Source: Bacteroidota bacterium
Lineage (GTDB): Bacteria > Bacteroidota > Bacteroidia > Chitinophagales > UBA10324
Assembly: GCA_014190575.1 (NCBI GenBank)
Contig: BJGQ01000004.1
Location: 62,001 to 126,000 of the forward strand
Reading direction: 5' to 3'
Length of the DNA stretch: 64,000 bases
Shown: positions 1-64,000 of the stretch, one piece after another
Layout: the number at the start of each line of letters is the position of its first letter
Numbering within the stretch: position 1 is the first letter of the stretch
Position numbers and translations under genes: made by a program
Notes under the pieces: model-generated
Database searches by the model: none
Told to the model about the DNA's origin: nothing
What the model saw: the letters and a program-made list of their open reading frames with translations, nothing else

Positions 1-582
1 TTTACTCAACACCACTTTCACAAACACATCGTCCTTTATTTGTTTTTTTAAATCATCTATAGAAGTTTGCGATTCCTGTTGTTGTCCGCTTCCAAACGGA
101 TCAGTAAAGAACGGATCATTAAACGGGTCATTTTGATTTTGTTGTTTTTGTTTTTGCGCCGAAGGAGCGTTAACAGTAATTGAAACTTCATTGGAATATA
201 AAGTAGTTCCGCCTGCATCAATACTTGCTTTACCGATTTTAAAAGTTCCTTGTTTCTTCGGTCGAAGAACATAAGTATATGTTTCGGCTTGTGAAACATT
301 GCCATTCATAATAGTAGTACTTGAAGATGTGCTTGGCCCACCGACAAGTGTAAAATCATTCATTGTCGGCAATCGAAGATTACTACCACTTCCATTCTGT
401 AAATTAAAACTCAAATTAAAATTCTGATTTTCAGGAATTGAATTTGGTGCAGATGCTGAAAATTTTGATTGTGCATTTGTGTTCTGAAAATTGAAAAGTG
501 TTACAATGAAAATCAAAACAGAAATGCGAATTGCATTTTTAAAATATTTTTCAATAAAATTTATTCCGTTCTTGAAATTCAT
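1..582 (-). CDS. batD: BatD family protein, N-terminal part (cut by window start)
   Basis: This reading frame has no stop before base 1, so only the first 194 residues are visible. The start ATG is at 582-580 and is followed by an N-terminal hydrophobic signal segment (around residues 17-34, ISVLIFIVTLFNF). After it comes a beta-rich region and a Q/N/D-rich linker (QKQKQQNQNDPF, then FFTDPFGSGQQQ). The last visible residues, DDVFVKVVLSK, resemble the start of the second repeated domain of BatD proteins. BatD is a periplasmic/membrane protein of the Bacteroides aerotolerance (Bat) system. It lies 62 bases downstream of batC, the usual last position in the operon. The identification rests on sequence resemblance and on operon position. 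Confidence 0.8.
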   Translation of the reverse strand, partial: MNFKNGINFIEKYFKNAIRISVLIFIVTLFNFQNTNAQSKFSASAPNSIPENQNFNLSFNLQNGSGSNLRLPTMNDFTLVGGPSTSSSTTIMNGNVSQAETYTYVLRPKKQGTFKIGKASIDAGGTTLYSNEVSITVNAPSAQKQKQQNQNDPFNDPFFTDPFGSGQQQESQTSIDDLKKQIKDDVFVKVVLSK

Positions 583-644
583 AATTATTTTTCTGTGTCG
601 AATATTATTTTTCACTATTCACTATTAGTTTTTCACTACCTGAA

Positions 645-1433
645 CTACCAGTCTTTTTTAACCTTAACCCGCACACCCTTCATTTGTTTCTGCTGTATCT
701 TCTGATTGGTTTTCTGCTCTTCATTTTGCAAGGCTTTTAATAATTTGTCAGCTTCTTCTTTTGTTAATTTTGGTTTCTTTCCTTGTTGTTGCTTATCTTT
801 TTGGTCCTGATTTTTTTGTTGTTGCTGGTCCTGCTTGTCGTCTTTTTTCTGATCCTTGCCATCCTTGTTATGTTGTTTATCGTCTTTCGAATCTTTCTGA
901 TCTTTTTTATCCTTTTGATCTTTGTTATCCTGACCACCTCCTCCATTATTCTTTTGCAACATTTCGTTTGCATAAGCAAGATTATATTTTGTATCCGCAT
1001 CTTTCGGATTTAACTTCAATGCATTCTTGTATGCTTTAATTGCATCTTCATATTTTTTCTGTTGCATAAAAGAATTTCCAAGGTTATGAAAGGCTTCAGC
1101 TTTTATTTTTTCATCAGAATTTGTTTGAGCTGAAAGTTGAAATTGTTTTCCGGCATCTTCATATCGTTTTTGTTCGTAAATGGCATCACCTAAATTGAAA
1201 GTTGCTTCTTCCATATTGTTCTTGATGTCCAAAGCTTTTTTATAATTCGCTTCCGCATCCGGGAATTTTTCGTTTTGAAATTCTTTATTGCCATTGCGTG
1301 TTTCAACTTTTTCTTTTTGAGTAGAGAAAGAAAATTGAGCCGATGCAAATTGAAAATTAAAAACACACAGAATAAATAGAAACCCGGCAGGAGAGGAGAT
1401 GCGTTTTTTAAGTCTGAATTTCTGAATTTTCAT
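645..1433 (-). CDS. batC: BatC-like TPR protein with charged low-complexity tail
   Basis: This is a 262-residue exported protein. It has an N-terminal signal segment ending near FQFASAQ (about residue 33) and then about three tetratricopeptide repeats (residues 45-160; for example FNLGDAIYEQKRYEDAGKQF and AFHNLGNSFMQQKKYEDAIK). TPRs bind partner proteins, here probably the VWA proteins BatA and BatB. The C-terminal 90 residues are almost entirely K, D, Q and N (DNKDQKDKKDQKDSKDDK) and are probably disordered. BatB ends three bases before this gene starts, so the two are transcribed together. The family assignment comes from gene order (batA-batB-batC-batD) and the TPRs. Confidence 0.85.
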   Translation of the reverse strand: MKIQKFRLKKRISSPAGFLFILCVFNFQFASAQFSFSTQKEKVETRNGNKEFQNEKFPDAEANYKKALDIKNNMEEATFNLGDAIYEQKRYEDAGKQFQLSAQTNSDEKIKAEAFHNLGNSFMQQKKYEDAIKAYKNALKLNPKDADTKYNLAYANEMLQKNNGGGGQDNKDQKDKKDQKDSKDDKQHNKDGKDQKKDDKQDQQQQKNQDQKDKQQQGKKPKLTKEEADKLLKALQNEEQKTNQKIQQKQMKGVRVKVKKDW

Positions 1434-1436
1434 TTG

Positions 1437-2438
1437 TTAAAATTTTATGGAGAATTTACTTTTCCGTTCACTCAACCACCATTCTGCAAATAAAAGAATT
1501 GCAGCTATGGCAAGACACCACTGAAACTTATCATCAAAATCAGTGAAAATCATTTCTTCAAATTGCTTAGTGCCAATTCCTTTCAGTTCCTTCATCAACG
1601 AATCAATTTCATCAGTACCGCTTCCGACCATAAAAAATTTTCCGTTACCTTTTGATGCAATTTCTTTCAGCATTTGTTGATTCAATTTTGAGAGAACAAT
1701 ATTGCCGTCTTCATCTCTTTTAAAATCATTTTCCATTGGTATAGGGGAACCATTTTCTGAACCAACACCGAGGGTATAAATTTTTGTTCCCTGTTTTACA
1801 GCATCCGAAATTTTTTCATCCACTCCGCCTTCATTGTCTTCGCCATCAGTAATTATGATTAAAGCTTTGTGTGCTTTATTATCATCAGGAAATCCCTGAT
1901 TAGCCAAGTCAATTGCCTCGGCGATATTAGTTCCTTGCGATGGAACCATGTTGGTATTGATAGTATGTAGATACATTCTCGCTGCACTGTAATCAACAGT
2001 CAGCGGCATTTGCATGTATGCTTTACCTGCAAACACAATCATTCCAAGTCGGTCGTTATTCAATTGGTCAATAAAATTGGAAATAAAATTTTTTGCTCTG
2101 TCTAGTCTGCTAGGCTTCACATCGTCACTCATCATGGAGTTAGAAACATCCAGTGCAATCATCACATCAATGCCTTGTCGCTTTACTAATTCCTGCTTGG
2201 TTCCTATTTGTGGATTTGCAAAACCGAAAACAATAAAAATGTAAGCGAGCGAAAGCAAAATAAATTTCGCCAAAGGTTTTCTATTAGAGAAATCAGGAAT
2301 GAGTTGAAGAACCAAACTTGTATTTCCAAATTTCCGGATTGCTCTTTTTCTCCATAGAAAAAAGAAAATAAATAATCCTGCAATCGGAATAACTGCAAAC
2401 AACAGCCACAAATATTCTAGGTGTTCAAACCGAAACAT
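1437..2438 (-). CDS. batB: BatB, membrane-anchored VWA-domain protein
   Basis: The protein has 333 residues. Two N-terminal membrane helices (about 8-30 and 57-76) are followed by a von Willebrand factor A domain (about 88-290) and a C-terminal helix near 310-325. The metal-binding MIDAS motif is seen as D97-V-S99-N-S101, followed by TDGED further on, so metal binding should be intact. VWA domains of the Bat family face the periplasm and are thought to be remodelled by the MoxR ATPase of the same operon. The start follows directly on the batA stop at 2439, with no intergenic bases. It is paralogous to BatA next door. Confidence 0.93.
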   Translation of the reverse strand: MFRFEHLEYLWLLFAVIPIAGLFIFFFLWRKRAIRKFGNTSLVLQLIPDFSNRKPLAKFILLSLAYIFIVFGFANPQIGTKQELVKRQGIDVMIALDVSNSMMSDDVKPSRLDRAKNFISNFIDQLNNDRLGMIVFAGKAYMQMPLTVDYSAARMYLHTINTNMVPSQGTNIAEAIDLANQGFPDDNKAHKALIIITDGEDNEGGVDEKISDAVKQGTKIYTLGVGSENGSPIPMENDFKRDEDGNIVLSKLNQQMLKEIASKGNGKFFMVGSGTDEIDSLMKELKGIGTKQFEEMIFTDFDDKFQWCLAIAAILLFAEWWLSERKSKFSIKF

Positions 2439-3452
2439 TTAGGGTGCGCTTTTTAAAATGGTGTAACGAAGTAAAACATCCAAGAATAAAAAAATTCCGG
2501 CGAAGAATGCGAAGGCATAAAATTTTTCGGTCTTCCGTTCAAAAGCACTCACTTCAATTTTTGTCTTCTCTAATTTATCAATCTGGTTATAAATTTCTTT
2601 CAGCTTCTTATTATTCGTAGCACGAAAATATTGTCCGCCAGTTTTCTTTGCAATATCTGTGAGCAATGCTTCATCAATCTGAACATCAGCTAAATCATAA
2701 ATCAATTGTCCGTCCGGGGTCATTGCAACCGGAGTCATCGCTTTTCCATTGGAGCCGATTCCTATTGTGTAAACACGAACACCATACTGCATGGCAATAT
2801 CGCATGCAGTAAGCGGGTCAATTAATCCCTTGTTGTTTACACCATCTGTCATCAGAATCACCACTTTGCTTTTCGCTTGACTTTCTTTTAATCGTTGAAC
2901 TGCTGTTGCCAATCCCATTCCTATTGCAGTTCCATCTTCCAATAAACCATTTTTCATCATTGATAATTGGTTCTTCAATATCGCGTGGTCAATGGTTACT
3001 GGACATTGCGTAAAACTTTCACCTGAAAAAACCACCACTCCGATTCTATCATGCGGTCGTTCATCAATAAAACTCATTGCTTCTTTTTTTGCTGACTCTA
3101 ATCTGTTTGGCGAAAAATCTTTCGCGAGCATGGAAGCAGATAAATCCAGTGCCAGTACAATATCAATTCCTTCGGTCGTCATTTTCTCTTCATCAAAAGA
3201 TGTTTGCGGCCGTGCAATAGCAATCAGTAATAAAATAATTGTCAGCACGCGAATTACCGGAAGAAATTTTTTCATCGTTGCTTTCAATGGATTTCCAAAA
3301 CCCGAAAATGATTTGGTGGATGAAAGTTTGAGCGAAGAATAATTTTTCTTAGAAAGAAAATACCACCACAATATTGAAAGCAATATCACAGCAGGGATAA
3401 GCCAGAGAACCCATTTGTCGTTGAAAGTGATATGTGATAAATTGTTAAACAT
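2439..3452 (-). CDS. batA: BatA, membrane-anchored VWA-domain protein
   Basis: The protein has 337 residues with the same plan as BatB: N-terminal helices (about 14-33 and 66-81), a VWA domain (about 95-295) and a C-terminal helix (about 310-330). The MIDAS motif is D103-L-S105-A-S107, with MTDGVNNKG as the later metal-site loop. BatA and BatB probably form a membrane complex linked to aerotolerance in Bacteroides; the exact role in this organism is unknown. The start overlaps the end of the upstream membrane protein gene by eight bases, which suggests translational coupling. Confidence 0.93.
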   Translation of the reverse strand: MFNNLSHITFNDKWVLWLIPAVILLSILWWYFLSKKNYSSLKLSSTKSFSGFGNPLKATMKKFLPVIRVLTIILLLIAIARPQTSFDEEKMTTEGIDIVLALDLSASMLAKDFSPNRLESAKKEAMSFIDERPHDRIGVVVFSGESFTQCPVTIDHAILKNQLSMMKNGLLEDGTAIGMGLATAVQRLKESQAKSKVVILMTDGVNNKGLIDPLTACDIAMQYGVRVYTIGIGSNGKAMTPVAMTPDGQLIYDLADVQIDEALLTDIAKKTGGQYFRATNNKKLKEIYNQIDKLEKTKIEVSAFERKTEKFYAFAFFAGIFLFLDVLLRYTILKSAP

Positions 3453-4431
3453 CTATTTTCTGTTCGGTCTTTACTTCTATTTGTTCTGTTAAGTCAATAA
3501 ACGAAAAAGAATTTTCCATGGCTTTCATATTTACATTGGGCAATGGAAACATTTTCGCAAACTTCACAAGGTCTCCTTGCTCTAAAATCATCAGCAATTT
3601 TTCTTTCGCTTCATTGGAAATATTATAGGAAGAAATGTTCTTGCTAATTTCTTCAGTAGTTGATTCTAATGCAAACCAGTTGTAGCGATATTCGAGATAC
3701 AACCTCAGAATATCAGTAAGGCGACTGTAATAAATTTTTATTTCATCATGCTGCCAGCGCTTTTCTTCTTCTAATATTTTTAATTCTTTTCTTGCCCAGA
3801 TGTGTGCTGGGTCTTTTGGTTTTGGTCGTTCAATAATTACAGGGTTCTTCTTTATTCTTCTCATGTAATAAAAACTCAAAACAACAATCAGAAGGAGTAA
3901 AACAATCCCTCCAACTATATAAGGGATAAATTCTTTCCACGAATACGGAACATCAATCGGCGCCTTTATTGGTTTAATTGGTTTGCTGGTATCAACCGCA
4001 ACAGTTGAAACGCTAACAAAAACATAATCAGATAATATAGTATCAATGGCACCACTTTTATTCTTTGACAAAATCATTAACGGACCAACATGAAAATTTC
4101 CTGAATCATACGCAGAGACAATGAAGATTTGAGTAACTGTTTTTGTATCTCCACTGATTGTTGTATCAATTTTTGAAGACTTTACTAATTCCATATTGCC
4201 AACTGTATCAAAAACGGAAGGCATCGTAACATTTGTTTCCTTCGGATACTTAACAGTGAGTTTTACATTCAGGAAATCACCAATAACAATGTGAGTTGAA
4301 TCTGCTTTTAAAGTGGCTGAAATATTTTGAGCAGCTGATTTTTCAGAAGAAAAAAATACAAGGAAGCAGAAAAGAATTATCTGCGCCAACTTGTTATTCA
4401 CTTTTGACTTTTCACTATTCACTTTCATCAT
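3445..4431 (-). CDS. Bat-operon membrane protein (BatD/DUF4381-like)
   Basis: This is a 328-residue protein with a signal segment (residues about 15-34, ending KSAAQ). A periplasmic beta-rich domain follows (about 35-150) with BatD-like text (ATLKADSTHIVIGDFLNVKL). There is one strong membrane helix (about 170-192) and a cytoplasmic helical tail with many charged residues (HIWARKELKILEEEKRW). Proteins of this form commonly sit between the DUF58 and batA genes in Bacteroidota Bat operons. A biochemical function is not established. It overlaps DUF58 by four bases (ATGA-type) and batA by eight, so it belongs firmly to this transcription unit. Confidence 0.75.
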   Translation of the reverse strand: MMKVNSEKSKVNNKLAQIILFCFLVFFSSEKSAAQNISATLKADSTHIVIGDFLNVKLTVKYPKETNVTMPSVFDTVGNMELVKSSKIDTTISGDTKTVTQIFIVSAYDSGNFHVGPLMILSKNKSGAIDTILSDYVFVSVSTVAVDTSKPIKPIKAPIDVPYSWKEFIPYIVGGIVLLLLIVVLSFYYMRRIKKNPVIIERPKPKDPAHIWARKELKILEEEKRWQHDEIKIYYSRLTDILRLYLEYRYNWFALESTTEEISKNISSYNISNEAKEKLLMILEQGDLVKFAKMFPLPNVNMKAMENSFSFIDLTEQIEVKTEQKIDV

Positions 4432-5345
4432 CTCCGCAATTCTCTTTGCTTAAACATATTCATCAATGCAACAACATAGCTGTCTTCGGTTTTGAGGGAT
4501 TCCAGTTGTGAACCACTCTTGCCGAAAATATCTTTTACCATTCTGTAATTCAGCTGAAAATCCTTCGCATATTTTTCACGCAGGTTTTTATTGGAAGTAT
4601 CAATCCAGAATTCCTTTTGTGTTTCTGAATCTATGAATCGCACCAATCCTGCATTTGGCAGATTTGCATCACGCTCATCATAAATGTGCAATCCAATTAA
4701 GTCGTGTTTTTTTCCAATAATGCTTACTGAATTTTTTAAATCTTTCAGATTATTTCCATCCGGATTCGGATTAAGGAAATCTGAAATCAAAAAAGTAATT
4801 GCTTTTTTCTTAACAACATTATTTAAATACTTCAATGCTTCAACCACATTGGTTCCTGGTTTTTTCGGGTGGAAATCATAAATCTCAGATATGATTCTGA
4901 GGATGTGGGTCTTTCCTTTTTTTGGCGGGATAAATTTTTCTATTTCGCTACTGAAAAAAATCACTCCTACTTTATCATTGTTCGTAATAGCAGAGAAAGC
5001 AAGTATGCCACTTATCTCAGCAATGATGTGATTTTTAAATTCATTTTGAGTTCCGAAAAATGATGACTGACTTACATCAATCAACAACATCATGGTTAGT
5101 TCCCGCTCTTCTTCAAAAACCTTTACAAAGGGCTTGCTGTTGCGTGCTGTCACATTCCAATCAATTGTTCGCACATCATCGCCATACTGATACTCGCGCA
5201 CTTCACTGAATGAAATTCCTCTTCCCTTAAATGCAGAATGATAACTACCCGAAAAAATCTGGTTGGATAATTTCCGGGTTTTTATTTCGATGCGGCGAAG
5301 CTTTTTGCGCTTATCTTCCTGAGTATTTGAAACAGTTTTTGTCAC
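4428..5345 (-). CDS. DUF58 domain protein of the MoxR/Bat operon
   Basis: The protein has 305 residues and no membrane segment. It carries the DUF58 signature near residues 50-75 (GDDVRTIDWNVTARNSKPF) and a VWA-like fold with LLIDVSQSSFFG (about 88-99), which keeps the D-x-S-x-S spacing of a MIDAS site. DUF58 proteins almost always accompany MoxR ATPases and are presumed partners or substrates of their chaperone-like activity. The moxR gene lies 50 bases upstream on the same strand, and the next gene overlaps the stop codon. The molecular role remains unproven. Confidence 0.9.
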   Translation of the reverse strand: MTKTVSNTQEDKRKKLRRIEIKTRKLSNQIFSGSYHSAFKGRGISFSEVREYQYGDDVRTIDWNVTARNSKPFVKVFEEERELTMMLLIDVSQSSFFGTQNEFKNHIIAEISGILAFSAITNNDKVGVIFFSSEIEKFIPPKKGKTHILRIISEIYDFHPKKPGTNVVEALKYLNNVVKKKAITFLISDFLNPNPDGNNLKDLKNSVSIIGKKHDLIGLHIYDERDANLPNAGLVRFIDSETQKEFWIDTSNKNLREKYAKDFQLNYRMVKDIFGKSGSQLESLKTEDSYVVALMNMFKQRELRR

Positions 5346-5395
5346 TGATTGATTTTGATAAAATGAGTTTATAGAATTCCAATTTCAATCCAATA

Positions 5396-6427
5396 CTATG
5401 GTACTTCAACAGCATTCAAAATATCACTTATAACTTCTTCGGGAGTTACATTTTCTGCTTCCGCTTCATAGGTCAAGCCAATTCGGTGGCGCATTACATC
5501 ATAACAAATTGCACGAACATCTTCAGGAATTACATAACCGCGATGCTTAATAAATGCATAGGCTTTTGCAGCTACCGCAAGATTTATACTCGCCCTTGGC
5601 GAGCCTCCATAACTGATGAGTGGTTTCAGTTTATTAAGTTTATAATCTTCCGGCTTGCGCGATGCAAAAACAATATCCAGAATGTAACGCTCAATTTTTT
5701 CGTCCATATATATATCGCGAACTGTTTTGCGGGCACGAAGAATTTCTTCTCTTGTTGCAACTGGATTAATGGTCTTATTAACCACCTGCATATTCTGTCG
5801 AATGATTAATTGTTCTTCATCTTTTTTCGGATAAGTGATTACTGCTTTTAACATAAATCTGTCAACCTGCGCTTCGGGTAATGGATAAGTTCCTTCCTGT
5901 TCAATTGGATTTTGAGTTGCCAAAACAAGGAAGGGTTCTTCCAATAAAAAAGTTTTGTCGCCAATGGTCACTTGCTTTTCCTGCATGGCCTCGAGCAACG
6001 CTGATTGAACTTTTGCAGGTGCGCGGTTTATTTCGTCAGCCAAAATAAAGTTGGCGAAAATGGGTCCCTTCTTCACAGCAAAATCATTTTCTTTCTGACT
6101 GTAAATCATTGTTCCAATTAAATCAGCCGGCAATAAATCCGGAGTGAATTGTATGCGCGAAAACTTTGCATGGATCGCCGCAGCCAATGATTTAATGGCT
6201 AAAGTTTTTGCCAATCCCGGAACTCCTTCTAAAAGAATATGCCCACCTGAAAGTAAGGCGAGCATTAGCCGTTCAACCATATATTTCTGACCGACAATGG
6301 TTTTGCTGAGTTCCAAATTCAATAAATCAACAAATGCACTTTCTTGTTTTATCCGTTCGTTTAAAGCGCTGATATCAATTGTTGTGGTGGTGGGAGTTGG
6401 TGTGACGGTTTCTGTGTTTGATTCCAT
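5396..6427 (-). CDS. moxR: MoxR family AAA+ ATPase
   Basis: The protein has 343 residues. It contains a Walker A motif GVPGLAKT (68-75), a Walker B motif FILADE (127-132), and the MoxR-typical EINRAPAKVQSALLEAM (132-148) and ATQNPIEQEGTYPLPEAQ (170-187). MoxR ATPases act as chaperones that insert cofactors or remodel VWA-domain partners, here the DUF58, BatA and BatB products. It is the first gene of the operon. A TAnnTTTG-type promoter element lies 25 bases upstream of the ATG. The first 20 residues are a T/P-rich extension not needed for the fold. Confidence 0.95.
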   Translation of the reverse strand: MESNTETVTPTPTTTTIDISALNERIKQESAFVDLLNLELSKTIVGQKYMVERLMLALLSGGHILLEGVPGLAKTLAIKSLAAAIHAKFSRIQFTPDLLPADLIGTMIYSQKENDFAVKKGPIFANFILADEINRAPAKVQSALLEAMQEKQVTIGDKTFLLEEPFLVLATQNPIEQEGTYPLPEAQVDRFMLKAVITYPKKDEEQLIIRQNMQVVNKTINPVATREEILRARKTVRDIYMDEKIERYILDIVFASRKPEDYKLNKLKPLISYGGSPRASINLAVAAKAYAFIKHRGYVIPEDVRAICYDVMRHRIGLTYEAEAENVTPEEVISDILNAVEVP

Positions 6428-6451
6428 AAAAAAATTTGTGCTGCGAATTAC

Positions 6452-6459
6452 AAAAATAA
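6452..6459 (-). promoter_or_regulatory. Probable -7 box of the moxR-bat operon
   Basis: Read on the minus strand the sequence is TATTTTTG, a match to the Bacteroidota -7 consensus TAnnTTTG. It lies 25 bases before the moxR ATG. No clear TTG -33 element is seen at the usual spacing, so this is a moderate call. Confidence 0.4.
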
Positions 6460-6665
6460 TACCACTGTATCCACATAAATATTTCTGTTAAAAATTTTTA
6501 AAAAATTTTAATTCATTAAAACTTTTCATTGAAAAACTTGAAACCTCTCATATTCTATATCAATGAGTTATTTATCGATTCATCCTATTGGTGTAAAAAG
6601 TTTAAGTATTGAAAATCAATTTCAAAACCTAACAACAATCACTAACTACTATTGACAAACCAAAT

Positions 6666-6673
6666 TATTTTTG
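6666..6673 (+). promoter_or_regulatory. Probable -7 box of the nuoFGHIJK operon
   Basis: TATTTTTG matches the TAnnTTTG consensus and lies 52 bases before the nuoF ATG. The only nearby TTG (6652-6654) is 11 bases away, too close for a standard -33 box. The 297-base divergent intergenic region 6428-6724 holds no other recognised element. Confidence 0.35.
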
Positions 6674-6724
6674 TCGCTTTCAAATAAGAAAGTACAAATC
6701 AAGTAATAACGAGAATCCATTCAG

Positions 6725-8083
6725 ATGTCAAATAAAATTCTGCTCGAACACATTGATAAACCAGGCATAAAATCTTACGAAGTATATCGTCAGAATAGGG
6801 GATACAATTCAGTGGAGAAAGCATTGCGTGAAATGAAACCCACTGATATTGTTGAAGAAGTAAAGAAGAGCGGATTGCGTGGTCGGGGCGGAGCAGGATT
6901 TCCTACCGGAATGAAATGGAGTTTCATTGACAAAAAATCAGGCAACCCGCGCTACCTCGTTTGCAATGCTGATGAAAGTGAACCCGGAACTTTCAAAGAC
7001 AGGTATTTAATGGAGTTCATTCCCCATTTATTAATTGAAGGAATGATAACTTCATGTATTGCGCTCGAATCCAATCTTGGGTTTATATATATCAGGGGAG
7101 AATACAAATGGGTAAAAAAAATTCTTGAGCAGGCAATTGCTGAGGCAAGAGCCGCAGGTTGGTTAGGACATAACATTTTAGGAACCGGATATAGTTTGGA
7201 TTTAATTGTGCATCCCGGAGCCGGAGCTTATATCTGTGGAGAAGAAACTGCTTTGCTGGAATCATTGGAAGGAAAGCGTGGTAATCCCCGCATGAAACCA
7301 CCTTTCCCGGCTGTAAAAGGATTATATGGAAATCCTACGGTTGTAAATAATGTTGAAACTATAGCATCAGTTCCGTGGATTATAAATAATGGAGGTGATG
7401 CATATTCAAAAATTGGTATTGGAAGAAGCACTGGAACCAAATTAATTTCTGCTTGCGGAAATATTAATAATCCAGGCGTATATGAAATTGAGTTAGGATT
7501 ACCTGTTGATGAGTTTTTAAATTCTGAAGAATACTGTGGAGGAATTAAAGATGGAAAAATGCTTAAGGCCGTTGTTGCCGGAGGGTCTTCAGTTCCCATT
7601 TTACCGGCCGAATTGTTTTATAAAACCAAGAAAAATGAACCAAGGTTAATGAGTTATGAATCATTAAGCGATGGAGGTTTCGAAAGTGGAACTATGCTAG
7701 GGTCAGGTGGTTTTATTGTTTATGACGAAGACCAGTGTATTGTTCGAAACACCTGGAATTTTTCAAGATTTTATCACCATGAAAGCTGTGGCCAATGCAG
7801 TCCGTGCCGCGAAGGCACCGGATGGATGGAAAAAGTATTACACAATTTAGAAAGCGGCCATGGAAAAATGAGTGATATTGATTTACTCTGGGACATTCAG
7901 AAAAAAATTGATGGCAATACCATATGCCCATTGGGCGATGCTGCAGCGTGGCCTGTTGCAAGTGCAATCCGTCACTTCCGCGAAGAGTTCGAGTGGCATG
8001 TTGATCATGCTCACGAAGCTCAAAAAAGAAATTATGGATTGTTAAAATCAACTAAAGAATATTTTTCAGCGATTGCAGTTTAA
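6725..8083 (+). CDS. nuoF: NADH-quinone oxidoreductase subunit F
   Basis: This is the 452-residue NADH- and FMN-binding subunit of respiratory complex I, which takes hydride from NADH at the cytoplasmic tip. The nucleotide site GRGGAGFPTG is at 53-62, with the FMN/NADH region around CNADESEPGTFKD. The N3 [4Fe-4S] cluster ligands are C355, C358 and C361 (CGQCSPC) plus C401 in NTICPLGDA. Length and motifs are standard. It is the first gene of this cluster; the usual upstream nuoA-E are absent, since a divergent moxR operon lies there. The nuoG gene follows after 18 bases. Confidence 0.97.
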   Translation: MSNKILLEHIDKPGIKSYEVYRQNRGYNSVEKALREMKPTDIVEEVKKSGLRGRGGAGFPTGMKWSFIDKKSGNPRYLVCNADESEPGTFKDRYLMEFIPHLLIEGMITSCIALESNLGFIYIRGEYKWVKKILEQAIAEARAAGWLGHNILGTGYSLDLIVHPGAGAYICGEETALLESLEGKRGNPRMKPPFPAVKGLYGNPTVVNNVETIASVPWIINNGGDAYSKIGIGRSTGTKLISACGNINNPGVYEIELGLPVDEFLNSEEYCGGIKDGKMLKAVVAGGSSVPILPAELFYKTKKNEPRLMSYESLSDGGFESGTMLGSGGFIVYDEDQCIVRNTWNFSRFYHHESCGQCSPCREGTGWMEKVLHNLESGHGKMSDIDLLWDIQKKIDGNTICPLGDAAAWPVASAIRHFREEFEWHVDHAHEAQKRNYGLLKSTKEYFSAIAV

Positions 8084-8101
8084 ACCGGAATAACAGAACT
8101 G

Positions 8102-9076
8102 ATGAAAGTTACAATTGACAATATTGAAATAGATGTAGAGCCGGGCACAACTATAATGAATGCAGCCCGCAAAGTAGGAGGAGATATTGTTCCACCTGCA
8201 ATGTGTTACTACACTTCATTAAAAGGAAGCGGTGGCAAATGCAGAGCATGTTTGGTAAAAGTTGCTCAGGGCTCAACAGCCGACCCGCGCCCAATGCCCA
8301 AGTTGGTAGCAAGCTGTTGTACTAATGTGCAGGAAGGTATGGTAGTTCAGAATATTACTTCGCCCGAAGTAATGGAAACCAGAAAAGGAATTGTTGAATT
8401 TCTTTTAATCAACCATCCTCTTGATTGCCCTGTTTGCGACCAGGCAGGCGAATGTGATTTACAGAATTTTGCTTTCGACCATGGCCGTCAGCAAACCCGA
8501 TACGATTTTGAGCGCCGAACATTTGATGTAATAAATATTGGCGAGGATATTAAATTACACATGACCCGGTGCATACTTTGTTATCGCTGCACTATGGTAG
8601 CAGATCAACTCACCGATGGTCGAGAGCACGGAATTTTGTGGCGCGGCGATAAATCTGAAATAAGTACTTACATACAAAAAGCAGTTGAGAATGATTTCAG
8701 TGGAAACATGATAGATGTTTGTCCTGTTGGTGCACTTACTGATAAACATTTCCGTTTCCGCAATAGGGTTTGGTTTTTAAATCCGATGGATGCACATCGT
8801 GATTGTAAGAAATGTTCAGGTAAAGTTGTGCTGTGGATGCGCGGCGAAGAAATTTTCAGGGTTACAGGAAGAAAAGATCAATACAATGAATTAAAAGAAT
8901 TCATTTGCAACGACTGCCGTTTTGAAAATTATGATACTAAAAACTGGATTGTTGATGGCCCAAGGGAAATTGCCAATGAATCTGTAATCAATGCCAATCA
9001 TTATGAAGAAGGAACTAAGCCTCTTCCGAAAGAGCTGTATTCAAAATTGAATAATGAGAAATGGGAAAATGTTTAA
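8102..9076 (+). CDS. nuoG: NADH-quinone oxidoreductase subunit G, short form
   Basis: This 324-residue protein keeps only the iron-sulfur part of NuoG. Ligands seen are [2Fe-2S] C35, C47, C50 and C72 or C73; the N5-type H105, C109, C112, C118; and a [4Fe-4S] set C157, C160, C163, C207. A further C235-x-x-C238 and C269-x-x-C272 recall the start of the molybdopterin-oxidoreductase Fe4S4 domain. The large C-terminal molybdopterin-like domain found in the roughly 900-residue E. coli NuoG is missing. From memory, Bacteroidota complex I often has this short form, so it is not read as a truncation. The open frame ends cleanly and nuoH follows 15 bases later. Confidence 0.92.
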   Translation: MKVTIDNIEIDVEPGTTIMNAARKVGGDIVPPAMCYYTSLKGSGGKCRACLVKVAQGSTADPRPMPKLVASCCTNVQEGMVVQNITSPEVMETRKGIVEFLLINHPLDCPVCDQAGECDLQNFAFDHGRQQTRYDFERRTFDVINIGEDIKLHMTRCILCYRCTMVADQLTDGREHGILWRGDKSEISTYIQKAVENDFSGNMIDVCPVGALTDKHFRFRNRVWFLNPMDAHRDCKKCSGKVVLWMRGEEIFRVTGRKDQYNELKEFICNDCRFENYDTKNWIVDGPREIANESVINANHYEEGTKPLPKELYSKLNNEKWENV

Positions 9077-9091
9077 ACTGAAAAACACAAA

Positions 9092-10153
9092 ATGGAAACG
9101 CTCATAAATTTTCTTCCTTCAATCATCATCATCATCATCATGTTTGCTGTGACTTTGCTCATAGCTTTATACTCAACATATGGCGAACGAAAAGTTGCCG
9201 CTTTTCTTCAGGATAGAATTGGACCTAATCGAGCAGGGCCATGGGGCTTGCTTCAGCCTTTTGCAGATGGTGTTAAGATGTTTACTAAAGAAGAAATCAT
9301 TCCTGTGTCAGCAAATAAATTTCTTTTCATTCTCGGACCAAGCATAGCAATGGTATGTTGTTTAATGACAGGAGTAGTATTACCGTGGGGCGGAGAATTA
9401 ACTTTGTTTGGAAGAACTTTTTACTTGCAGGCAGTTGATTTGAGCATTGGAGTCTTATATGTATTCGCCGTAGTTTCTGTGTCAGTGTATGGAATCATGA
9501 TTGGTGGTTGGGCATCAAATAATAAATGGTCATTGATGGGAGCTATTCGCGGTTCATCACAAATTATCAGTTATGAATTGTCAATGGGATTATCAATAGT
9601 TGCCTTGGTATTAATGACAGGAACCTTAAGCTTTCGTGAAATTGTGAATCAACAACACGGTGGAATATTGCATTGGAATTTTTTAATGCAGCCGTTAAGT
9701 TTTCTCATTTTTTTAATTTGTGCTTTTGCTGAATGCAATCGTTCACCTTTTGATTTGCCCGAATGTGAAACTGAATTGGTTGGTGGTTTTCATACAGAAT
9801 ATTCATCAATGAAACTCGGCTTTTATCTTTTCTCTGAATACATCAACATGTTTATTTCATCTGCAGTTATTTCAGCTTTATTTTTTGGTGGATTTAATTT
9901 TCCGGGCATGGATTGGTTACTTGAGACCACTCATTCGCAAAACATTGTTACACTCGTTGGAGTTGGTGCATACTTTATAAAAATTTTCTTCTTCATCTTT
10001 TTCTTCATGTGGGTTCGCTGGACAATTCCAAGATTTCGTTACGATCAATTGATGAACCTGGGATGGAAATCTTTAATTCCTTTGGCATTGTTTAATCTTG
10101 CAGCAATGGCGGTAATTGAAATGGTTAAACACCAGCACCTTTTTGGATTTTAG
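9092..10153 (+). CDS. nuoH: NADH-quinone oxidoreductase subunit H
   Basis: This is a 353-residue, eight-helix membrane subunit of complex I that forms much of the quinone-binding chamber. Typical conserved stretches are ERKVAAFLQDRIGPNRAGP (about residues 31-49), the acidic loop around AECNRSPFDLPECETELV, and the C-terminal MWVRWTIPRFRYDQLM. Length is normal for the family. It stands between nuoG and nuoI in the usual order, with short gaps. Confidence 0.97.
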   Translation: METLINFLPSIIIIIIMFAVTLLIALYSTYGERKVAAFLQDRIGPNRAGPWGLLQPFADGVKMFTKEEIIPVSANKFLFILGPSIAMVCCLMTGVVLPWGGELTLFGRTFYLQAVDLSIGVLYVFAVVSVSVYGIMIGGWASNNKWSLMGAIRGSSQIISYELSMGLSIVALVLMTGTLSFREIVNQQHGGILHWNFLMQPLSFLIFLICAFAECNRSPFDLPECETELVGGFHTEYSSMKLGFYLFSEYINMFISSAVISALFFGGFNFPGMDWLLETTHSQNIVTLVGVGAYFIKIFFFIFFFMWVRWTIPRFRYDQLMNLGWKSLIPLALFNLAAMAVIEMVKHQHLFGF

Positions 10154-10176
10154 AAATAACTACCAACAATTAAAAA

Positions 10177-10725
10177 ATGCAAACTTCATTCACCAATAGA
10201 AAACAGGTTTTAGAACAAAAGGAAATGAACATCTGGGAACGGATGTACCTGCCGGCTATTGTTAAAGGAATGGCTATAACCATCAGTCATTTCTTTCGGA
10301 AACCGGCAACCATTCGATATCCTGAACAAAAAAGAACAGTGAGTGAAGCATATCGTGGTTTGCACATTTTAAAGCGAGATGATGTTGGTGCTGAGCGTTG
10401 CACTGCCTGCGGTTTGTGTGCGCTCGCTTGCCCGGCTGAAGCAATTACAATGGAAGCAGCTGAAAGAAAACCTGGTGAAGAAAATTTATACCGCGAAGAA
10501 AAATATGCAAGCAAGTACGAGATCAACATGTTGCGCTGCATCTTCTGTGGTTTCTGCGAAGAAGCTTGTCCGAAGGCAGCAATATTTTTAGAAGAAGATT
10601 TTGCTGTAGCGAATTACTCGCGTGATACTTTTATTTACGGAAAAGATAAATTGGTTGAAAAACCAAAACATGGAACTAAAGCTTTTGATGTTGTGAAAGT
10701 TGGAAGAGAAAGAGAATTGAATTAA
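10177..10725 (+). CDS. nuoI: NADH-quinone oxidoreductase subunit I
   Basis: This is a 182-residue ferredoxin-like subunit carrying two [4Fe-4S] clusters (N6a and N6b) that pass electrons towards the quinone. The ligand sets are C75, C78, C81, C85 (CTACGLCALACP) and C121, C124, C127, C131 (CIFCGFCEEACP). An amphipathic N-terminal helix (about 20-45) matches the peripheral membrane contact seen in other NuoI proteins. The gap to nuoJ is 58 bases. Confidence 0.96.
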   Translation: MQTSFTNRKQVLEQKEMNIWERMYLPAIVKGMAITISHFFRKPATIRYPEQKRTVSEAYRGLHILKRDDVGAERCTACGLCALACPAEAITMEAAERKPGEENLYREEKYASKYEINMLRCIFCGFCEEACPKAAIFLEEDFAVANYSRDTFIYGKDKLVEKPKHGTKAFDVVKVGRERELN

Positions 10726-10783
10726 GATAGTTTGATTAAACAGAAATTTTAAAATCATATTGTAATTAAATACTGAAATAAAA

Positions 10784-11287
10784 ATGATCGCCTCCATATT
10801 TTACTTCCTCGCTTTTGTGTCCATCTTTTTTGCATTTATGGTTGTTGTAAGTAAAAACCCTGTACACAGTGTGCTGTATCTCATTCTTACATTCTTCACC
10901 ATTGCAGGGCATTACCTTTTATTGAATGCACAATTTCTTGCGTTGGTTCATATTGTTGTTTATGCAGGCGCTATAATGGTGCTATTTCTCTTTGTAATAA
11001 TGTTGTTAAATCTTAATGTCGACAAGGAGCCTGTTAATACCAACCTGATGAAATTTGCAGGCGCTATTGCAGGAGGAAGTTTAATGTTAGTATTGATAGC
11101 AGTGTTATCTAAAACAAGTATTATGCTGCCTGCACATCCTGCAAATACCCAAATCGGTTTAATAAAAAATCTGGGCAAAGTTCTTTACACCGAATACAAT
11201 TTACCTTTTGAAATTGCCTCCATATTATTTTTAGTTGCAATGATTGGTGCAGTTATTTTAGCAAAGAAAAATCCGCACACTACTTAA
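10784..11287 (+). CDS. nuoJ: NADH-quinone oxidoreductase subunit J
   Basis: This is a 167-residue membrane subunit of complex I with five predicted helices. The conserved third helix (around residues 58-80, HIVVYAGAIMVLFLFVIMLL) corresponds to the TM3 region with the pi-bulge that takes part in coupling. It is followed after 16 bases by nuoK. Confidence 0.95.
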   Translation: MIASIFYFLAFVSIFFAFMVVVSKNPVHSVLYLILTFFTIAGHYLLLNAQFLALVHIVVYAGAIMVLFLFVIMLLNLNVDKEPVNTNLMKFAGAIAGGSLMLVLIAVLSKTSIMLPAHPANTQIGLIKNLGKVLYTEYNLPFEIASILFLVAMIGAVILAKKNPHTT

Positions 11288-11303
11288 AAAATAAAAAGCA
11301 TTC

Positions 11304-11627
11304 ATGATGAGTAATATATTTTCAGTAGTTCCAATTCAACACTATATAATTCTTTCAGCAATTTTATTTTCCATTGGAGTACTTGGTGTGCTTACCCGCC
11401 GCAATGCAATCATCATTTTTATGTCGGTTGAAATTATGCTCAACTCTGTAAATCTTTTGCTTGCAGCTTTTTCAACTTATCATAATGATGCAGCCGGACA
11501 AATTTTTGTTTTTTTTATAATGGCAGTTGCTGCAGCAGAAGTTGCAGTTGGTCTTGCCATCATAGTGATGATTTATAGAAACATTAACACCATTGATATT
11601 AATGAGTTGAATAAATTAAAAGGTTAA
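11304..11627 (+). CDS. nuoK: NADH-quinone oxidoreductase subunit K
   Basis: This 107-residue, three-helix MrpC-like subunit lies in the proton channel part of complex I. Conserved acidic residues lie in [14 protein letters not shown] (about 46-59) and in [15 protein letters not shown] (about 79-93). It is the last nuo gene here: a strong bidirectional terminator follows within 25 bases, and nuoL, nuoM and nuoN are not in the window. An alternative start one codon later (ATGATGAGT) is equally possible. Confidence 0.96.
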
Positions 11628-11651
11628 ATATTCTTAGAGAATAAATAAAAT

Positions 11652-11684
11652 AAAAAGTCCTCTGATAAATTCAGAGGACTTTTT
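11652..11684. terminator. Bidirectional terminator between nuoK and amt
   Basis: A perfect 14-bp inverted repeat (11652-11665 with 11671-11684) has a five-base TAAAT loop. The stem carries runs of A on the left and T on the right, so it can stop transcription from both the convergent nuo operon and the amt gene. Confidence 0.9.
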
Positions 11685-11707
11685 ATTTAATACGATTAAT
11701 AAATTAC

Positions 11708-12931
11708 CTACAACGCTCCTTCATCATACGCTTGTTCGCCATGAAGAGAAGCATCGAGTCCCATGTCTTCATCAAGTTCAGCAACTTTCACTTTTGTAAT
11801 TAGGTTAATTGCCGCAAGCATTAGATAGGTAAATACAAATGCATAAACGCAAGCACCAATAACTGCAACTACCTGATGCATAAAAAATACCGAACCTCCG
11901 CTCATTAATCCATCAGCTCCGGCACCATTCATTGCTTTTGATGCAAATATACCAAGCAAAATTGTACCGAGGCAACCGCCAACACCGTGCACTCCCCAAA
12001 CATCAAGCGCATCGTCCCAGCCAATTTTATTTTTAAAACTAACTGCGATATAACAAACTGCTCCGGCTGCAATTCCAATCATTACTGCAGAAGGAAGCGA
12101 AACGAATCCTGCTGCAGGTGTGATGGTTGCCAGGCCAGCAACAGCACCTGTCATTAAACCAACAAATTTTGGTTTGCCAACCATTACCCATTCAATAACT
12201 AACCAGGTGATACCGGCGAATGAAGCGGCAACATCTGTATTTAAAAATGCTAAACCTGTAATTGCATTTACATCCAATGCACTTCCTGCATTAAATCCAT
12301 ACCATCCAAACCACAACAAACCAGTTCCGATTGCAATCAGCGGAATACTATTCGGCGGCGATTGTTTATCGCGACGGTGACCAACATAAATAACCGAAGC
12401 AAGTGCAGCGAAACCAGCTGTGGCATGCACAACAATTCCTCCTGCGAAATCAAGCACACCCCACTGAGCAAGCAATCCACCGCCCCAAACCATGTGTGCG
12501 AAAGGATAGTAAACCAACAATTGCCACATCACAAGAAAAATTAAATACGATTTGAAAGTTACACGATTTACAAATGCACCTGTAATAAGAGCTGGAGTAA
12601 TAATGGCAAACATCATTTGATAGGCCATGAACACAAACTCCGGCAGCTTTGTGTTTCCTGCAAATGGAGAATTCAAATCAACGCCTTGCATAAATGCTTT
12701 GTTGAGGTCGCCGATAATTCCGCCGCAACTATCACCGCTGAAGCATAGTGAGTAACCGCAAACAAACCACATGATGGTGGTGATTCCCATGGAAACAAAA
12801 CTCTGCATCATGATGCCAAGTATGTTTCGTTTTCCGGCAAGTCCTCCATAGAAGAAAGCAAGTCCGGGTGTCATAAGCATGACGAGGCTCGTAGCAAGAA
12901 GCATAAAGCCGGTGGTTCCAGTGTCAAACAT
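11708..12931 (-). CDS. amt: Ammonium transporter, Amt family
   Basis: This is a 407-residue inner-membrane protein with about eleven helices. The twin-histidine pore motif is visible as VVHATAGFAAL and WGVHGVGG, together with the family signature DDALDVWGVHGVGGCLG. The protein moves ammonium into the cell. No glnB (PII) gene lies next to it, although amt genes are often paired with one. The porin gene is 57 bases upstream on the same strand, so the two probably share a promoter and a role in nitrogen uptake. Confidence 0.95.
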   Translation of the reverse strand: MFDTGTTGFMLLATSLVMLMTPGLAFFYGGLAGKRNILGIMMQSFVSMGITTIMWFVCGYSLCFSGDSCGGIIGDLNKAFMQGVDLNSPFAGNTKLPEFVFMAYQMMFAIITPALITGAFVNRVTFKSYLIFLVMWQLLVYYPFAHMVWGGGLLAQWGVLDFAGGIVVHATAGFAALASVIYVGHRRDKQSPPNSIPLIAIGTGLLWFGWYGFNAGSALDVNAITGLAFLNTDVAASFAGITWLVIEWVMVGKPKFVGLMTGAVAGLATITPAAGFVSLPSAVMIGIAAGAVCYIAVSFKNKIGWDDALDVWGVHGVGGCLGTILLGIFASKAMNGAGADGLMSGGSVFFMHQVVAVIGACVYAFVFTYLMLAAINLITKVKVAELDEDMGLDASLHGEQAYDEGAL

Positions 12932-12988
12932 TTTGTTGGGGATTTAAGATTTGTGAATTATGAATTGTGATTATTGGTTGAGTGATTA

Positions 12989-14086
12989 CTAAAAAGAAAT
13001 TCCAGTATGAATCATTACTTCCATTCTTGAATTAGTATTTTCATTTTTCCAATGAAAAATTTCCTGTGCTGTATCTGTTTGCAGTTGTCTTCCTTCCAAT
13101 CTGATGTAAGAGTTCGAAGTCGGAGTGTACTCAAATCCAAAAGTTGCTCCCCATAAATAAAGACCCGACAAAATATTATTTGCATCAACATATGTTCCGC
13201 TCATAAATCCTTGCGGGTCGTTGAAATATTCGAAGCGACCATATACCGCATCTTTTTTACAGCATTGAAATTTTAAACTTGCAACTCCACTTAACATTGT
13301 TGCTTGCGTATTATGAAAAGCAATATCTGCATTTTGTTGCATACAATAATCGCCACCTAACTGTGCTTTGAATTTCTTTAGCTGAAAGTTTACAAAAAGA
13401 TTATTGTGAAAGCGATTATGAGTAACAGTGTCTCCAGTTGGTGTATCATCACCAATGTAATTGCTGTAACCAAAATTTATTTTATCATTCATCGTGTAAG
13501 TAACCAATGCGCCGAATGATTTTTTCTGATTATTATCTTCATACATATTGTATCCGTTGAGTGCATATAAATTAATTGTGAGTTTGCTGTTCGGCATGTA
13601 ATTCAATCGCAAACCACTTTCATAATACGGCTCCATAAAAGTGTTTACTGAAACTGAACTGCAGATATTTTCTTTAGGAAATAATCCTTCAGTTCCAAAG
13701 TGTGTTCTGAAAAACCCGGCATCAATCCACATTTTTTCGCAAAGCTTGACGCCAACATGAGCTTCTAAAATATTGTTAAAAGTCCCTGACCAGGTGCTGC
13801 GCGGAATATCACCGAATTGCAATGTAGCAACACCACGAATTTTTTCTGCATCGTATTGTATAGTAAAGTTGGCGCAGTTTAATCCGAACTGATTACTTCG
13901 GGGAGAAACGGATGGAAACTTCTGATAATTTCCAACACCAATTGAATCAGTATAGTAGGCATAATAAGCATCAACATAACCACTGATTGAAATTTTTGAT
14001 GAATCTTTTTTTGTTTGCGAAAAACTTTTTTGAGAAAAACAAAAAAGAGAAACAAGTGATGAAAAAAGGAAAATATTTTTCGACAT
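12989..14086 (-). CDS. Outer-membrane beta-barrel porin (bbp2/OmpL-like)
   Basis: This is a 365-residue exported protein with a signal peptide (residues 1-23, ending KSFSQ). Alternating hydrophobic strands run to a final C-terminal phenylalanine (MIHTGISF), as in outer-membrane barrels. Repeated aromatic-ended strands such as ISGYVDAYYAYYTD at the start and YIRLEGRQLQ near the end fit the putative porin family seen beside amt in Bacteroidota. It probably admits small solutes; ammonium-related uptake is inferred only from the neighbouring amt. A weak TAnnTTTG-like element lies upstream. Confidence 0.75.
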   Translation of the reverse strand: MSKNIFLFSSLVSLFCFSQKSFSQTKKDSSKISISGYVDAYYAYYTDSIGVGNYQKFPSVSPRSNQFGLNCANFTIQYDAEKIRGVATLQFGDIPRSTWSGTFNNILEAHVGVKLCEKMWIDAGFFRTHFGTEGLFPKENICSSVSVNTFMEPYYESGLRLNYMPNSKLTINLYALNGYNMYEDNNQKKSFGALVTYTMNDKINFGYSNYIGDDTPTGDTVTHNRFHNNLFVNFQLKKFKAQLGGDYCMQQNADIAFHNTQATMLSGVASLKFQCCKKDAVYGRFEYFNDPQGFMSGTYVDANNILSGLYLWGATFGFEYTPTSNSYIRLEGRQLQTDTAQEIFHWKNENTNSRMEVMIHTGISF

Positions 14087-14247
14087 GCGGGGATTGTTTT
14101 ATTTATTGCTTGACAAAATATTCAGTTTTATGGAATGTTCCAATTACAATTAATAACTTTTTGCAGAAAGTGTTTAATGAATTGGAAAAGTTTCCTTTCG
14201 GATATTTCCTTAAAAATAAATTTTCAGAATCCTCATCACTCGAAAAT

Positions 14248-14255
14248 TATATTTG
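14248..14255 (+). promoter_or_regulatory. Probable -7 box of the ABC exporter gene
   Basis: TATATTTG is an exact match to TAnnTTTG and lies 20 bases before the ATG at 14275. The -33 position shows only a TTC, so the element is a moderate call. Confidence 0.4.
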
Positions 14256-14274
14256 AGCACTCATTTAATAGTAT

Positions 14275-15042
14275 ATGGTAGGTTCAAAGGAAATAATTAA
14301 AGTTCAAAATTTGATAAAGCAGTATGGCGATTTCACTGCCGTAAACGGAATCAGTTTCAATGTTTATGAAGGGGAAATTTTTGGTTTGCTTGGACCGAAT
14401 GGGGCTGGTAAAACAACTACACTCGAGATTATTGAAACGCTGCGTGAGAAATCTGGGGGTGAAGTTTGGGTGGATGGAAAATCGGTGGATGATGACCCAA
14501 ACGAAATAAAAAAAATTATTGGTGTGCAATTGCAAGCCGCAGGATACTATCCGAGTTTAAACCTCACCGAGCTGCTTTCTCTTTTCAGCGGATTGTATAA
14601 TGTTGACATTGATAAAATGAAAAGTTTAAAATCTGTTGGACTCGAGGACAAAGCGAAATCAAAATATAAAGAGTTAAGCGGAGGCCAGAAACAACGATTC
14701 AGCATTGCAACTACACTCATCAACAATCCGAAAATTGTTTTTCTCGATGAACCAACAACCGGGCTTGACCCGCAGGCAAGAAGAAATCTATGGGATTTAA
14801 TTCGCGGCATTCGCGACAATGGAACTACTGTAGTAATCACTACACACTACATGGATGAGGCAGAACAATTGTGTGACCGTGTTGGAATAATGGAAGCCGG
14901 TAAAATTATGACACTCAACACACCCGATGCCTTGATAGATGAATTACTCTCAACAGGTTTCACCAAACAAAAAGATGTGAAGGGCGCAAACTTGGAAGAT
15001 GTGTTTATCAATTTAACCGGTCACGAGTGGCGGGATGAGTAA
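14275..15042 (+). CDS. ABC transporter ATP-binding protein
   Basis: The protein has 255 residues. Walker A is GPNGAGKTT (40-48), the signature LSGGQKQR begins near 134, and Walker B with the catalytic glutamate is IVFLDEP (154-160). It belongs to the group that energises ABC-2 type drug or polysaccharide exporters. The permease gene follows 107 bases downstream on the same strand; a palindromic repeat occupies part of the gap. The substrate cannot be told from the sequence. Confidence 0.93.
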   Translation: MVGSKEIIKVQNLIKQYGDFTAVNGISFNVYEGEIFGLLGPNGAGKTTTLEIIETLREKSGGEVWVDGKSVDDDPNEIKKIIGVQLQAAGYYPSLNLTELLSLFSGLYNVDIDKMKSLKSVGLEDKAKSKYKELSGGQKQRFSIATTLINNPKIVFLDEPTTGLDPQARRNLWDLIRGIRDNGTTVVITTHYMDEAEQLCDRVGIMEAGKIMTLNTPDALIDELLSTGFTKQKDVKGANLEDVFINLTGHEWRDE

Positions 15043-15046
15043 TGCG

Positions 15047-15090
15047 CTTCGACAAGCTCAGGGTGACATGTCATCCTGAGCTTGTCGAAG
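15047..15090. repeat. Near-perfect 44-base palindrome between ABC genes
   Basis: The left arm 15047-15066 (CTTCGACAAGCTCAGGGTGA) and right arm 15071-15090 are inverted copies with a single mismatch that would be a G-U pair in RNA. The four central bases are CATG. Words of the type CTTCGACAAGCTCAGG recur as dispersed palindromes in many genomes (from memory). It lies inside a likely operon, four bases after a stop codon. Confidence 0.85.
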
Positions 15091-15149
15091 GATGAAGATT
15101 TGTTAATTTGATGGTTTGATAATGAATTAAATTTTTAGAAAATTATAAA

Positions 15150-16241
15150 ATGAAAAGAAAATATTCCCAGATGCGCGCAATGTTTGCGATTGCACGAGCA
15201 AGTTTCCGAAGCACCACGCGTAGCCCGAGCGCTGTTGTTTTTACATTGGCATTCCCACTCATTTTCATTCTTGTTTTTGGTTTTATCGGAAATAGTGGTG
15301 GTGTGCGCGTACATATTGCTGTTGATAATACTAGCGATACGCTCAACGCTATTTATAAAATTCTCGATAACAATCCGGCTGTTAAACTCTATGCCGACAG
15401 CGATTCTGAAATTTATCGGGCATTAAAAAAAGGCGACCTCGATGCAATCGTTCACATCGAAAAAAAAGATTCAGGTTATGTAGTGAAAGTTGCTACATCA
15501 GATATTGCCGTTCAGAACGGACAATTGTTTAAAGGAATAGTTAAACAAATTATCAGCGAGATGAATTTGCGCGCTATGCCGAATATCGCGTTGCCTTTTT
15601 CATTGGAAGACCAACCTGTTATTCATGGTCGCGAATACAAAACAATTGACTTCATACTCCCAGGCCAGCTAGGGTTTTCATTGCTCAGCACAGGAGTTTT
15701 CGGTACCGCGTTTGTGTTTTTAAACCTTCGTCAGACTCTGGTAATTAAACGGTTTTTCGCAACCCCGATAAAACGACCATTCATTGTATTAGGTGAAGCA
15801 ATGAGCCGGATTATTTTTGGATTAATCGGAGCCTCATTCATCCTCACACTGGGTCATTTTGCTTTTGGCTTCACAATGATTCACGGCATAGCAACCTTTC
15901 TTACCATGATGTCGCTGTGCGCCATTGGCCTAATCATTTTCATGGGATTCGGATTTGTAGTTAGTGGTCTTGCAAAAAATGAAAGTGCTGTTCCACCTTT
16001 AGCAAACCTTATTACACTGCCGCAGTTTCTATTATCAGGAACATTTTTCTCCATTACGAATTTTCCCGATTGGCTTCAACCAATTTGCAAACTACTACCC
16101 CTCACTTTTTTAAACGATGCCATGCGCAAAGTTTCATTCGAAGGTGCCGGGTTCATCGATATCTGGAAGGACCTCGGTGCGCTCGGCATTTGGGGAATTA
16201 TAGTTTATGCGCTTGCAACCAAACTATTCCGTTGGGAATAA
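15150..16241 (+). CDS. ABC-2 type transporter permease
   Basis: This is a 363-residue membrane protein. One N-terminal helix (about 29-49, [19 protein letters not shown]) is followed by a periplasmic domain of about 130 residues. Five more helices lie in the C-terminal half, as in ABC-2 permeases. The motif around [19 protein letters not shown] and the later [19 protein letters not shown] are typical of the family. It pairs with the ATPase just upstream. The 3' end overlaps the convergent queG gene by 18 bases. Confidence 0.9.
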
Positions 16242-17162
16242 AAACGATACATTCTTTTTCATCCCTGCCAGTTTGGTTCGCTTAATTGGCGAGTCCTTAA
16301 ATAGTTTATTAAAAACCTCATCAGTCATTTCAGTCCAGTCTCGCGCAGTTAAATTTAATTGCTCAGCAATCGCACTAAACTCAGGCACACCATTCGGTTT
16401 CGAAAACCGGTTCCATGGACAAGTTTCCTGACATACATCACAACCAAACGCCCAACCAGTCATTTTGTTTTTAAACTCATTGGGAATTTCATCTTTTAGT
16501 TCAATTGTTAAATACGAAATGCACTTGCTTCCATCCACTACTTTATTTGGAAGAATTGCATCGGTAGGGCAGGCATCAATACATTTTGTGCAAGTGCCGC
16601 AATGGTCATTTGTCATTGCTGAATCATAACTCAATTCAATATCAAGAATTAATTCGGCCAAAAAAAAATACGATCCCGAATTTTTATTTATCAGCATTCC
16701 GTTTTTACCTATCCAACCCAGCCCCGTTTTTTGCGCCCATGTTCGCTCCAATACCGGAGCAGAATCAACAAATGCTCTTCCATTTACTTCGCCAATATTT
16801 TCATTAATAAATGCAAGTAATTCTTGCAGTTTTTCTTTTATCACAAAATGATAATCCATGCCAAAAGCATACTTTGAAATTTTTGGAAATCCTTTTGGCT
16901 GTAGTTGTTCTGGAAAATAATTCAGCATTAACGATATAACTGATTTGGCATTTGAGACTAATTTTCGTGGGTCAACTCTTTTATCTAACCAGTTTTCCAT
17001 GTAATGCATTTTTCCATGCATGCCTTGATTCAACCAACTCTCTAATCGTCGAGCATCTTCACTTAAAAATTCAGCTTTAGCAATTCCGCAAAAATCAAAA
17101 CCCAATCGCGCTGCTTCGGTTTTAATTTGCTGAGTGTGGTTTCGAATTGCTGATGGTTCCAT
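16224..17162 (-). CDS. queG: Epoxyqueuosine reductase
   Basis: This 312-residue cobalamin-dependent iron-sulfur enzyme catalyses the last step of queuosine synthesis in tRNA, reduction of epoxyqueuosine. The first [4Fe-4S] set is [12 protein letters not shown] and the second is [11 protein letters not shown] catalytic-site Asp is expected in the stretch [20 protein letters not shown], which is present. Length is close to the short (no HEAT-repeat) form of the family. It stands alone on this strand, converging on the ABC permease. Confidence 0.93.
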
Positions 17163-17231
17163 GCGTGGTCAAAAATAATTGCATCCAAGTGAAATCACTT
17201 TTTTATGTTTAACCGTAAATAAATTTCAAAC

Positions 17232-17594
17232 ATGAAAAAAATAATTTCGATTGCCGCTTCAATTTGTTTTGCAGTCATCCTGCTTCACTCATGCAGCAGT
17301 TCTAATACAACCAATGTAAAAACGACTCCTGAAATGGAGCAATTCATGAAAGCACTCGATGGAAAATATCAGAGTGTAACAGATGCTATCATAAAATTTG
17401 CTGTCGTGCCCGACTTAAACACAGCCGATATGGATATGAAAGATTTAAGAGACCCCGTGATAATTTCTGCAAGCCAAAGCGACTCATCCACTTGCTATAC
17501 CATTAAAACAAACGACGGTGCAAAAGATTGTCAGCATGAGTTGTGCTGGAAAGCCGGAAAAATTATTTCCATCACAGATAAAACACCTGAATAA
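17232..17594 (+). CDS. Small predicted lipoprotein of unknown function
   Basis: This is a 120-residue protein. The N terminus has two lysines, a hydrophobic stretch and a lipobox LLHSC with Cys21 as the likely lipidated residue, followed by SSSN. The mature part (about 100 residues) has no family I recognise. Cysteines near the C terminus (STCYTI, KDCQHELCWKAG) could form disulfides. It is divergent from queG and convergent with the desaturase, eight bases from that gene's end. Confidence 0.7.
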   Translation: MKKIISIAASICFAVILLHSCSSSNTTNVKTTPEMEQFMKALDGKYQSVTDAIIKFAVVPDLNTADMDMKDLRDPVIISASQSDSSTCYTIKTNDGAKDCQHELCWKAGKIISITDKTPE

Positions 17595-17602
17595 TTGTTG
17601 TA

Positions 17603-18361
17603 TTAAAATTCCGAAGGAACCGAAGCGAGAGCTTGATTTTTTACTTTAATAACTCCAAGCCAGTTTAAAAATAAAATAACAGGATAAAGCGGGTCTACCT
17701 CATACCATCTTTTTCCAAAATTTATTGCTGAAGGAAACTTATGATGATTGTTGTGATATGATTCTCCCAACATTAAAATATCAACCCGAAATAAATTCTT
17801 TGAAGTATTATCCTGTGCATACTTGGTGTTTCCGTACTTGTGTGCAAACCAATTAATAATGGCTCCATGAAAAGGTCCCATCACCACTTGAATCGGAAGC
17901 AATAAAAACAACCAGAGTGTAGGTGCGAAGTAGGAATAAAAAGCAACATACAGAACTACCCAACCAATTCTTGAAAACCAAGTGTGTCCGAAATTATCCA
18001 GTGCTTTCCATTTAGGTAAATTTTTTTCAAATCGATCTTCAAAATGAACCTTCCCTGTGAATAAGTCCATATAAATTCTGGCAGTCGCCCACATCATTGA
18101 AAAAATACTATTAAAATATTTAGGAGAATGTGGATCTTTTTCTGTGTCGGTATAGGCATGATGCGCACGGTGAAGTATGGCATATGTACGCGGACTCAGA
18201 TAAGATGATCCTTGAAATAAATAGGATAAAACATAAAATACTTTTTCCCATGTTTTATTCATTGTAAATGCTCCATGCGCAGCATATCTATGGTAAAAGA
18301 ATGATTGCGTGAAAAGCGACAGATACCAATGAAGTACGAAAAAAAGAATTATTGCAATCAT
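17603..18361 (-). CDS. Acyl-lipid/acyl-CoA fatty-acid desaturase
   Basis: This is a 252-residue integral membrane di-iron enzyme that introduces a double bond into acyl chains. The three histidine boxes are present: H24-RYAA-H29, H64-RA-HH68 and H203-NN-HH207. H165 and the NWFAH stretch (170-174) supply the further conserved positions of delta-9 type enzymes. The length is short but covers the whole core. A perfect 19-base palindrome lies 41 bases upstream of its start and could be a regulator site. Confidence 0.9.
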   Translation of the reverse strand: MIAIILFFVLHWYLSLFTQSFFYHRYAAHGAFTMNKTWEKVFYVLSYLFQGSSYLSPRTYAILHRAHHAYTDTEKDPHSPKYFNSIFSMMWATARIYMDLFTGKVHFEDRFEKNLPKWKALDNFGHTWFSRIGWVVLYVAFYSYFAPTLWLFLLLPIQVVMGPFHGAIINWFAHKYGNTKYAQDNTSKNLFRVDILMLGESYHNNHHKFPSAINFGKRWYEVDPLYPVILFLNWLGVIKVKNQALASVPSEF

Positions 18362-18401
18362 ATTTTATTAATGACGGTATTGGAATGATTAAATTGTAAA
18401 T

Positions 18402-18420
18402 ACTTAAATATTATTTAAGT
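18402..18420. promoter_or_regulatory. 19-base perfect palindrome upstream of the desaturase
   Basis: ACTTAAATA, a central T, and TATTTAAGT form a perfect inverted repeat 41-59 bases before the desaturase ATG (minus strand). Its size and place fit a dimeric repressor site, for example one controlling membrane fluidity. No regulator gene lies nearby, so its function is inferred. Confidence 0.45.
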
Positions 18421-18470
18421 AAGCAGGCGGCAATGATAAAGTAATCTAATTATCCACACAAATATTTGAC

Positions 18471-18507
18471 TGTTGACAAGGTAAACAAAATGTCTTGTTT
18501 GTCAACA
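18471..18507. promoter_or_regulatory. Inverted repeat in the desaturase-clpB intergenic region
   Basis: The outer arms TGTTGACAA (18471-18479) and TTGTCAACA (18499-18507) are exact inverted copies. An inner AAACAA/TTGTTT pair gives an alternative small hairpin. The word GTCTTGTTT occurs here (18492-18500) and again at 18532-18540, 40 bases on. The site lies about 125-160 bases before clpB and may bind a regulator. Confidence 0.4.
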
Positions 18508-18630
18508 TTGTAATTGCATTCAGGTCAAGAAGTCTTGTTTAACAATTGATTCAAGTCATAATTTCTGAAAAAAAATTGTATAACCTTCGTGGACTCACAT
18601 TTGAGATGTATCAGTAAAAATTAAAGTTTT

Positions 18631-21246
18631 ATGAACTTAAATCAATTCACTATAAAATCTCAGGAGGTAATTCAGAAGGCGCAGGAAATTGCAACCGGTT
18701 TTCAGCAACAGCAATTAGACACGGCGCATATTCTGAAAGGAATAATTGAAGTGGACGAAAATGTTACACCGTTTTTGTTGAAGAAATTGGGTGTGAATGT
18801 TTCGTTGCTCGAACAAAAAGCAGATGCAATTATTCAAAAACAACCGAAAGTTTCAGGCGGACAAATTTATTTATCGAATGAAGCCAACTCGGCAATATCA
18901 AAAGCACAATCACTTTTAAAAGAATTCGGAGATGAGTTTGTTTCCATTGAACATTTATTGTTGGGAATACTTTCCGGAAAGGATGAAACAGCGCGATTGT
19001 TAAAAGAAAGTGGTGTGAATGAAAAAGATTTGAAAACCGCCATAAAAGAATTGAGAAAAGGCAGCACCGTTAAAGATCAGAATGTGGAGTCCACTTATAA
19101 TGCGCTAAACAAGTATGCAAAAAATTTAAACGACTTAGCACAGAGCGGAAAATTGGATCCTGTTATTGGTCGCGATGAAGAAATACGCAGAGTGTTACAC
19201 ATTCTTTCGCGCCGCACAAAAAATAATCCGGTGCTGGTTGGTGAACCCGGAGTTGGTAAAACTGCAATCGCTGAAGGCATTGCGCACCGGATTGTAAATG
19301 GTGATGTTCCTGAAAATTTAAAAAGTAAAATCATCTACTCGCTCGATATGGGTGCGTTGATGGCAGGTGCAAAATATCGTGGTGAGTTCGAAGAAAGATT
19401 AAAAGCTGTAGTGCGCGAAGTGACTGAAAGCAATGGCGAAATCATTTTGTTCATTGATGAAATTCACACACTCATTGGAGCTGGTGCAACTGAAGGTGCA
19501 ATGGATGCAGCTAATATTTTAAAGCCTGCTTTGGCGCGTGGCGAATTGAGAACAGTTGGAGCAACCACATTGAACGAGTATCAGAAATATTTTGAAAAAG
19601 ACAAAGCACTCGAGCGCCGGTTTCAGAAAGTTATAATTGATGAACCGAATGAAGAAGATGCAATTTCCATTTTGCGCGGATTGAAGGAGCGCTACGAAAC
19701 ACATCATAAAGTCCGCATAAAAGATGAAGCGATAATTTCAGCAGTTGAATTATCAAACCGTTACATCAGCGACCGCTTTCTTCCTGATAAGGCAATTGAT
19801 TTAATTGATGAAGCTGCTGCAAAGTTGCGTTTGGAAATGGATTCGCTCCCCGAAGAATTGGATGAAATAGAAAGAAGAATCCGTCAGTTGGAAATTGAGC
19901 GCGAAGCTATCAAGCGCGAAAAAGATGCGAAGAAGGTGAAAGAACTGAGTGAAGAAATTGCAAACCTTTCTGAAGAAAGAAATAATCTGAAAGCAAAGTG
20001 GCAGGCAGAAAAAGATGTTGCAAATTCAGTACAGGAAATAAAATCTTCGATTGAAAATTACAAGCTTGAAGCTGAACAGGCAGAGCGCGCAGGTGATTAC
20101 GGAAAAGTTGCTGAAATTCGATATGGCAAAATCCGTGATGCAGAATTGAAACTGAAAAAAGCAGAAGATGAAATAAAGAAAATGAATCAGGGCACCCGCA
20201 TGCTGAAAGAAGAAGTGGATGCGGAAGACATTGCCTCCATTGTTTCGAAGTGGACAGGAATTCCGGTGACAAAAATGTTGCAAAGCGAAAAGGAAAAACT
20301 GTTACACCTCGAAAATGATTTGCATAAAAGAGTAGTAGGGCAGGAGGAAGCAATCACCGCAGTGAGCGATGCCATTCGCCGTAGCCGTGCAGGTTTGCAG
20401 GATCCGCGCAAACCGATTGGTTCATTTATTTTTCTCGGTACTACCGGAGTTGGTAAAACAGAATTAGCAAAAGCCCTCGCTGAATTTTTATTCAACGATG
20501 AAAGTGCAATGACACGAATTGATATGAGTGAATATCAGGAGCGCCACGCGGTATCGCGGTTGATTGGTGCACCTCCGGGATATGTTGGTTACGATGAAGG
20601 CGGTCAGTTAACCGAGGCGGTTCGTCGCAAACCGTATTCAGTTGTGTTGCTCGATGAAATTGAAAAAGCGCATCCCGATGTGTTCAACATACTTTTACAA
20701 GTGCTAGATGACGGACGACTGACTGATAACAAAGGAAGAACCGTGAACTTCAAGAACACCATCATCATCATGACCAGCAACATGGGTTCGCATGTGATAC
20801 AGGAAAACTTTGCGAAGATTAACGAGAAGAACAAGTATGGAATTCTGGAAACCACCAAAGTGGAAGTGATGGACCTGCTGCGCAAAACTATCCGCCCCGA
20901 ATTTTTAAACCGCATTGACGACATTATCATGTTCACTCCGCTTATGAAGATGGAGATTGTTGGAATTGTAGAAATTCAAGTGAAGCAATTGCAAGCCATG
21001 CTGATGAAGAACAATATCAAACTGAATATTTCCGATAAAGCGAAAAGGACACTTGGCGATTTAGGTTACGACCCGACATTGGGTGCGCGACCACTGAAGC
21101 GTGTGATTCAAAAAGAATTAGTGAATGAGTTGTCGAAGAAAATTCTTTCCGGCGAGGTGCAATCCGAATCGGTGATTTGGGTGGACACCAACAAGGAAGG
21201 CGAATTGGTTTTCAGCAACGAAGCGAGTGTGATTTCGATGAATTAA
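18631..21246 (+). CDS. clpB: ATP-dependent chaperone ClpB
   Basis: This is an 871-residue disaggregase that works with DnaK to rescue aggregated proteins after heat stress. It has an N-terminal Clp repeat domain (about 1-145), a first AAA+ module with Walker A GEPGVGKT (204-211), a long coiled-coil middle domain (about 400-520) that distinguishes ClpB from ClpA and ClpC, and a second AAA+ module with Walker A GTTGVGKT (603-610). The pore loops are seen as [14 protein letters not shown] and [13 protein letters not shown]. Length is standard. It is monocistronic, with its own terminator. Confidence 0.97.
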
Positions 21247-21270
21247 AAGTTGAACTCCAATTAAAACTAA

Positions 21271-21304
21271 AAGAGCAGCAATAATATTTTGCTGCTCTTT
21301 TTAT
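21271..21304 (+). terminator. Terminator of clpB
   Basis: AAGAGCAGCAA (21271-21281) pairs with TTGCTGCTCTT (21289-21299), followed by a T-rich run. It begins 25 bases after the clpB stop. Confidence 0.85.
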
Positions 21305-21324
21305 TTAAGCGAGAAAAAATATTT

Positions 21325-21600
21325 TTACCAACAACATGAATTGTACTTCACAGGTTGGTTAAACAAAGAATCAGGAGAAATTTTTAGAAATTTTAAAACG
21401 GAAGATGAAGTTTCAGATTTTTTTGCTTTTGATGAACCACTTGTGCTGAATGGAGTTCCGAAAATGCCAAGTGAAAAAACACGCATTGCTACTAAAATGG
21501 CAATGCTGATATAAGTAATGGTAACTGCTCTGAATTTTAATTTCAGATTAACTGCAACAGCAGGCGATAAAATAAGCTTGAGTCTTTTTGAAACTGGCAT
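21325..21600 (-). CDS. Possible small membrane protein, doubtful
   Basis: This 91-codon frame lies in the 450-base gap between clpB and the LuxE-like gene. It has a basic N terminus, one hydrophobic stretch (AVTITYISIAILVAMRVFSLG, about residues 25-45) and a Ser/Lys-rich tail. No family is recognised. The opposite strand also has a stop-free stretch (about 21254-21520) whose translation looks natural in composition (LYFTGWLNKESGEIFRNF) but lacks an ATG. Either strand could be coding, or neither. Confidence 0.3.
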   Translation of the reverse strand: MPVSKRLKLILSPAVAVNLKLKFRAVTITYISIAILVAMRVFSLGIFGTPFSTSGSSKAKKSETSSSVLKFLKISPDSLFNQPVKYNSCCW

Positions 21601-21696
21601 AACGAAAACTGAATGATATTTCAGTTATTCATTACTTATTCATTTGCGAAATGTTTTCAATGAGGGTTTGGCATTTCACAATTGACTCTTCACAAT

Positions 21697-22704
21697 CTAT
21701 ATAACCAGCAAGTTGCAACCTCTCACATCATTATTATCCATTCTGCCGGAAACGGAAAAACTTCCATCAACATTTATTCTGCCCAAATCATCAGTAGCAA
21801 TGAATGCGCAAGAATTCATGTTTGCCAGGTCAATAATATTTATGGCACCAGCCTGAGTGGTTGAAAGAAATTCCATCGGGTCATTCGGTTCACGAATCAA
21901 AATTTTCATCCATGGTGGAGTAAAATATTTTCCATCACATTTTGAATAGGCTTGCGATAGCAATTCAGTCATTCCGTATTCTGAATAAATTGTTTTTACT
22001 CCGAATTTATTTTTCAATTCTTCATGAAGTTCTTCGCGAATCATTTCTTTTTTTCTCCCTTTCATTCCACCTGTTTCCATGATAATGGTTTGCAAAAATT
22101 TCTGAGAATTTTCATTGGGAAATTCAAGCAACGCAAATGTCACTCCCAGTAAAATATGTTTTTTATTTTCTGAATTCAGTTGAGTAAGTAGTTCAATTAA
22201 TTCAGCTGTTGCGTTCAAATAAAATCCAGAGCGAGTATCATTACTCAGTTCAATTAATTTCTTCATCATATAAATTAATGATGAATCGGTTCTTTCTAAA
22301 TAGGAGGGAAGTAATGCGAGAAAAGTAAAATCTTCAGGTGCGCCAAAGCAATTTTTAAAATTCGCGATAAAAGATTTTTCATAAAGTGAAAGGTCTTTTA
22401 CAAAGTGACTGCTTGTTTCCATTCCGGTTGTTCCGCTGCTTTTAAAATCAGCTTCGGGTATAAAATTTCCGGTTACTACTTCATGTGTTTTAAAAAATTC
22501 TATCGGAAGAAATGGAATTTGTTTTAATGATTTTATTTCATTCGCATTTATTTTCAGGGTAGAAATAAACTCTTTGTAAATTTTATTTTTTTCAGCTTGA
22601 ACATGAAATATTTCCAATGCCAGCTGTTCAAACTGCTCTTCATTCAAAATGGAAAAAATTCTTTCTTCAATATCTTTATTGAACACCTGATTTATTTTCT
22701 TCAA
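21697..22704 (-). CDS. LuxE/PaaK-like acyl-protein synthetase
   Basis: This 335-residue protein belongs to the adenylate-forming LuxE family. The nucleotide motif is FKSSGTTGMETSSHF (about 88-102), and the later SEYGMTELLSQAYS matches the substrate/adenylate region. LuxE-type enzymes activate fatty acids and pass them on to a reductase (LuxC) or to another acceptor. In Bacteroidota the family is widespread without luciferase, and its physiological product is unclear. A probable LuxC-like reductase fragment stands at the far end of this window. The gene is monocistronic here. Confidence 0.8.
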   Translation of the reverse strand: MKKINQVFNKDIEERIFSILNEEQFEQLALEIFHVQAEKNKIYKEFISTLKINANEIKSLKQIPFLPIEFFKTHEVVTGNFIPEADFKSSGTTGMETSSHFVKDLSLYEKSFIANFKNCFGAPEDFTFLALLPSYLERTDSSLIYMMKKLIELSNDTRSGFYLNATAELIELLTQLNSENKKHILLGVTFALLEFPNENSQKFLQTIIMETGGMKGRKKEMIREELHEELKNKFGVKTIYSEYGMTELLSQAYSKCDGKYFTPPWMKILIREPNDPMEFLSTTQAGAINIIDLANMNSCAFIATDDLGRINVDGSFSVSGRMDNNDVRGCNLLVI

Positions 22705-22749
22705 AGGTGTAATTCATTCGGTGATGAAAAAAGTATTTTTGAAATTCAA

Positions 22750-22786
22750 TAAAATATAAAAGGGCTGCACACCACATGCAGCCCTT
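22750..22786 (-). terminator. Terminator of the porP/SprF transcription unit
   Basis: On the minus strand, AAGGGCTGCA (22786-22777) and TGCAGCCCTT (22769-22760) form a 10-bp stem with a seven-base loop, followed by TTTTATATTTT. It lies 62 bases past the porP stop. Confidence 0.8.
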
Positions 22787-22847
22787 AACACCGGATTAAT
22801 TTGCCGTTGCTGTCAACCTTGTTTTTAGGGTAATCGTTTTTCCGCTT

Positions 22848-23840
22848 TTAAAAGTGCGGACAGTAAACTTTATTTTTCTTCATAGATGGAATAGAACCAA
22901 TATACTGAATAGCTATTTCAGGCCCGCCTTGCGCATGACTGACTTTCGCCAGTTTCGAATAATTCAAATCATACGAACAGGTAAATGAAATTTGGTCAAT
23001 ATCCATTCGGGCTACAAAAATTACAGCGTCTTTCCACCTGTTCAATGCACCGAAGTAAACTGATTTCTCTTGGCCCTTTCTTTTATCCATTGCTACTTTT
23101 CCAAAAGCGCCGAACACCAATTCCTGATGTGGACCTTGTTTGCTGTAAGCAATTTTTGGATAGATGGCAGCCATGGATGCAATTGGCAATGTGGCACCAA
23201 AACTTCCGACATATTTGCGCTGAACAACAGATGAAATATCATTCATGAATGTTTGTACGGGGCTGTTAATGTGCGAAACATTGAAACCGAAATTTACATT
23301 CGCAAATTTGTTAGGTATGTAATTGTATTCTATTCCTGAATTAATATCTACATAACCTGCAGTGTTGTAAGCAAAATTTTCGGTAGTGTTTCCGCCTTCA
23401 AAATTTTCATCGAAGCTGAGATAGGTATAATCAAGAAAACTATTTACATAACCAGTCTGAATTCCAAGGCCAAGATAGGAGCGTCCCCATCTGTCTAATG
23501 ATTTATTATAAGCAATTGAACCTTCAAACATATTTGTTGTAAAATGAGAATCACCTGCACGGTCAGAGAAGGCCATCATACCAATTCCGAACATATCTTT
23601 TTTATCGAAGCCGGTTGGGATGCTAAAATCCAATGAACCACTAATTGTTTGATAAGGAACAGTTACACTCTTCCATTGGTTGCGATAAATTGCATTCATT
23701 CTATAATTTCCATTGAAGAAACCGGTCTTAGCGGGATTCATATAAAGCGGAGCAGCATAAAACTGCGAGAAGTGAATATCCTGAGCTTTGGTGTCGAACA
23801 CCAAGAAGCTGAGAAGCAAGACTGAGTAAATCTTTTTCAT
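22848..23840 (-). CDS. Type IX secretion membrane protein, PorP/SprF family
   Basis: This is a 330-residue outer-membrane protein with a signal peptide (residues 1-19, ending DTKAQ). The family start DIHFSQFYAAPLYMNPAKTG follows at once and is diagnostic of PorP/SprF. Beta strands continue to the C terminus. SprF is needed for export of the gliding adhesin SprB through the T9SS in Flavobacterium. Here the gene lies 41 bases downstream of a giant PKD protein with a type B sorting domain, the usual cargo-partner pairing. A dedicated role in exporting that neighbour is inferred. Confidence 0.93.
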   Translation of the reverse strand: MKKIYSVLLLSFLVFDTKAQDIHFSQFYAAPLYMNPAKTGFFNGNYRMNAIYRNQWKSVTVPYQTISGSLDFSIPTGFDKKDMFGIGMMAFSDRAGDSHFTTNMFEGSIAYNKSLDRWGRSYLGLGIQTGYVNSFLDYTYLSFDENFEGGNTTENFAYNTAGYVDINSGIEYNYIPNKFANVNFGFNVSHINSPVQTFMNDISSVVQRKYVGSFGATLPIASMAAIYPKIAYSKQGPHQELVFGAFGKVAMDKRKGQEKSVYFGALNRWKDAVIFVARMDIDQISFTCSYDLNYSKLAKVSHAQGGPEIAIQYIGSIPSMKKNKVYCPHF

Positions 23841-23881
23841 GCTGCAGGATTTATGTGGTTAAAAATTATTTTCATTCTTTA

Positions 23882-26800
23882 CTATCTAATTACTGTAATG
23901 TTTCCCTGTTTATTGATGTTTTGTCCCCCTGAGCAAGTTGCCTGCAGGTAGTACACATATACACCCGGGGGCATTTTTACCCCATTAAATGTTCCATCCC
24001 ATCCATCGGCTATGTTGGAGGTTTCCCAAATCAATTGTCCCCAGCGATTAAATATTCTGAAGTAGTTGAGTTCTTTTATTCCAACAGCACGCACTCTGAA
24101 TTTTTCATTTTTGTCGTCGCCATTCGGTGTGAAAGCATTTGGTACAAATAATAAATCATTCGGGCATGCAACTTTTATAAGCATTTCATCTTCGCTTTTG
24201 CATCCATCTTTTGAAGTGGTCGTGAGTGTGTAAGTCGTATTTACTGTTGCGTTTATAGTTGGTGTTAAACAATCAGTGCAACTCAAGCCATCTGGTGGGC
24301 TCCAACTGTAAGTTGCAAATGGAGTTGCTGTTCCACCTAATTGAATTTCGGTTCCTGCGGGAATTTCGAAATCTTGTCCGGCATTGCAGTATGGAGTTTG
24401 ATTTACATTGACAACAATATTTAAAGTATCAACATCACAAATTCCATCTGATACAATCACAGTGTAGGTTGTAGTTTGTTGTGGTGCGGCAAACGGGTTT
24501 GGCGAAAACGCATTATCTAAACTATTTGAAGGAGACCACACATATTGATTGCCACCTGAAACTCCTAACTGAAGAACTCCACCTAAACAAATGGTTCCAC
24601 CGTTTCCAGCAACTGCATTTAATTGTGGAAGAACAAAAACTGAAGCGGAATCCTGTGCGCTGCAACCATTCGCATCTGTTCCGATAACATAGTAAATTGT
24701 TAACGAATCAGGCGATGCACTGACTAAAGAACCTGTTGAAGAATTTAATGTGAGAGAAGGGCTCCATAAATATTGCACTGCACCACTTGCATTAAGCAAT
24801 GCATTTGATTGAAAACAAATTTGAACATCGGCACCTGCATCAACAACTGGTGGTGGATTTACAACGACTAAAACATTGTCTGATGCAGTGCATCCATTTG
24901 CATCTGTTACATTCAAAATAAAAGTTGTTGTTGCAATTGGATTTGCAATTGGATTAAAAACTGTTGATACATCTAATATTGCTGATGGAAACCAGTTATA
25001 AATTATTCCTCCGGCACCATTCAGCTGAACAGAATTTCCTAAGCAGATTGCTGTATCATTTCCTGCATTTGCAACTGCGGAAGGAAATAAATTAATTGAA
25101 ATTGTCGCAGTGTTCGAACAACCATTCAAATCAATTCCGGTTACAGAATAATTTGTTGGAGTTTGTGCGTTGCAAATAGGATTTGCAATGCCACCATTGT
25201 TTAAATTATTTAAAGGAGTCCATGTATATGAAGTTGCACCACTCGCTTGCAGTTGAATGTCTTGTCCCGGACAAACTGTTGTATCAGGAACTGCAGTAAG
25301 AGTTGGCAATGAATTCACATTAACAATTGCATTATCAGTTGCAGTGCATCCATTCAAATCAGTTACGATTAATGAATATGTTGTATTAATGATTGGTGAT
25401 GCAACAGGATTAAAAATTGTGGAGTTACTCAAACCAATTGAAGGTGACCAGTTGAAAATTATTCCACCACTAGCGTTGAGTGTTGTGGTTGAATTCAAAC
25501 AAATAATACCATCAGGTCCGGCTGTTGCAACAGGATTATTTACAACTGTAATACTGTTTGAAGTTGTGTCGATACATCCGTTAATATTTTTAACTATTAA
25601 TGTTATTGTATAAACTCCAGGGGAAGAATAAGTATGAAATGGAAATTGAATAGTTGAAGAATTTAATGCACCACTCGTTGCATCTCCAAAATTCCAATTC
25701 CAGGTTATTATGGATGCAGATGGTTGAGAAAGATCTGTAAATGAAACTGACTGATTGGGACAAACAGTTGAATCATCAAATGAGAAGGCAGCAGTTGGAG
25801 AAGCAAAAATATAAACCGTATCAATGAATTGCCCTGTGCAACCAACACTGGTAATTACATCAAAAGTAACTGAGTAAATTCCGGGTGAAGAAAAATTATG
25901 CGAGGGGTTTTGTAATGACGAAATATTATTTGCGCCACTTGCAGCATCGCCAAAACTCCAACTCCAAGATGAAATGCTAACCGAAGAAAAAGTTGAATCG
26001 GTAAACGAAACTATTCCACCATTACATAAAGGGTTAGGACTGATTCCGAAATTAACCAAAGGTGTTCCAACCACAATCGTATCGAGTGCAATTGACACAT
26101 TGCAACCAAGTCCATCACTTAAAATTACTGCGGGATAAAAAATTCCGGGAGTGGAATAAGTATAACATATAGAATCAAGTGTATTGGTGATTACGGTTCC
26201 ATCACCAAAATTCCAATCAAAACTTACAGCGTTACTTGTGATTGCCTGAAAGCATGCATTCAATGGAATGCAACCTGACCCTATTATTGATGCGGTACTT
26301 CCACTTGGGCCGCTTATTGAAATATAATTTGAAAATAATATAATATTGCTGCAACCATTCGCATCGGTTGCTATTAAACTCACATCATATGTTCCAGCTA
26401 TGTTGTAGGTGTGAAATGGATTTTGAAGGGAAGAAGTATTTCCGTCACCAAAATTCCAGAGATAAGTTGTTGAACTGTCAATGTTCGTTGAAAGATTACT
26501 GAACTGAACTGCAAGTGGCGGACAGGTTGAATTTGTAGTATCAGCAATAAAATCTGCTGTAGGCATACTCACGGTTATTGAAGCCGTATCAATCGAAGTT
26601 GAAACACACCCAGAGGTATCAGAGGCTGTTAATGTGACATTGTAGATTCCATTTGCCGAATAATAATGACAAGGTATTGCTGCAGTTGAAGAATTTCCAT
26701 CACCAAAATCCCATACAAATGTTAAAGCACTGTTACCGGTTGTGTTATTGAAAAAACAGGCTTGGCTGCCTAAGCAAACATTTGATGCTACAGCCCCAAA

Positions 26801-29464
26801 ATCAATAACAGGAGAAAGAGCTTTTACATAATTTATTTTTTTCAACGAATCCACGCAACCATGATTATCGGTAATGTGAAGTGTGATTGAATACAAACCT
26901 GATTGATTATAAATATGAAATGGATTTTGTTGACCGGAAGTATTCAATGGATTAGATGTTGGGTCGCCGAAATTCCAGTTCCATAAAACCGGAAATGAAT
27001 TCGATGAATTAGAGTTATCAGTGAACTGCACATTCAATGGCGTGCAACCGCTTAATGGTATCCCACTAAAATTTACATATGTACCGTAGACAGTTATGTA
27101 ATTCTGCATGTACATTGTATCGGAACATAGATTAACATCTGTTGAAATTAGCCTCACCGAATATTTACCTGAATTAATTAGCGATGGACAAGGAGAAGTT
27201 GCGGTTGAAGTGAACACCGTATTACCAACGGTATCTGTAATTGACCATTGATAAGAACTTGCATCAACAGATGTATTTGTAAAACAGAAACTGAATGGTT
27301 TGCATCCGCTTGTTGGGGCTGTGAATCCTGCCTGAACATTTTTGATCTGAATAGTTAAAACTTTTTGGTCTGTGCAACCTGTTGCCAGATTGGTAACCGT
27401 TAATTTTATCTGATAACTTCCACTTGATGAATAAGTGATTGTAATTGTACTATCAGTTAATGAACTGGCTGTGGCGCCTGTAATTTGCCAACTGTATAAA
27501 TCAGCATCAATAGAACTTCCACCATGAAGAATTAAGGTGTATGGATTATTGCAATCTCGATCAACAGTAAATTTTGCAATTGGTGGAATAATGTGAATAG
27601 CACTGTCAATAGTTATTGTATCACAACAACCAAAATTGCAAACAATTAATGAAACATTCATCCAGCCGGTGTCATTGTAATTGAATGACGGGTTTGCACT
27701 TGATGATTGATTATTGAATGGAAGATTATAAAAATCCCACTGATAACTTGTACCGGCATTTACTCCGGTACTTGTGTTATTGAATGCAATATTTTGCCCG
27801 GCACATGCAAGGTTGGTTCCCACATTAAAATTTGCAACTGGCACTGTTCCAACACAAACTGCTGATGTAATTAAAACAGTATCAGTACATCCTTGTGCAT
27901 TAATAATTATTAAACGCACATCATAGCACCCTGGATTTACAAATGTGTATGATGGATTTTGTTGATTACTTTGTATAGAGTTTGGATTTCCTGAATCGCC
28001 AAAATTCCATTTCCAAATTGTTGGAGTTCCTGTTGATGATGTGCTGTTAAATTGAACGGTGAGCGGAGCGCAACCAGATGTTGGTGTTGCAATAAAAGCC
28101 GCAACCGGGCAATCAATATTTACTAAGTTAGTTACAACTTTTGTATCGCTGCAACCCGCAGCATTCGTTACAGTTAATGTGGTTGAATAATTTCCGCAAC
28201 TACTGTAAACAATATTAGGAGGATTGTTTGTTGACCATGATGATGGTGTTCCGCCAGGGAAACTCCATAAATAAGTTAATCCATTTCCACCTGAAAGATT
28301 ATTGTAATTAATTGTTAAAGGCGGAGCGCAAGTTGGAGCGTTTCCTGTTTGTGAAAAATTTGCATTTGGTGTTGAAGCAATAACAACAGTAGTACATTTC
28401 TGTGCTGTACAGCCATTACTGAAACTAACATTTAAACAAACCTGATAACTACCCGGCGTATTAAAAGTAAATGAAGCATTTTGTCCGGTTGCCGTAGCAG
28501 GATTTGCATTAGGTGTTGTGGTCCAATTCCAACTTATTGCGCCGCTATTTTGTGCTGAAACATTTACTGTTAATGGAGCACATCCTTGAGTTGCTGAAAT
28601 TGTAAACTGGCCTTGAAGATTTCCAACATTTATATAGTTGTTTCTTATTAGTGTATCCTGACATCCATTTGCATCAGTAATTATTAATTGACTACTGAAT
28701 TGACCTGATGAATTATATGTTACACTTTGCGAACTTAAAGTAGATGTGTTTGGTGTTCCGCCAGGAAAACTCCATTGATAAGTATATGGAGATGTTCCAC
28801 CGGCCGCAGTAGAATTATAAATTGTAGTAAAAGGCGAACCACAACCATTTAAAGGTGATGCTGAGTAGGTGATACTAGGCTGTGTAGTTACACATACAGC
28901 GGCAGGAGTTGTAATGTTATCACTACATCCAAAAGAATTTGTAATTATGAGTGTAACTGTTTTACAACCTTGTGTGGTGTAGGTATGATTTTCAATAGGA
29001 TTAGTACCGGTACTTCCGTCACCAAAATCCCATTGAAAAGAACTTATTGTTCCGCTACCAGCAGTACTTGTACTTGTTAAAGTTGAAAGGAGAGGAGCGC
29101 AGCCTGCAGCACCTGTTGTGGTAAAACTTGCAACCGGTTTGCAATGGATAACAACGGGTAAAGTTTTTGCATCCTGTAATCCGTTTCCGTCAATTACTGT
29201 TAGCGTAACTACGAACGAACCGCAAGTTGAATAGGTAGTAGATGGATTTGTTAAAATACTGTTTACTCCTCCGTTAACTCCAAAATTCCATTGATAAGTT
29301 AAGGGCGGAACTCCGGTACTTAAATTAGTAAAACTTGCAACTGCGGGATTACAAACAGGATTAGGTAAATTGATTGAGAAGTCAGCAACCGGCTGAGCAA
29401 AAAGGCTGAATGCCTCTAAAAAAACAATAGAAAATACGGTGATGACCGTGTAGAGTCGGTACAT
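23882..29464 (-). CDS. Giant PKD-repeat T9SS cargo, type B sorting domain
   Basis: This is an 1860-residue secreted protein with a signal peptide (residues 1-24, ending LFAQ). About fifteen PKD-type domains follow, marked by repeats such as YQWNFG, FQWDFGDGST and WNWNFGDATSG. About six Ig-like units then carry the pattern IC-G...L-ASGG...W-SPS-L. The last 90 residues (LLFVPNAFTPNGDDKNEKF ... FNRWGQLIWET ... DGWDGTFNG ... GNITVIR) are a gliding-motility-associated type B sorting domain that directs the protein through the T9SS. It is probably a cell-surface adhesin or filament. The porP/SprF gene follows directly. Confidence 0.92.
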   Translation of the reverse strand: MYRLYTVITVFSIVFLEAFSLFAQPVADFSINLPNPVCNPAVASFTNLSTGVPPLTYQWNFGVNGGVNSILTNPSTTYSTCGSFVVTLTVIDGNGLQDAKTLPVVIHCKPVASFTTTGAAGCAPLLSTLTSTSTAGSGTISSFQWDFGDGSTGTNPIENHTYTTQGCKTVTLIITNSFGCSDNITTPAAVCVTTQPSITYSASPLNGCGSPFTTIYNSTAAGGTSPYTYQWSFPGGTPNTSTLSSQSVTYNSSGQFSSQLIITDANGCQDTLIRNNYINVGNLQGQFTISATQGCAPLTVNVSAQNSGAISWNWTTTPNANPATATGQNASFTFNTPGSYQVCLNVSFSNGCTAQKCTTVVIASTPNANFSQTGNAPTCAPPLTINYNNLSGGNGLTYLWSFPGGTPSSWSTNNPPNIVYSSCGNYSTTLTVTNAAGCSDTKVVTNLVNIDCPVAAFIATPTSGCAPLTVQFNSTSSTGTPTIWKWNFGDSGNPNSIQSNQQNPSYTFVNPGCYDVRLIIINAQGCTDTVLITSAVCVGTVPVANFNVGTNLACAGQNIAFNNTSTGVNAGTSYQWDFYNLPFNNQSSSANPSFNYNDTGWMNVSLIVCNFGCCDTITIDSAIHIIPPIAKFTVDRDCNNPYTLILHGGSSIDADLYSWQITGATASSLTDSTITITYSSSGSYQIKLTVTNLATGCTDQKVLTIQIKNVQAGFTAPTSGCKPFSFCFTNTSVDASSYQWSITDTVGNTVFTSTATSPCPSLINSGKYSVRLISTDVNLCSDTMYMQNYITVYGTYVNFSGIPLSGCTPLNVQFTDNSNSSNSFPVLWNWNFGDPTSNPLNTSGQQNPFHIYNQSGLYSITLHITDNHGCVDSLKKINYVKALSPVIDFGAVASNVCLGSQACFFNNTTGNSALTFVWDFGDGNSSTAAIPCHYYSANGIYNVTLTASDTSGCVSTSIDTASITVSMPTADFIADTTNSTCPPLAVQFSNLSTNIDSSTTYLWNFGDGNTSSLQNPFHTYNIAGTYDVSLIATDANGCSNIILFSNYISISGPSGSTASIIGSGCIPLNACFQAITSNAVSFDWNFGDGTVITNTLDSICYTYSTPGIFYPAVILSDGLGCNVSIALDTIVVGTPLVNFGISPNPLCNGGIVSFTDSTFSSVSISSWSWSFGDAASGANNISSLQNPSHNFSSPGIYSVTFDVITSVGCTGQFIDTVYIFASPTAAFSFDDSTVCPNQSVSFTDLSQPSASIITWNWNFGDATSGALNSSTIQFPFHTYSSPGVYTITLIVKNINGCIDTTSNSITVVNNPVATAGPDGIICLNSTTTLNASGGIIFNWSPSIGLSNSTIFNPVASPIINTTYSLIVTDLNGCTATDNAIVNVNSLPTLTAVPDTTVCPGQDIQLQASGATSYTWTPLNNLNNGGIANPICNAQTPTNYSVTGIDLNGCSNTATISINLFPSAVANAGNDTAICLGNSVQLNGAGGIIYNWFPSAILDVSTVFNPIANPIATTTFILNVTDANGCTASDNVLVVVNPPPVVDAGADVQICFQSNALLNASGAVQYLWSPSLTLNSSTGSLVSASPDSLTIYYVIGTDANGCSAQDSASVFVLPQLNAVAGNGGTICLGGVLQLGVSGGNQYVWSPSNSLDNAFSPNPFAAPQQTTTYTVIVSDGICDVDTLNIVVNVNQTPYCNAGQDFEIPAGTEIQLGGTATPFATYSWSPPDGLSCTDCLTPTINATVNTTYTLTTTSKDGCKSEDEMLIKVACPNDLLFVPNAFTPNGDDKNEKFRVRAVGIKELNYFRIFNRWGQLIWETSNIADGWDGTFNGVKMPPGVYVYYLQATCSGGQNINKQGNITVIR

Positions 29465-29631
29465 GTTTTATGGTTGACATGACCGCTTTACGCCACCATT
29501 TTAGGATAGTTTCTTTATTTTTTAATGATTTTTCAATAAAATTATCAATGAATTTTACCATGGAAATTGCATTGAAAATATTTATAGAAATAATTTATTT
29601 TGAATAATTCAGGAGATAGAAATTTGAAAAT

Positions 29632-30339
29632 TTATTTCTTTTTTTTCCAGTTTAAAAAAACTACAATCAGATAGGGTGCTGAAATAAACCAAAGCCATGC
29701 AATTCTCCACCAATTATATATGGTTGAAAAATCAAACTGATAAAATTTATAAATAAAAGTTAAACTGGATAATAACAATACAAATACTACAGCTGAAATT
29801 CTTGCACCTATGCTTTCAAAAATGCTTTTGCTGGTAATCAGATGTAAGTGTTTTTCATGTGCATTTTTATTGTAGTTCAAAACTTTTTGTTCTGCATCAA
29901 CTGCAAACGCTCTGAATTCGTTGAAATGTTTTTGTGAATAGGATGCCGGCGACAATGTGAATTTTGCAATTGGATTCGAAAGTTTCATCACAACATAAAA
30001 TGATTTGTTGATGTCTTCAATTATAAAATTGTTTACCTGCTCCCACGAAACTTTTATCTCCTGATAAAAATAGAATGGTGTTTTTTTATTTAATGAAAAC
30101 TTAAAATAGGCATCTGTTAATTCAACACTGCATTTTATTGTCAACCACTTTTTAATAATGGTCAAAACAGAAATCAATGAAACTGCAAGAAGCAAAATGG
30201 AAGAAATCAGTACTAACCATTCTGGTACTCGACTATAAAACAATATGATTCCAATAAAAACAGCAGACCATAGTAGAGGAACTAATATTAATACCCAGGT
30301 AACTTTTCGTTGTTCCACATAAATTAATTCATACTTCAT
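29632..30339 (-). CDS. Membrane protein of unknown function
   Basis: This is a 235-residue protein with two N-terminal helices (about 14-34 and 40-61). A soluble middle part of about 110 residues with alternating strands (CSVELTDAYFKFSLNKKTPF) recalls small PH-like domains. Two C-terminal helices (about 180-200 and 208-230) end in a KKKK tail. No function can be assigned. Its ATG overlaps the stop of the upstream beta-propeller gene (TAATG), so the two are translationally coupled. Confidence 0.75.
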   Translation of the reverse strand: MKYELIYVEQRKVTWVLILVPLLWSAVFIGIILFYSRVPEWLVLISSILLLAVSLISVLTIIKKWLTIKCSVELTDAYFKFSLNKKTPFYFYQEIKVSWEQVNNFIIEDINKSFYVVMKLSNPIAKFTLSPASYSQKHFNEFRAFAVDAEQKVLNYNKNAHEKHLHLITSKSIFESIGARISAVVFVLLLSSLTFIYKFYQFDFSTIYNWWRIAWLWFISAPYLIVVFLNWKKKK

Positions 30340-31472
30340 TAAGGTCGGTTGAAATAACTGGTTATATAATTTGGTAAACCCAATTGAGGTTCACCACCGT
30401 TCAGATAAATTCCCTGTTCAATGTATCCGCATCCGATTCCTTTAATATTCGGATTTGGAATGCATCCTAAATAATCACTGTGCTTGGCTACATAAATTTT
30501 TCCATCCAATGCATTTTGTATTGCACCCATTTTTTTATCTAATGATTGTGCAATCAAAACTGCTGATTGCATAATGTCTGCTGTAGTTTTCAGAGTTACA
30601 TCCCATTGATAAATTTCGTTTGTTACATAAAAACTCAGGTATAATAATTTACTGTTCGGGCTGAACTCGCAACCATAAGCGAGCTTGCTTTGAGGGGTAA
30701 AAATTAATTTGTATTCACTCAACACTCCGGTTTCATTATTGAAATCATACAGTTCTGCAAAATTGTTTTCATAAATAACAGAACACAATCGTTTTCCATC
30801 GGGCGAAAATTTCATGTAGCCAATTGCATTTCCATCGGTAGAAATTCCACCTTCATATACACTTCCAATTCTTGTTATCACGGCATTTTTTGCAACGCCA
30901 TCTTTTGTAACTAAATAGCAATAAAAATTATTGGTGTTCCATCCATGCGCCATAACCCAAATGTCTTTACCGTTTTTATGTTTAACCGCAGTTAATTTTT
31001 CTGCAGCATTTGGCAATAGCAAAACATCTTTTCCAACAATATCACCTAAGCCATTTTCCTTGGTCATATCAATTTTATAATAACTCACTCCATTGTTCGG
31101 AGGGTTTGCGTAGGAGCCTGCATCGGAAGTAAACAAATAAATAATATTCGGGTTTGCTGGATTTGGTATTGCGAGTGCAGATTGTGATGATGAGTCATGT
31201 CCTTTTAATGTTTTACCATGAGGCATAATTTTATGATACTTGTTCCACACTTGCATTCCGTTGGTATAAAACTGCAACCATCCACCACTGTTACACATCG
31301 ATACACAACCTTCTTTCACATTCATTTCGCTAACAGTTACAGGAACAGGATAAGAATAGGAAAAATCAACACCTGCTTTCTTTCCAAAAAACCAGATGGA
31401 TGCTTCTTTTTGTGCGAATGAAAAATGTGAAGAGGAAAGTGAAATGAGAAGCAGCAAAAACTTTTTTATCAT
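30339..31472 (-). CDS. Exported beta-propeller-like protein lacking a sorting domain
   Basis: This 377-residue protein has a signal peptide (1-20, ending FSFAQ) and a WD40/PD40-like repeat body. Motifs such as SIWFFGKKAGVDFSY, SSQSALAIPNPANPNIIYLF, GYMKFSPDGKRLCSV and GCEFSPNSKLLYLSFY each have a close counterpart in the first 400 residues of the 800-residue cargo at 31606-34008. It ends after the propeller, without PKD domains or a T9SS sorting domain. It may stay in the periplasm, or it may be a trimmed duplicate. It is coupled to the downstream membrane gene by a TAATG overlap. Confidence 0.8.
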   Translation of the reverse strand: MIKKFLLLLISLSSSHFSFAQKEASIWFFGKKAGVDFSYSYPVPVTVSEMNVKEGCVSMCNSGGWLQFYTNGMQVWNKYHKIMPHGKTLKGHDSSSQSALAIPNPANPNIIYLFTSDAGSYANPPNNGVSYYKIDMTKENGLGDIVGKDVLLLPNAAEKLTAVKHKNGKDIWVMAHGWNTNNFYCYLVTKDGVAKNAVITRIGSVYEGGISTDGNAIGYMKFSPDGKRLCSVIYENNFAELYDFNNETGVLSEYKLIFTPQSKLAYGCEFSPNSKLLYLSFYVTNEIYQWDVTLKTTADIMQSAVLIAQSLDKKMGAIQNALDGKIYVAKHSDYLGCIPNPNIKGIGCGYIEQGIYLNGGEPQLGLPNYITSYFNRP

Positions 31473-31605
31473 GCTATAAAAATAGATGGAGGATACAGGA
31501 ATGAACGATTCGTTTTCCTAACTGAAATGTTGATTGTTTTGAAAATGAAGTTTTTTGATAAATTTATTTACCAATAAACCGCTGAAAAAAATCGATAAAT
31601 TTTTC

Positions 31606-34008
31606 TCAACGAATGAGTGTGAAATTTCCTTTGAAAAAATATTTTTTTCCTTTATCAGCTGCAACAGCATAATAAACATAAACTCCCATTGAGCATGGGA
31701 GGTCATCAAATGTTCCGTCCCAACCATCATGAGGTAAATCCGTTTCATATACCATTTCTCCCCATCGATTATAAATTCTCATCCACACTTTATCAAAGCC
31801 GTAATTAAAATAATCAAAAAAATCGTTGGTGCCATCTTCGTTAGGAGAAAACGCATTTGGAAAATATAAAGTCGGTTCTATTCCATCATTAACCAAAATC
31901 ACAACAGTATCTTTAGCCAAACAACCAAGGCCATTATCTACAGTGATAACATAGGTAGTGTTGATAATTGGTGCTGCAAGTGGTTTCAGAATGGTTGAAT
32001 CATTTAACCAGCTTCCGGGCTGCCATAAAAATGAAACTGCATCGGAAGTTGCATCAATCAAAACTGAATTTCCAAGAATGATAGATAAATCCGGTCCTGC
32101 ATCAACTGTTGGAAGTGAAAGAATAGTTACTATGACCGATGCTGTGTCAGGAGCACATCCGGGAAGTGAAACGATTACTGAGTAAGTGGAGGTTTGAGTT
32201 GGAGTTGCAACGGGATTTGAAATAATAAATGAAGATAATGAAGGGTCGTTGAACCATAAATAAGTTGAACCTCCTGACGCAATTAACTGAACGGATGCAC
32301 CCGGGCAAATGGATGTGTCATTTGAAACAGTTGCAAGTACTCCACTTGAAACATTTACAACAATTGTATCTTCATCATGACAACCAGGCCCATCATCAAT
32401 TGAAACAATATAAGTAGTTGTCACTGATGGATTTGCCATTGTCGTTTCGCAAGTACTACAACTCAACCCGGTTGAAGGAGTCCATAAATAATTGGAACCA
32501 TACTGAAATGAATTAGTCAATTGAACACTATCGCCATTGCACAATGTTTTATCGGCACCATAATCAACCTGAAAACTATCAGCTAAGTCAACGGCAATGT
32601 TGTAAGTAAAATTTGCACAGCCGGCGGTTACATTCAATGTTACATTGTAAATTCCTGTTGAGGTAAATTGATGTGTTGGATGAAACAGAGCGGAAGTATT
32701 ATTTACACCGCTCGCAGGGTCACCAAAATTCCAAATCACAGTAACCGGCAATGGAATAACAGTATCAAGTAATGTTGCAGTGTAAGTTCCACCACACCCA
32801 TCATAAGTTAATTTGAATTGAGTTGGCGTATTAAAAATTTCTATAAAATTCGGAAGGCCAAATGTACTGGTGTGTTGTCCTTGCGAATTTCCCATCTGTA
32901 AACCATTGCCTGCAAAACCACAAGATGCTCCGGCATTATCCGGATTATTAATAACATCCAAGTACGCACTTCCCGCTTTTGCCAGATAAATTTTTCCGTT
33001 CGGAGCCAATTGCAAAGCTCCATAATATTGATTGGTTGAAGTATTAATTACAATTCGTGAAGCCAGTATTGCTGCACTTGCTCCGGCATTTAAATCATAT
33101 TGAAAAACCTGATTCGGCAATGAAATGTCATCTATTGATGAAACATATAATTTTGAATTATCAGGTGAAAAAGCCACACCATATAATCCTGAAAAGCCTG
33201 CGTAATTTGTCCAGGTTGTATCTAAAATTTCATTGCTGATTGCGCCAGTTGTGTTATTGAAATCAAAAATCTCAACAGTTCTGGCATTGGCATAACAGGC
33301 AAGTGCTAATTTTTTTCCATCGGGAGATATTTTCATATAACCTATAGCTTCAAATCCATTTCCGTTTAAAGAATCAGTGTGCAGGATACCAATTGTGCTG
33401 ATAACAGGAGCAGCAGATAAACCAGCCGCAGTTAACAGATAGGAATAAAATTTATCGGAATTAAATTTATGAACCACTACCCAGTAATCAACGCCATTGC
33501 AATCCAATGTTGCAGTTAGTTTTTCACAGACAGGTGAAAGCACTACTTGATTTTTTATCGATACATCACCCAATCCGCCATTCAAATTCATGTCAACTAA
33601 ATTCAGATTAAAACTTCCGGGACTTAAAGTTGGTTGCATGCCTCCCCACGAACCAACGGTAAAAATGTAAAATTGAGCAGTACTTCCCGGTCTTGGAACA
33701 ACCAATGCAGATTGTGTACTTGAATAATGACCTCCCAAACCAAACCCATTCGACATCGGAACATTGTTTTTATTCCATACAGTATCACCGGTACAATAAA
33801 AAAGTAATTGACCAGTATGAGGGTCTGAATAGCCACTGCAACCTTCCTGTGTATTTAATTGTCCGTTACCGATTGCTGATAAAGTTCCGTTAAAATTCAA
33901 TCCTGCTTTATTACCGAAGTACCAATGATTCGCCTGCTTTTGTCCATTTGATAGCAATGGAAAAAGAAAAATGAATAATAAAATCAGCAGAAATTTATTG
34001 TGTATCAT
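31606..34008 (-). CDS. Beta-propeller plus PKD T9SS cargo, type B sorting domain
   Basis: This is an 800-residue secreted protein with a signal peptide (1-22, ending SNGQ). The beta-propeller-like region spans about 25-400 (HWYFGNKAGLNFNG, GYMKISPDGKKLALACY, GVAFSPDNSKLYVSS). One PKD domain is at about 405-490 (VIWNFGDPASGVNNTS), with three Ig-like units at about 490-700. The C-terminal 85 residues (YFPNAFSPNEDGTNDFF ... YNRWGEMVYETD ... HDGWDGTFDD) form a type B sorting domain. It is probably surface-exposed; the ligand is unknown. The neighbouring 377-residue protein is a shorter paralogue of its N-terminal half. Confidence 0.9.
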   Translation of the reverse strand: MIHNKFLLILLFIFLFPLLSNGQKQANHWYFGNKAGLNFNGTLSAIGNGQLNTQEGCSGYSDPHTGQLLFYCTGDTVWNKNNVPMSNGFGLGGHYSSTQSALVVPRPGSTAQFYIFTVGSWGGMQPTLSPGSFNLNLVDMNLNGGLGDVSIKNQVVLSPVCEKLTATLDCNGVDYWVVVHKFNSDKFYSYLLTAAGLSAAPVISTIGILHTDSLNGNGFEAIGYMKISPDGKKLALACYANARTVEIFDFNNTTGAISNEILDTTWTNYAGFSGLYGVAFSPDNSKLYVSSIDDISLPNQVFQYDLNAGASAAILASRIVINTSTNQYYGALQLAPNGKIYLAKAGSAYLDVINNPDNAGASCGFAGNGLQMGNSQGQHTSTFGLPNFIEIFNTPTQFKLTYDGCGGTYTATLLDTVIPLPVTVIWNFGDPASGVNNTSALFHPTHQFTSTGIYNVTLNVTAGCANFTYNIAVDLADSFQVDYGADKTLCNGDSVQLTNSFQYGSNYLWTPSTGLSCSTCETTMANPSVTTTYIVSIDDGPGCHDEDTIVVNVSSGVLATVSNDTSICPGASVQLIASGGSTYLWFNDPSLSSFIISNPVATPTQTSTYSVIVSLPGCAPDTASVIVTILSLPTVDAGPDLSIILGNSVLIDATSDAVSFLWQPGSWLNDSTILKPLAAPIINTTYVITVDNGLGCLAKDTVVILVNDGIEPTLYFPNAFSPNEDGTNDFFDYFNYGFDKVWMRIYNRWGEMVYETDLPHDGWDGTFDDLPCSMGVYVYYAVAADKGKKYFFKGNFTLIR

Positions 34009-34200
34009 TCAATCAAGCCATAAAACTATAAACTTAACCCATCAATCGGGCACTAAGTTTACCTTATTCTAAAATAATTTCAACAGGTTCTTATTCTTTC
34101 ATTTTTTAATAAATGCTTTAAACCTCTGACTTTCAGTCTTAAAATTTGCCTTTACAGTTTTTCTGTAAAATGTTAAAAACTATTTTTCATTGGTTGTTCG

Positions 34201-34229
34201 TTGCCAATGTGCTTTTCAGTTTACATTTG
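34201..34229 (+). promoter_or_regulatory. Promoter of the SRP RNA gene
   Basis: TTG at 34201-34203 and TACATTTG at 34222-34229 are separated by 18 bases. This is a full match to the Bacteroidota promoter TTG-N-TAnnTTTG. The expected start, about five to seven bases further on, coincides with the first paired base of the RNA (34234). Confidence 0.8.
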
Positions 34230-34233
34230 CCGC

Positions 34234-34328
34234 GGGCAAGTCTTATACGACCAGCTCCTGTGAACTCCCCCAGGGTCGGAAGGCAGCAAGGGTAAACGGT
34301 TGAGCGGTGCGATATAAGTAACTTGCCC
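34234..34328 (+). ncRNA. ffs: Signal recognition particle RNA, small bacterial type
   Basis: This RNA of about 95 bases has the conserved SRP core CAGG-GTC-GGAA-GGC-AGCA, the GGAA tetraloop with the two faces of the Ffh-binding internal loop, at about 34271-34288. The ends pair: GGGCAAGT (34234-34241) with ACTTGCCC (34321-34328), and CTTATA with TATAAG further in. SRP RNA with Ffh targets nascent membrane proteins to the translocon. A matching promoter precedes it. The aldolase ATG lies only 22 bases after its 3' end. Confidence 0.93.
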
Positions 34329-34349
34329 TTTCTTACACGAAAGTTACAT

Positions 34350-35006
34350 ATGAAATTCTTCATTGATACAGCAAACATTGCCCAGATAAAGGAAGCCAAA
34401 GACCTTGGAATTCTTGATGGCGTTACCACCAATCCTTCGCTCATGGCCAAGGAAGGTATTAAGGGCGATGAAAAAATTATGGAGCACTACTTAAAAATAT
34501 GTGCGATTGTAAAAGGTGATGTGAGCGCCGAAGTTATTTCTACTGATTATAAAAGCATTATTGCTGAAGGTAAAATTCTTGCAGCATTGCATCCGAATAT
34601 TGTGGTGAAAGTGCCGATGATTAAAGATGGAATTAAAGCCATTAAGTATTTATCAGAACAGGGAATTAAAACCAATTGCACATTAGCATTTTCAGCAGGT
34701 CAGGCATTACTTGCAGCGAAAGCCGGAGCAACCTACATTTCTCCGTTTGTTGGTCGTGTGGATGATAGCAACTGGGACGGCATTCAACTGATTGCGCAGA
34801 TAGTTCAGATATATGGAATCTATGGTTATCCAACTCAGGTGTTGGCTGCTTCTATCAGAAGTTCGTTGCACATTGTTCGTTGTGCTGAAGTGGGTGCGCA
34901 TGTAGTTACTTGTCCGTTGGATGCAATACTTGGATTGTTAAAACATCCGTTGACTGACATTGGTTTGGAAAAATTTTTATCAGACTTTAAAAAATCTCAG
35001 GCTTAA
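34350..35006 (+). CDS. fsa: Fructose-6-phosphate aldolase / transaldolase family protein
   Basis: This is a 218-residue TIM-barrel enzyme of the short transaldolase family. The motif MKFFIDTANIAQIKEAKDLG opens the protein, with GVTTNPSL at 24-31. The Schiff-base lysine is K87 in VVKVPM. The later TLAFSAGQALLAAKAGATY and SPFVGRVDD are standard. Whether it acts as transaldolase in the pentose phosphate pathway or as fructose-6-phosphate aldolase cannot be told from this. The ATG at 34350 is chosen because the longer frame would begin inside the SRP RNA stem. A terminator follows. Confidence 0.93.
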   Translation: MKFFIDTANIAQIKEAKDLGILDGVTTNPSLMAKEGIKGDEKIMEHYLKICAIVKGDVSAEVISTDYKSIIAEGKILAALHPNIVVKVPMIKDGIKAIKYLSEQGIKTNCTLAFSAGQALLAAKAGATYISPFVGRVDDSNWDGIQLIAQIVQIYGIYGYPTQVLAASIRSSLHIVRCAEVGAHVVTCPLDAILGLLKHPLTDIGLEKFLSDFKKSQA

Positions 35007-35053
35007 TGAAATAAAAAAGGCGGAGACCTTGTAGCCATAGTTAAAGCTTTTTT

Positions 35054-35090
35054 CTGTCCCGGTTCTTTACTGAATCGGGACAGTTTTTTT
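35054..35090 (+). terminator. Terminator of the aldolase gene
   Basis: CTGTCCCGGTTC (35054-35065) pairs with GAATCGGGACAG (35072-35083), including one G-T pair, with a six-base loop. Seven T follow. It lies 48 bases past the stop codon. Confidence 0.9.
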
Positions 35091-35169
35091 ATAAGAAGTC
35101 TGAAAATTTATTTTGATAGAGAATTTCACTTTTTCTTTTTTCATTTTCCATATTTCTTATTAATTACTT

Positions 35170-35201
35170 TTGAGTCAGGCATAAATTGAATAATAACTTT
35201 G
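35170..35201 (+). promoter_or_regulatory. Promoter of the DUF4926-DUF433-toxin cassette
   Basis: TTG at 35170-35172 and TAACTTTG at 35194-35201 are spaced by 21 bases, matching TTG-N-TAnnTTTG. The expected start is about 18 bases before the first ATG at 35226. Confidence 0.6.
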
Positions 35202-35225
35202 TTTCCGGAATAAAATTTTAAAACG

Positions 35226-35411
35226 ATGAATACCGATTTCAAACTTTACACACAAGTGCAACAGACAAAGCCGCTTCCTGAATTTCATTTCGAGAAAGGT
35301 GATGTAGCTACCATTGTAGATGTGGCAAATGATAAAGACGGAAACATAGGATTCATACTTGAATTTTTTGACAACAACGGAAATATACATCAGGTGGTTG
35401 CTGTTGATTAG
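35226..35411 (+). CDS. DUF4926 domain protein
   Basis: This is a 61-residue soluble protein. The stretch FEKGDVATIVDVANDKDGNIGFILEF has the glycine and valine pattern of DUF4926, a small SH3-like beta fold often found in toxin-related gene pairs. It is the first gene of a three-gene cassette, 40 bases before the DUF433 gene. A matching promoter lies upstream. Its role is unknown; it may be an immunity- or antitoxin-type partner. Confidence 0.75.
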   Translation: MNTDFKLYTQVQQTKPLPEFHFEKGDVATIVDVANDKDGNIGFILEFFDNNGNIHQVVAVD

Positions 35412-35451
35412 AAAACACTTGATGCGAATTGCACCGCGTTATAAATAAATT

Positions 35452-35709
35452 ATGTTTGAAAATAAATTTCAAGTCATGAAAGATATAATGGATAGAATTA
35501 CGATTGACGAAAAACTCCTCAATGGAAAACCATCCATCAGAGGAAAACGAATTTCTGTTCAAACCATTCTTGAATTTCTGAGTGCAGGCGAAACCACTGA
35601 AAATATTCTGAAACAATTTCCATCGTTGGAAAAAGAAGACATTACTGCCTGCCTGCAATTCGCCACTAAACTGATGGATAAGAATTTTATAATCCGTGAT
35701 GTGGCATGA
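35452..35709 (+). CDS. DUF433 family antitoxin-like protein
   Basis: This is an 85-residue protein with the DUF433 pattern (ITIDEKLLNGKPSIRGKRIS, then TILEFLSAGETTENILKQFP and DITACLQFA). DUF433 has a winged-helix-like fold and is regularly paired with a PIN-like DUF5615 toxin. The start may be the first ATG or an internal one at 35476 or 35488; the conserved region begins after the last. Its stop overlaps the ATG of the toxin pseudogene (ATGA), so translation is coupled. The antitoxin frame itself is intact. Confidence 0.88.
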   Translation: MFENKFQVMKDIMDRITIDEKLLNGKPSIRGKRISVQTILEFLSAGETTENILKQFPSLEKEDITACLQFATKLMDKNFIIRDVA

Positions 35710-36050
35710 AGAAAAAATACCTGATTGATGTAAACCTCCCATAGCATTTCTCCATTTGGAACATTGAAGAATATATTCATCAGAAAGATATAAATGATGA
35801 ATGGGACGATTATAATATCTGGAAGTATGCGCAGGAAAATAATCTGACTATTGTTTCTAAGGACAGCGATTTCTCAAATCGAATTTTATTCAGTGACCCG
35901 CCACCAAGAGTGATTCACATCCGGGTTGGAAACATGAAACTCAATCAACTATTTATATATCTATCAACGGTTTGGGAACAAGTGAAGTTGCTGAGCGACG
36001 ATTACAAACTTGGTAATGTATTTGAGAAAAGTATTGAGGGTGTGAATTAA
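35706..36050 (+). pseudogene. PIN-like (DUF5615) toxin gene, broken by an amber stop
   Basis: Reading from the ATG at 35706 gives MKKKYLIDVNLP, then TAG at 35742-35744. The same frame then stays open for 101 more codons to the TAA at 36048-36050 (HFSIWNIEEYIHQ ... IVSKDSDFSNR ... PPPRVIHIRVGN ... KLNQLFIYLS). The parts match the DUF5615/Mut7-C PIN-like toxin family: the first acidic residue in LIDVNLP, the second acidic site in SKDSDF and a conserved C-terminal tail. No ATG lies between the stop and residue 74, so the nuclease is very probably not made. A single base change would restore a sense codon. Confidence 0.85.
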
Positions 36051-36062
36051 AAATTACATTTG
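36034..36062 (+). promoter_or_regulatory. Promoter of the leucine-rich-repeat cargo gene
   Basis: TTG at 36034-36036 and TACATTTG at 36055-36062 are 18 bases apart, a full match to the Bacteroidota promoter. The predicted transcript starts after 36066. This rules out the in-frame TTG at 36060 as a start codon and favours GTG at 36102. Confidence 0.7.
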
Positions 36063-36101
36063 AGAACAGTAGCTCATTACCAAATCATCAAAATAATTTT
36101 C

Positions 36102-39100
36102 GTGAGAAAATTTTTTACAACTCTTCTTCTTGTTTTCTCTCTCTCGATTTGCAAAGCGCAGTGGGTGACTATACCTGATGCGAATTTTGTTGCTTATCTG
36201 CAATCTGTTTTTCCTTCTTGTATGAATGGAAACTTGATGGATACTACTTGTAGTGAAATTGTGAATGCAACTAACTTATCTTTTGGAGGATATAATTTTT
36301 ATGATTTAACTGGCACACAATATTTTGATTCTTTAGACACACTTATTATTGGGCATAACCAAATTGCAAGTTTACCCCCATTTCCAAATTCTTTAACTTA
36401 TCTTGATTGTTCATTAAACATACTCACAAGTTTACCTGTACTTCCAAATACGCTAACTCACTTGGAATGTCCGAGTAATCAATTAACCTACTTGCCACCT
36501 TTGCCAAATTCTTTAACTTTTCTTGATTGTCAACATAATTTAATTACAAGTTTACCAATACTACCGAACTCATTAACTGCACTTATTTGTCATAGTAATT
36601 CATTAACATATTTGCCGACTTTGCCGAATTCATTATCAATACTTGGATGTGGGTTCAATTCTTTGACGAGTTTGCCATCATTGCCGAGTTCATTATCTGG
36701 GCTTCATTGTTTTAGTAATTCAATCACAAGTTTACCTGATCTGCCGAATTCATTAACAGCTCTTTCATGTTATAATAATTCTTTAACGAATTTGCCAATC
36801 CTACCGAATTCAATTAATACCCTCGATTGTTATAATAATTTACTAACTAATTTGCCTACATTACCATCTACATTATATTCATTTACGATTCAAAATAATC
36901 CTGGTATTCTATGTATGCCTCCACTACAAAACTTTACTGGTCCATCTATTTATTTTAATATTTCTAATACGGGTATTACATGTCTTCCTAACACCATTCA
37001 GCACGCAGGTTATATGGCTCAAATTGATACAATGCCAATATGCGATGTGTTTAATACAAATGGTTGTGAAGTTTCATGGAATATTAAGGGGAATATTGTT
37101 TTAGACGGAGATGGAAGTTGCACTTCTACTAATGATGGCACTGGAACTCCAATGATTAAAATGAATTTGTATGATTCAGGAAATAATGTTATGCAACAGG
37201 AAATTGCAAATTGGGGAGGAGATTATTCTTTCGATACACAACTTGGAATTTATTCGACATCAGTTGATACTCTAAATCTCTCATTCAATATTTTGTGTCC
37301 GTCAAATAATTCTGTTGCAAGTAACCTTACAACTATTGATTCAATGGATTACAATGTTGATTTCAGATTGGTTTGCAAATCAGGATTTGATATTGGAGCT
37401 TGGAATGTTTTTCGCCATCCTAATTTTTTTCCTGGAAATATAAATCGAGTTCATGTTCTTGCTGGCGATTTTGTTCAAAGTATTTACAATGTAAGTTGCA
37501 ATTCAGGAATCAGCGGAGAAGTAAAAGTTGTAATCAATGGTCCTGCAAATTATCTCTCACCATTAGCTGGAGCACTAATTCCAATTGTAAACGGGGATAC
37601 TTTGATTTATTCAATCGCTGATTTCTCATTGGTAAATGCAAATTCAGATTTTGCATTTAATGTTATCACTGATATAACTGCACAAATTGGAGATGAAATT
37701 TGTTTTGATGTAACTGTTACACCCACAGCAGGCGATAATAATATTTCGAACAACACACTCACACATTGCTTTGCAGTCAACAATTCTTACGACCCTAATG
37801 AAAAAGAAGTAAGTCCTGTTGGCAGTTTAGCTTATCCTTATAATGACTGGCTTACTTACACTATTCATTTTCAAAACACAGGTACTGCTGCCGCACAACA
37901 CATTCAGATACTCGATACACTCGATGCAGATTTGGATGCAAGCACTTTTCAGTTGCTCTCTTATTCATTCGCTCCATTGGTGCAGATAACCGGAAGCAAT
38001 GTGGCTTTCGATTTTATCAATATTAATTTACCTGATAGCGGAACTGATTTAACCGGTAGTCAGGGTTATGTTAGTTACAGAGTAAAACCATTATTGAATC
38101 TTCCGTTCGGTTCATTCATTCAAAACACTGCAAGCATTTATTTCGATTTCAATTCGCCGGTGGTTACAAACACAGTGAGCAATTTGATTTGTAATCCAAC
38201 CACTTCAACAACTACTGCAACAATATGTGAGGGCGATACTTATTTTTTTGAAGGAAGCACATTAACTGTTGCCGGAAATTATTCTGTCACACTTCAATCA
38301 GTTATCGGCTGCGATTCTATTATCAATCTTAATTTAATTGTTGACCCGGCTGTTACAAATTCAATTGCCCAATCCATTTGTTCTGGAATCACTTTTAATT
38401 TTAATGGTCAGCAACTTTCATCATCAGGAATTTATCACGACACATTAACTGCAATAACCGGATGTGATTCAATTGTGAATCTTTCGCTAATAGTTTTACC
38501 TGCTTTAACTTCAAGCATCAATCAAACTATTTGTGCAGGTGATTCAATAAACTTCAACGGAACCATGCTTGACACCACAGGTATTTATGCTGATACACTT
38601 TTAACACTTAGTGGCTGCGATTCAATCGTAACACTTCATCTTTCATTAATCAATGCGGTTACACATTCCATCTCCGCAAATATTTGTCAGGGTGATACAT
38701 TAAATTTCAATGGCGCATTACTCACTTCAACCGGAACTTATTATGATACTTTATCAGCCGTAACCAATTGCGATTCCATAGTTGTCATGCATCTTAACGC
38801 GCATGAATTAAATGCGAGCATTATTTTGAATGGAAATACTTTTACTGCAACCGGTCTTGGAATTATACAATGGATTAATTGCGATAGTGGCTCATTTGTT
38901 CCTAATGCAATTGGCAGCACTTTCACTCCAACCATTGTCGGTAATTATGCCGCATGGGTTTGGGATGGATTGTGCAGCGATACCACCGAATGTGTGTTCG
39001 ATGGTTTAACAGGTGGGAATGGTGAATTGTTAATCGAAAATAACTTTGTTGTATTCCCAAATCCAACCGATGAAAATATTACTGTTCAACTTTTACAATC

Positions 39101-39275
39101 ATCAGTTGACTGCAACATTGAAATATTAAATACGCTTGGGCAAATTTTATTTTCAGAAATTATTAATGATAAATCAGAAACAATAAACCTGAAATCATTT
39201 TCTTCGGGAATATATTTTGTGAAAATTATAACTGCGGATGGAAACTTTGCAGTGAAGAAAATTGTGAAGGAATAA
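36102..39275 (+). CDS. Leucine-rich-repeat T9SS cargo, type A sorting domain
   Basis: The protein has about 1057 residues. The GTG start at 36102 gives a clean signal peptide (MRKFFTTLLLVFSLSICKAQ) and lies after the promoter. Nine 20-residue leucine-rich repeats of the form LP-LPNSLT-L-C--N-LTS follow, the IpaH/YopM-like bacterial type. Next come an extracellular beta domain with DPNEKEVSP and YTIHFQNTGTAAA (DUF11/DUF7619-like), and four cysteine-containing repeats (ICEGDTYFFEGS, ICSGITFNFNGQ, ICAGDSINFNGT, ICQGDTLNFNGA). The end is a type A sorting domain (VFPNPTDENITVQ ... GIYFVKIITADG). It is probably a surface-attached binding protein. Confidence 0.88.
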   Translation: MRKFFTTLLLVFSLSICKAQWVTIPDANFVAYLQSVFPSCMNGNLMDTTCSEIVNATNLSFGGYNFYDLTGTQYFDSLDTLIIGHNQIASLPPFPNSLTYLDCSLNILTSLPVLPNTLTHLECPSNQLTYLPPLPNSLTFLDCQHNLITSLPILPNSLTALICHSNSLTYLPTLPNSLSILGCGFNSLTSLPSLPSSLSGLHCFSNSITSLPDLPNSLTALSCYNNSLTNLPILPNSINTLDCYNNLLTNLPTLPSTLYSFTIQNNPGILCMPPLQNFTGPSIYFNISNTGITCLPNTIQHAGYMAQIDTMPICDVFNTNGCEVSWNIKGNIVLDGDGSCTSTNDGTGTPMIKMNLYDSGNNVMQQEIANWGGDYSFDTQLGIYSTSVDTLNLSFNILCPSNNSVASNLTTIDSMDYNVDFRLVCKSGFDIGAWNVFRHPNFFPGNINRVHVLAGDFVQSIYNVSCNSGISGEVKVVINGPANYLSPLAGALIPIVNGDTLIYSIADFSLVNANSDFAFNVITDITAQIGDEICFDVTVTPTAGDNNISNNTLTHCFAVNNSYDPNEKEVSPVGSLAYPYNDWLTYTIHFQNTGTAAAQHIQILDTLDADLDASTFQLLSYSFAPLVQITGSNVAFDFININLPDSGTDLTGSQGYVSYRVKPLLNLPFGSFIQNTASIYFDFNSPVVTNTVSNLICNPTTSTTTATICEGDTYFFEGSTLTVAGNYSVTLQSVIGCDSIINLNLIVDPAVTNSIAQSICSGITFNFNGQQLSSSGIYHDTLTAITGCDSIVNLSLIVLPALTSSINQTICAGDSINFNGTMLDTTGIYADTLLTLSGCDSIVTLHLSLINAVTHSISANICQGDTLNFNGALLTSTGTYYDTLSAVTNCDSIVVMHLNAHELNASIILNGNTFTATGLGIIQWINCDSGSFVPNAIGSTFTPTIVGNYAAWVWDGLCSDTTECVFDGLTGGNGELLIENNFVVFPNPTDENITVQLLQSSVDCNIEILNTLGQILFSEIINDKSETINLKSFSSGIYFVKIITADGNFAVKKIVKE

Positions 39276-39300
39276 TTTTATTAATAACCAACGACTGTAA

Positions 39301-39430
39301 TTGCGAGGAGAGTGTATTCACTCGACGAAGCAATTTTTCAGCACAGGTGCGAAATCAGAAGCTAATATTTTTATCACTATTAATGTTGAGGGATTGCTTC
39401 AAAAACTGATTACAGTTTTCTCGCGATGAC
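39301..39430. repeat. Long imperfect palindromic element with internal hairpins
   Basis: The left arm 39301-39334 and the right arm (about 39393-39426, read inverted) share TTGCGAG/TCGCGAG and GAAGCAAT at the ends. They enclose about 58 unpaired bases. Each arm also holds its own small hairpin: GAGTG-TATT-CACTC (39310-39323) and AAAACTG-ATTA-CAGTTTT (39402-39419). It lies between a plus-strand cargo gene and the 3' end of the giant minus-strand gene. It resembles dispersed GCGAG...GAAGCAAT palindromes known from many genomes. Confidence 0.7.
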
Positions 39431-39455
39431 ATGAAATGAGTTTTATTAAAAAAAA

Positions 39456-42400
39456 TTATCTAACAATTGTAACAGTTCCGCTTGAAGCATATCGTCCGTT
39501 CTCATACTTCATTCCAAGCCAGATGGTATCATCCATAAAGGTTGCTTCGCATCTCCATACATAGGCATCTTGTGGCATCAATGCACCTTTGTAATATCCA
39601 TCCCAACTTTCAACCGGAGCCGTTCTATCTAACTTATATGATTCCCACAACAGATTTCCCCAAGTGTCGAACACTTGTATGTGATAGGTTTTCAATCCAA
39701 AACCTTTTGGTGTAAACAATCTGTCTTCCGGTGCTCCGTATTCCGGAGTCATTGCATTCGGAATAAATAATCCTTTATAAAAATCTAAAAATGTAGGATG
39801 GAAAACAGTATCAACACAACCATAAATATTTGATGCAACCAGCATCACATTGTATTCACCTGCAAATTCATAGGTGTGTGTTATGTCATGGTAAGTACTG
39901 GTGTCACCATCAGCAAAATCCCATAACCAAGCATCAGAATTGGTTGAGAGATTAAAGAAATCTACTTGTCCATTCAAAACGGGAGTTGTACTTTGTAGGT
40001 AAACAAATTCAGCTTCAGGTTCAGGATATACATTGATAATATTATTCTGAATATTTAAATCATTGCAACCACCTAAACCGCTTACATAAAGTGTAACATC
40101 ATAAGCACCGGGACCTGTAAATGTGTGAATAGGATTTTGAGTGGAATCTGTTTGGCCATCGCTATAAGACCATATCCAGTTCAATGCATAGGGAGAAGAA
40201 TCAGAAAATGCAACTGTAACCGGATCGCAACCTTCAGGTGGATCAAAACCAAACACAGCAATCGGCTGAGGGAAAACTGTAACTATACTTTGTAAGGTAT
40301 CCGTACAATTGTATTGGTCGTATCCGATTAAAGTGTAAGTAGTGGAAAGTGTCGGGCTCGCTGTTACTGTTGAGGTAACAGTTGAATTTAATCCGGCAGC
40401 AGGAAACCATTGATACGATACTGCCCCATTGGAAATTATGTTAGTGGATTGTCCATCACAAATTGAAGTTGAATCCGGTGCAATATTCATAACCGGAAAA
40501 TGAACTACAACAGCAAGCGGCCATGCAGCAGTACATCCATTCACATCAGTTCCGATAATTGTATATGTTGTATTGAAAGAAGGAAAAACAGTTACTGTGT
40601 TTCCGCTTCCTGATGACAATCCTGTTAACGGAGCCCATACATATGTGAGAGCACCGTTCGCTGTAATTGTTGTTGAATCTCCTCTGCAAATTGCAGGATT
40701 CGGTTGGCTGAAAGTTACCGGCGGCGGATAAACTATTATTTGTGCGGTTGCATTTGCGGCGCATCCATTAATATCTACTCCGGTTACTGTGTATGTAGTA
40801 GTTACAGTTGGAGATGCAATGACACTTGCACCTGTTGAAGAGGATAAAGTAGAAATAGGCGACCAGGTATAAGTGAATCCTCCACTTGCATTCAGCACGG
40901 TTGATGTGCCATTACAAATCCAATTGTTCACCGGAGTCAATTGAATTTGCGGAGGATTAAAAACGGTTACAAAAACAGAATCAATGTTCGCACATCCGGC
41001 TGCGCTTATTCCTGTTACGGTGTACATAGTTGAAATTGGAGGTGTTGCCAATACACTGTTTCCGGTTGAAGAATTTAATCCACCTGCCGGTGACCAGTTA
41101 TAAGTTGTCGCACCACTCGCAATCAGATTTGCATTTTGTCCGAGGCAAATACTCGGGTTGTTCGGATTAATATTTACTGATGGAATTGGATTGATAGTAA
41201 TAACAATTGTTGAAGTGATGGCGCAACCACTTAAGTTAGTTGTAGAAACAGTGTAAGTAGTTGTAACGATGGGCGATGCATTCACGCTTGAACCAGTTGT
41301 AACATCCAATCCAGTTGCAGGCGACCATGTGTAAGTTAAACCACCTGATGCAACAATGTTTGTTGTTTGCCCCTGACAAATGCTTGTGCTTCCTGCAATT
41401 AATGTAAGAGTTGGAACAGGTAAAACGGTCATCACTAAAGAATCTTTATAAAAACATTGTGATGGCGCAGGCGAATAAACTAAAATATGATTTCCAACTG
41501 TTGCAAGTGTAGGATTGAAAGTTCCCAATAATGGGTTAGTAATTCCTTGTCCGCTCCATGTGCCGCCGGCGGGAGTGAAGCCGGTTAAACTAAACGGAGT
41601 AGCATTAACGCAAGTGGTATCATCAGGTCCAACATTTCCTATTTGTGGTTGAATAACTGTTACCAGTAATGAATCATCATTTGTGCATCCATTCAAATTT
41701 GTAACACTATAGTTTATCCAGAATTGACCAACACCCGAAACTGTTGGATCAAATGTTCCTTGAAAACCATTGGTAACTCCTGTTCCTGTCCAGAAACCAC
41801 CAACAGGATTAAATCCAAACATGTTGAATGGTGTTGCATACAAACAAACATTCTGATTGTTTCCGGCATTCACATTTGGTAGTGGATTTACTACAACCGT
41901 TACAGGCAAACTGTTTGAACAACCCAATGCATCAGTACCACTTAAAATATATTGTGTTGTAATTGTAGGGTTCACAGTTACAATTGCTCCGGTAGTTGAA
42001 GAAATATTTGTTGATGGTGACCAAGAGTAAGAGCTCGCACCACTCGCAGTAATTTGAATTGACGATCCGATACACAATTGCGGCAACACTGGAACAATTA
42101 AAAGATTTGGTGCAGGTTGTACTAAAACAAAAGTTGTATCGCTCGTGGTGCATTGCCCCATTCCGATAGAATAAAAAACAGGATGCAAACCTGGACCAGC
42201 AAGTGTGGGATTAAAAGTTCCACTTAAATTATTTACAATTCCAAATCCACTCCAGTAACCACCGGCAGGAGAATTTCCTGTTAACACTAACAATGGTGAG
42301 AAAAAACAAGATGTATCACCAGGTCCGGCAACCGGCCATGTTGTTGGAGTAACAGAAATATTTATGGAATCTAAATTGGTACACCCATTTGCATTAATGA

Positions 42401-45400
42401 CAGAATAAAAAACTGTGAATGTTCCCAGTCCGGAAACCATTGGATTAAACACTGCATTTATCGGGTCTATTATTCCCGGGCCATTCCAAGTTCCTCCTTG
42501 TGGTGTGAACCCTGTGAGTGTAACTGTTATTGGTGTATGGCAAACTGAAATATCAATTCCTGCATTGATTGGTGGCAACGGATATACAGTAATTTGTGAG
42601 AAAGCAGAATCTTTACATCCATTCAAATCAGTTCCGATAACGGTATAAGTTGTATTGGTAAATGGACTTGCATTAACTGTGGAACCGGTTGATGCACTCA
42701 ATGAAATACTCGGCGACCATAAATAATTTGTTGCGCCAGATGCATTCATAATAATACTTGTGCCTGCACATTGAATAACTGATGCCGGAACTAAACCCAC
42801 ATTCGGAATAGGATGAACAACAATTAAAACCGTATCTGTTGTTTGGCATCCGCTTGTGGTAATTGCAGTTGCAGTATATGTTGTTGTAACAGTTGGATTT
42901 GCTGTAACTGTTGCACCACTGCTTGCACTCAATCCTGTATTGGGTGACCATTGATATGTGTTGCCATTGTTCGCAGTCATGGTTGTGCTTTCACCCATGC
43001 ACAAATCATAATCAGGTGAAGTAGCAACAGTATTTACATTCACACTAACAGGAACAGTTGTTGAATCCATACAACCAAAAACCGATGTTCCGATTATGGT
43101 GTAAGTAATATTTGAAACAGGATTTGCTGAAACATTATTTCCTGTTGTAGAACTGATTCCTGAATTCGGACTCCATGTATAAGATGATGCACCACTTGCC
43201 GTAATATTTTGCGGAGTGTTCAAACACAACACCACGGGATTCGGATTAATATTTAAATTCGGAAGTGGATGAACAACCACTGTAACTAAACTTTGAGTTG
43301 TGCAACCATTCGCTCCGGTCACCGAAACTGTATAAGTTGTTGTAATAGTTGGATTGGCAGTTACAGTTGCCCCATTAGTATTACTCAATCCGGTTGATGG
43401 ACTCCATTGATAATTTACTGCGCCGTTTAATGTTATTGATATTGATTCGCCAATACACATATTTGGATTCGCCGGATTTGAATTTATTACAGGAAGCGGT
43501 AGAACATTTACCACTACTGTATCGTCATCATTGCAATTCAATCCGCTTGTTCCGGTAGTGGTATAAGTTGTTGTGACTGTTGGATTTGCTGTTACTGTAT
43601 TTCCGGTTGTGGAACTTAAACCGGTGTTCGGTGTCCATGTATAATTCACCGCACCAGTTGCATTCAGAACAGTGCTTTGACCAAAACAAATTGTGTAATC
43701 AATAGTTGATACAGTAACATTTGGTAAGCCATTTACACCAAGTTGAACAGTTGTTTGTGCAGTACAACCTGCGGCTGTTGTTCCAATTACAGTATAAGTA
43801 AATGTTCCAACTGCCAATGGAGTTGCAATTACTGTTGCACCAGTTGATGCAGAAAGATTTCCTGATGGACTCCATGAGTAAGTACTTGCACCCGATGCAG
43901 TCATTGACTGAGAATTCCCTAAACAAATAAAAGGAGCAGGAGGATTCACACTAACAACCGGTAGAGGATTTACTACTACAATTACTGTGTTGCTTGATGA
44001 GCAACCATTAGCACCATTGCCGGTAACAGTATAAGTTGTGGTTACAGTTGGATTCGCAGTAATATTATTTCCATTGGTTTGACTCAATCCTATTGACGGC
44101 GACCATTGATAACCGAAACCTCCGGTAGCAGTTAATGTGGTAGAACCACCTGCACAAATTTGTCCCGGTGGATTTACATTAATATTCGGCAGCGGCAAAA
44201 CATTTATCACCACAGTATCAGTTGCAGTACAACTCGCTCCAATAATTCCGGTTAAAGTATAAGTGGTTGTGATTGTTGGTGAAGCTATAGTTGTAGATGA
44301 ATTTGGATTTGATAATCCGGTAACAGGTAACCACGAATAAGTTGTTGCGCCACCTCCATTTAATGTTGTTGATTGTCCATTACAAATAGTATAATCAGGA
44401 GATGATGCAGTAACTACCGGTAAAGCAGTTACGGTAACTACAACAGTTGCAGTTGCTGTACATGAATTTACACTTGTTCCAAGTACTGTGTAAGTAGTAG
44501 TGATGGTTGGGTTTACAGTTACAGTTGTTCCGGTTGTTGGATTAATTCCTGTTGAAGGCGACCAGGTATAAGTGCTTGCACCATTTACAGAAATAACAGC
44601 TGAACTTCCTGTGCAAATTGTTACCGGATTCGGATTAATATTTAATACAGGAAGAGGATTTACAGTTACAACACTTGTTTGTTGATCTGAACATGTTCCT
44701 GTTGTTCCGGTAACAGTATATGTGGTAGTAATAGTTGGAGTAGCAGTTACACTTGCTCCTGTAGTTGCACTCAATCCATTTGAAGGACTCCATGTATAAG
44801 TTGTAGCTCCGGTTGCAGTGAGTGTTGCACTTTGCCCTGCGCACAATGGCAATGGAGTATTTACATTCACAATTGGTGCAGGAATTAATGTAATAATTAC
44901 AGGCTCATTATCAGTACAACCATTTGCATCAGTTACCTGAAGTGTATAAGTAGTGGTTGCTGCCGGAGTAGCAGTTGTTGAACTGTTCCAGGGCGTATTA
45001 AGTGTAGCAGTTGGTGTCCATGAATAATTATAACCGGCTGTTCCACCACTAGCACTTCCTGTTAATGTGGTTGAAGTTCCATCACAAATGGTTTGATTGG
45101 GTCCTGCATTGGCAGTAGGAATACAATAAACATTTGCAGGTGTAGTTCCGCAAGTTGTTCCGCATTCATTGGTAGCACAAATGGAAATGGTATAATTACC
45201 GCAAGCTGCATAAGTTACTGATGGTGGATTCTGATTGGTTGAACTTGCAGGTGTTCCGCCGGTGAAAGTCCATTGATAGGTTGAAATTGTTCCTCCCCCA
45301 TTACCAAAAGTTGCAGACGGAGTTACAGTCAAAGTTCCACATGCCGATGGAACCGGAGAAACTGAAACTGTTGGAGGCGATTTAATAACTATTGTTTGAC

Positions 45401-47099
45401 AAACTGATTGTACAGGACATGGTCCATTATCAACTTCCAAACAAATAGTATAAGAACCTGCTGTACTGAAACTTAATGATGGACTTGTAGCAGATGAAAC
45501 CCAAACACTATTGATGTACCAGTTATATGAAAGTGTTCCACAACCTGTTCCGCTTGAAGTATTCGTAGTTGTAACATTTACAGGTGCGCAACCAATAGGT
45601 CCTAAATTAAATCCTGCTGTTGGAGGAGCAACAATACAGAATTGCTGAATGAGCGTATCATTTCCACAAGGATTGCCGGTAATTAATCGAGCAGTATAAA
45701 CTCCTGGTGTTGAAAAAGAATTACTATAAGTTGCTAATGTGCTTGTAAGGTTAGTGGCTCCCGGACCCGTTATGAGCCATGCTGTAGTTACAGTATTTAT
45801 ACAAACACCATTCGAAATAAAAACTCCGATAGAAGTATTTGTAAAAGATACCGGTGAATTAGTACACTGCGGATTTGGTGATATGGTAAAACTTGGAGTA
45901 GGTGGAAGGCAAATTCTAATTGGTTCAACAGTAGATGCAGCAGAACCACAAGGATTAGTAGCAAGAATGGATACATAAAATGAATTGGTAAAACCTCCCG
46001 GACTTGTAAATCCACACGAAGAAATATTGTAAGTGTGAACAATGGTATCAGGCAAATTTGCTTGTGTGTAAGAACTTGAAGGGCCATCACCGTACGATAC
46101 AATGTATGTTGTTCCTGGTGTGTTACTGTTTGTGTTCAACACAGGAAAACTTAAAGTCACAGGGCCACAAATGCAAGGCGATAATTGCGGAATTCCTAAG
46201 CCCACCGCAGGATTCCCTCCACTGAAAACAGTATAAGTTTGTACATCAACACAACCATTTTGCCCCGTAACTGTTACAGTAATAGTAAAATAACCAAGCG
46301 CGTTATAAGTATGACTTGTTCCGTTTGGAAGAGTCGCACCATAATTTATGGCAGGTCCATCACCCCAGTTGATTGTATAGTTTGTATTGGTTGCCTGTGT
46401 AGTTGAAGCGTTGTCTATTGTCAATGTATAACTTGTCCCGGAACCAGTTTGACAATTTGTAAAAGCGGAAAAAACATTCTGATCAGCAATTGCTGCATCC
46501 GGAGCTGGTGTAATAGTTACCACATGTGTTATAGAGCCGGTGCACCCTTGTGCATTCGTTGCAATTAATGTTACAGTATAATTAACTGCGGCGCCATTTC
46601 CTGTTGCAGAAAATGTATGCGAAGGATTTGTGGCGGTGGAAGTATTACTCGCCCCCGAAGCAGGATCTCCGAAATTCCATTGATAAGTTAAACCGGCTGC
46701 AGGTGTCGATACATTTGGAAAACTAACAGCTGAAGATGCACAAGGATTTGGTTGTGTTATATTGAATGCAGCAATTGGTGTTGGAAGCATAGTGACAACA
46801 ATTGTTGCTGTTGAGGTTGGTCCACCTCCACATCCTTGGGCAGTAACAGTATAGGTTGTTGTTACGGTAGGAGAGGCTGTAACAACCGAAGTATTTGTTG
46901 CACTTAAACCAGTAGTAGGCGACCAGGTATAACCAGATGCACCAGTTGCATTTGCAGTTAATACTGCTGATTGTCCATTACAAATAGTTGCCGGTGATGG
47001 GACTGTCGTAATTGTTGTGTTGCATTGAGCCGCTACAAAATATGAAAAAGCAATTCCTAAACAGGTTAATATAAATTTTAATTTCATGTATCGTAACAT
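39456..47099 (-). CDS. Giant repeat-rich T9SS cargo, type B sorting domain
   Basis: This 2547-residue protein is the largest in the window. A signal peptide (MKLKFILTCLGIAFSYFVAA, from the second ATG at 47087) is followed by one Ig-like unit and a PKD-rich part (to about residue 640). A further 21 consecutive units of about 65-80 residues follow. Over the whole protein I count 18 units of the type IC-GQST-L-ATGA-TY-WSP and four of a second type (TGFTPAGGTW-G-GI). Two PKD domains and a type B sorting domain (LFIPNAMTPEYGAPEDRLF ... VFDTWGNLLWES ... GTVTIVR) close it. It is probably a long extracellular adhesin or fibre. Confidence 0.9.
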   Translation of the reverse strand: MLRYMKLKFILTCLGIAFSYFVAAQCNTTITTVPSPATICNGQSAVLTANATGASGYTWSPTTGLSATNTSVVTASPTVTTTYTVTAQGCGGGPTSTATIVVTMLPTPIAAFNITQPNPCASSAVSFPNVSTPAAGLTYQWNFGDPASGASNTSTATNPSHTFSATGNGAAVNYTVTLIATNAQGCTGSITHVVTITPAPDAAIADQNVFSAFTNCQTGSGTSYTLTIDNASTTQATNTNYTINWGDGPAINYGATLPNGTSHTYNALGYFTITVTVTGQNGCVDVQTYTVFSGGNPAVGLGIPQLSPCICGPVTLSFPVLNTNSNTPGTTYIVSYGDGPSSSYTQANLPDTIVHTYNISSCGFTSPGGFTNSFYVSILATNPCGSAASTVEPIRICLPPTPSFTISPNPQCTNSPVSFTNTSIGVFISNGVCINTVTTAWLITGPGATNLTSTLATYSNSFSTPGVYTARLITGNPCGNDTLIQQFCIVAPPTAGFNLGPIGCAPVNVTTTNTSSGTGCGTLSYNWYINSVWVSSATSPSLSFSTAGSYTICLEVDNGPCPVQSVCQTIVIKSPPTVSVSPVPSACGTLTVTPSATFGNGGGTISTYQWTFTGGTPASSTNQNPPSVTYAACGNYTISICATNECGTTCGTTPANVYCIPTANAGPNQTICDGTSTTLTGSASGGTAGYNYSWTPTATLNTPWNSSTTATPAATTTYTLQVTDANGCTDNEPVIITLIPAPIVNVNTPLPLCAGQSATLTATGATTYTWSPSNGLSATTGASVTATPTITTTYTVTGTTGTCSDQQTSVVTVNPLPVLNINPNPVTICTGSSAVISVNGASTYTWSPSTGINPTTGTTVTVNPTITTTYTVLGTSVNSCTATATVVVTVTALPVVTASSPDYTICNGQSTTLNGGGATTYSWLPVTGLSNPNSSTTIASPTITTTYTLTGIIGASCTATDTVVINVLPLPNINVNPPGQICAGGSTTLTATGGFGYQWSPSIGLSQTNGNNITANPTVTTTYTVTGNGANGCSSSNTVIVVVNPLPVVSVNPPAPFICLGNSQSMTASGASTYSWSPSGNLSASTGATVIATPLAVGTFTYTVIGTTAAGCTAQTTVQLGVNGLPNVTVSTIDYTICFGQSTVLNATGAVNYTWTPNTGLSSTTGNTVTANPTVTTTYTTTGTSGLNCNDDDTVVVNVLPLPVINSNPANPNMCIGESISITLNGAVNYQWSPSTGLSNTNGATVTANPTITTTYTVSVTGANGCTTQSLVTVVVHPLPNLNINPNPVVLCLNTPQNITASGASSYTWSPNSGISSTTGNNVSANPVSNITYTIIGTSVFGCMDSTTVPVSVNVNTVATSPDYDLCMGESTTMTANNGNTYQWSPNTGLSASSGATVTANPTVTTTYTATAITTSGCQTTDTVLIVVHPIPNVGLVPASVIQCAGTSIIMNASGATNYLWSPSISLSASTGSTVNASPFTNTTYTVIGTDLNGCKDSAFSQITVYPLPPINAGIDISVCHTPITVTLTGFTPQGGTWNGPGIIDPINAVFNPMVSGLGTFTVFYSVINANGCTNLDSINISVTPTTWPVAGPGDTSCFFSPLLVLTGNSPAGGYWSGFGIVNNLSGTFNPTLAGPGLHPVFYSIGMGQCTTSDTTFVLVQPAPNLLIVPVLPQLCIGSSIQITASGASSYSWSPSTNISSTTGAIVTVNPTITTQYILSGTDALGCSNSLPVTVVVNPLPNVNAGNNQNVCLYATPFNMFGFNPVGGFWTGTGVTNGFQGTFDPTVSGVGQFWINYSVTNLNGCTNDDSLLVTVIQPQIGNVGPDDTTCVNATPFSLTGFTPAGGTWSGQGITNPLLGTFNPTLATVGNHILVYSPAPSQCFYKDSLVMTVLPVPTLTLIAGSTSICQGQTTNIVASGGLTYTWSPATGLDVTTGSSVNASPIVTTTYTVSTTNLSGCAITSTIVITINPIPSVNINPNNPSICLGQNANLIASGATTYNWSPAGGLNSSTGNSVLATPPISTMYTVTGISAAGCANIDSVFVTVFNPPQIQLTPVNNWICNGTSTVLNASGGFTYTWSPISTLSSSTGASVIASPTVTTTYTVTGVDINGCAANATAQIIVYPPPVTFSQPNPAICRGDSTTITANGALTYVWAPLTGLSSGSGNTVTVFPSFNTTYTIIGTDVNGCTAAWPLAVVVHFPVMNIAPDSTSICDGQSTNIISNGAVSYQWFPAAGLNSTVTSTVTASPTLSTTYTLIGYDQYNCTDTLQSIVTVFPQPIAVFGFDPPEGCDPVTVAFSDSSPYALNWIWSYSDGQTDSTQNPIHTFTGPGAYDVTLYVSGLGGCNDLNIQNNIINVYPEPEAEFVYLQSTTPVLNGQVDFFNLSTNSDAWLWDFADGDTSTYHDITHTYEFAGEYNVMLVASNIYGCVDTVFHPTFLDFYKGLFIPNAMTPEYGAPEDRLFTPKGFGLKTYHIQVFDTWGNLLWESYKLDRTAPVESWDGYYKGALMPQDAYVWRCEATFMDDTIWLGMKYENGRYASSGTVTIVR

Positions 47100-47316
47100 C
47101 AGTTTTTACACTGCTAAATTTTTTTTATTTCTGTTCCGCAATATAAAGCCATTGTTCTTAATAAGGGGTAATTTCCCTGATGAAAATATTACACAGTCAG
47201 TTGAGTGAATTTTTGAAGCAGAAAGAAATGCGACATTGTTTTTTCACAATATGCAGAATCAGGTTTTTCATCTGTTTAATTAAGTCTAATTTTCCACCCG
47301 AAAGAAAAAACAATTC

Positions 47317-49536
47317 ATGAAAAAAAATCAATCACTAATTATTATATCCTTTTTGAGTTTGGTATTCTTTCAGAAAAATGTTTCAGCACAATACTTTCCA
47401 AATTATGATATTGAATTACTAAAAGGTGCTGTACCTTTCAAATTGCCCTGGGTTGGTGGGTTAAACAATCCTCAATTTTCTGCAGCCGATTTAAACAATG
47501 ATGGAGTTTCAGATTTAGTTATCTTCGACAGAACCGGCAAAAGACTTTTAACTTTTATAAATGGTGGAACAGCTAACACAGTAGATTATAATTATGCGCC
47601 CAAGTACGAAAAGAATTTTCCATCAATGGATTCATGGTGTTTGTTGCTCGATTTTAATTACGATAATATTGCTGATATTTTCACTCACACCACTTTAGGT
47701 ACAAAAGTTTATAAAGGATATTATAATGCAGGTGATGAATTGTGTTTTACACCATATTCCAAGTTGTTGAAATTTCAAAGCATGACTGGCCCATTAAATA
47801 TTTTAACTTCAAGCGTTGATATACCGGCATTTGTAGATATTGACAATGACAATGACATTGACATTTTAAATTTTGAACAAGGCGGTGGATGGATTGAATA
47901 TTACCAGAATATGTCACAGGATATGGGGTATGGTAGTGATAGTTTTAAATATGAATTAACTGAAAATTGCTGGGGCTTAATGTATGAGCCATCAGGTCAG
48001 GAAGCCAAATGGTTAAACCAACCCTGTCCATGGAGAACGGAGGAGCTAATTCCTCATACCAATAATGAATTTCAAATCAATAAATCCGGAGGCATGCGGC
48101 ACACAGGCTCAACTACTTTAGCTTTTGATAACGATGGTGATGGTGATAAAGAACTTCTTATTGGAGATATTTCTTTTTCAGATTTAGTCTTTCTCACAAA
48201 TGGAGGAAGTGTTTCATCCGCTTTGCTTACCTCACAAGATACGGCATTCCCTAATTATTCAGTTCCGGCTAACATTGATTATTTCCCTGCAGCATTTCGA
48301 CTTGATTTAGATAATGATGGAGCTAAGGATATTGTCGCATCTCCTAATACTGAAAATGGACAAGCAGATGTTGCTTGCAGTTGGTTTTATAAAAACATTG
48401 GTTCAAATAACAATGGAACATTTATTTATCAAACTGATTCCTTTTTAACTGGAGATATGATTGATGTAGGTTCAGGAGCTGCTCCGATTTTTGTTGACTT
48501 GAATAATGATAGCCTAATGGATATGCTCATCACCAACAGAAATTCGTATGGAACAAATTCAACAATCACATATTTAACAAATGTTGGAAGTGATACAGTT
48601 CCGGTTTATAAAATGATGAGTAGAAACTGGATGAATTTATCATCACTAAATTTAAAAGGATTGTATCCTGCATTCGGTGATTTGAATAGTGATGGGAAAA
48701 AGGAAATGATTCTCGGAAACGAAAACGGAACAATTTTATATTACCAAAACACAGGTGGTGGAGCAAATAATCCCGATAATTTTGTACTGACAAATCCTTC
48801 ATATTTTACAATTGATGTCGGAAGTTTTAGTACACCAACTATTGTTGATGCTAACGGAGATGGAAAATTAGATTTAGTTATCGGAGAAGAAAATGGTTCG
48901 TTGAATTATTGTCGTAACAACGGAACAGTAACTGCGCCTGATTTTTCAAACACACAATCTTCATTCGGAAATGTAATCGTCCAACAGAATGGTTCAGTGG
49001 TAGGATTCAGTGTGCCGTGTTTTGTAAAATTAAATAATGCTACAACATGGACTTTATTGGTTGGATGTGAAGGAGGTAATGTTTTTCAGTACGATAGCAT
49101 TGAAAATAGTATTTCAGGTACTTTTAATTTGGTTGATACTTCATTCGCAAATATTGAGGTCGGAAGTTTTTCAGCACCATCTGCTACTGATATTAACAAT
49201 GATGGGATTCCAGAAATAGCAATAGGAAATTATCGTGGCGGAGTTACAGTATTTGATACTTCAACTGCTCATAACTACACGGCACTAAATGATTTTGTTA
49301 ATGGATGGATGTTGGAATTATATCCGAATCCAGTAATAGATTTAGTGACGGTGAAAGCAAATCATGAAATTTCAAAAGCAGAATTGTTTGATGAGTTAGG
49401 AAGAAAACTTTTTTCAATACCTGTTAATGAGGAAAAAGAATTTCAATTCAACACATCACAATTAACACCCGCACTTTATGTTATTAGATTATCAGGTGCA
49501 AATGGAAACTGCGCAATAAAATTTGTGAAAAATTAG
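47317..49536 (+). CDS. FG-GAP/VCBS repeat T9SS cargo, type A sorting domain
   Basis: This is a 739-residue secreted protein with a signal peptide (1-24, ending NVSAQ). The body consists of FG-GAP type repeats with calcium-binding loops (DLNNDGVSDLVIFD, DIDNDNDIDILNFE, DFDNDGDGDKELL-like, DANGDGKLDLVIGE, DINNDGIPEIAIGN), which fold as an integrin-like beta-propeller. The last 70 residues (LYPNPVIDLVTVKANHE ... LTPALYVIRLSGANG ... KFVKN) form a type A sorting domain. It probably binds a surface ligand. It converges with a small membrane protein gene, overlapping it by four bases. Confidence 0.9.
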   Translation: MKKNQSLIIISFLSLVFFQKNVSAQYFPNYDIELLKGAVPFKLPWVGGLNNPQFSAADLNNDGVSDLVIFDRTGKRLLTFINGGTANTVDYNYAPKYEKNFPSMDSWCLLLDFNYDNIADIFTHTTLGTKVYKGYYNAGDELCFTPYSKLLKFQSMTGPLNILTSSVDIPAFVDIDNDNDIDILNFEQGGGWIEYYQNMSQDMGYGSDSFKYELTENCWGLMYEPSGQEAKWLNQPCPWRTEELIPHTNNEFQINKSGGMRHTGSTTLAFDNDGDGDKELLIGDISFSDLVFLTNGGSVSSALLTSQDTAFPNYSVPANIDYFPAAFRLDLDNDGAKDIVASPNTENGQADVACSWFYKNIGSNNNGTFIYQTDSFLTGDMIDVGSGAAPIFVDLNNDSLMDMLITNRNSYGTNSTITYLTNVGSDTVPVYKMMSRNWMNLSSLNLKGLYPAFGDLNSDGKKEMILGNENGTILYYQNTGGGANNPDNFVLTNPSYFTIDVGSFSTPTIVDANGDGKLDLVIGEENGSLNYCRNNGTVTAPDFSNTQSSFGNVIVQQNGSVVGFSVPCFVKLNNATTWTLLVGCEGGNVFQYDSIENSISGTFNLVDTSFANIEVGSFSAPSATDINNDGIPEIAIGNYRGGVTVFDTSTAHNYTALNDFVNGWMLELYPNPVIDLVTVKANHEISKAELFDELGRKLFSIPVNEEKEFQFNTSQLTPALYVIRLSGANGNCAIKFVKN

Positions 49537-49688
49537 GCTTGTTGAACAAGCACCATTCCTACTTCTAAAGTAAGAAAAAAACTAAAGAGGAAGACGAATA
49601 AATCGTACTTCGTCATATTCATTACCACTTTGTTATCATCAGTCATTTCGTTTTTGATGTAACGCGAGAAGAACTTAATTGTAGCCAT
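49533..49688 (-). CDS. 51-residue single-helix membrane protein, unknown
   Basis: The ATG at 49688-49686 opens a 51-codon frame ending TAA at 49535-49533. The translation starts MATIKFFSRYIKNEMTDDNK and has one strong C-terminal membrane helix (YDLFVFLFSFFLTLEVGMVL), preceded by a charged, lysine-rich part. Composition and topology look like a real small membrane protein rather than a shadow frame. It fills most of a 317-base gap and overlaps the end of the convergent FG-GAP cargo gene. No family is recognised. Confidence 0.6.
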   Translation of the reverse strand: MATIKFFSRYIKNEMTDDNKVVMNMTKYDLFVFLFSFFLTLEVGMVLVQQA

Positions 49689-49853
49689 AAACCAAATTAT
49701 TTTGTTTGCGCCTTTACTAAATAAAATATAAAAGGTTTCAGATTCTTTTATTCAATCGCTGAACAAGAAAAGTATTGCGCTGAATAGAGATAATATTAAT
49801 AACAAGCATCTCAGATATTTAATTTGAAATCAAAGTATTCAGGAATATAAAAG

Positions 49854-50744
49854 TTATTGCTTCAATATTTTCTGATACTTGCTAGAGTTGGCAGCATCCA
49901 TTTTTGAAACAAGATTTATTACTTGCGTTTTTTCAATTGGCGAGGCCTGAGAAAAAATATTTACTATTTCATCCACCTTAGCTTTAAAGAATATCTGAAT
50001 GAACATAGAATTTGGATTATCTTGATTCATTTTATCGATTAAAGCAAATGAAGCGAGTATAGCTTTTCGGCCATTCTCGATATCATCATACATTTTATCC
50101 ATTCCTTCTCTATGATATTTATAAAAAGCTGTACGCCCATTGTCATACTTAGTATTCATAAAATTTTCAACTAACCAATATCGGTTGCGCAATTCCATCG
50201 CTTTCCATCCTTTGGTAACAGAATTTGAGTTTAAGTTCACAATGTTTTGTGCTTTTGTAAAATAAGGTGTGCCACCCTTTGGCGAAAACGAATCATAATC
50301 CAATCCGATAATGATATATGCGTAGTAGGCAAGCAAAGAACTCAATTCACTGGTCACTGCATTTTCATTAAATTCTAGTGTTTGATATTGAGCATATTCA
50401 ATGGTCCAGTCTTTATCAACCCAATTAAATAGGGTAGAGTTGTAACTTGAATTAAATACAGGGCGATTTGATTGAATAGTCACTTGTGCCTGGTATTTAT
50501 CTGCGGACAATTCTTTAGTTATGCTAATTAAAAAAGTACATTCAAGCCGCTCGTTTTGTGAATAAGTATCGCCAGTCCATTTCCGGTTATTCATGAACTC
50601 GGTGATGGTTTTTTTCATGTCGTCAAAAATTTTCGGATCGGCGGTTTGTAATTGCGGAGTAATAACCTGTACTGAGCAATTGAGCTCCTGTGCATTTGCA
50701 ATTGTTGAAATAAACGAAAAGAGAATTAAAAAAAGTTTACGCAT
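49854..50744 (-). CDS. DUF4835 family exported protein
   Basis: This 296-residue protein starts at the ATG 50744-50742, which gives a proper signal peptide (MRKLFLILFSFISTIANAQ); the longer frame would begin inside coaBC. The mature start ELNCSVQVITPQLQTADPKI and the later YYAYIIIGLDYDSFSPKGG are typical of DUF4835, a Bacteroidota family regularly found just after coaBC. Its function is unknown; an envelope role is inferred from export. It overlaps the coaBC end by eight bases. Confidence 0.9.
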   Translation of the reverse strand: MRKLFLILFSFISTIANAQELNCSVQVITPQLQTADPKIFDDMKKTITEFMNNRKWTGDTYSQNERLECTFLISITKELSADKYQAQVTIQSNRPVFNSSYNSTLFNWVDKDWTIEYAQYQTLEFNENAVTSELSSLLAYYAYIIIGLDYDSFSPKGGTPYFTKAQNIVNLNSNSVTKGWKAMELRNRYWLVENFMNTKYDNGRTAFYKYHREGMDKMYDDIENGRKAILASFALIDKMNQDNPNSMFIQIFFKAKVDEIVNIFSQASPIEKTQVINLVSKMDAANSSKYQKILKQ

Positions 50745-51945
50745 GAAGTTTTGAAATAATAATGTTAACGATGTCGTGCGCAATTTCGGTTTTCATTTTC
50801 ATTGGCAGTTCTTTTTTCTTTCCACCACTATCAATAACTGTGACTTTGTTTGTATCAGTTCCAAAACCAGCACCTTTATCTTTCAATGAATTTAAAATGA
50901 TGAAGTCTAAATTTTTTGTTTTCAGTTTTTCTTTTGCATTCGCCAATTCATTTTCAGTTTCTAATGCAAAACCAATCAGCAACTGATTTTTCTTTTTCTT
51001 TTTCCCAATTTCTAAAAGAATATCTTTTGTTTTTACTAACTCAATATTCAGTTCACCTTCTTTCTTTTTAATTTTATTGACAGCAGTTTTTTGAGGTTTA
51101 TAATCTGCAACAGCCGCTGCCATAATTGTTATATCGGCAATGACAAATGCTTTTGTAGTTGCTGAAAATAATTCGTCAGCAGTTTTAATAGAAACAAATT
51201 TCTTCAGGTGTGATGGAACTGAAATATTTACAGGCCCGGAAATAAGTGTAACATCAGCACCATGTTTTATACAAACCTCAGCTAAAGCATATCCCATTTT
51301 TCCACTTGAATGATTTCCGATGAAACGAACAGGGTCGATGGCTTCGTATGTGGGGCCTGCTGTAATCAAAATTTTTTTTCCTTTCAATGATTGAGAAGAA
51401 TTGAAATAATTTGTGAGCAGTGAAATAATTTCTTCGGGTTGCATCATTCTGCCTTCACCAATTAGTCCACTTGCTAATTCACCATGCGATACTTTCAAAA
51501 CAGTATTTCCATTTTGATTCAGTAATTGAATATTTCTTTTAGTCGATGCATGAGCCCACATGTCTTCATCCATTGCAGGAGAAATAAAAACAGGGCATCG
51601 TGCCGAGAGATAAACTGCGGTCAATAAATTATCACAATATCCATTTGCAAATTTCGCAATGGTGTTGGCTGATGCCGGAGCGATTAAAAATAAATCGGCC
51701 CACAATGCAAGTTCAACATGATTGTTCCAGCGTGAATCATCTGCAGTTGTTAACTCTGATAATACCGGATTCTTTGAAAGTGTAGAAAGTGAAAGCGGGG
51801 AAATAAATTTCCCCGCTTCCCTTGTCATAATAACTTTTACTTTTGCTCCTTCTTTTACCAATAAGCGAATGAGAAATGCGCTTTTATAAGCTGCGATACT
51901 TCCGCAAACTCCAAGGAGAATTTTTTTTCCTTTTAAGGAAGACAT
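50737..51945 (-). CDS. coaBC: Phosphopantothenoylcysteine decarboxylase / synthetase
   Basis: This is a 402-residue bifunctional enzyme of coenzyme A synthesis. The N-terminal flavoprotein decarboxylase (CoaC) shows GVCGSIAAYKSAFLIRLL, PASANTIAKFANG and PAMDEDMW. The C-terminal ligase (CoaB) shows ILITAGPTYEAIDPVRFI, NHSSGKMG, ADITIMAAAVADYKP and the lysine-rich KIKKKEG loop. In E. coli the decarboxylase loop ACGDIGPGRM holds an active-site Cys; the matching segment here reads LASGLIGEGRM, with Ser. The gene is part of a bamD-omega-coaBC-DUF4835 operon; its ATG shares one base with the end of the omega gene. Confidence 0.95.
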   Translation of the reverse strand: MSSLKGKKILLGVCGSIAAYKSAFLIRLLVKEGAKVKVIMTREAGKFISPLSLSTLSKNPVLSELTTADDSRWNNHVELALWADLFLIAPASANTIAKFANGYCDNLLTAVYLSARCPVFISPAMDEDMWAHASTKRNIQLLNQNGNTVLKVSHGELASGLIGEGRMMQPEEIISLLTNYFNSSQSLKGKKILITAGPTYEAIDPVRFIGNHSSGKMGYALAEVCIKHGADVTLISGPVNISVPSHLKKFVSIKTADELFSATTKAFVIADITIMAAAVADYKPQKTAVNKIKKKEGELNIELVKTKDILLEIGKKKKKNQLLIGFALETENELANAKEKLKTKNLDFIILNSLKDKGAGFGTDTNKVTVIDSGGKKKELPMKMKTEIAHDIVNIIISKLHA

Positions 51946-52298
51946 CAGAACAATGGCTTAGGCGCTTCCTTACTTGGATTGCGGTAGTAAACCTTTTTTT
52001 CCAGAAATTCTTCAGTAGCCATCAAAGTCGGATGCGCTAATTTTTCGTAGTGTTTTGAAATTTCAATCTGCTCGCGGTTCTCATGAATCTCTTCTAAGTT
52101 ATCCGAAGAAGATGCGAACTCTTCCAGCTTCGCATGCAGTTCTTCACGAATCTGACTGGCGATTTGGGTGGAGCGTTTTGCAATAATGGCAATGGCTTCG
52201 TAAGTGCTGCCAACCTGATTTTTCATTGCTTCAACATTGCGTGGTTCAGCAACATTGGTCATTACCTGACTTTGTAATTTTTTAATTGAGTTACTCAT
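51945..52298 (-). CDS. rpoZ: RNA polymerase omega subunit, Bacteroidota type
   Basis: This is a 117-residue protein with the Bacteroidota omega pattern: VGSTYEAIAIIAKRSTQIAS (about 29-48), matching the N-terminal conserved helix of omega, then a charged tail (ANPSKEAP-like ending RNPSKEAPKPLF). Omega helps assemble the core RNA polymerase and supports ppGpp response. Position between bamD and coaBC is usual in this phylum. It overlaps bamD by eight bases and coaBC by one. Confidence 0.88.
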   Translation of the reverse strand: MSNSIKKLQSQVMTNVAEPRNVEAMKNQVGSTYEAIAIIAKRSTQIASQIREELHAKLEEFASSSDNLEEIHENREQIEISKHYEKLAHPTLMATEEFLEKKVYYRNPSKEAPKPLF

Positions 52299-53094
52299 GA
52301 ATGTTGAGTTTATTTAAAGTGGATGTTGAATTATCAAAAAGGTTCTTTGCTTCTTTTTCGTACCGTGTACCGGCAAATTTATCTTTGTATTGGTTATAAA
52401 CCGCAACAGTTTTTTCAAAGCGGTCTTTCTGTTTGGTTTCAATACTATTAAGGGCGTAAAGATAATCTGACTTCACTATTAAAAAACAGGCTTCGGCAAT
52501 ATAAGGTAAATCTGGATAACTGCGAATTAAATTGGCTAATGCAACTGCCGATGCTTTGTAGTTGGTCATTTGATAATACAATTTTGCACCTGCAAATGCT
52601 TTTACTTCCAACTTTGCCCGCATCTGGTCAATGTCTTCATTTGCTTGACTTACTAATGCACTTGTTGGGAAAGTATTGGTGAATAATTGAAATTCATTAA
52701 TCGCTTTCTCGGTATACTCCTGTGACAATTCATATTTCGGAGACATCTGCATATAGCATTTGGCATTCATAAATAAACATTCTTCAGCATGAAGGCTTGT
52801 GGGATAAGTAGTATAATAGTTTTTAAAATGGTAGGCAGAAACTAAATATTCGCCTGTTCCATAATAACAAAACGGAAGGTAGTAATACATTTCTTCTCCT
52901 TCTTTTGAACCTTTGTAAACCGGAACCAATTCTTCAAACAACGGAAGCGCTTTATAATATTGTTGCTTGTTGTAATAGACTTTCGCTACCTCATATTTCT
53001 TAGCTAAATCATTTCCTTTTAAAACTTCCTGATATTCACTGCATGAAGAAATTAAAATAATCAAAAATGAAAATAGGAGTAGGTTTTTTTTCAT
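52291..53094 (-). CDS. bamD: Outer-membrane assembly lipoprotein BamD
   Basis: This is a 267-residue lipoprotein. The ATG at 53094 is chosen because it gives a signal peptide with lipobox ISSC (Cys18); the longer frame adds eight residues of no evident use. Tetratricopeptide-like repeats follow (KVYYNKQQYYKALPLFEELV, CYYGTGEYLVSAYHFKNYY, and so on). BamD works with BamA to insert beta-barrel proteins into the outer membrane, needed for the many porins and T9SS proteins of such cells. It is the first gene of the operon with omega, coaBC and DUF4835. Confidence 0.93.
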   Translation of the reverse strand: MKKNLLLFSFLIILISSCSEYQEVLKGNDLAKKYEVAKVYYNKQQYYKALPLFEELVPVYKGSKEGEEMYYYLPFCYYGTGEYLVSAYHFKNYYTTYPTSLHAEECLFMNAKCYMQMSPKYELSQEYTEKAINEFQLFTNTFPTSALVSQANEDIDQMRAKLEVKAFAGAKLYYQMTNYKASAVALANLIRSYPDLPYIAEACFLIVKSDYLYALNSIETKQKDRFEKTVAVYNQYKDKFAGTRYEKEAKNLFDNSTSTLNKLNIHE

Positions 53095-53199
53095 GGGCGC
53101 GCAAATATAGCTTTTCAAATCAATTGAATTTTAATTGGGTTTACTAACTGCAATAAAGCGTATTTTATTGCTCAATAGTTACAGAAGGAATAAATATTA

Positions 53200-54966
53200 T
53201 TACATTCTTTCAGGTACTTCAATCCCCAACAATTTCATTCCTCGCTTGATAACCGATCCTGTTAAATCTGATAACAGTAATCTGAAATTTTTCAATTCTT
53301 CAGTTTCAGCCTGGGTAATAGAGTTTTCAGCATAAAAGGAATTGAAACTTTTCGCAATAAAATATATGTGATTTGCGAGAAGAGCAGGGTCTAAATTCAT
53401 TGCAGCTTCTTTAATAGTGTTCGTATATAAATAAAGTTGCATTAACAATTGCAATTCGGAATCATTTGCTTTTACAACAGGAGTGGAGCTCTTAAAATTA
53501 TTTCCTGCTTTGCGTTTTACCGATTGAATTCTTGCGTAAGTGTATTGAATAAACGGCCCGGTGAAACCATGAAAATCTATAGACTCTTCCGGATTAAAAA
53601 TCATTCGCTTGCGTGGGTCAACTTTCAGTATAAAAAATTTCAACGCACCCATTCCTAATTCATAATATAATTTTTCTGCTTCCGCCTCACTGAAATTTTC
53701 GGTCTTACCTAATGCCAAAGTTTGCTCTTTTGCAGTGCGAATCATTTCTTCAATTAAATCATCGGCATCTACCACGGTGCCTTCGCGCGATTTCATTCGG
53801 CCGGTTGGTAAATCAACCATGCCATATGAGAGATGATTTATTCCATCAGCATATTTTTTTCCGAGTTTTTGTGTAACGAGTTTTAAAACTTTGAAATGAT
53901 AGTCTTGCTCATTCGCCACTGTATAAATCATCTGATCGGGTTCAAAATCTTGATAACGCAAATCGGCAGTTCCTAAATCCTGTGTGATGTAAACAGATGT
54001 TCCATCAGAGCGCATTAAAACTTTTTCATCCAAACCATCAGAAGTTAAATCAACGCACACCGCTCCATCAGGTCTTTTATAAAAAACATTTTTACTCAAT
54101 CCTTCTTCTACAATATTTTTTCCGAGTAAGTAGGTATCAGATTCTTTGTAATGTTTATTGAAGTCGCAACCTATTAATTGATAGGTTTCTTCAAAACCTT
54201 CGTACACCCAACCATTCATCATTTCCCACCGCGCACGAACTTCAGCATCACCAGCTTCCCATTTCAATAACATTTCTTTTACTTCAATATTGAGTGGAGC
54301 ATTTTTTTTTGCTTCTTCTTCGCTCATGCCTTTCAGCATCAATCCTGCAATCTGAATTTTTAATTCCTGATCGAATTTTACATAGAAATCTCCAACTAGA
54401 TGGTCACCTTTTATTCCTTTTGATTTTGGTGTTTCGTTGTTACTATATTTTTCATAAGCGAGCATGGATTTACAAATGTGAATTCCACGGTCATTATAGA
54501 TATTCACCTTCACTACTTCATTTCCTGCAGCCTTGAGAATTTCAGAAACAGAATAGCCAATAAAAATATTTCGGATGTGACCGAGATGCAATGGCTTATT
54601 CGTGTTTGGCCCTGCATACTCTACCATTATTTTTTTATGGGTAGAAGGCAATGAAAAATAATTTTCAGAAGAAGCGTTCAATAAAAAATTGTTCCAGAAT
54701 TCGTTCTTCAATTTAAAATTCACAAACCCTTTCACCACATTGTATGAATCAATTTCCGGAATTTCTTTTTGCAATGCATCACCAATTTCTTTTCCGATTT
54801 CTTCAGGTTTCTTTCGCGCAATTTTTACAAATGGAAAAATCACTACAGTAAAATCGCCAACAAATTCTTTTGATGTTTGATTGACGGTAATATCCAGATC
54901 GGAAAAATTTATTCCGTATAAATTATTTACAATATGTGCTGTTTTCTCTCTTAGTAGTTTTTCCAT
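53200..54966 (-). CDS. argS: Arginyl-tRNA synthetase
   Basis: This 588-residue class I synthetase charges tRNA-Arg. An N-terminal additional domain (about 1-110) is followed by the catalytic domain with the HIGH-type motif HLGH (127-130) after VEYAGPNTNKPL. The KMSKS-like loop appears as GRMKSREG, and the DALR anticodon domain ends with LGIEVPERM, the usual ArgS terminus. Length and motifs are normal. Arginase follows the same strand upstream (55034-55993) with a 67-base gap, which may mean co-transcription. Confidence 0.97.
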   Translation of the reverse strand: MEKLLREKTAHIVNNLYGINFSDLDITVNQTSKEFVGDFTVVIFPFVKIARKKPEEIGKEIGDALQKEIPEIDSYNVVKGFVNFKLKNEFWNNFLLNASSENYFSLPSTHKKIMVEYAGPNTNKPLHLGHIRNIFIGYSVSEILKAAGNEVVKVNIYNDRGIHICKSMLAYEKYSNNETPKSKGIKGDHLVGDFYVKFDQELKIQIAGLMLKGMSEEEAKKNAPLNIEVKEMLLKWEAGDAEVRARWEMMNGWVYEGFEETYQLIGCDFNKHYKESDTYLLGKNIVEEGLSKNVFYKRPDGAVCVDLTSDGLDEKVLMRSDGTSVYITQDLGTADLRYQDFEPDQMIYTVANEQDYHFKVLKLVTQKLGKKYADGINHLSYGMVDLPTGRMKSREGTVVDADDLIEEMIRTAKEQTLALGKTENFSEAEAEKLYYELGMGALKFFILKVDPRKRMIFNPEESIDFHGFTGPFIQYTYARIQSVKRKAGNNFKSSTPVVKANDSELQLLMQLYLYTNTIKEAAMNLDPALLANHIYFIAKSFNSFYAENSITQAETEELKNFRLLLSDLTGSVIKRGMKLLGIEVPERM

Positions 54967-55033
54967 TTTAATTCACAATAATTAAATGCAGATAAATTCA
55001 GCCTTAACTGGAATGCATTATTTAATTTTCAAA

Positions 55034-55993
55034 TTATTCTTCCGCCCAATCATTATACAATTGATTCGTTACTTTTTGTAAAATCTCGAATGCGTTTTCT
55101 GCCATCAGGTTTTCTTTATCCAATGTTGGATTCACTTCAGTTACTTCAAAGCAACAAACTTTTTCGTCCTGCATCAATCTCAGAATTAAACTTGCAGCTT
55201 GTTTTTCAGTAATGCCATTGGGCACTGGAGTTCCTGTTCCTTTGCTGATTGTGGAATCCATGCAATCAACATCAAACGAAATATAAATATAATCGCAAGG
55301 CTCAACAGCATAAAGCACTTCGCGTGCGGCTTTATCAATTCCGTAGTTAACAATTTCATCGGTAGTTATTACACGAACACGATGTTGCTTTAATAAAAAA
55401 TCTTCTTGTTGTTCAAAATCGCGCAAGCATACATACACCAAATTATCGTAACGGATTTTTGGAGAAATGCCTCCGATGTTTTTATATTTCTCCCAGTAGT
55501 CTCGAATGGTATCGTCCACATTATTTACTCGCATAGTTTGATTGTCTTCTCCAAGCGCTGCACTCAAAGGCATGCCATGCATGTTTCCTGATGGTGTAGT
55601 GTATGGCGAATGCAAATCGGCGTGAGCATCTATCCACACTACAGCAATACGCGCGTCTGGATGCGCCATTTTTATTCCGGCAATGGTTCCGGCTGAAGTA
55701 CTGTGATCTCCACTCAGAACAATTGGAAAATTTCCTTCATTTAAAATTCCTTTTACTGATTCAGCCACACGCTCACTTACGCTCAATACACCTTTAATTC
55801 TTCGAGCATAGCTGGAGCGTGAAGGTTCGTACAGCATTTGATTTTCAGTTTGTATTTCCTGACTTTGATATCGCTTGAAAAAATCGCTGCCGAAATCGAA
55901 AGCCGCAATTTTTATAGCTTCAATTCCAAGACTCGCACCGCGAGTGCCGGCACCTATTTCTGATTTTACTTCTATTAGTTTTATGTTTTTCAT
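55034..55993 (-). CDS. Arginase family protein
   Basis: This is a 319-residue manganese enzyme of the ureohydrolase family, probably arginase (arginine to ornithine and urea). Metal ligands are seen as H97 in SGDHS, D122, H124 and D126 in IDAHADLH, and the SFDVDCMD motif. EVNPTLD matches the family C-terminal site. Agmatinase or formiminoglutamase are the other options; the overall sequence fits arginase best. It may be transcribed with argS, lying 67 bases upstream. Confidence 0.88.
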   Translation of the reverse strand: MKNIKLIEVKSEIGAGTRGASLGIEAIKIAAFDFGSDFFKRYQSQEIQTENQMLYEPSRSSYARRIKGVLSVSERVAESVKGILNEGNFPIVLSGDHSTSAGTIAGIKMAHPDARIAVVWIDAHADLHSPYTTPSGNMHGMPLSAALGEDNQTMRVNNVDDTIRDYWEKYKNIGGISPKIRYDNLVYVCLRDFEQQEDFLLKQHRVRVITTDEIVNYGIDKAAREVLYAVEPCDYIYISFDVDCMDSTISKGTGTPVPNGITEKQAASLILRLMQDEKVCCFEVTEVNPTLDKENLMAENAFEILQKVTNQLYNDWAEE

Positions 55994-56397
55994 TTTTTAA
56001 ATTCAGTACAACATTGGTTCTTTTGTAAAACTTTATTTGGTACAATTAAACTGTATTTTGTTTGGCAAAAGAAATACTTTGAAGTGATTATTTTTTTTTG
56101 ACTTTAACAATGAATTCGAAGGCGAACAATTTCTAGCTATTATTTGAATGGTATATTTTAAAATAAATTTTAATGAAAATAAAATTACCATAAGGTTGTT
56201 TAATTCAGTTTCATATGATTGATATTCTTTTCAAAATTCTTGAATAGAAACTTTAAAATATTTTGAATGAAATAATTTTGTTACTAAAGTGTGACAAAAT
56301 AGTTTGCCAATAATAAAGTTTCCATTTGAAAATTTGAAAAAACAGATTAACTTTCAATCGAAATTTAATTTGTTTTAACCAATTAAATAAATAGCGC
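55994..56397. other. Intergenic region, 404 bases, nothing recognised
   Basis: The stretch between arginase and the frameshifted cargo is very AT-rich. No open frame over about 30 codons, no clear promoter, no inverted repeat of note and no tRNA were found. It presumably holds divergent promoters for the two genes. Confidence 0.6.
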
Positions 56398-58063
56398 ATG
56401 AAAAAATTTTACAAAACTGCAATAGAAGCATTACCTAATTCCAATTCAATTGTTCGAAAAAATTTATTTCCACTCCTAACTTTTTTAATATTTTTTTTCT
56501 TGATTGAAAAATCAAATGCTCAGTGTGTTTGGGGGGGGGACAATTAGCGTAAATTGGAATACTGGAGCAAACTGGTGCGGCGGCACAGTTCCGATTTCAA
56601 CTACCGATGTGGTGATTAATTCAACCGCACCAAATCAACCCGAAATTAATTTAGGTGCTGTTGCTACTTGTCATAACCTTACTATTAATTCCGGTGCTTC
56701 TTTACTAATGTTATCAAACACTTTTAATTTAAAAGGAGACATGGTAAATAATGGTACTGGGGTATTTGTTCAAGTAGGAGGCACATTAGTTTTAAATGGA
56801 ACAGTTGTTCAAACAATTCCGGATATCACTTGTTATAACTTAAAAATAGACAATAGTGCAGGAGTTGTAATTAGCGGTGATGTAACAGTTAACAATACTT
56901 TGAATTTATTTAATGGAATATTAAGTACAGGAGGAAGCATTTTGCATATCTTTAATAGTACTCCAGCTTCAGTTTATGGTTTTTCAAATACAAGTTATAT
57001 TAATGGAAGGCTTGATAGAATGATTGACAATGGAACTTTTGATTTCCCATTGGGTGATGCAACAAATTATGAGTTAGCTTCAGTTACAATTAATAATATT
57101 TCTCCAACATTAAAATTATTGGGTGAATACTTTCCTGATAATAGCTCATGTACACCTGTTCCGAATTCAGGTGGAGGGCCATATGTAAATGGCACTGCAA
57201 TAAGTACTTTACTTGATGCAGGATTTTGGACTATAACACCTGATGATCAACCAACCACCGGGACTTATGATATTGAATTAAATGAAAGAGGATATACGAA
57301 TAATCCACTTGGTCCGGAATATTGTTCGGTTATAAAAAGAGCAGATTGTTTTTCAAATTGGCAATCATTAGGGACGCATATTAATTCAACTCAGAATATT
57401 AGTGGAGGAACTGTAACTGCGGTTAGAACCGCATTGACTTCATTTTCTGATTTCGGCATTGGATTCAGTGGAAGTATTTTGCCTATAACTCTTACAAGTT
57501 TTATTGCTGGCTATTCCGATAATAATACTAATACCATTTTAACTTGGGAAACATCAGCAGAGATAAAATGTAATTTCTATGAAATAGAAATGGCAACCGA
57601 TATTGCTTCTGATGGAGGATTAATGTTTAGTAAAATTGGTGAAATAAAAGGAAATGGAACTTCTGGTCATTCGCATACTTATAGCTTTATTGATAATGAA
57701 TTAAATAAAACAGGAATTAGATATTATCGATTAAAGGAAGTTGATTTTGATGGAAGGATAAATTATTCAGATATAGTTTCACTTGTGTTTAATAAAGGAG
57801 TAGTAAGTGTTTCGTCATTGTATCCAAACCCAACCAATGGTTTATTAAATTACAATTTGATTTCAACTGAAGAGCAGGAATTAAAAATATCAATTAGTAA
57901 TATTTACGGACAGGAAATTTATAATGAAGAACAGATGCTTTTAAAGGGATCAAATAAGCTGGAAGTAAACATTAAACCGCTTTCTCAAGGAATTTATTAT
58001 ATAAATATTTGCCCAAAGGGTGAAACTGAAATTCACAATAAGTTCGAAAAATTTTCTGAATAG
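56398..58063 (+). pseudogene. T9SS type A cargo, frameshifted in a run of nine G (possibly phase-variable)
   Basis: The ATG at 56398 opens a signal peptide (MKKFYKTAIEAL, then FLIFFFLIEKSNAQCVWGG) but the frame stops at a TAG at 56545-56547. The rest of the protein runs in the next frame, from after the G run 56531-56539 to 58063. With eight G instead of nine, the two join as one frame of about 554 codons, with QCVWGGTISVNWN at the seam. The body (NTGANWCGGTVPISTTD onward, beta-helix-like) and the type A sorting domain (LYPNPTNGLLNYNLIS ... GIYYINICPKGE) are intact. The C-terminal half of the 1806-residue protein downstream is a paralogue. Confidence 0.85.
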
Positions 58064-58088
58064 ATTTTTCTTTGAAATAAATTAAACA

Positions 58089-58120
58089 AATCCCGTTTCT
58101 GATTTCAAACGGGATTTTTT
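58089..58120 (+). terminator. Terminator after the frameshifted cargo
   Basis: AATCCCGTTT (58089-58098) pairs with AAACGGGATT (58107-58116), followed by a T run. It begins 26 bases past the stop. Confidence 0.9.
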
Positions 58121-58331
58121 ATTTAAATAAAATTTTCGATAGTATTCTGTTTTCTTGAAAATGATTTGCAATTAAAAGCAAAATGAAATTAATACCTTTA
58201 AAAAAAATCTTTTGATAAAAAAGAATTGATGATTAGATTGTAAGTCTTAAATTCAATGGGCTCTTTTTTTATTTGGAAATTCCAATACTTACATGAAATT
58301 TTTTTTTAATTAATTTAAAAATAAACCAAGC

Positions 58332-61300
58332 ATGAAAAAAAAATTTACGAATAGAAATAAACCAAGTAGCAAAAATTACTTTTTTGCTTTTGTGAATTTT
58401 TTTTTAAGACTTGCAACATTATTTGTTTTATTTCAGGTTAAATCTGTAAATGGCCAGTCTGTTTCTACTTATTCATACGCCCAGTCAACGGGAATTTATA
58501 CAGCATTAGCAACAGGAACAACTCTTGCCTCAGGTACAACTTCAAGCACCATTTATACTAATCAGGCAATTGGATTTAATTTTATTTTTAATTGTCAGAC
58601 ATATACAAACTTAGGAGTAAGTACAAATGGATTTATTTGGTTTGGTACTGGTACCCCAAGTGTTGGAGGTTTAGCACCAATAGGAAATGCTTCAGCAAAT
58701 CTTGGTGGTGCCGGAACCATTGATGGAATAATTGCTGCTTATGGTGGAAATACAATTACAATGCAAGGATTTGCTGCAGGATCATATATAAGAACACAAC
58801 TATCAGGTCCATTAGGTTCTCAAATATTTAAAATCGAATGGAGCGGATATATTGTTGGGGGCGGCTCTGGATCTGCCACACTACCATCCTATCAATTATG
58901 GTTATATGAAGGAACAAATGTTATTGAAGAATATGTAGCAGATCAAAACTCTCTTTTTATTGCTACAACTGTACAAGGGCAAATTGGATTAAGAGGGTCA
59001 AGCAATGCAGATGTTCGATGTCTTAGTACCCCCTTAGTTGCAAATACAACTTGGAATATTCCTGCTTCAACGACTGTAAATACTTCAACCGTTTATATTG
59101 ATGGAGCATTGGCTGGAATTTATTGCGGGACACTTGTTCGAAAATTTACATGGACACCAACACAATCCTGTTGCACTCAGCCATCAACAAATGCAACTGC
59201 TTTTGGTTTTACAAGTTTAGTTCCTGCTTCTGGTACTGCAACAGTTGGTTTCACCAGAGGAACTGGAACGGGAGGTGTTATTATGATTGCCAAAGATGGT
59301 TCTATGCCAACCGGACCTTCAAATGGTACTGCTTATACACCAGCAAATGCTAATGTTAATCTTGGAAGTGGTACAAGTTTAGGTGGAGGGTTTTTAGTGT
59401 TTGTTGAAAATGGTGCCTCAAGCGGATTGCGAACAATAAACTTAACCGGACTTACAAGCGGACATAGTTATTACTTTGCGATATACGAATATAATTCAGT
59501 TGCAAATTGCTATTTCGCTACTGCCTTGTCAGGCGGATTTTGCTTTGGACCTCCTTCAGTAGCCAGTGTATCTCCATCGCCAACTTCAGTTTGTTTAGGT
59601 ACTAGTACAACATTGAGTTTAACAGGATTATCCCCTGGAACATTTTATACTTATCAATGGCAATATTCTGCAATTAGTGGAAGCGGGTATGGAATAGCAA
59701 GTGGTTCTTCTACAAATTCAACCTATGCAACGCCTACTACACTTCCATCTGATCCGTCCTATTATGTTTGTCAGGTTACTTGTCCCAATACTGTTGATAT
59801 GACTATGTCAAATCAGGGAATTGTAAATGTTAATTCGTTTTTAAATTGCTACTGTATTCCTACTGTATCCACTCCATCTGCATTAGATAATATTCTTAAT
59901 ATAACACTTAGTGATATTAGTATTACTAACAGTATTAATAATACAACGGTTGGAACTACAAGTCCGCTGTATACTCTCTATTCAACTTTTACACCTGCAG
60001 GAGGGTATCCAAATAGTGCAGCGCCAATACTTGCAGCCGGCAACACCTATCCGCTTGGAGCATTAAAAGTAAAATCAGGTGCACAGGCTGCAAGTAGAAT
60101 TCAAGCCTGGATTGATTTCAATCATGATGGAACATTTAATATGACTCCCATTGCAAGTGGTGGTGAATACCTTGGTGTATCAGCCGCAGGTAATTACAAT
60201 GTTACTGTTTATAGTTTTCCTGCCTTTACAATTCCTGCTACTTCTTTATCTGGTATAACAGCTTTAAGAATAATGGAATGCAGAACAACTTCAGCGGCAT
60301 CTTCTTGTACACTTGGGAGTGTTAGAGGAGAAACAGAAGATTATCGAATTCAAATAACAACTTGTACACCTCCAACCATACAAGCTTCAGCAAATAGTTC
60401 AACAGCAATTACCACTTCTTCAGGAACTATTAACTGGACAACAGGCAATGGAACAGCAGGAGATATTTTGGTAATAAAACAAGGAAGTGCAGTAAATTCA
60501 GATCCGGTTCAGGGAAATGTTTACACGCCAAATTCTTTATTTGGCAGCGGTACGCAAATAGGTTCAGGTAATTATGTTGCTTATCAAGGTGCGGCGCATA
60601 CAGTTAATGTATCAGGATTAACCTTGAACACTACATACTACTATGCAATTTATACTTATAACAGTGGAAGTTTATGTTATAAAACACCGGCCCTTACAGG
60701 GAGCTTTACTACCTTGAATGGGCCAATGACTTATATTTCAAGTACTACAATACAGCAAACCGGAAATATTTCTCAAGGAGCGAGCAATCAGTCAATAATT
60801 AAGGTTCAAGTTGTGATGGGTGCTGGTTCAAGTCCATCAATTACATTAAATTCATTAACATTTAATACAAATGGTTCAACGGCTATTGGAAACGATATAA
60901 CCAGCGCAAGAATTTGGTATACGGGTAATAACTCAACATTTGCAACAACCACTCAATTTGGAATTGATATAACAAGTTATGTTGGTAATATTCCTGTAAC
61001 CGGAGTTCAAGTTTTGTTGCCAGGAATAAATTATTTCTGGATTGCTTTCGATGTAAATATTTCAGCAGCTATTTCTAATTTATTGGATGCAGAATGTACA
61101 TCAATAAACATAGGTTCAGTGCAAATTCCTTCAGTAACTGCACCTATTGGTTCAAGACCAATTGTTGCGTTAGCTGGATTATCTTGTGCTTATACTGGTA
61201 CTAATCAAACAATATCAATGTCAACAATTGTTGGTGTTGCCGGAACTACAACAATTGCATCAGGAACAGCCATAGATGATAACAATTATCCTAGTCAGAG

Positions 61301-63752
61301 TTTACCAGTGGGATTTAATTTTGAATTTAATGGACAGAATTTTACTTCTATGGGAATTAATTCAAATGGATTTATTTGGTTTGGTTCAGGTACTCCAAAT
61401 ACAAATTCATATTCTCCAATAGGAAGTTTAATTGCCGGCGGAACGATTAATGGAATTATTTGCCCTTTTGGTACAGACTTAATTGCGCATCCACATACAA
61501 GTTACAGCCCTGCTACACCTAGTATTAGTGTCGCAGTTACTGGTGTTTCACCAAATCGAATTTATACAATTGAATGGAATGGCTTCTATAATAAAGCAAT
61601 CTATAATACAGGTACTGATGGTGGATGTTATCCAACAGCCTTGTTTGGAATTTTTTATTCTGATGCACATAGATTGGATTTTCAAATAAAGCTTTATGAA
61701 ACGGGAGGTGTTAATTCAAGCAGAATTGAATTTGTTTACAGAGATCAAAATCCAGTTTGCATAAATACGGGATATTCATATCAAATAGGATTAAGAGGCT
61801 CATCTGCTTCTGATTATTTAACAAGAGCCAATAGCGGAAGTCTGACTCCAATATCATCAACAAACGGGGGTGCTGCTACAACAACAAATATATTTGGTGG
61901 TGGAAATTATATAAATGGAAATGTGGGAATTCGATTTACTCCAAATATATTAACACCAACAATCAGCCCTTCACCAACTGCTGCAAATGTTTGCCCGGCA
62001 ACAACTGTTACTCTTACAGGAAGCGTGCTTGCACCTGCCTCACCTAATTGGCAATGGTATAAAAACGGCATTAGTATTCCTAGTGCAACAGCAAGTACTT
62101 ATTCTGTAACAGCAACAGGAACATATGTCGTAGTTGCTTCAAACGCTGGATGTGGAAGAGTCTCAACTTCAACAACAGCTACTATAACTCCATGTTGCGT
62201 AACAGGAACATGGATAGGTGTGGTAAGTACAGATTGGAATACTGCAGGAAACTGGTGTGGTAATGTTATACCTGTTTCTACTACCAATGTCATTATTAAT
62301 TCCGGTACACCAAATGATCCATTAGTAAGTGGAGTGGGACCTATTGCAACTTGCAATAACCTAACTATTAACGCAGGAGCATCTTTATCTATTGCATCAA
62401 ATACATTAAACATGAAAGGTGATTTAACAATTTCTCCAACTGGTTTTTTTGTGCATTATGGAGGAACATTTGAATTGAATGGTACTACTATTCAGACTAT
62501 ACCAGATATTTCTACTTACGATTTAAAAATAAACAATGCAGCAGGGGTGGTAATTACTGGTGATGTAATAGTTTCTAATACTTTAAATTTATTTAATGGA
62601 ATTCTCAATACAGGAGGAAGTATTGTTCGTGTTACGAATCCAACAGCAGGAGCCATAATGGGTTTCAACAACACAAACTATATTAATGGAAGATTGATTC
62701 GATATATTGATAACGGATTAACTTTTGACTTTCCTGTTGGCGATGCAACTCATTTTGAATTAGCTTCAGTAACTGTAAATAATTTATTTCCGACTTTGTA
62801 TCTTCTATGTGAATTTTTTACAGATAATTTTTTTTGCACTCCGGTACCAAATGGGGGTGGAGGTCCATATGTAAATGGTTCTCCAATTACCAGTATGTTG
62901 GATTATGGATTTTGGACAATAACGCCAGATGACCAACCTGTGTCTGGCACTTATAATATTCAATTAAATGAAAGAGGTTATTCCATTCAACCAGCTTCTC
63001 CAGCTTATTGTGCTGTAATAAAACGCGACGATTGTTTTTCAAATTGGCAGTCATTGGGTGTACATGTTAACGGAACTCAAATTATAGGTGGAGGAACAGT
63101 CACCGCTGTTCGAACTGCACTTAGTTCTTTCTCCGATTTTGTAATTGGATTTGGGGGTAGTGTATTGCCGATTCAGCTTTCAGAATTTACAGCCGATTAT
63201 TATGGTAATAATAATATTGACGCAATTTTAAAATGGTCAACAGCTTCTGAATTGAATTGCAATCATTTTGATATTGAAGTATCAACTGAACAAACTCCTG
63301 ATGGAGAATTAATTTTCAGAAAGATTGGTGAAATTATTGGGAATGGAACATCAATTAATATTAAAAATTATAGTTTCATCGATAAAGAATTAAAAAAATC
63401 AGGAACAAGATATTATAGATTGAAAGAAGTTGATAATAATGGAGATCATTTTTATTCTCAGATCGTGTCGCTTGCTTTTGGGACAGAGCCGGTGATTTTG
63501 TCAACTCTTTATCCTAATCCTTCTAACCAATTTGTCAATTACGAATTAGTTTCTACTGGAAATAATAATATCTTAATTTCAATCACAAATCTATTAGGGC
63601 AGGAGATGTATTCGGAACAATTGAAATTAAAAGAGGGGATTAATAAATTGAATGTGAATGTTGAAATATTATCAGAAGGAATTTACTTCCTCAATATTTA
63701 TCCAATTGGTTCTTCAGAAATTCATTGCAAATTTGAAAAATATGCCGAATAG
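58332..63752 (+). CDS. 1806-residue multidomain T9SS cargo, type A sorting domain
   Basis: A signal peptide (about 1-42, ending VNGQ) is followed by a module of about 235 residues. That module recurs later in the protein: FNFIFNCQTYTNLGVSTNGF and FNFEFNGQNFTSMGINSNGF. Between them lie a fibronectin-III-like unit, an Ig-like unit, a GEVED-like domain (GETEDYRIQI), a second fibronectin-like unit and a region resembling sialidase N-terminal domains. The last 460 residues match the neighbouring 56398-58063 gene, with NTAGNWCGNVIPVSTTN and type A sorting domain LYPNPSNQFVNYELVS. It is probably a surface protein with ligand-binding modules. The ligand is unknown. Confidence 0.9.
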   Translation: MKKKFTNRNKPSSKNYFFAFVNFFLRLATLFVLFQVKSVNGQSVSTYSYAQSTGIYTALATGTTLASGTTSSTIYTNQAIGFNFIFNCQTYTNLGVSTNGFIWFGTGTPSVGGLAPIGNASANLGGAGTIDGIIAAYGGNTITMQGFAAGSYIRTQLSGPLGSQIFKIEWSGYIVGGGSGSATLPSYQLWLYEGTNVIEEYVADQNSLFIATTVQGQIGLRGSSNADVRCLSTPLVANTTWNIPASTTVNTSTVYIDGALAGIYCGTLVRKFTWTPTQSCCTQPSTNATAFGFTSLVPASGTATVGFTRGTGTGGVIMIAKDGSMPTGPSNGTAYTPANANVNLGSGTSLGGGFLVFVENGASSGLRTINLTGLTSGHSYYFAIYEYNSVANCYFATALSGGFCFGPPSVASVSPSPTSVCLGTSTTLSLTGLSPGTFYTYQWQYSAISGSGYGIASGSSTNSTYATPTTLPSDPSYYVCQVTCPNTVDMTMSNQGIVNVNSFLNCYCIPTVSTPSALDNILNITLSDISITNSINNTTVGTTSPLYTLYSTFTPAGGYPNSAAPILAAGNTYPLGALKVKSGAQAASRIQAWIDFNHDGTFNMTPIASGGEYLGVSAAGNYNVTVYSFPAFTIPATSLSGITALRIMECRTTSAASSCTLGSVRGETEDYRIQITTCTPPTIQASANSSTAITTSSGTINWTTGNGTAGDILVIKQGSAVNSDPVQGNVYTPNSLFGSGTQIGSGNYVAYQGAAHTVNVSGLTLNTTYYYAIYTYNSGSLCYKTPALTGSFTTLNGPMTYISSTTIQQTGNISQGASNQSIIKVQVVMGAGSSPSITLNSLTFNTNGSTAIGNDITSARIWYTGNNSTFATTTQFGIDITSYVGNIPVTGVQVLLPGINYFWIAFDVNISAAISNLLDAECTSINIGSVQIPSVTAPIGSRPIVALAGLSCAYTGTNQTISMSTIVGVAGTTTIASGTAIDDNNYPSQSLPVGFNFEFNGQNFTSMGINSNGFIWFGSGTPNTNSYSPIGSLIAGGTINGIICPFGTDLIAHPHTSYSPATPSISVAVTGVSPNRIYTIEWNGFYNKAIYNTGTDGGCYPTALFGIFYSDAHRLDFQIKLYETGGVNSSRIEFVYRDQNPVCINTGYSYQIGLRGSSASDYLTRANSGSLTPISSTNGGAATTTNIFGGGNYINGNVGIRFTPNILTPTISPSPTAANVCPATTVTLTGSVLAPASPNWQWYKNGISIPSATASTYSVTATGTYVVVASNAGCGRVSTSTTATITPCCVTGTWIGVVSTDWNTAGNWCGNVIPVSTTNVIINSGTPNDPLVSGVGPIATCNNLTINAGASLSIASNTLNMKGDLTISPTGFFVHYGGTFELNGTTIQTIPDISTYDLKINNAAGVVITGDVIVSNTLNLFNGILNTGGSIVRVTNPTAGAIMGFNNTNYINGRLIRYIDNGLTFDFPVGDATHFELASVTVNNLFPTLYLLCEFFTDNFFCTPVPNGGGGPYVNGSPITSMLDYGFWTITPDDQPVSGTYNIQLNERGYSIQPASPAYCAVIKRDDCFSNWQSLGVHVNGTQIIGGGTVTAVRTALSSFSDFVIGFGGSVLPIQLSEFTADYYGNNNIDAILKWSTASELNCNHFDIEVSTEQTPDGELIFRKIGEIIGNGTSINIKNYSFIDKELKKSGTRYYRLKEVDNNGDHFYSQIVSLAFGTEPVILSTLYPNPSNQFVNYELVSTGNNNILISITNLLGQEMYSEQLKLKEGINKLNVNVEILSEGIYFLNIYPIGSSEIHCKFEKYAE

Positions 63753-63780
63753 AATTTTTATTCTGAATTGAAATTAAAAA

Positions 63781-63812
63781 AATCCCGAATCAATTTTGAT
63801 TCGGGATTTTTA
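63781..63812 (+). terminator. Terminator after the 1806-residue cargo
   Basis: AATCCCGAATCA (63781-63792) pairs with TGATTCGGGATT (63797-63808), followed by TTTTATTT. It shares the AATCCCG/CGGGATT outer stem with the terminator of the upstream paralogue at 58089. Confidence 0.9.
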
Positions 63813-63837
63813 TTTCAAAGTGATTGGAGTAAAAAAA

Positions 63838-64000
63838 TTAATTCAGCCTGCTTAGAAAATTCATCGTATCTATATTATCAGCATACTCATTCAACGATGG
63901 TTCCTGCGATTTTCCGAATGGAATAAAATTTTTTCCTACTATACATTGTATTTCGTTTTCACTGAACAACAATTTTTCTTGCAAATCTTTTTCGGAATTG
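63838..64000 (-). CDS. C-terminal end of a probable LuxC-like acyl-CoA reductase (cut by window end)
   Basis: This minus-strand frame stays open from the window edge to the TAA at 63840-63838. The last 54 residues read SEKDLQEKLLFSENEIQCIV, then GKNFIPFGKSQEPSLNEYAD and NIDTMNFLSRLN. From memory, this resembles the C terminus of Bacteroidota acyl-CoA reductases of the LuxC family (IPFGQAQ-P--DYADGVDTM-FL). If right, it would form a functional pair with the LuxE-like gene at 21697, though 41 kb away. The evidence is short. Confidence 0.5.
   Translation of the reverse strand, partial: NSEKDLQEKLLFSENEIQCIVGKNFIPFGKSQEPSLNEYADNIDTMNFLSRLN

Follow-up and report, generated by a model that had tools for sequence, protein, structure and literature searches.

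A head-to-head pair of REP-type palindromes with a CGTC-like tag, a fixed frame and a variable inner hairpin in a Bacteroidota genome

The element described here lies between two convergent genes in a window of 64,000 nucleotides, the whole stretch of DNA that was analysed. The upstream gene (36060-39275, forward strand) ends 21 bp before the first unit of the element and encodes a secreted protein that combines leucine-rich repeats with a Por_Secre_tail (T9SS) domain. The convergent neighbour (39456-47099, reverse strand) encodes a very large PKD/Ig-like/CHU_C-type surface protein. Between them, positions 39297-39430 hold two units arranged head to head, with their tags pointing outward. Unit 1 (39297-39335, forward strand) carries the tag GTA (consensus GTC), an outer stem ATTGC/GCAAT (5' strand at 39300-39304, partner at 39330-39334), a GA/GAA internal loop, and the core GGAGAGTGTATTCACTCGAC. 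This core (39307-39326) forms a hairpin with the loop TATT; its stem is paired at the first position, mismatched at the next two (a nested tandem G.A mismatch) and paired at the following five. After a spacer of 56 bp (39336-39391) follows the inverted unit 2 (39392-39430, reverse strand), with the tag GTC, the outer stem ATCGC/GCAAT (one mismatch), and the core GAAAACTGTAATCAGTTTTT. Including the preceding base, the two tags read TGTA and TGTC. A 9-bp direct repeat, TTTTATTAA, brackets the whole element (39276-39284 and 39441-39449) and represents a possible, AT-rich candidate for a target duplication.

Both units follow the design GTC-ATTGC-GA-[hairpin]-GAA-GCAAT-C, with a length of 39 nt including the tag, rather than the 34 bases assigned to each arm in a previous sequence-only reading of the locus. 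Unit 1 departs from this design by the GTA in the tag place and by its final T. In the covariance search, units 1 and 2 gave R1 matches of 61.4 and 62.5 bits, respectively. The ends GCGAG..GAAGCAAT were observed twice in the window, both times at the focal pair, against a chance expectation of 0.03. The two inverted arms had been proposed to fold into individual hairpins, and each of them does so when folded as RNA (z about -3.6 and -3.35, with no shuffle equalling either). The whole element also folds (DNA z -4.0, RNA z -5.8), and in the full-length RNA one long arm-to-arm hairpin is favoured over two separate arm hairpins.

A general repeat finder run on the window did not report the focal pair, and copies were located by pattern and covariance searches. 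The exact ends yielded two convincing relatives elsewhere in the source genome, a wider pattern had matches in 16 of 61 relatives while its reversed form had none, and a covariance model trained on eight units found 10 units in the source genome and 0 to 13 across five congeners. Across the phylum, the pattern GTCATTGCGAN{4,34}GAAGCAATC is present in 104 of 395 sampled genomes, with 0/395 for the reversed control, and the exact pattern matches reach a maximum of 449 in genome G062, with 150 in G135. Among public genome contigs, the type found in the genus, with the loop TGTAWTCA, matches in Chitinophagaceae-labelled MAGs and in many Patescibacteria. The latter hold the same frame and loop as the genus, their cores are again hairpins, and the GTC tag precedes nearly all of them, even though the search pattern did not demand it. 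A single match in Rossellomorea was discarded as chance, being without the tag and only weakly paired. The tag is spelled TGTC in the genus and CGTC in G062 and G012; in the 3' tail past the stem only the first C is constant, followed by TG, TT, CT and others. The core ranges from 5 to about 36 nt and can be almost any self-complementary sequence. The pattern GTCATTGCGA..GAAGCAATC is also found in many IMG/VR viral contigs among the matches listed (L307-L386).

REP sequences have been divided according to a GTAG or a CGTC tag, the CGTC super-family, whose tag may also read TGTC or CCTC, comprising CGTC-1 to CGTC-4 and including dRS3 and the Rickettsia elements RPE-4 and RPE-6 (Di Nocera, De Gregorio and Rocco 2013, PMC3733652). 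The element described here shares with this super-family an unpaired CGTC/TGTC tag, a stem opening with AT, the lack of a dedicated transposase (here by a Y1_Tnp search), and the prevalence of head-to-head dimers, which are often heterodimers. Like its members, it is found mainly between convergent or unidirectional genes, with some intragenic copies. However, the published CGTC families have uninterrupted stems of 8-9 bp and loops of 4-5 bases (PMC3733652, with the stem and loop lengths in its Table 1), whereas in the units described here the stem has 5 bp and leads through the GA/GAA internal loop into a variable hairpin core. Because the 8-9 bp stem and the 4-5 base loop are lacking, the element belongs to the super-family by its tag, but fits none of its four families. 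The published families also have an unpaired tail of three bases, mostly CCA, and in the units described here the first base after the stem, C, is constant. The authors of that classification remark that some members may have gone unnoticed if their structures are bulged, and they left open the question of which enzyme, if any, moves the CGTC-type palindromes (PMC3733652).

Similarities extend to other kinds of repeats. The GTAG REPs and BIMEs that form REPtrons with RAYT genes are also short, imperfect, tagged hairpins, single or paired, and in some GTAG families the inner loop is self-complementary and varies in length (PMC3733652), but the tag is here GTC/GTA and not GTAG/GTGG. The Rickettsia elements RPE-4, -6, and -7 share the GTCAT/ATGAC ends (PMC3767692) and the in-frame location within protein genes; the ATTGC-GA..GAA-GCAAT frame is absent from the published texts consulted. 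The Rfam covariance models gave no match for the element, and no description of the frame was found in the open-access literature searched, although it may be described elsewhere. The architecture is apparently unnamed.

Covariation is seen in the inner stem of the unit. A comparison of arm 1 (GGAGAG-TG-TATT-CA-CTCGAC) with arm 2 (GAAAAC-TG-TAAT-CA-GTTTTT) confirms the two compensated positions that had been noticed from the sequence, from G-C to A-T and from G-C to C-G, and the same two positions vary in the genus alignment, as pair 14-27 (AU 5, GC 3) and pair 16-25 (CG 4, GC 3). Three pairs are altered on both sides in the 31-nt class of the genus, where 100% of the cells are paired, and three such pairs, the two just named among them, are found in the 35-nt class, which contains both focal arms (91% paired). 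With slid partners as a control, the signal is gone in the 31-nt class and much reduced in the 35-nt class. Across the order, five positions of 68 cores are Watson-Crick paired at a frequency of 0.70 with their own arms and of 0.30 with swapped arms (sd 0.02), and among 141 distinct cores a Watson-Crick outermost pair is found at a frequency of 0.887, compared to 0.479 with swapped arms.

Furthermore, two congeners share an orthologous locus (G002:C416 and G003:C8, 87.5% identity over 1.9 kb) at which the frame is identical while the entire inner stem has been replaced, one core being AAAAACTGTAATCAGTTTTT and the other TGATTGTAATCAATCA. A further pair of loci, L075/L079, has a gene flank in common on one side only, and is supportive but not decisive as ortholog evidence. 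The pairs L084/L096 and L092/L255 were not counted as orthologs, since the flank that they have in common consists of a longer repeated sequence. A longer dispersed repeat, TTGCTCAGACCAAAACCC..GACTGTTACACTGACGCTCCATCAAAAAAA, adjoins several units and is also located beside one Y1 gene (L084, L092, L096 and L255; L039 2060-2117).

The mismatches tolerated in the cores differ between the strands. Read on the tag strand, they amount to 47 G.A against 4 T.C and 12 G.T against 2 A.C, counts that are not phylogenetically independent, because many cores share the GGA..GAC motif and many copies a nested tandem G.A step. Since G.A and G.T are tolerated in the strand that folds on itself, while folding of the opposite strand would show T.C and A.C, this bias suggests that it is the tag-bearing strand that folds. 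Mini-hairpins of the d(GCGNAGC) type exhibit a high stability in DNA, and the shortest cores hold GNA triloops in 21 of 30 cases. Taken together, the mismatch bias and the triloops are a hint, but not a proof, that the folded form is single-stranded DNA.

Of the units lying close together, 11 of 12 pairs in G062 and 4 of 4 in G135 have their tags outward; single units and dimers with other spacings are also common. The focal spacer aligns with the spacers that type-B dimers have at other loci of the genus (G004:C26, G004:C1 and G000:C11). The focal dimer and its spacer resemble dimers at unrelated loci of G004 (about 73-80% identity over 152 bp), so that dispersal of a dimer as one block is possible. 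In G003 and G005 the element is missing from the orthologous gene pair, and the orthologous flanks are too diverged to have yielded a clean empty site with a target duplication. In G005, the site orthologous to the focal element holds a tandem array of CATAGAGCAAAGTTTCCTTCGCAACGAATAGAGATTG repeats (L264 about 1400-1800, G005:C5). Regarding placement, a 400-kb sample of G062 contains 19 intergenic elements, 12 of which lie between convergent genes, compared to 32 convergent gaps among all 209 between genes (Fisher p about 1e-5). Some units are also found within genes. In-frame single units (RLLRTDYSSRND or similar) occur in four genes of G000 and G005, always at one and the same position of the type IX sorting domain (L076 1554-1588, L088 1466-1499, L089 1519-1553 and L087 1553-1593), and a dnaE-like gene of G012 (L251 2821-6873) holds an in-frame unit dimer at 3204-3434.

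The identification of the element as a genuine, widely dispersed REP-type palindrome of the CGTC kind is well supported, and the two-unit REP put forward in the sequence-only reading agrees with the dispersed copies, the covariation of the inner stem and the tagged head-to-head dimers; that reading would have been abandoned had neither a second copy nor covariation been found, and both are present. The focal element is a heterodimer, joined head to head, of a REP-type repeat standing beside the CGTC-tagged palindromes; this repeat is probably non-autonomous and spread in trans. Each unit comprises four parts: the (C/T)GTC tag is unpaired, the 5-bp outer stem and the GA/GAA loop are fixed, and the inner hairpin varies freely. 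An enzyme acting in trans on such units would read the tag and the imperfect foot of the hairpin on single-stranded DNA, and because it would ignore the sequence of the core, the cores would be free to drift or to be replaced as long as they remain paired. This enzyme would not be a resident Y1/RAYT transposase, at least in the richest carrier. Copies would be retained mostly at the 3' ends of genes, either because they cause the least harm there or because they stabilise transcripts. A bolder version, which we consider decidedly improbable, regards the frame as a docking site and the inner hairpin as an exchangeable cassette, with cores swapped in place by a non-Y1 enzyme common to several phyla that reads the GTC tag and the GA/GAA foot on single-stranded DNA. 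Since such an enzyme would replace cores in place, orthologous elements would carry unrelated self-complementary hairpins.

Several other explanations have to be weighed against the trans-mobilised REP. That the element is a classical REP moved by a RAYT (a Y1 HUH transposase) of the same genome, like the GTAG REPs of E. coli, is quite unlikely, despite the resemblance of a tag with an imperfect hairpin to the substrates of Y1 enzymes (PMC6006769). Y1 genes are present in 43 of the 61 relatives and a few units are 0.4-2 kb away from such a gene, but the presence of units and that of Y1 genes are not associated among these genomes (Fisher p 0.35), and the tag is other than GTAG/GTGG. A unit is found in the flanks of only 1 of the 29 Y1 loci scanned, inside the neighbouring dnaE-like gene. 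The search for a RAYT-type transposase suggested in the sequence-only reading did reveal such genes; however, those examined are flanked by other palindromes, as are the two Y1 genes of the source genome. Likewise, the RAYT-like genes of G002 and G003 that are close to units (188 aa, with a weak PF01797 match) have a distinct palindrome around them, GCTCGATTTGCAATCGAGC (repeated at L253 2100-2330 and 3017-3045, and at L249 1945-2830), probably their own REP. The proximity of units to RAYT genes was therefore rejected as a link. Finally, G062, with 449 copies on one complete contig, has no Y1_Tnp (PF01797) match, and neither have G240, G394, and G334, so that a resident RAYT is not required; the enzyme may since have been lost, or may be one outside PF01797. 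The idea of a MITE, with the arms as terminal inverted repeats left by a DDE-type insertion sequence that has been lost, is very improbable. It is consistent with the movement of dimer and spacer as a single block and with the direct repeat TTTTATTAA on both sides of the focal element. However, this AT-rich repeat is 10-12 nt away from the tags and has no counterpart by eye at L093 and L094, single units and variously spaced dimers are common, each arm is a covarying hairpin by itself, and no insertion sequence with such ends was encountered in passing.

A function as RNA, with selection acting after transcription on a bidirectional 3'-end hairpin or an mRNA-stability hairpin, for instance, would account for the location of the focal copy and of many G062 copies between convergent genes, for the stable RNA fold, and for the excess of G.T over A.C; the preference for gene 3' ends equally fits an RNA role. 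Nevertheless, this explanation is unlikely, as the focal copy has no T-run and no terminator call, the T content outside the tags equals the background in G062, the presence of the element is patchy, and copies are found in frame within coding genes. The processed RNA contemplated in the sequence-only reading is not supported either, with neither a terminator nor an Rfam RNA found. For the covariation itself, the strongest competing explanation, possible although less than probable, dispenses with selection. Template switching is a known mutational process in imperfect inverted repeats, and when linked to replication in quasipalindromes it copies one arm onto the other, so that both sides change together. 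It would explain the en-bloc replacement of the core at the orthologous site and the existence of cores of any length. By contrast, the GA/GAA loop and the nested tandem G.A are kept, though correction would erase both, the mismatches are strongly skewed to G.A and G.T on one strand, and the outer frame is constant across phyla. The covariation noticed in the sequence-only reading holds, but selection on arm folding is not its sole reading, since template-switch correction could also produce changes on both sides.

With a family in about a quarter of the sampled genomes of the phylum, and 449 copies in a complete genome devoid of Y1_Tnp, the combination of a rigid frame with a free hairpin provides concrete substrates and hosts in which to seek the mobilising activity of the CGTC-type palindromes. 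Until it is named, the frame can also confuse annotation, both as in-frame inserts and as repeats in MAGs.

The outer stem also seems to differ between families, as suggested by a second tagged palindrome of G062, GTC-ATCCT/ATGCT-GA-[GCGNAGTC]-GA-AGGAT/AGCAT (L267-L286, G062:C1:1-400000), whose general frame has 22 matches against 0 in the reversed control. This palindrome shares the tag, the AT start, the GA internal loop and the short core with the element described here, but exhibits another outer stem and a symmetric GA/GA loop. It is often nested or interleaved inside the ATTGC-type dimers.
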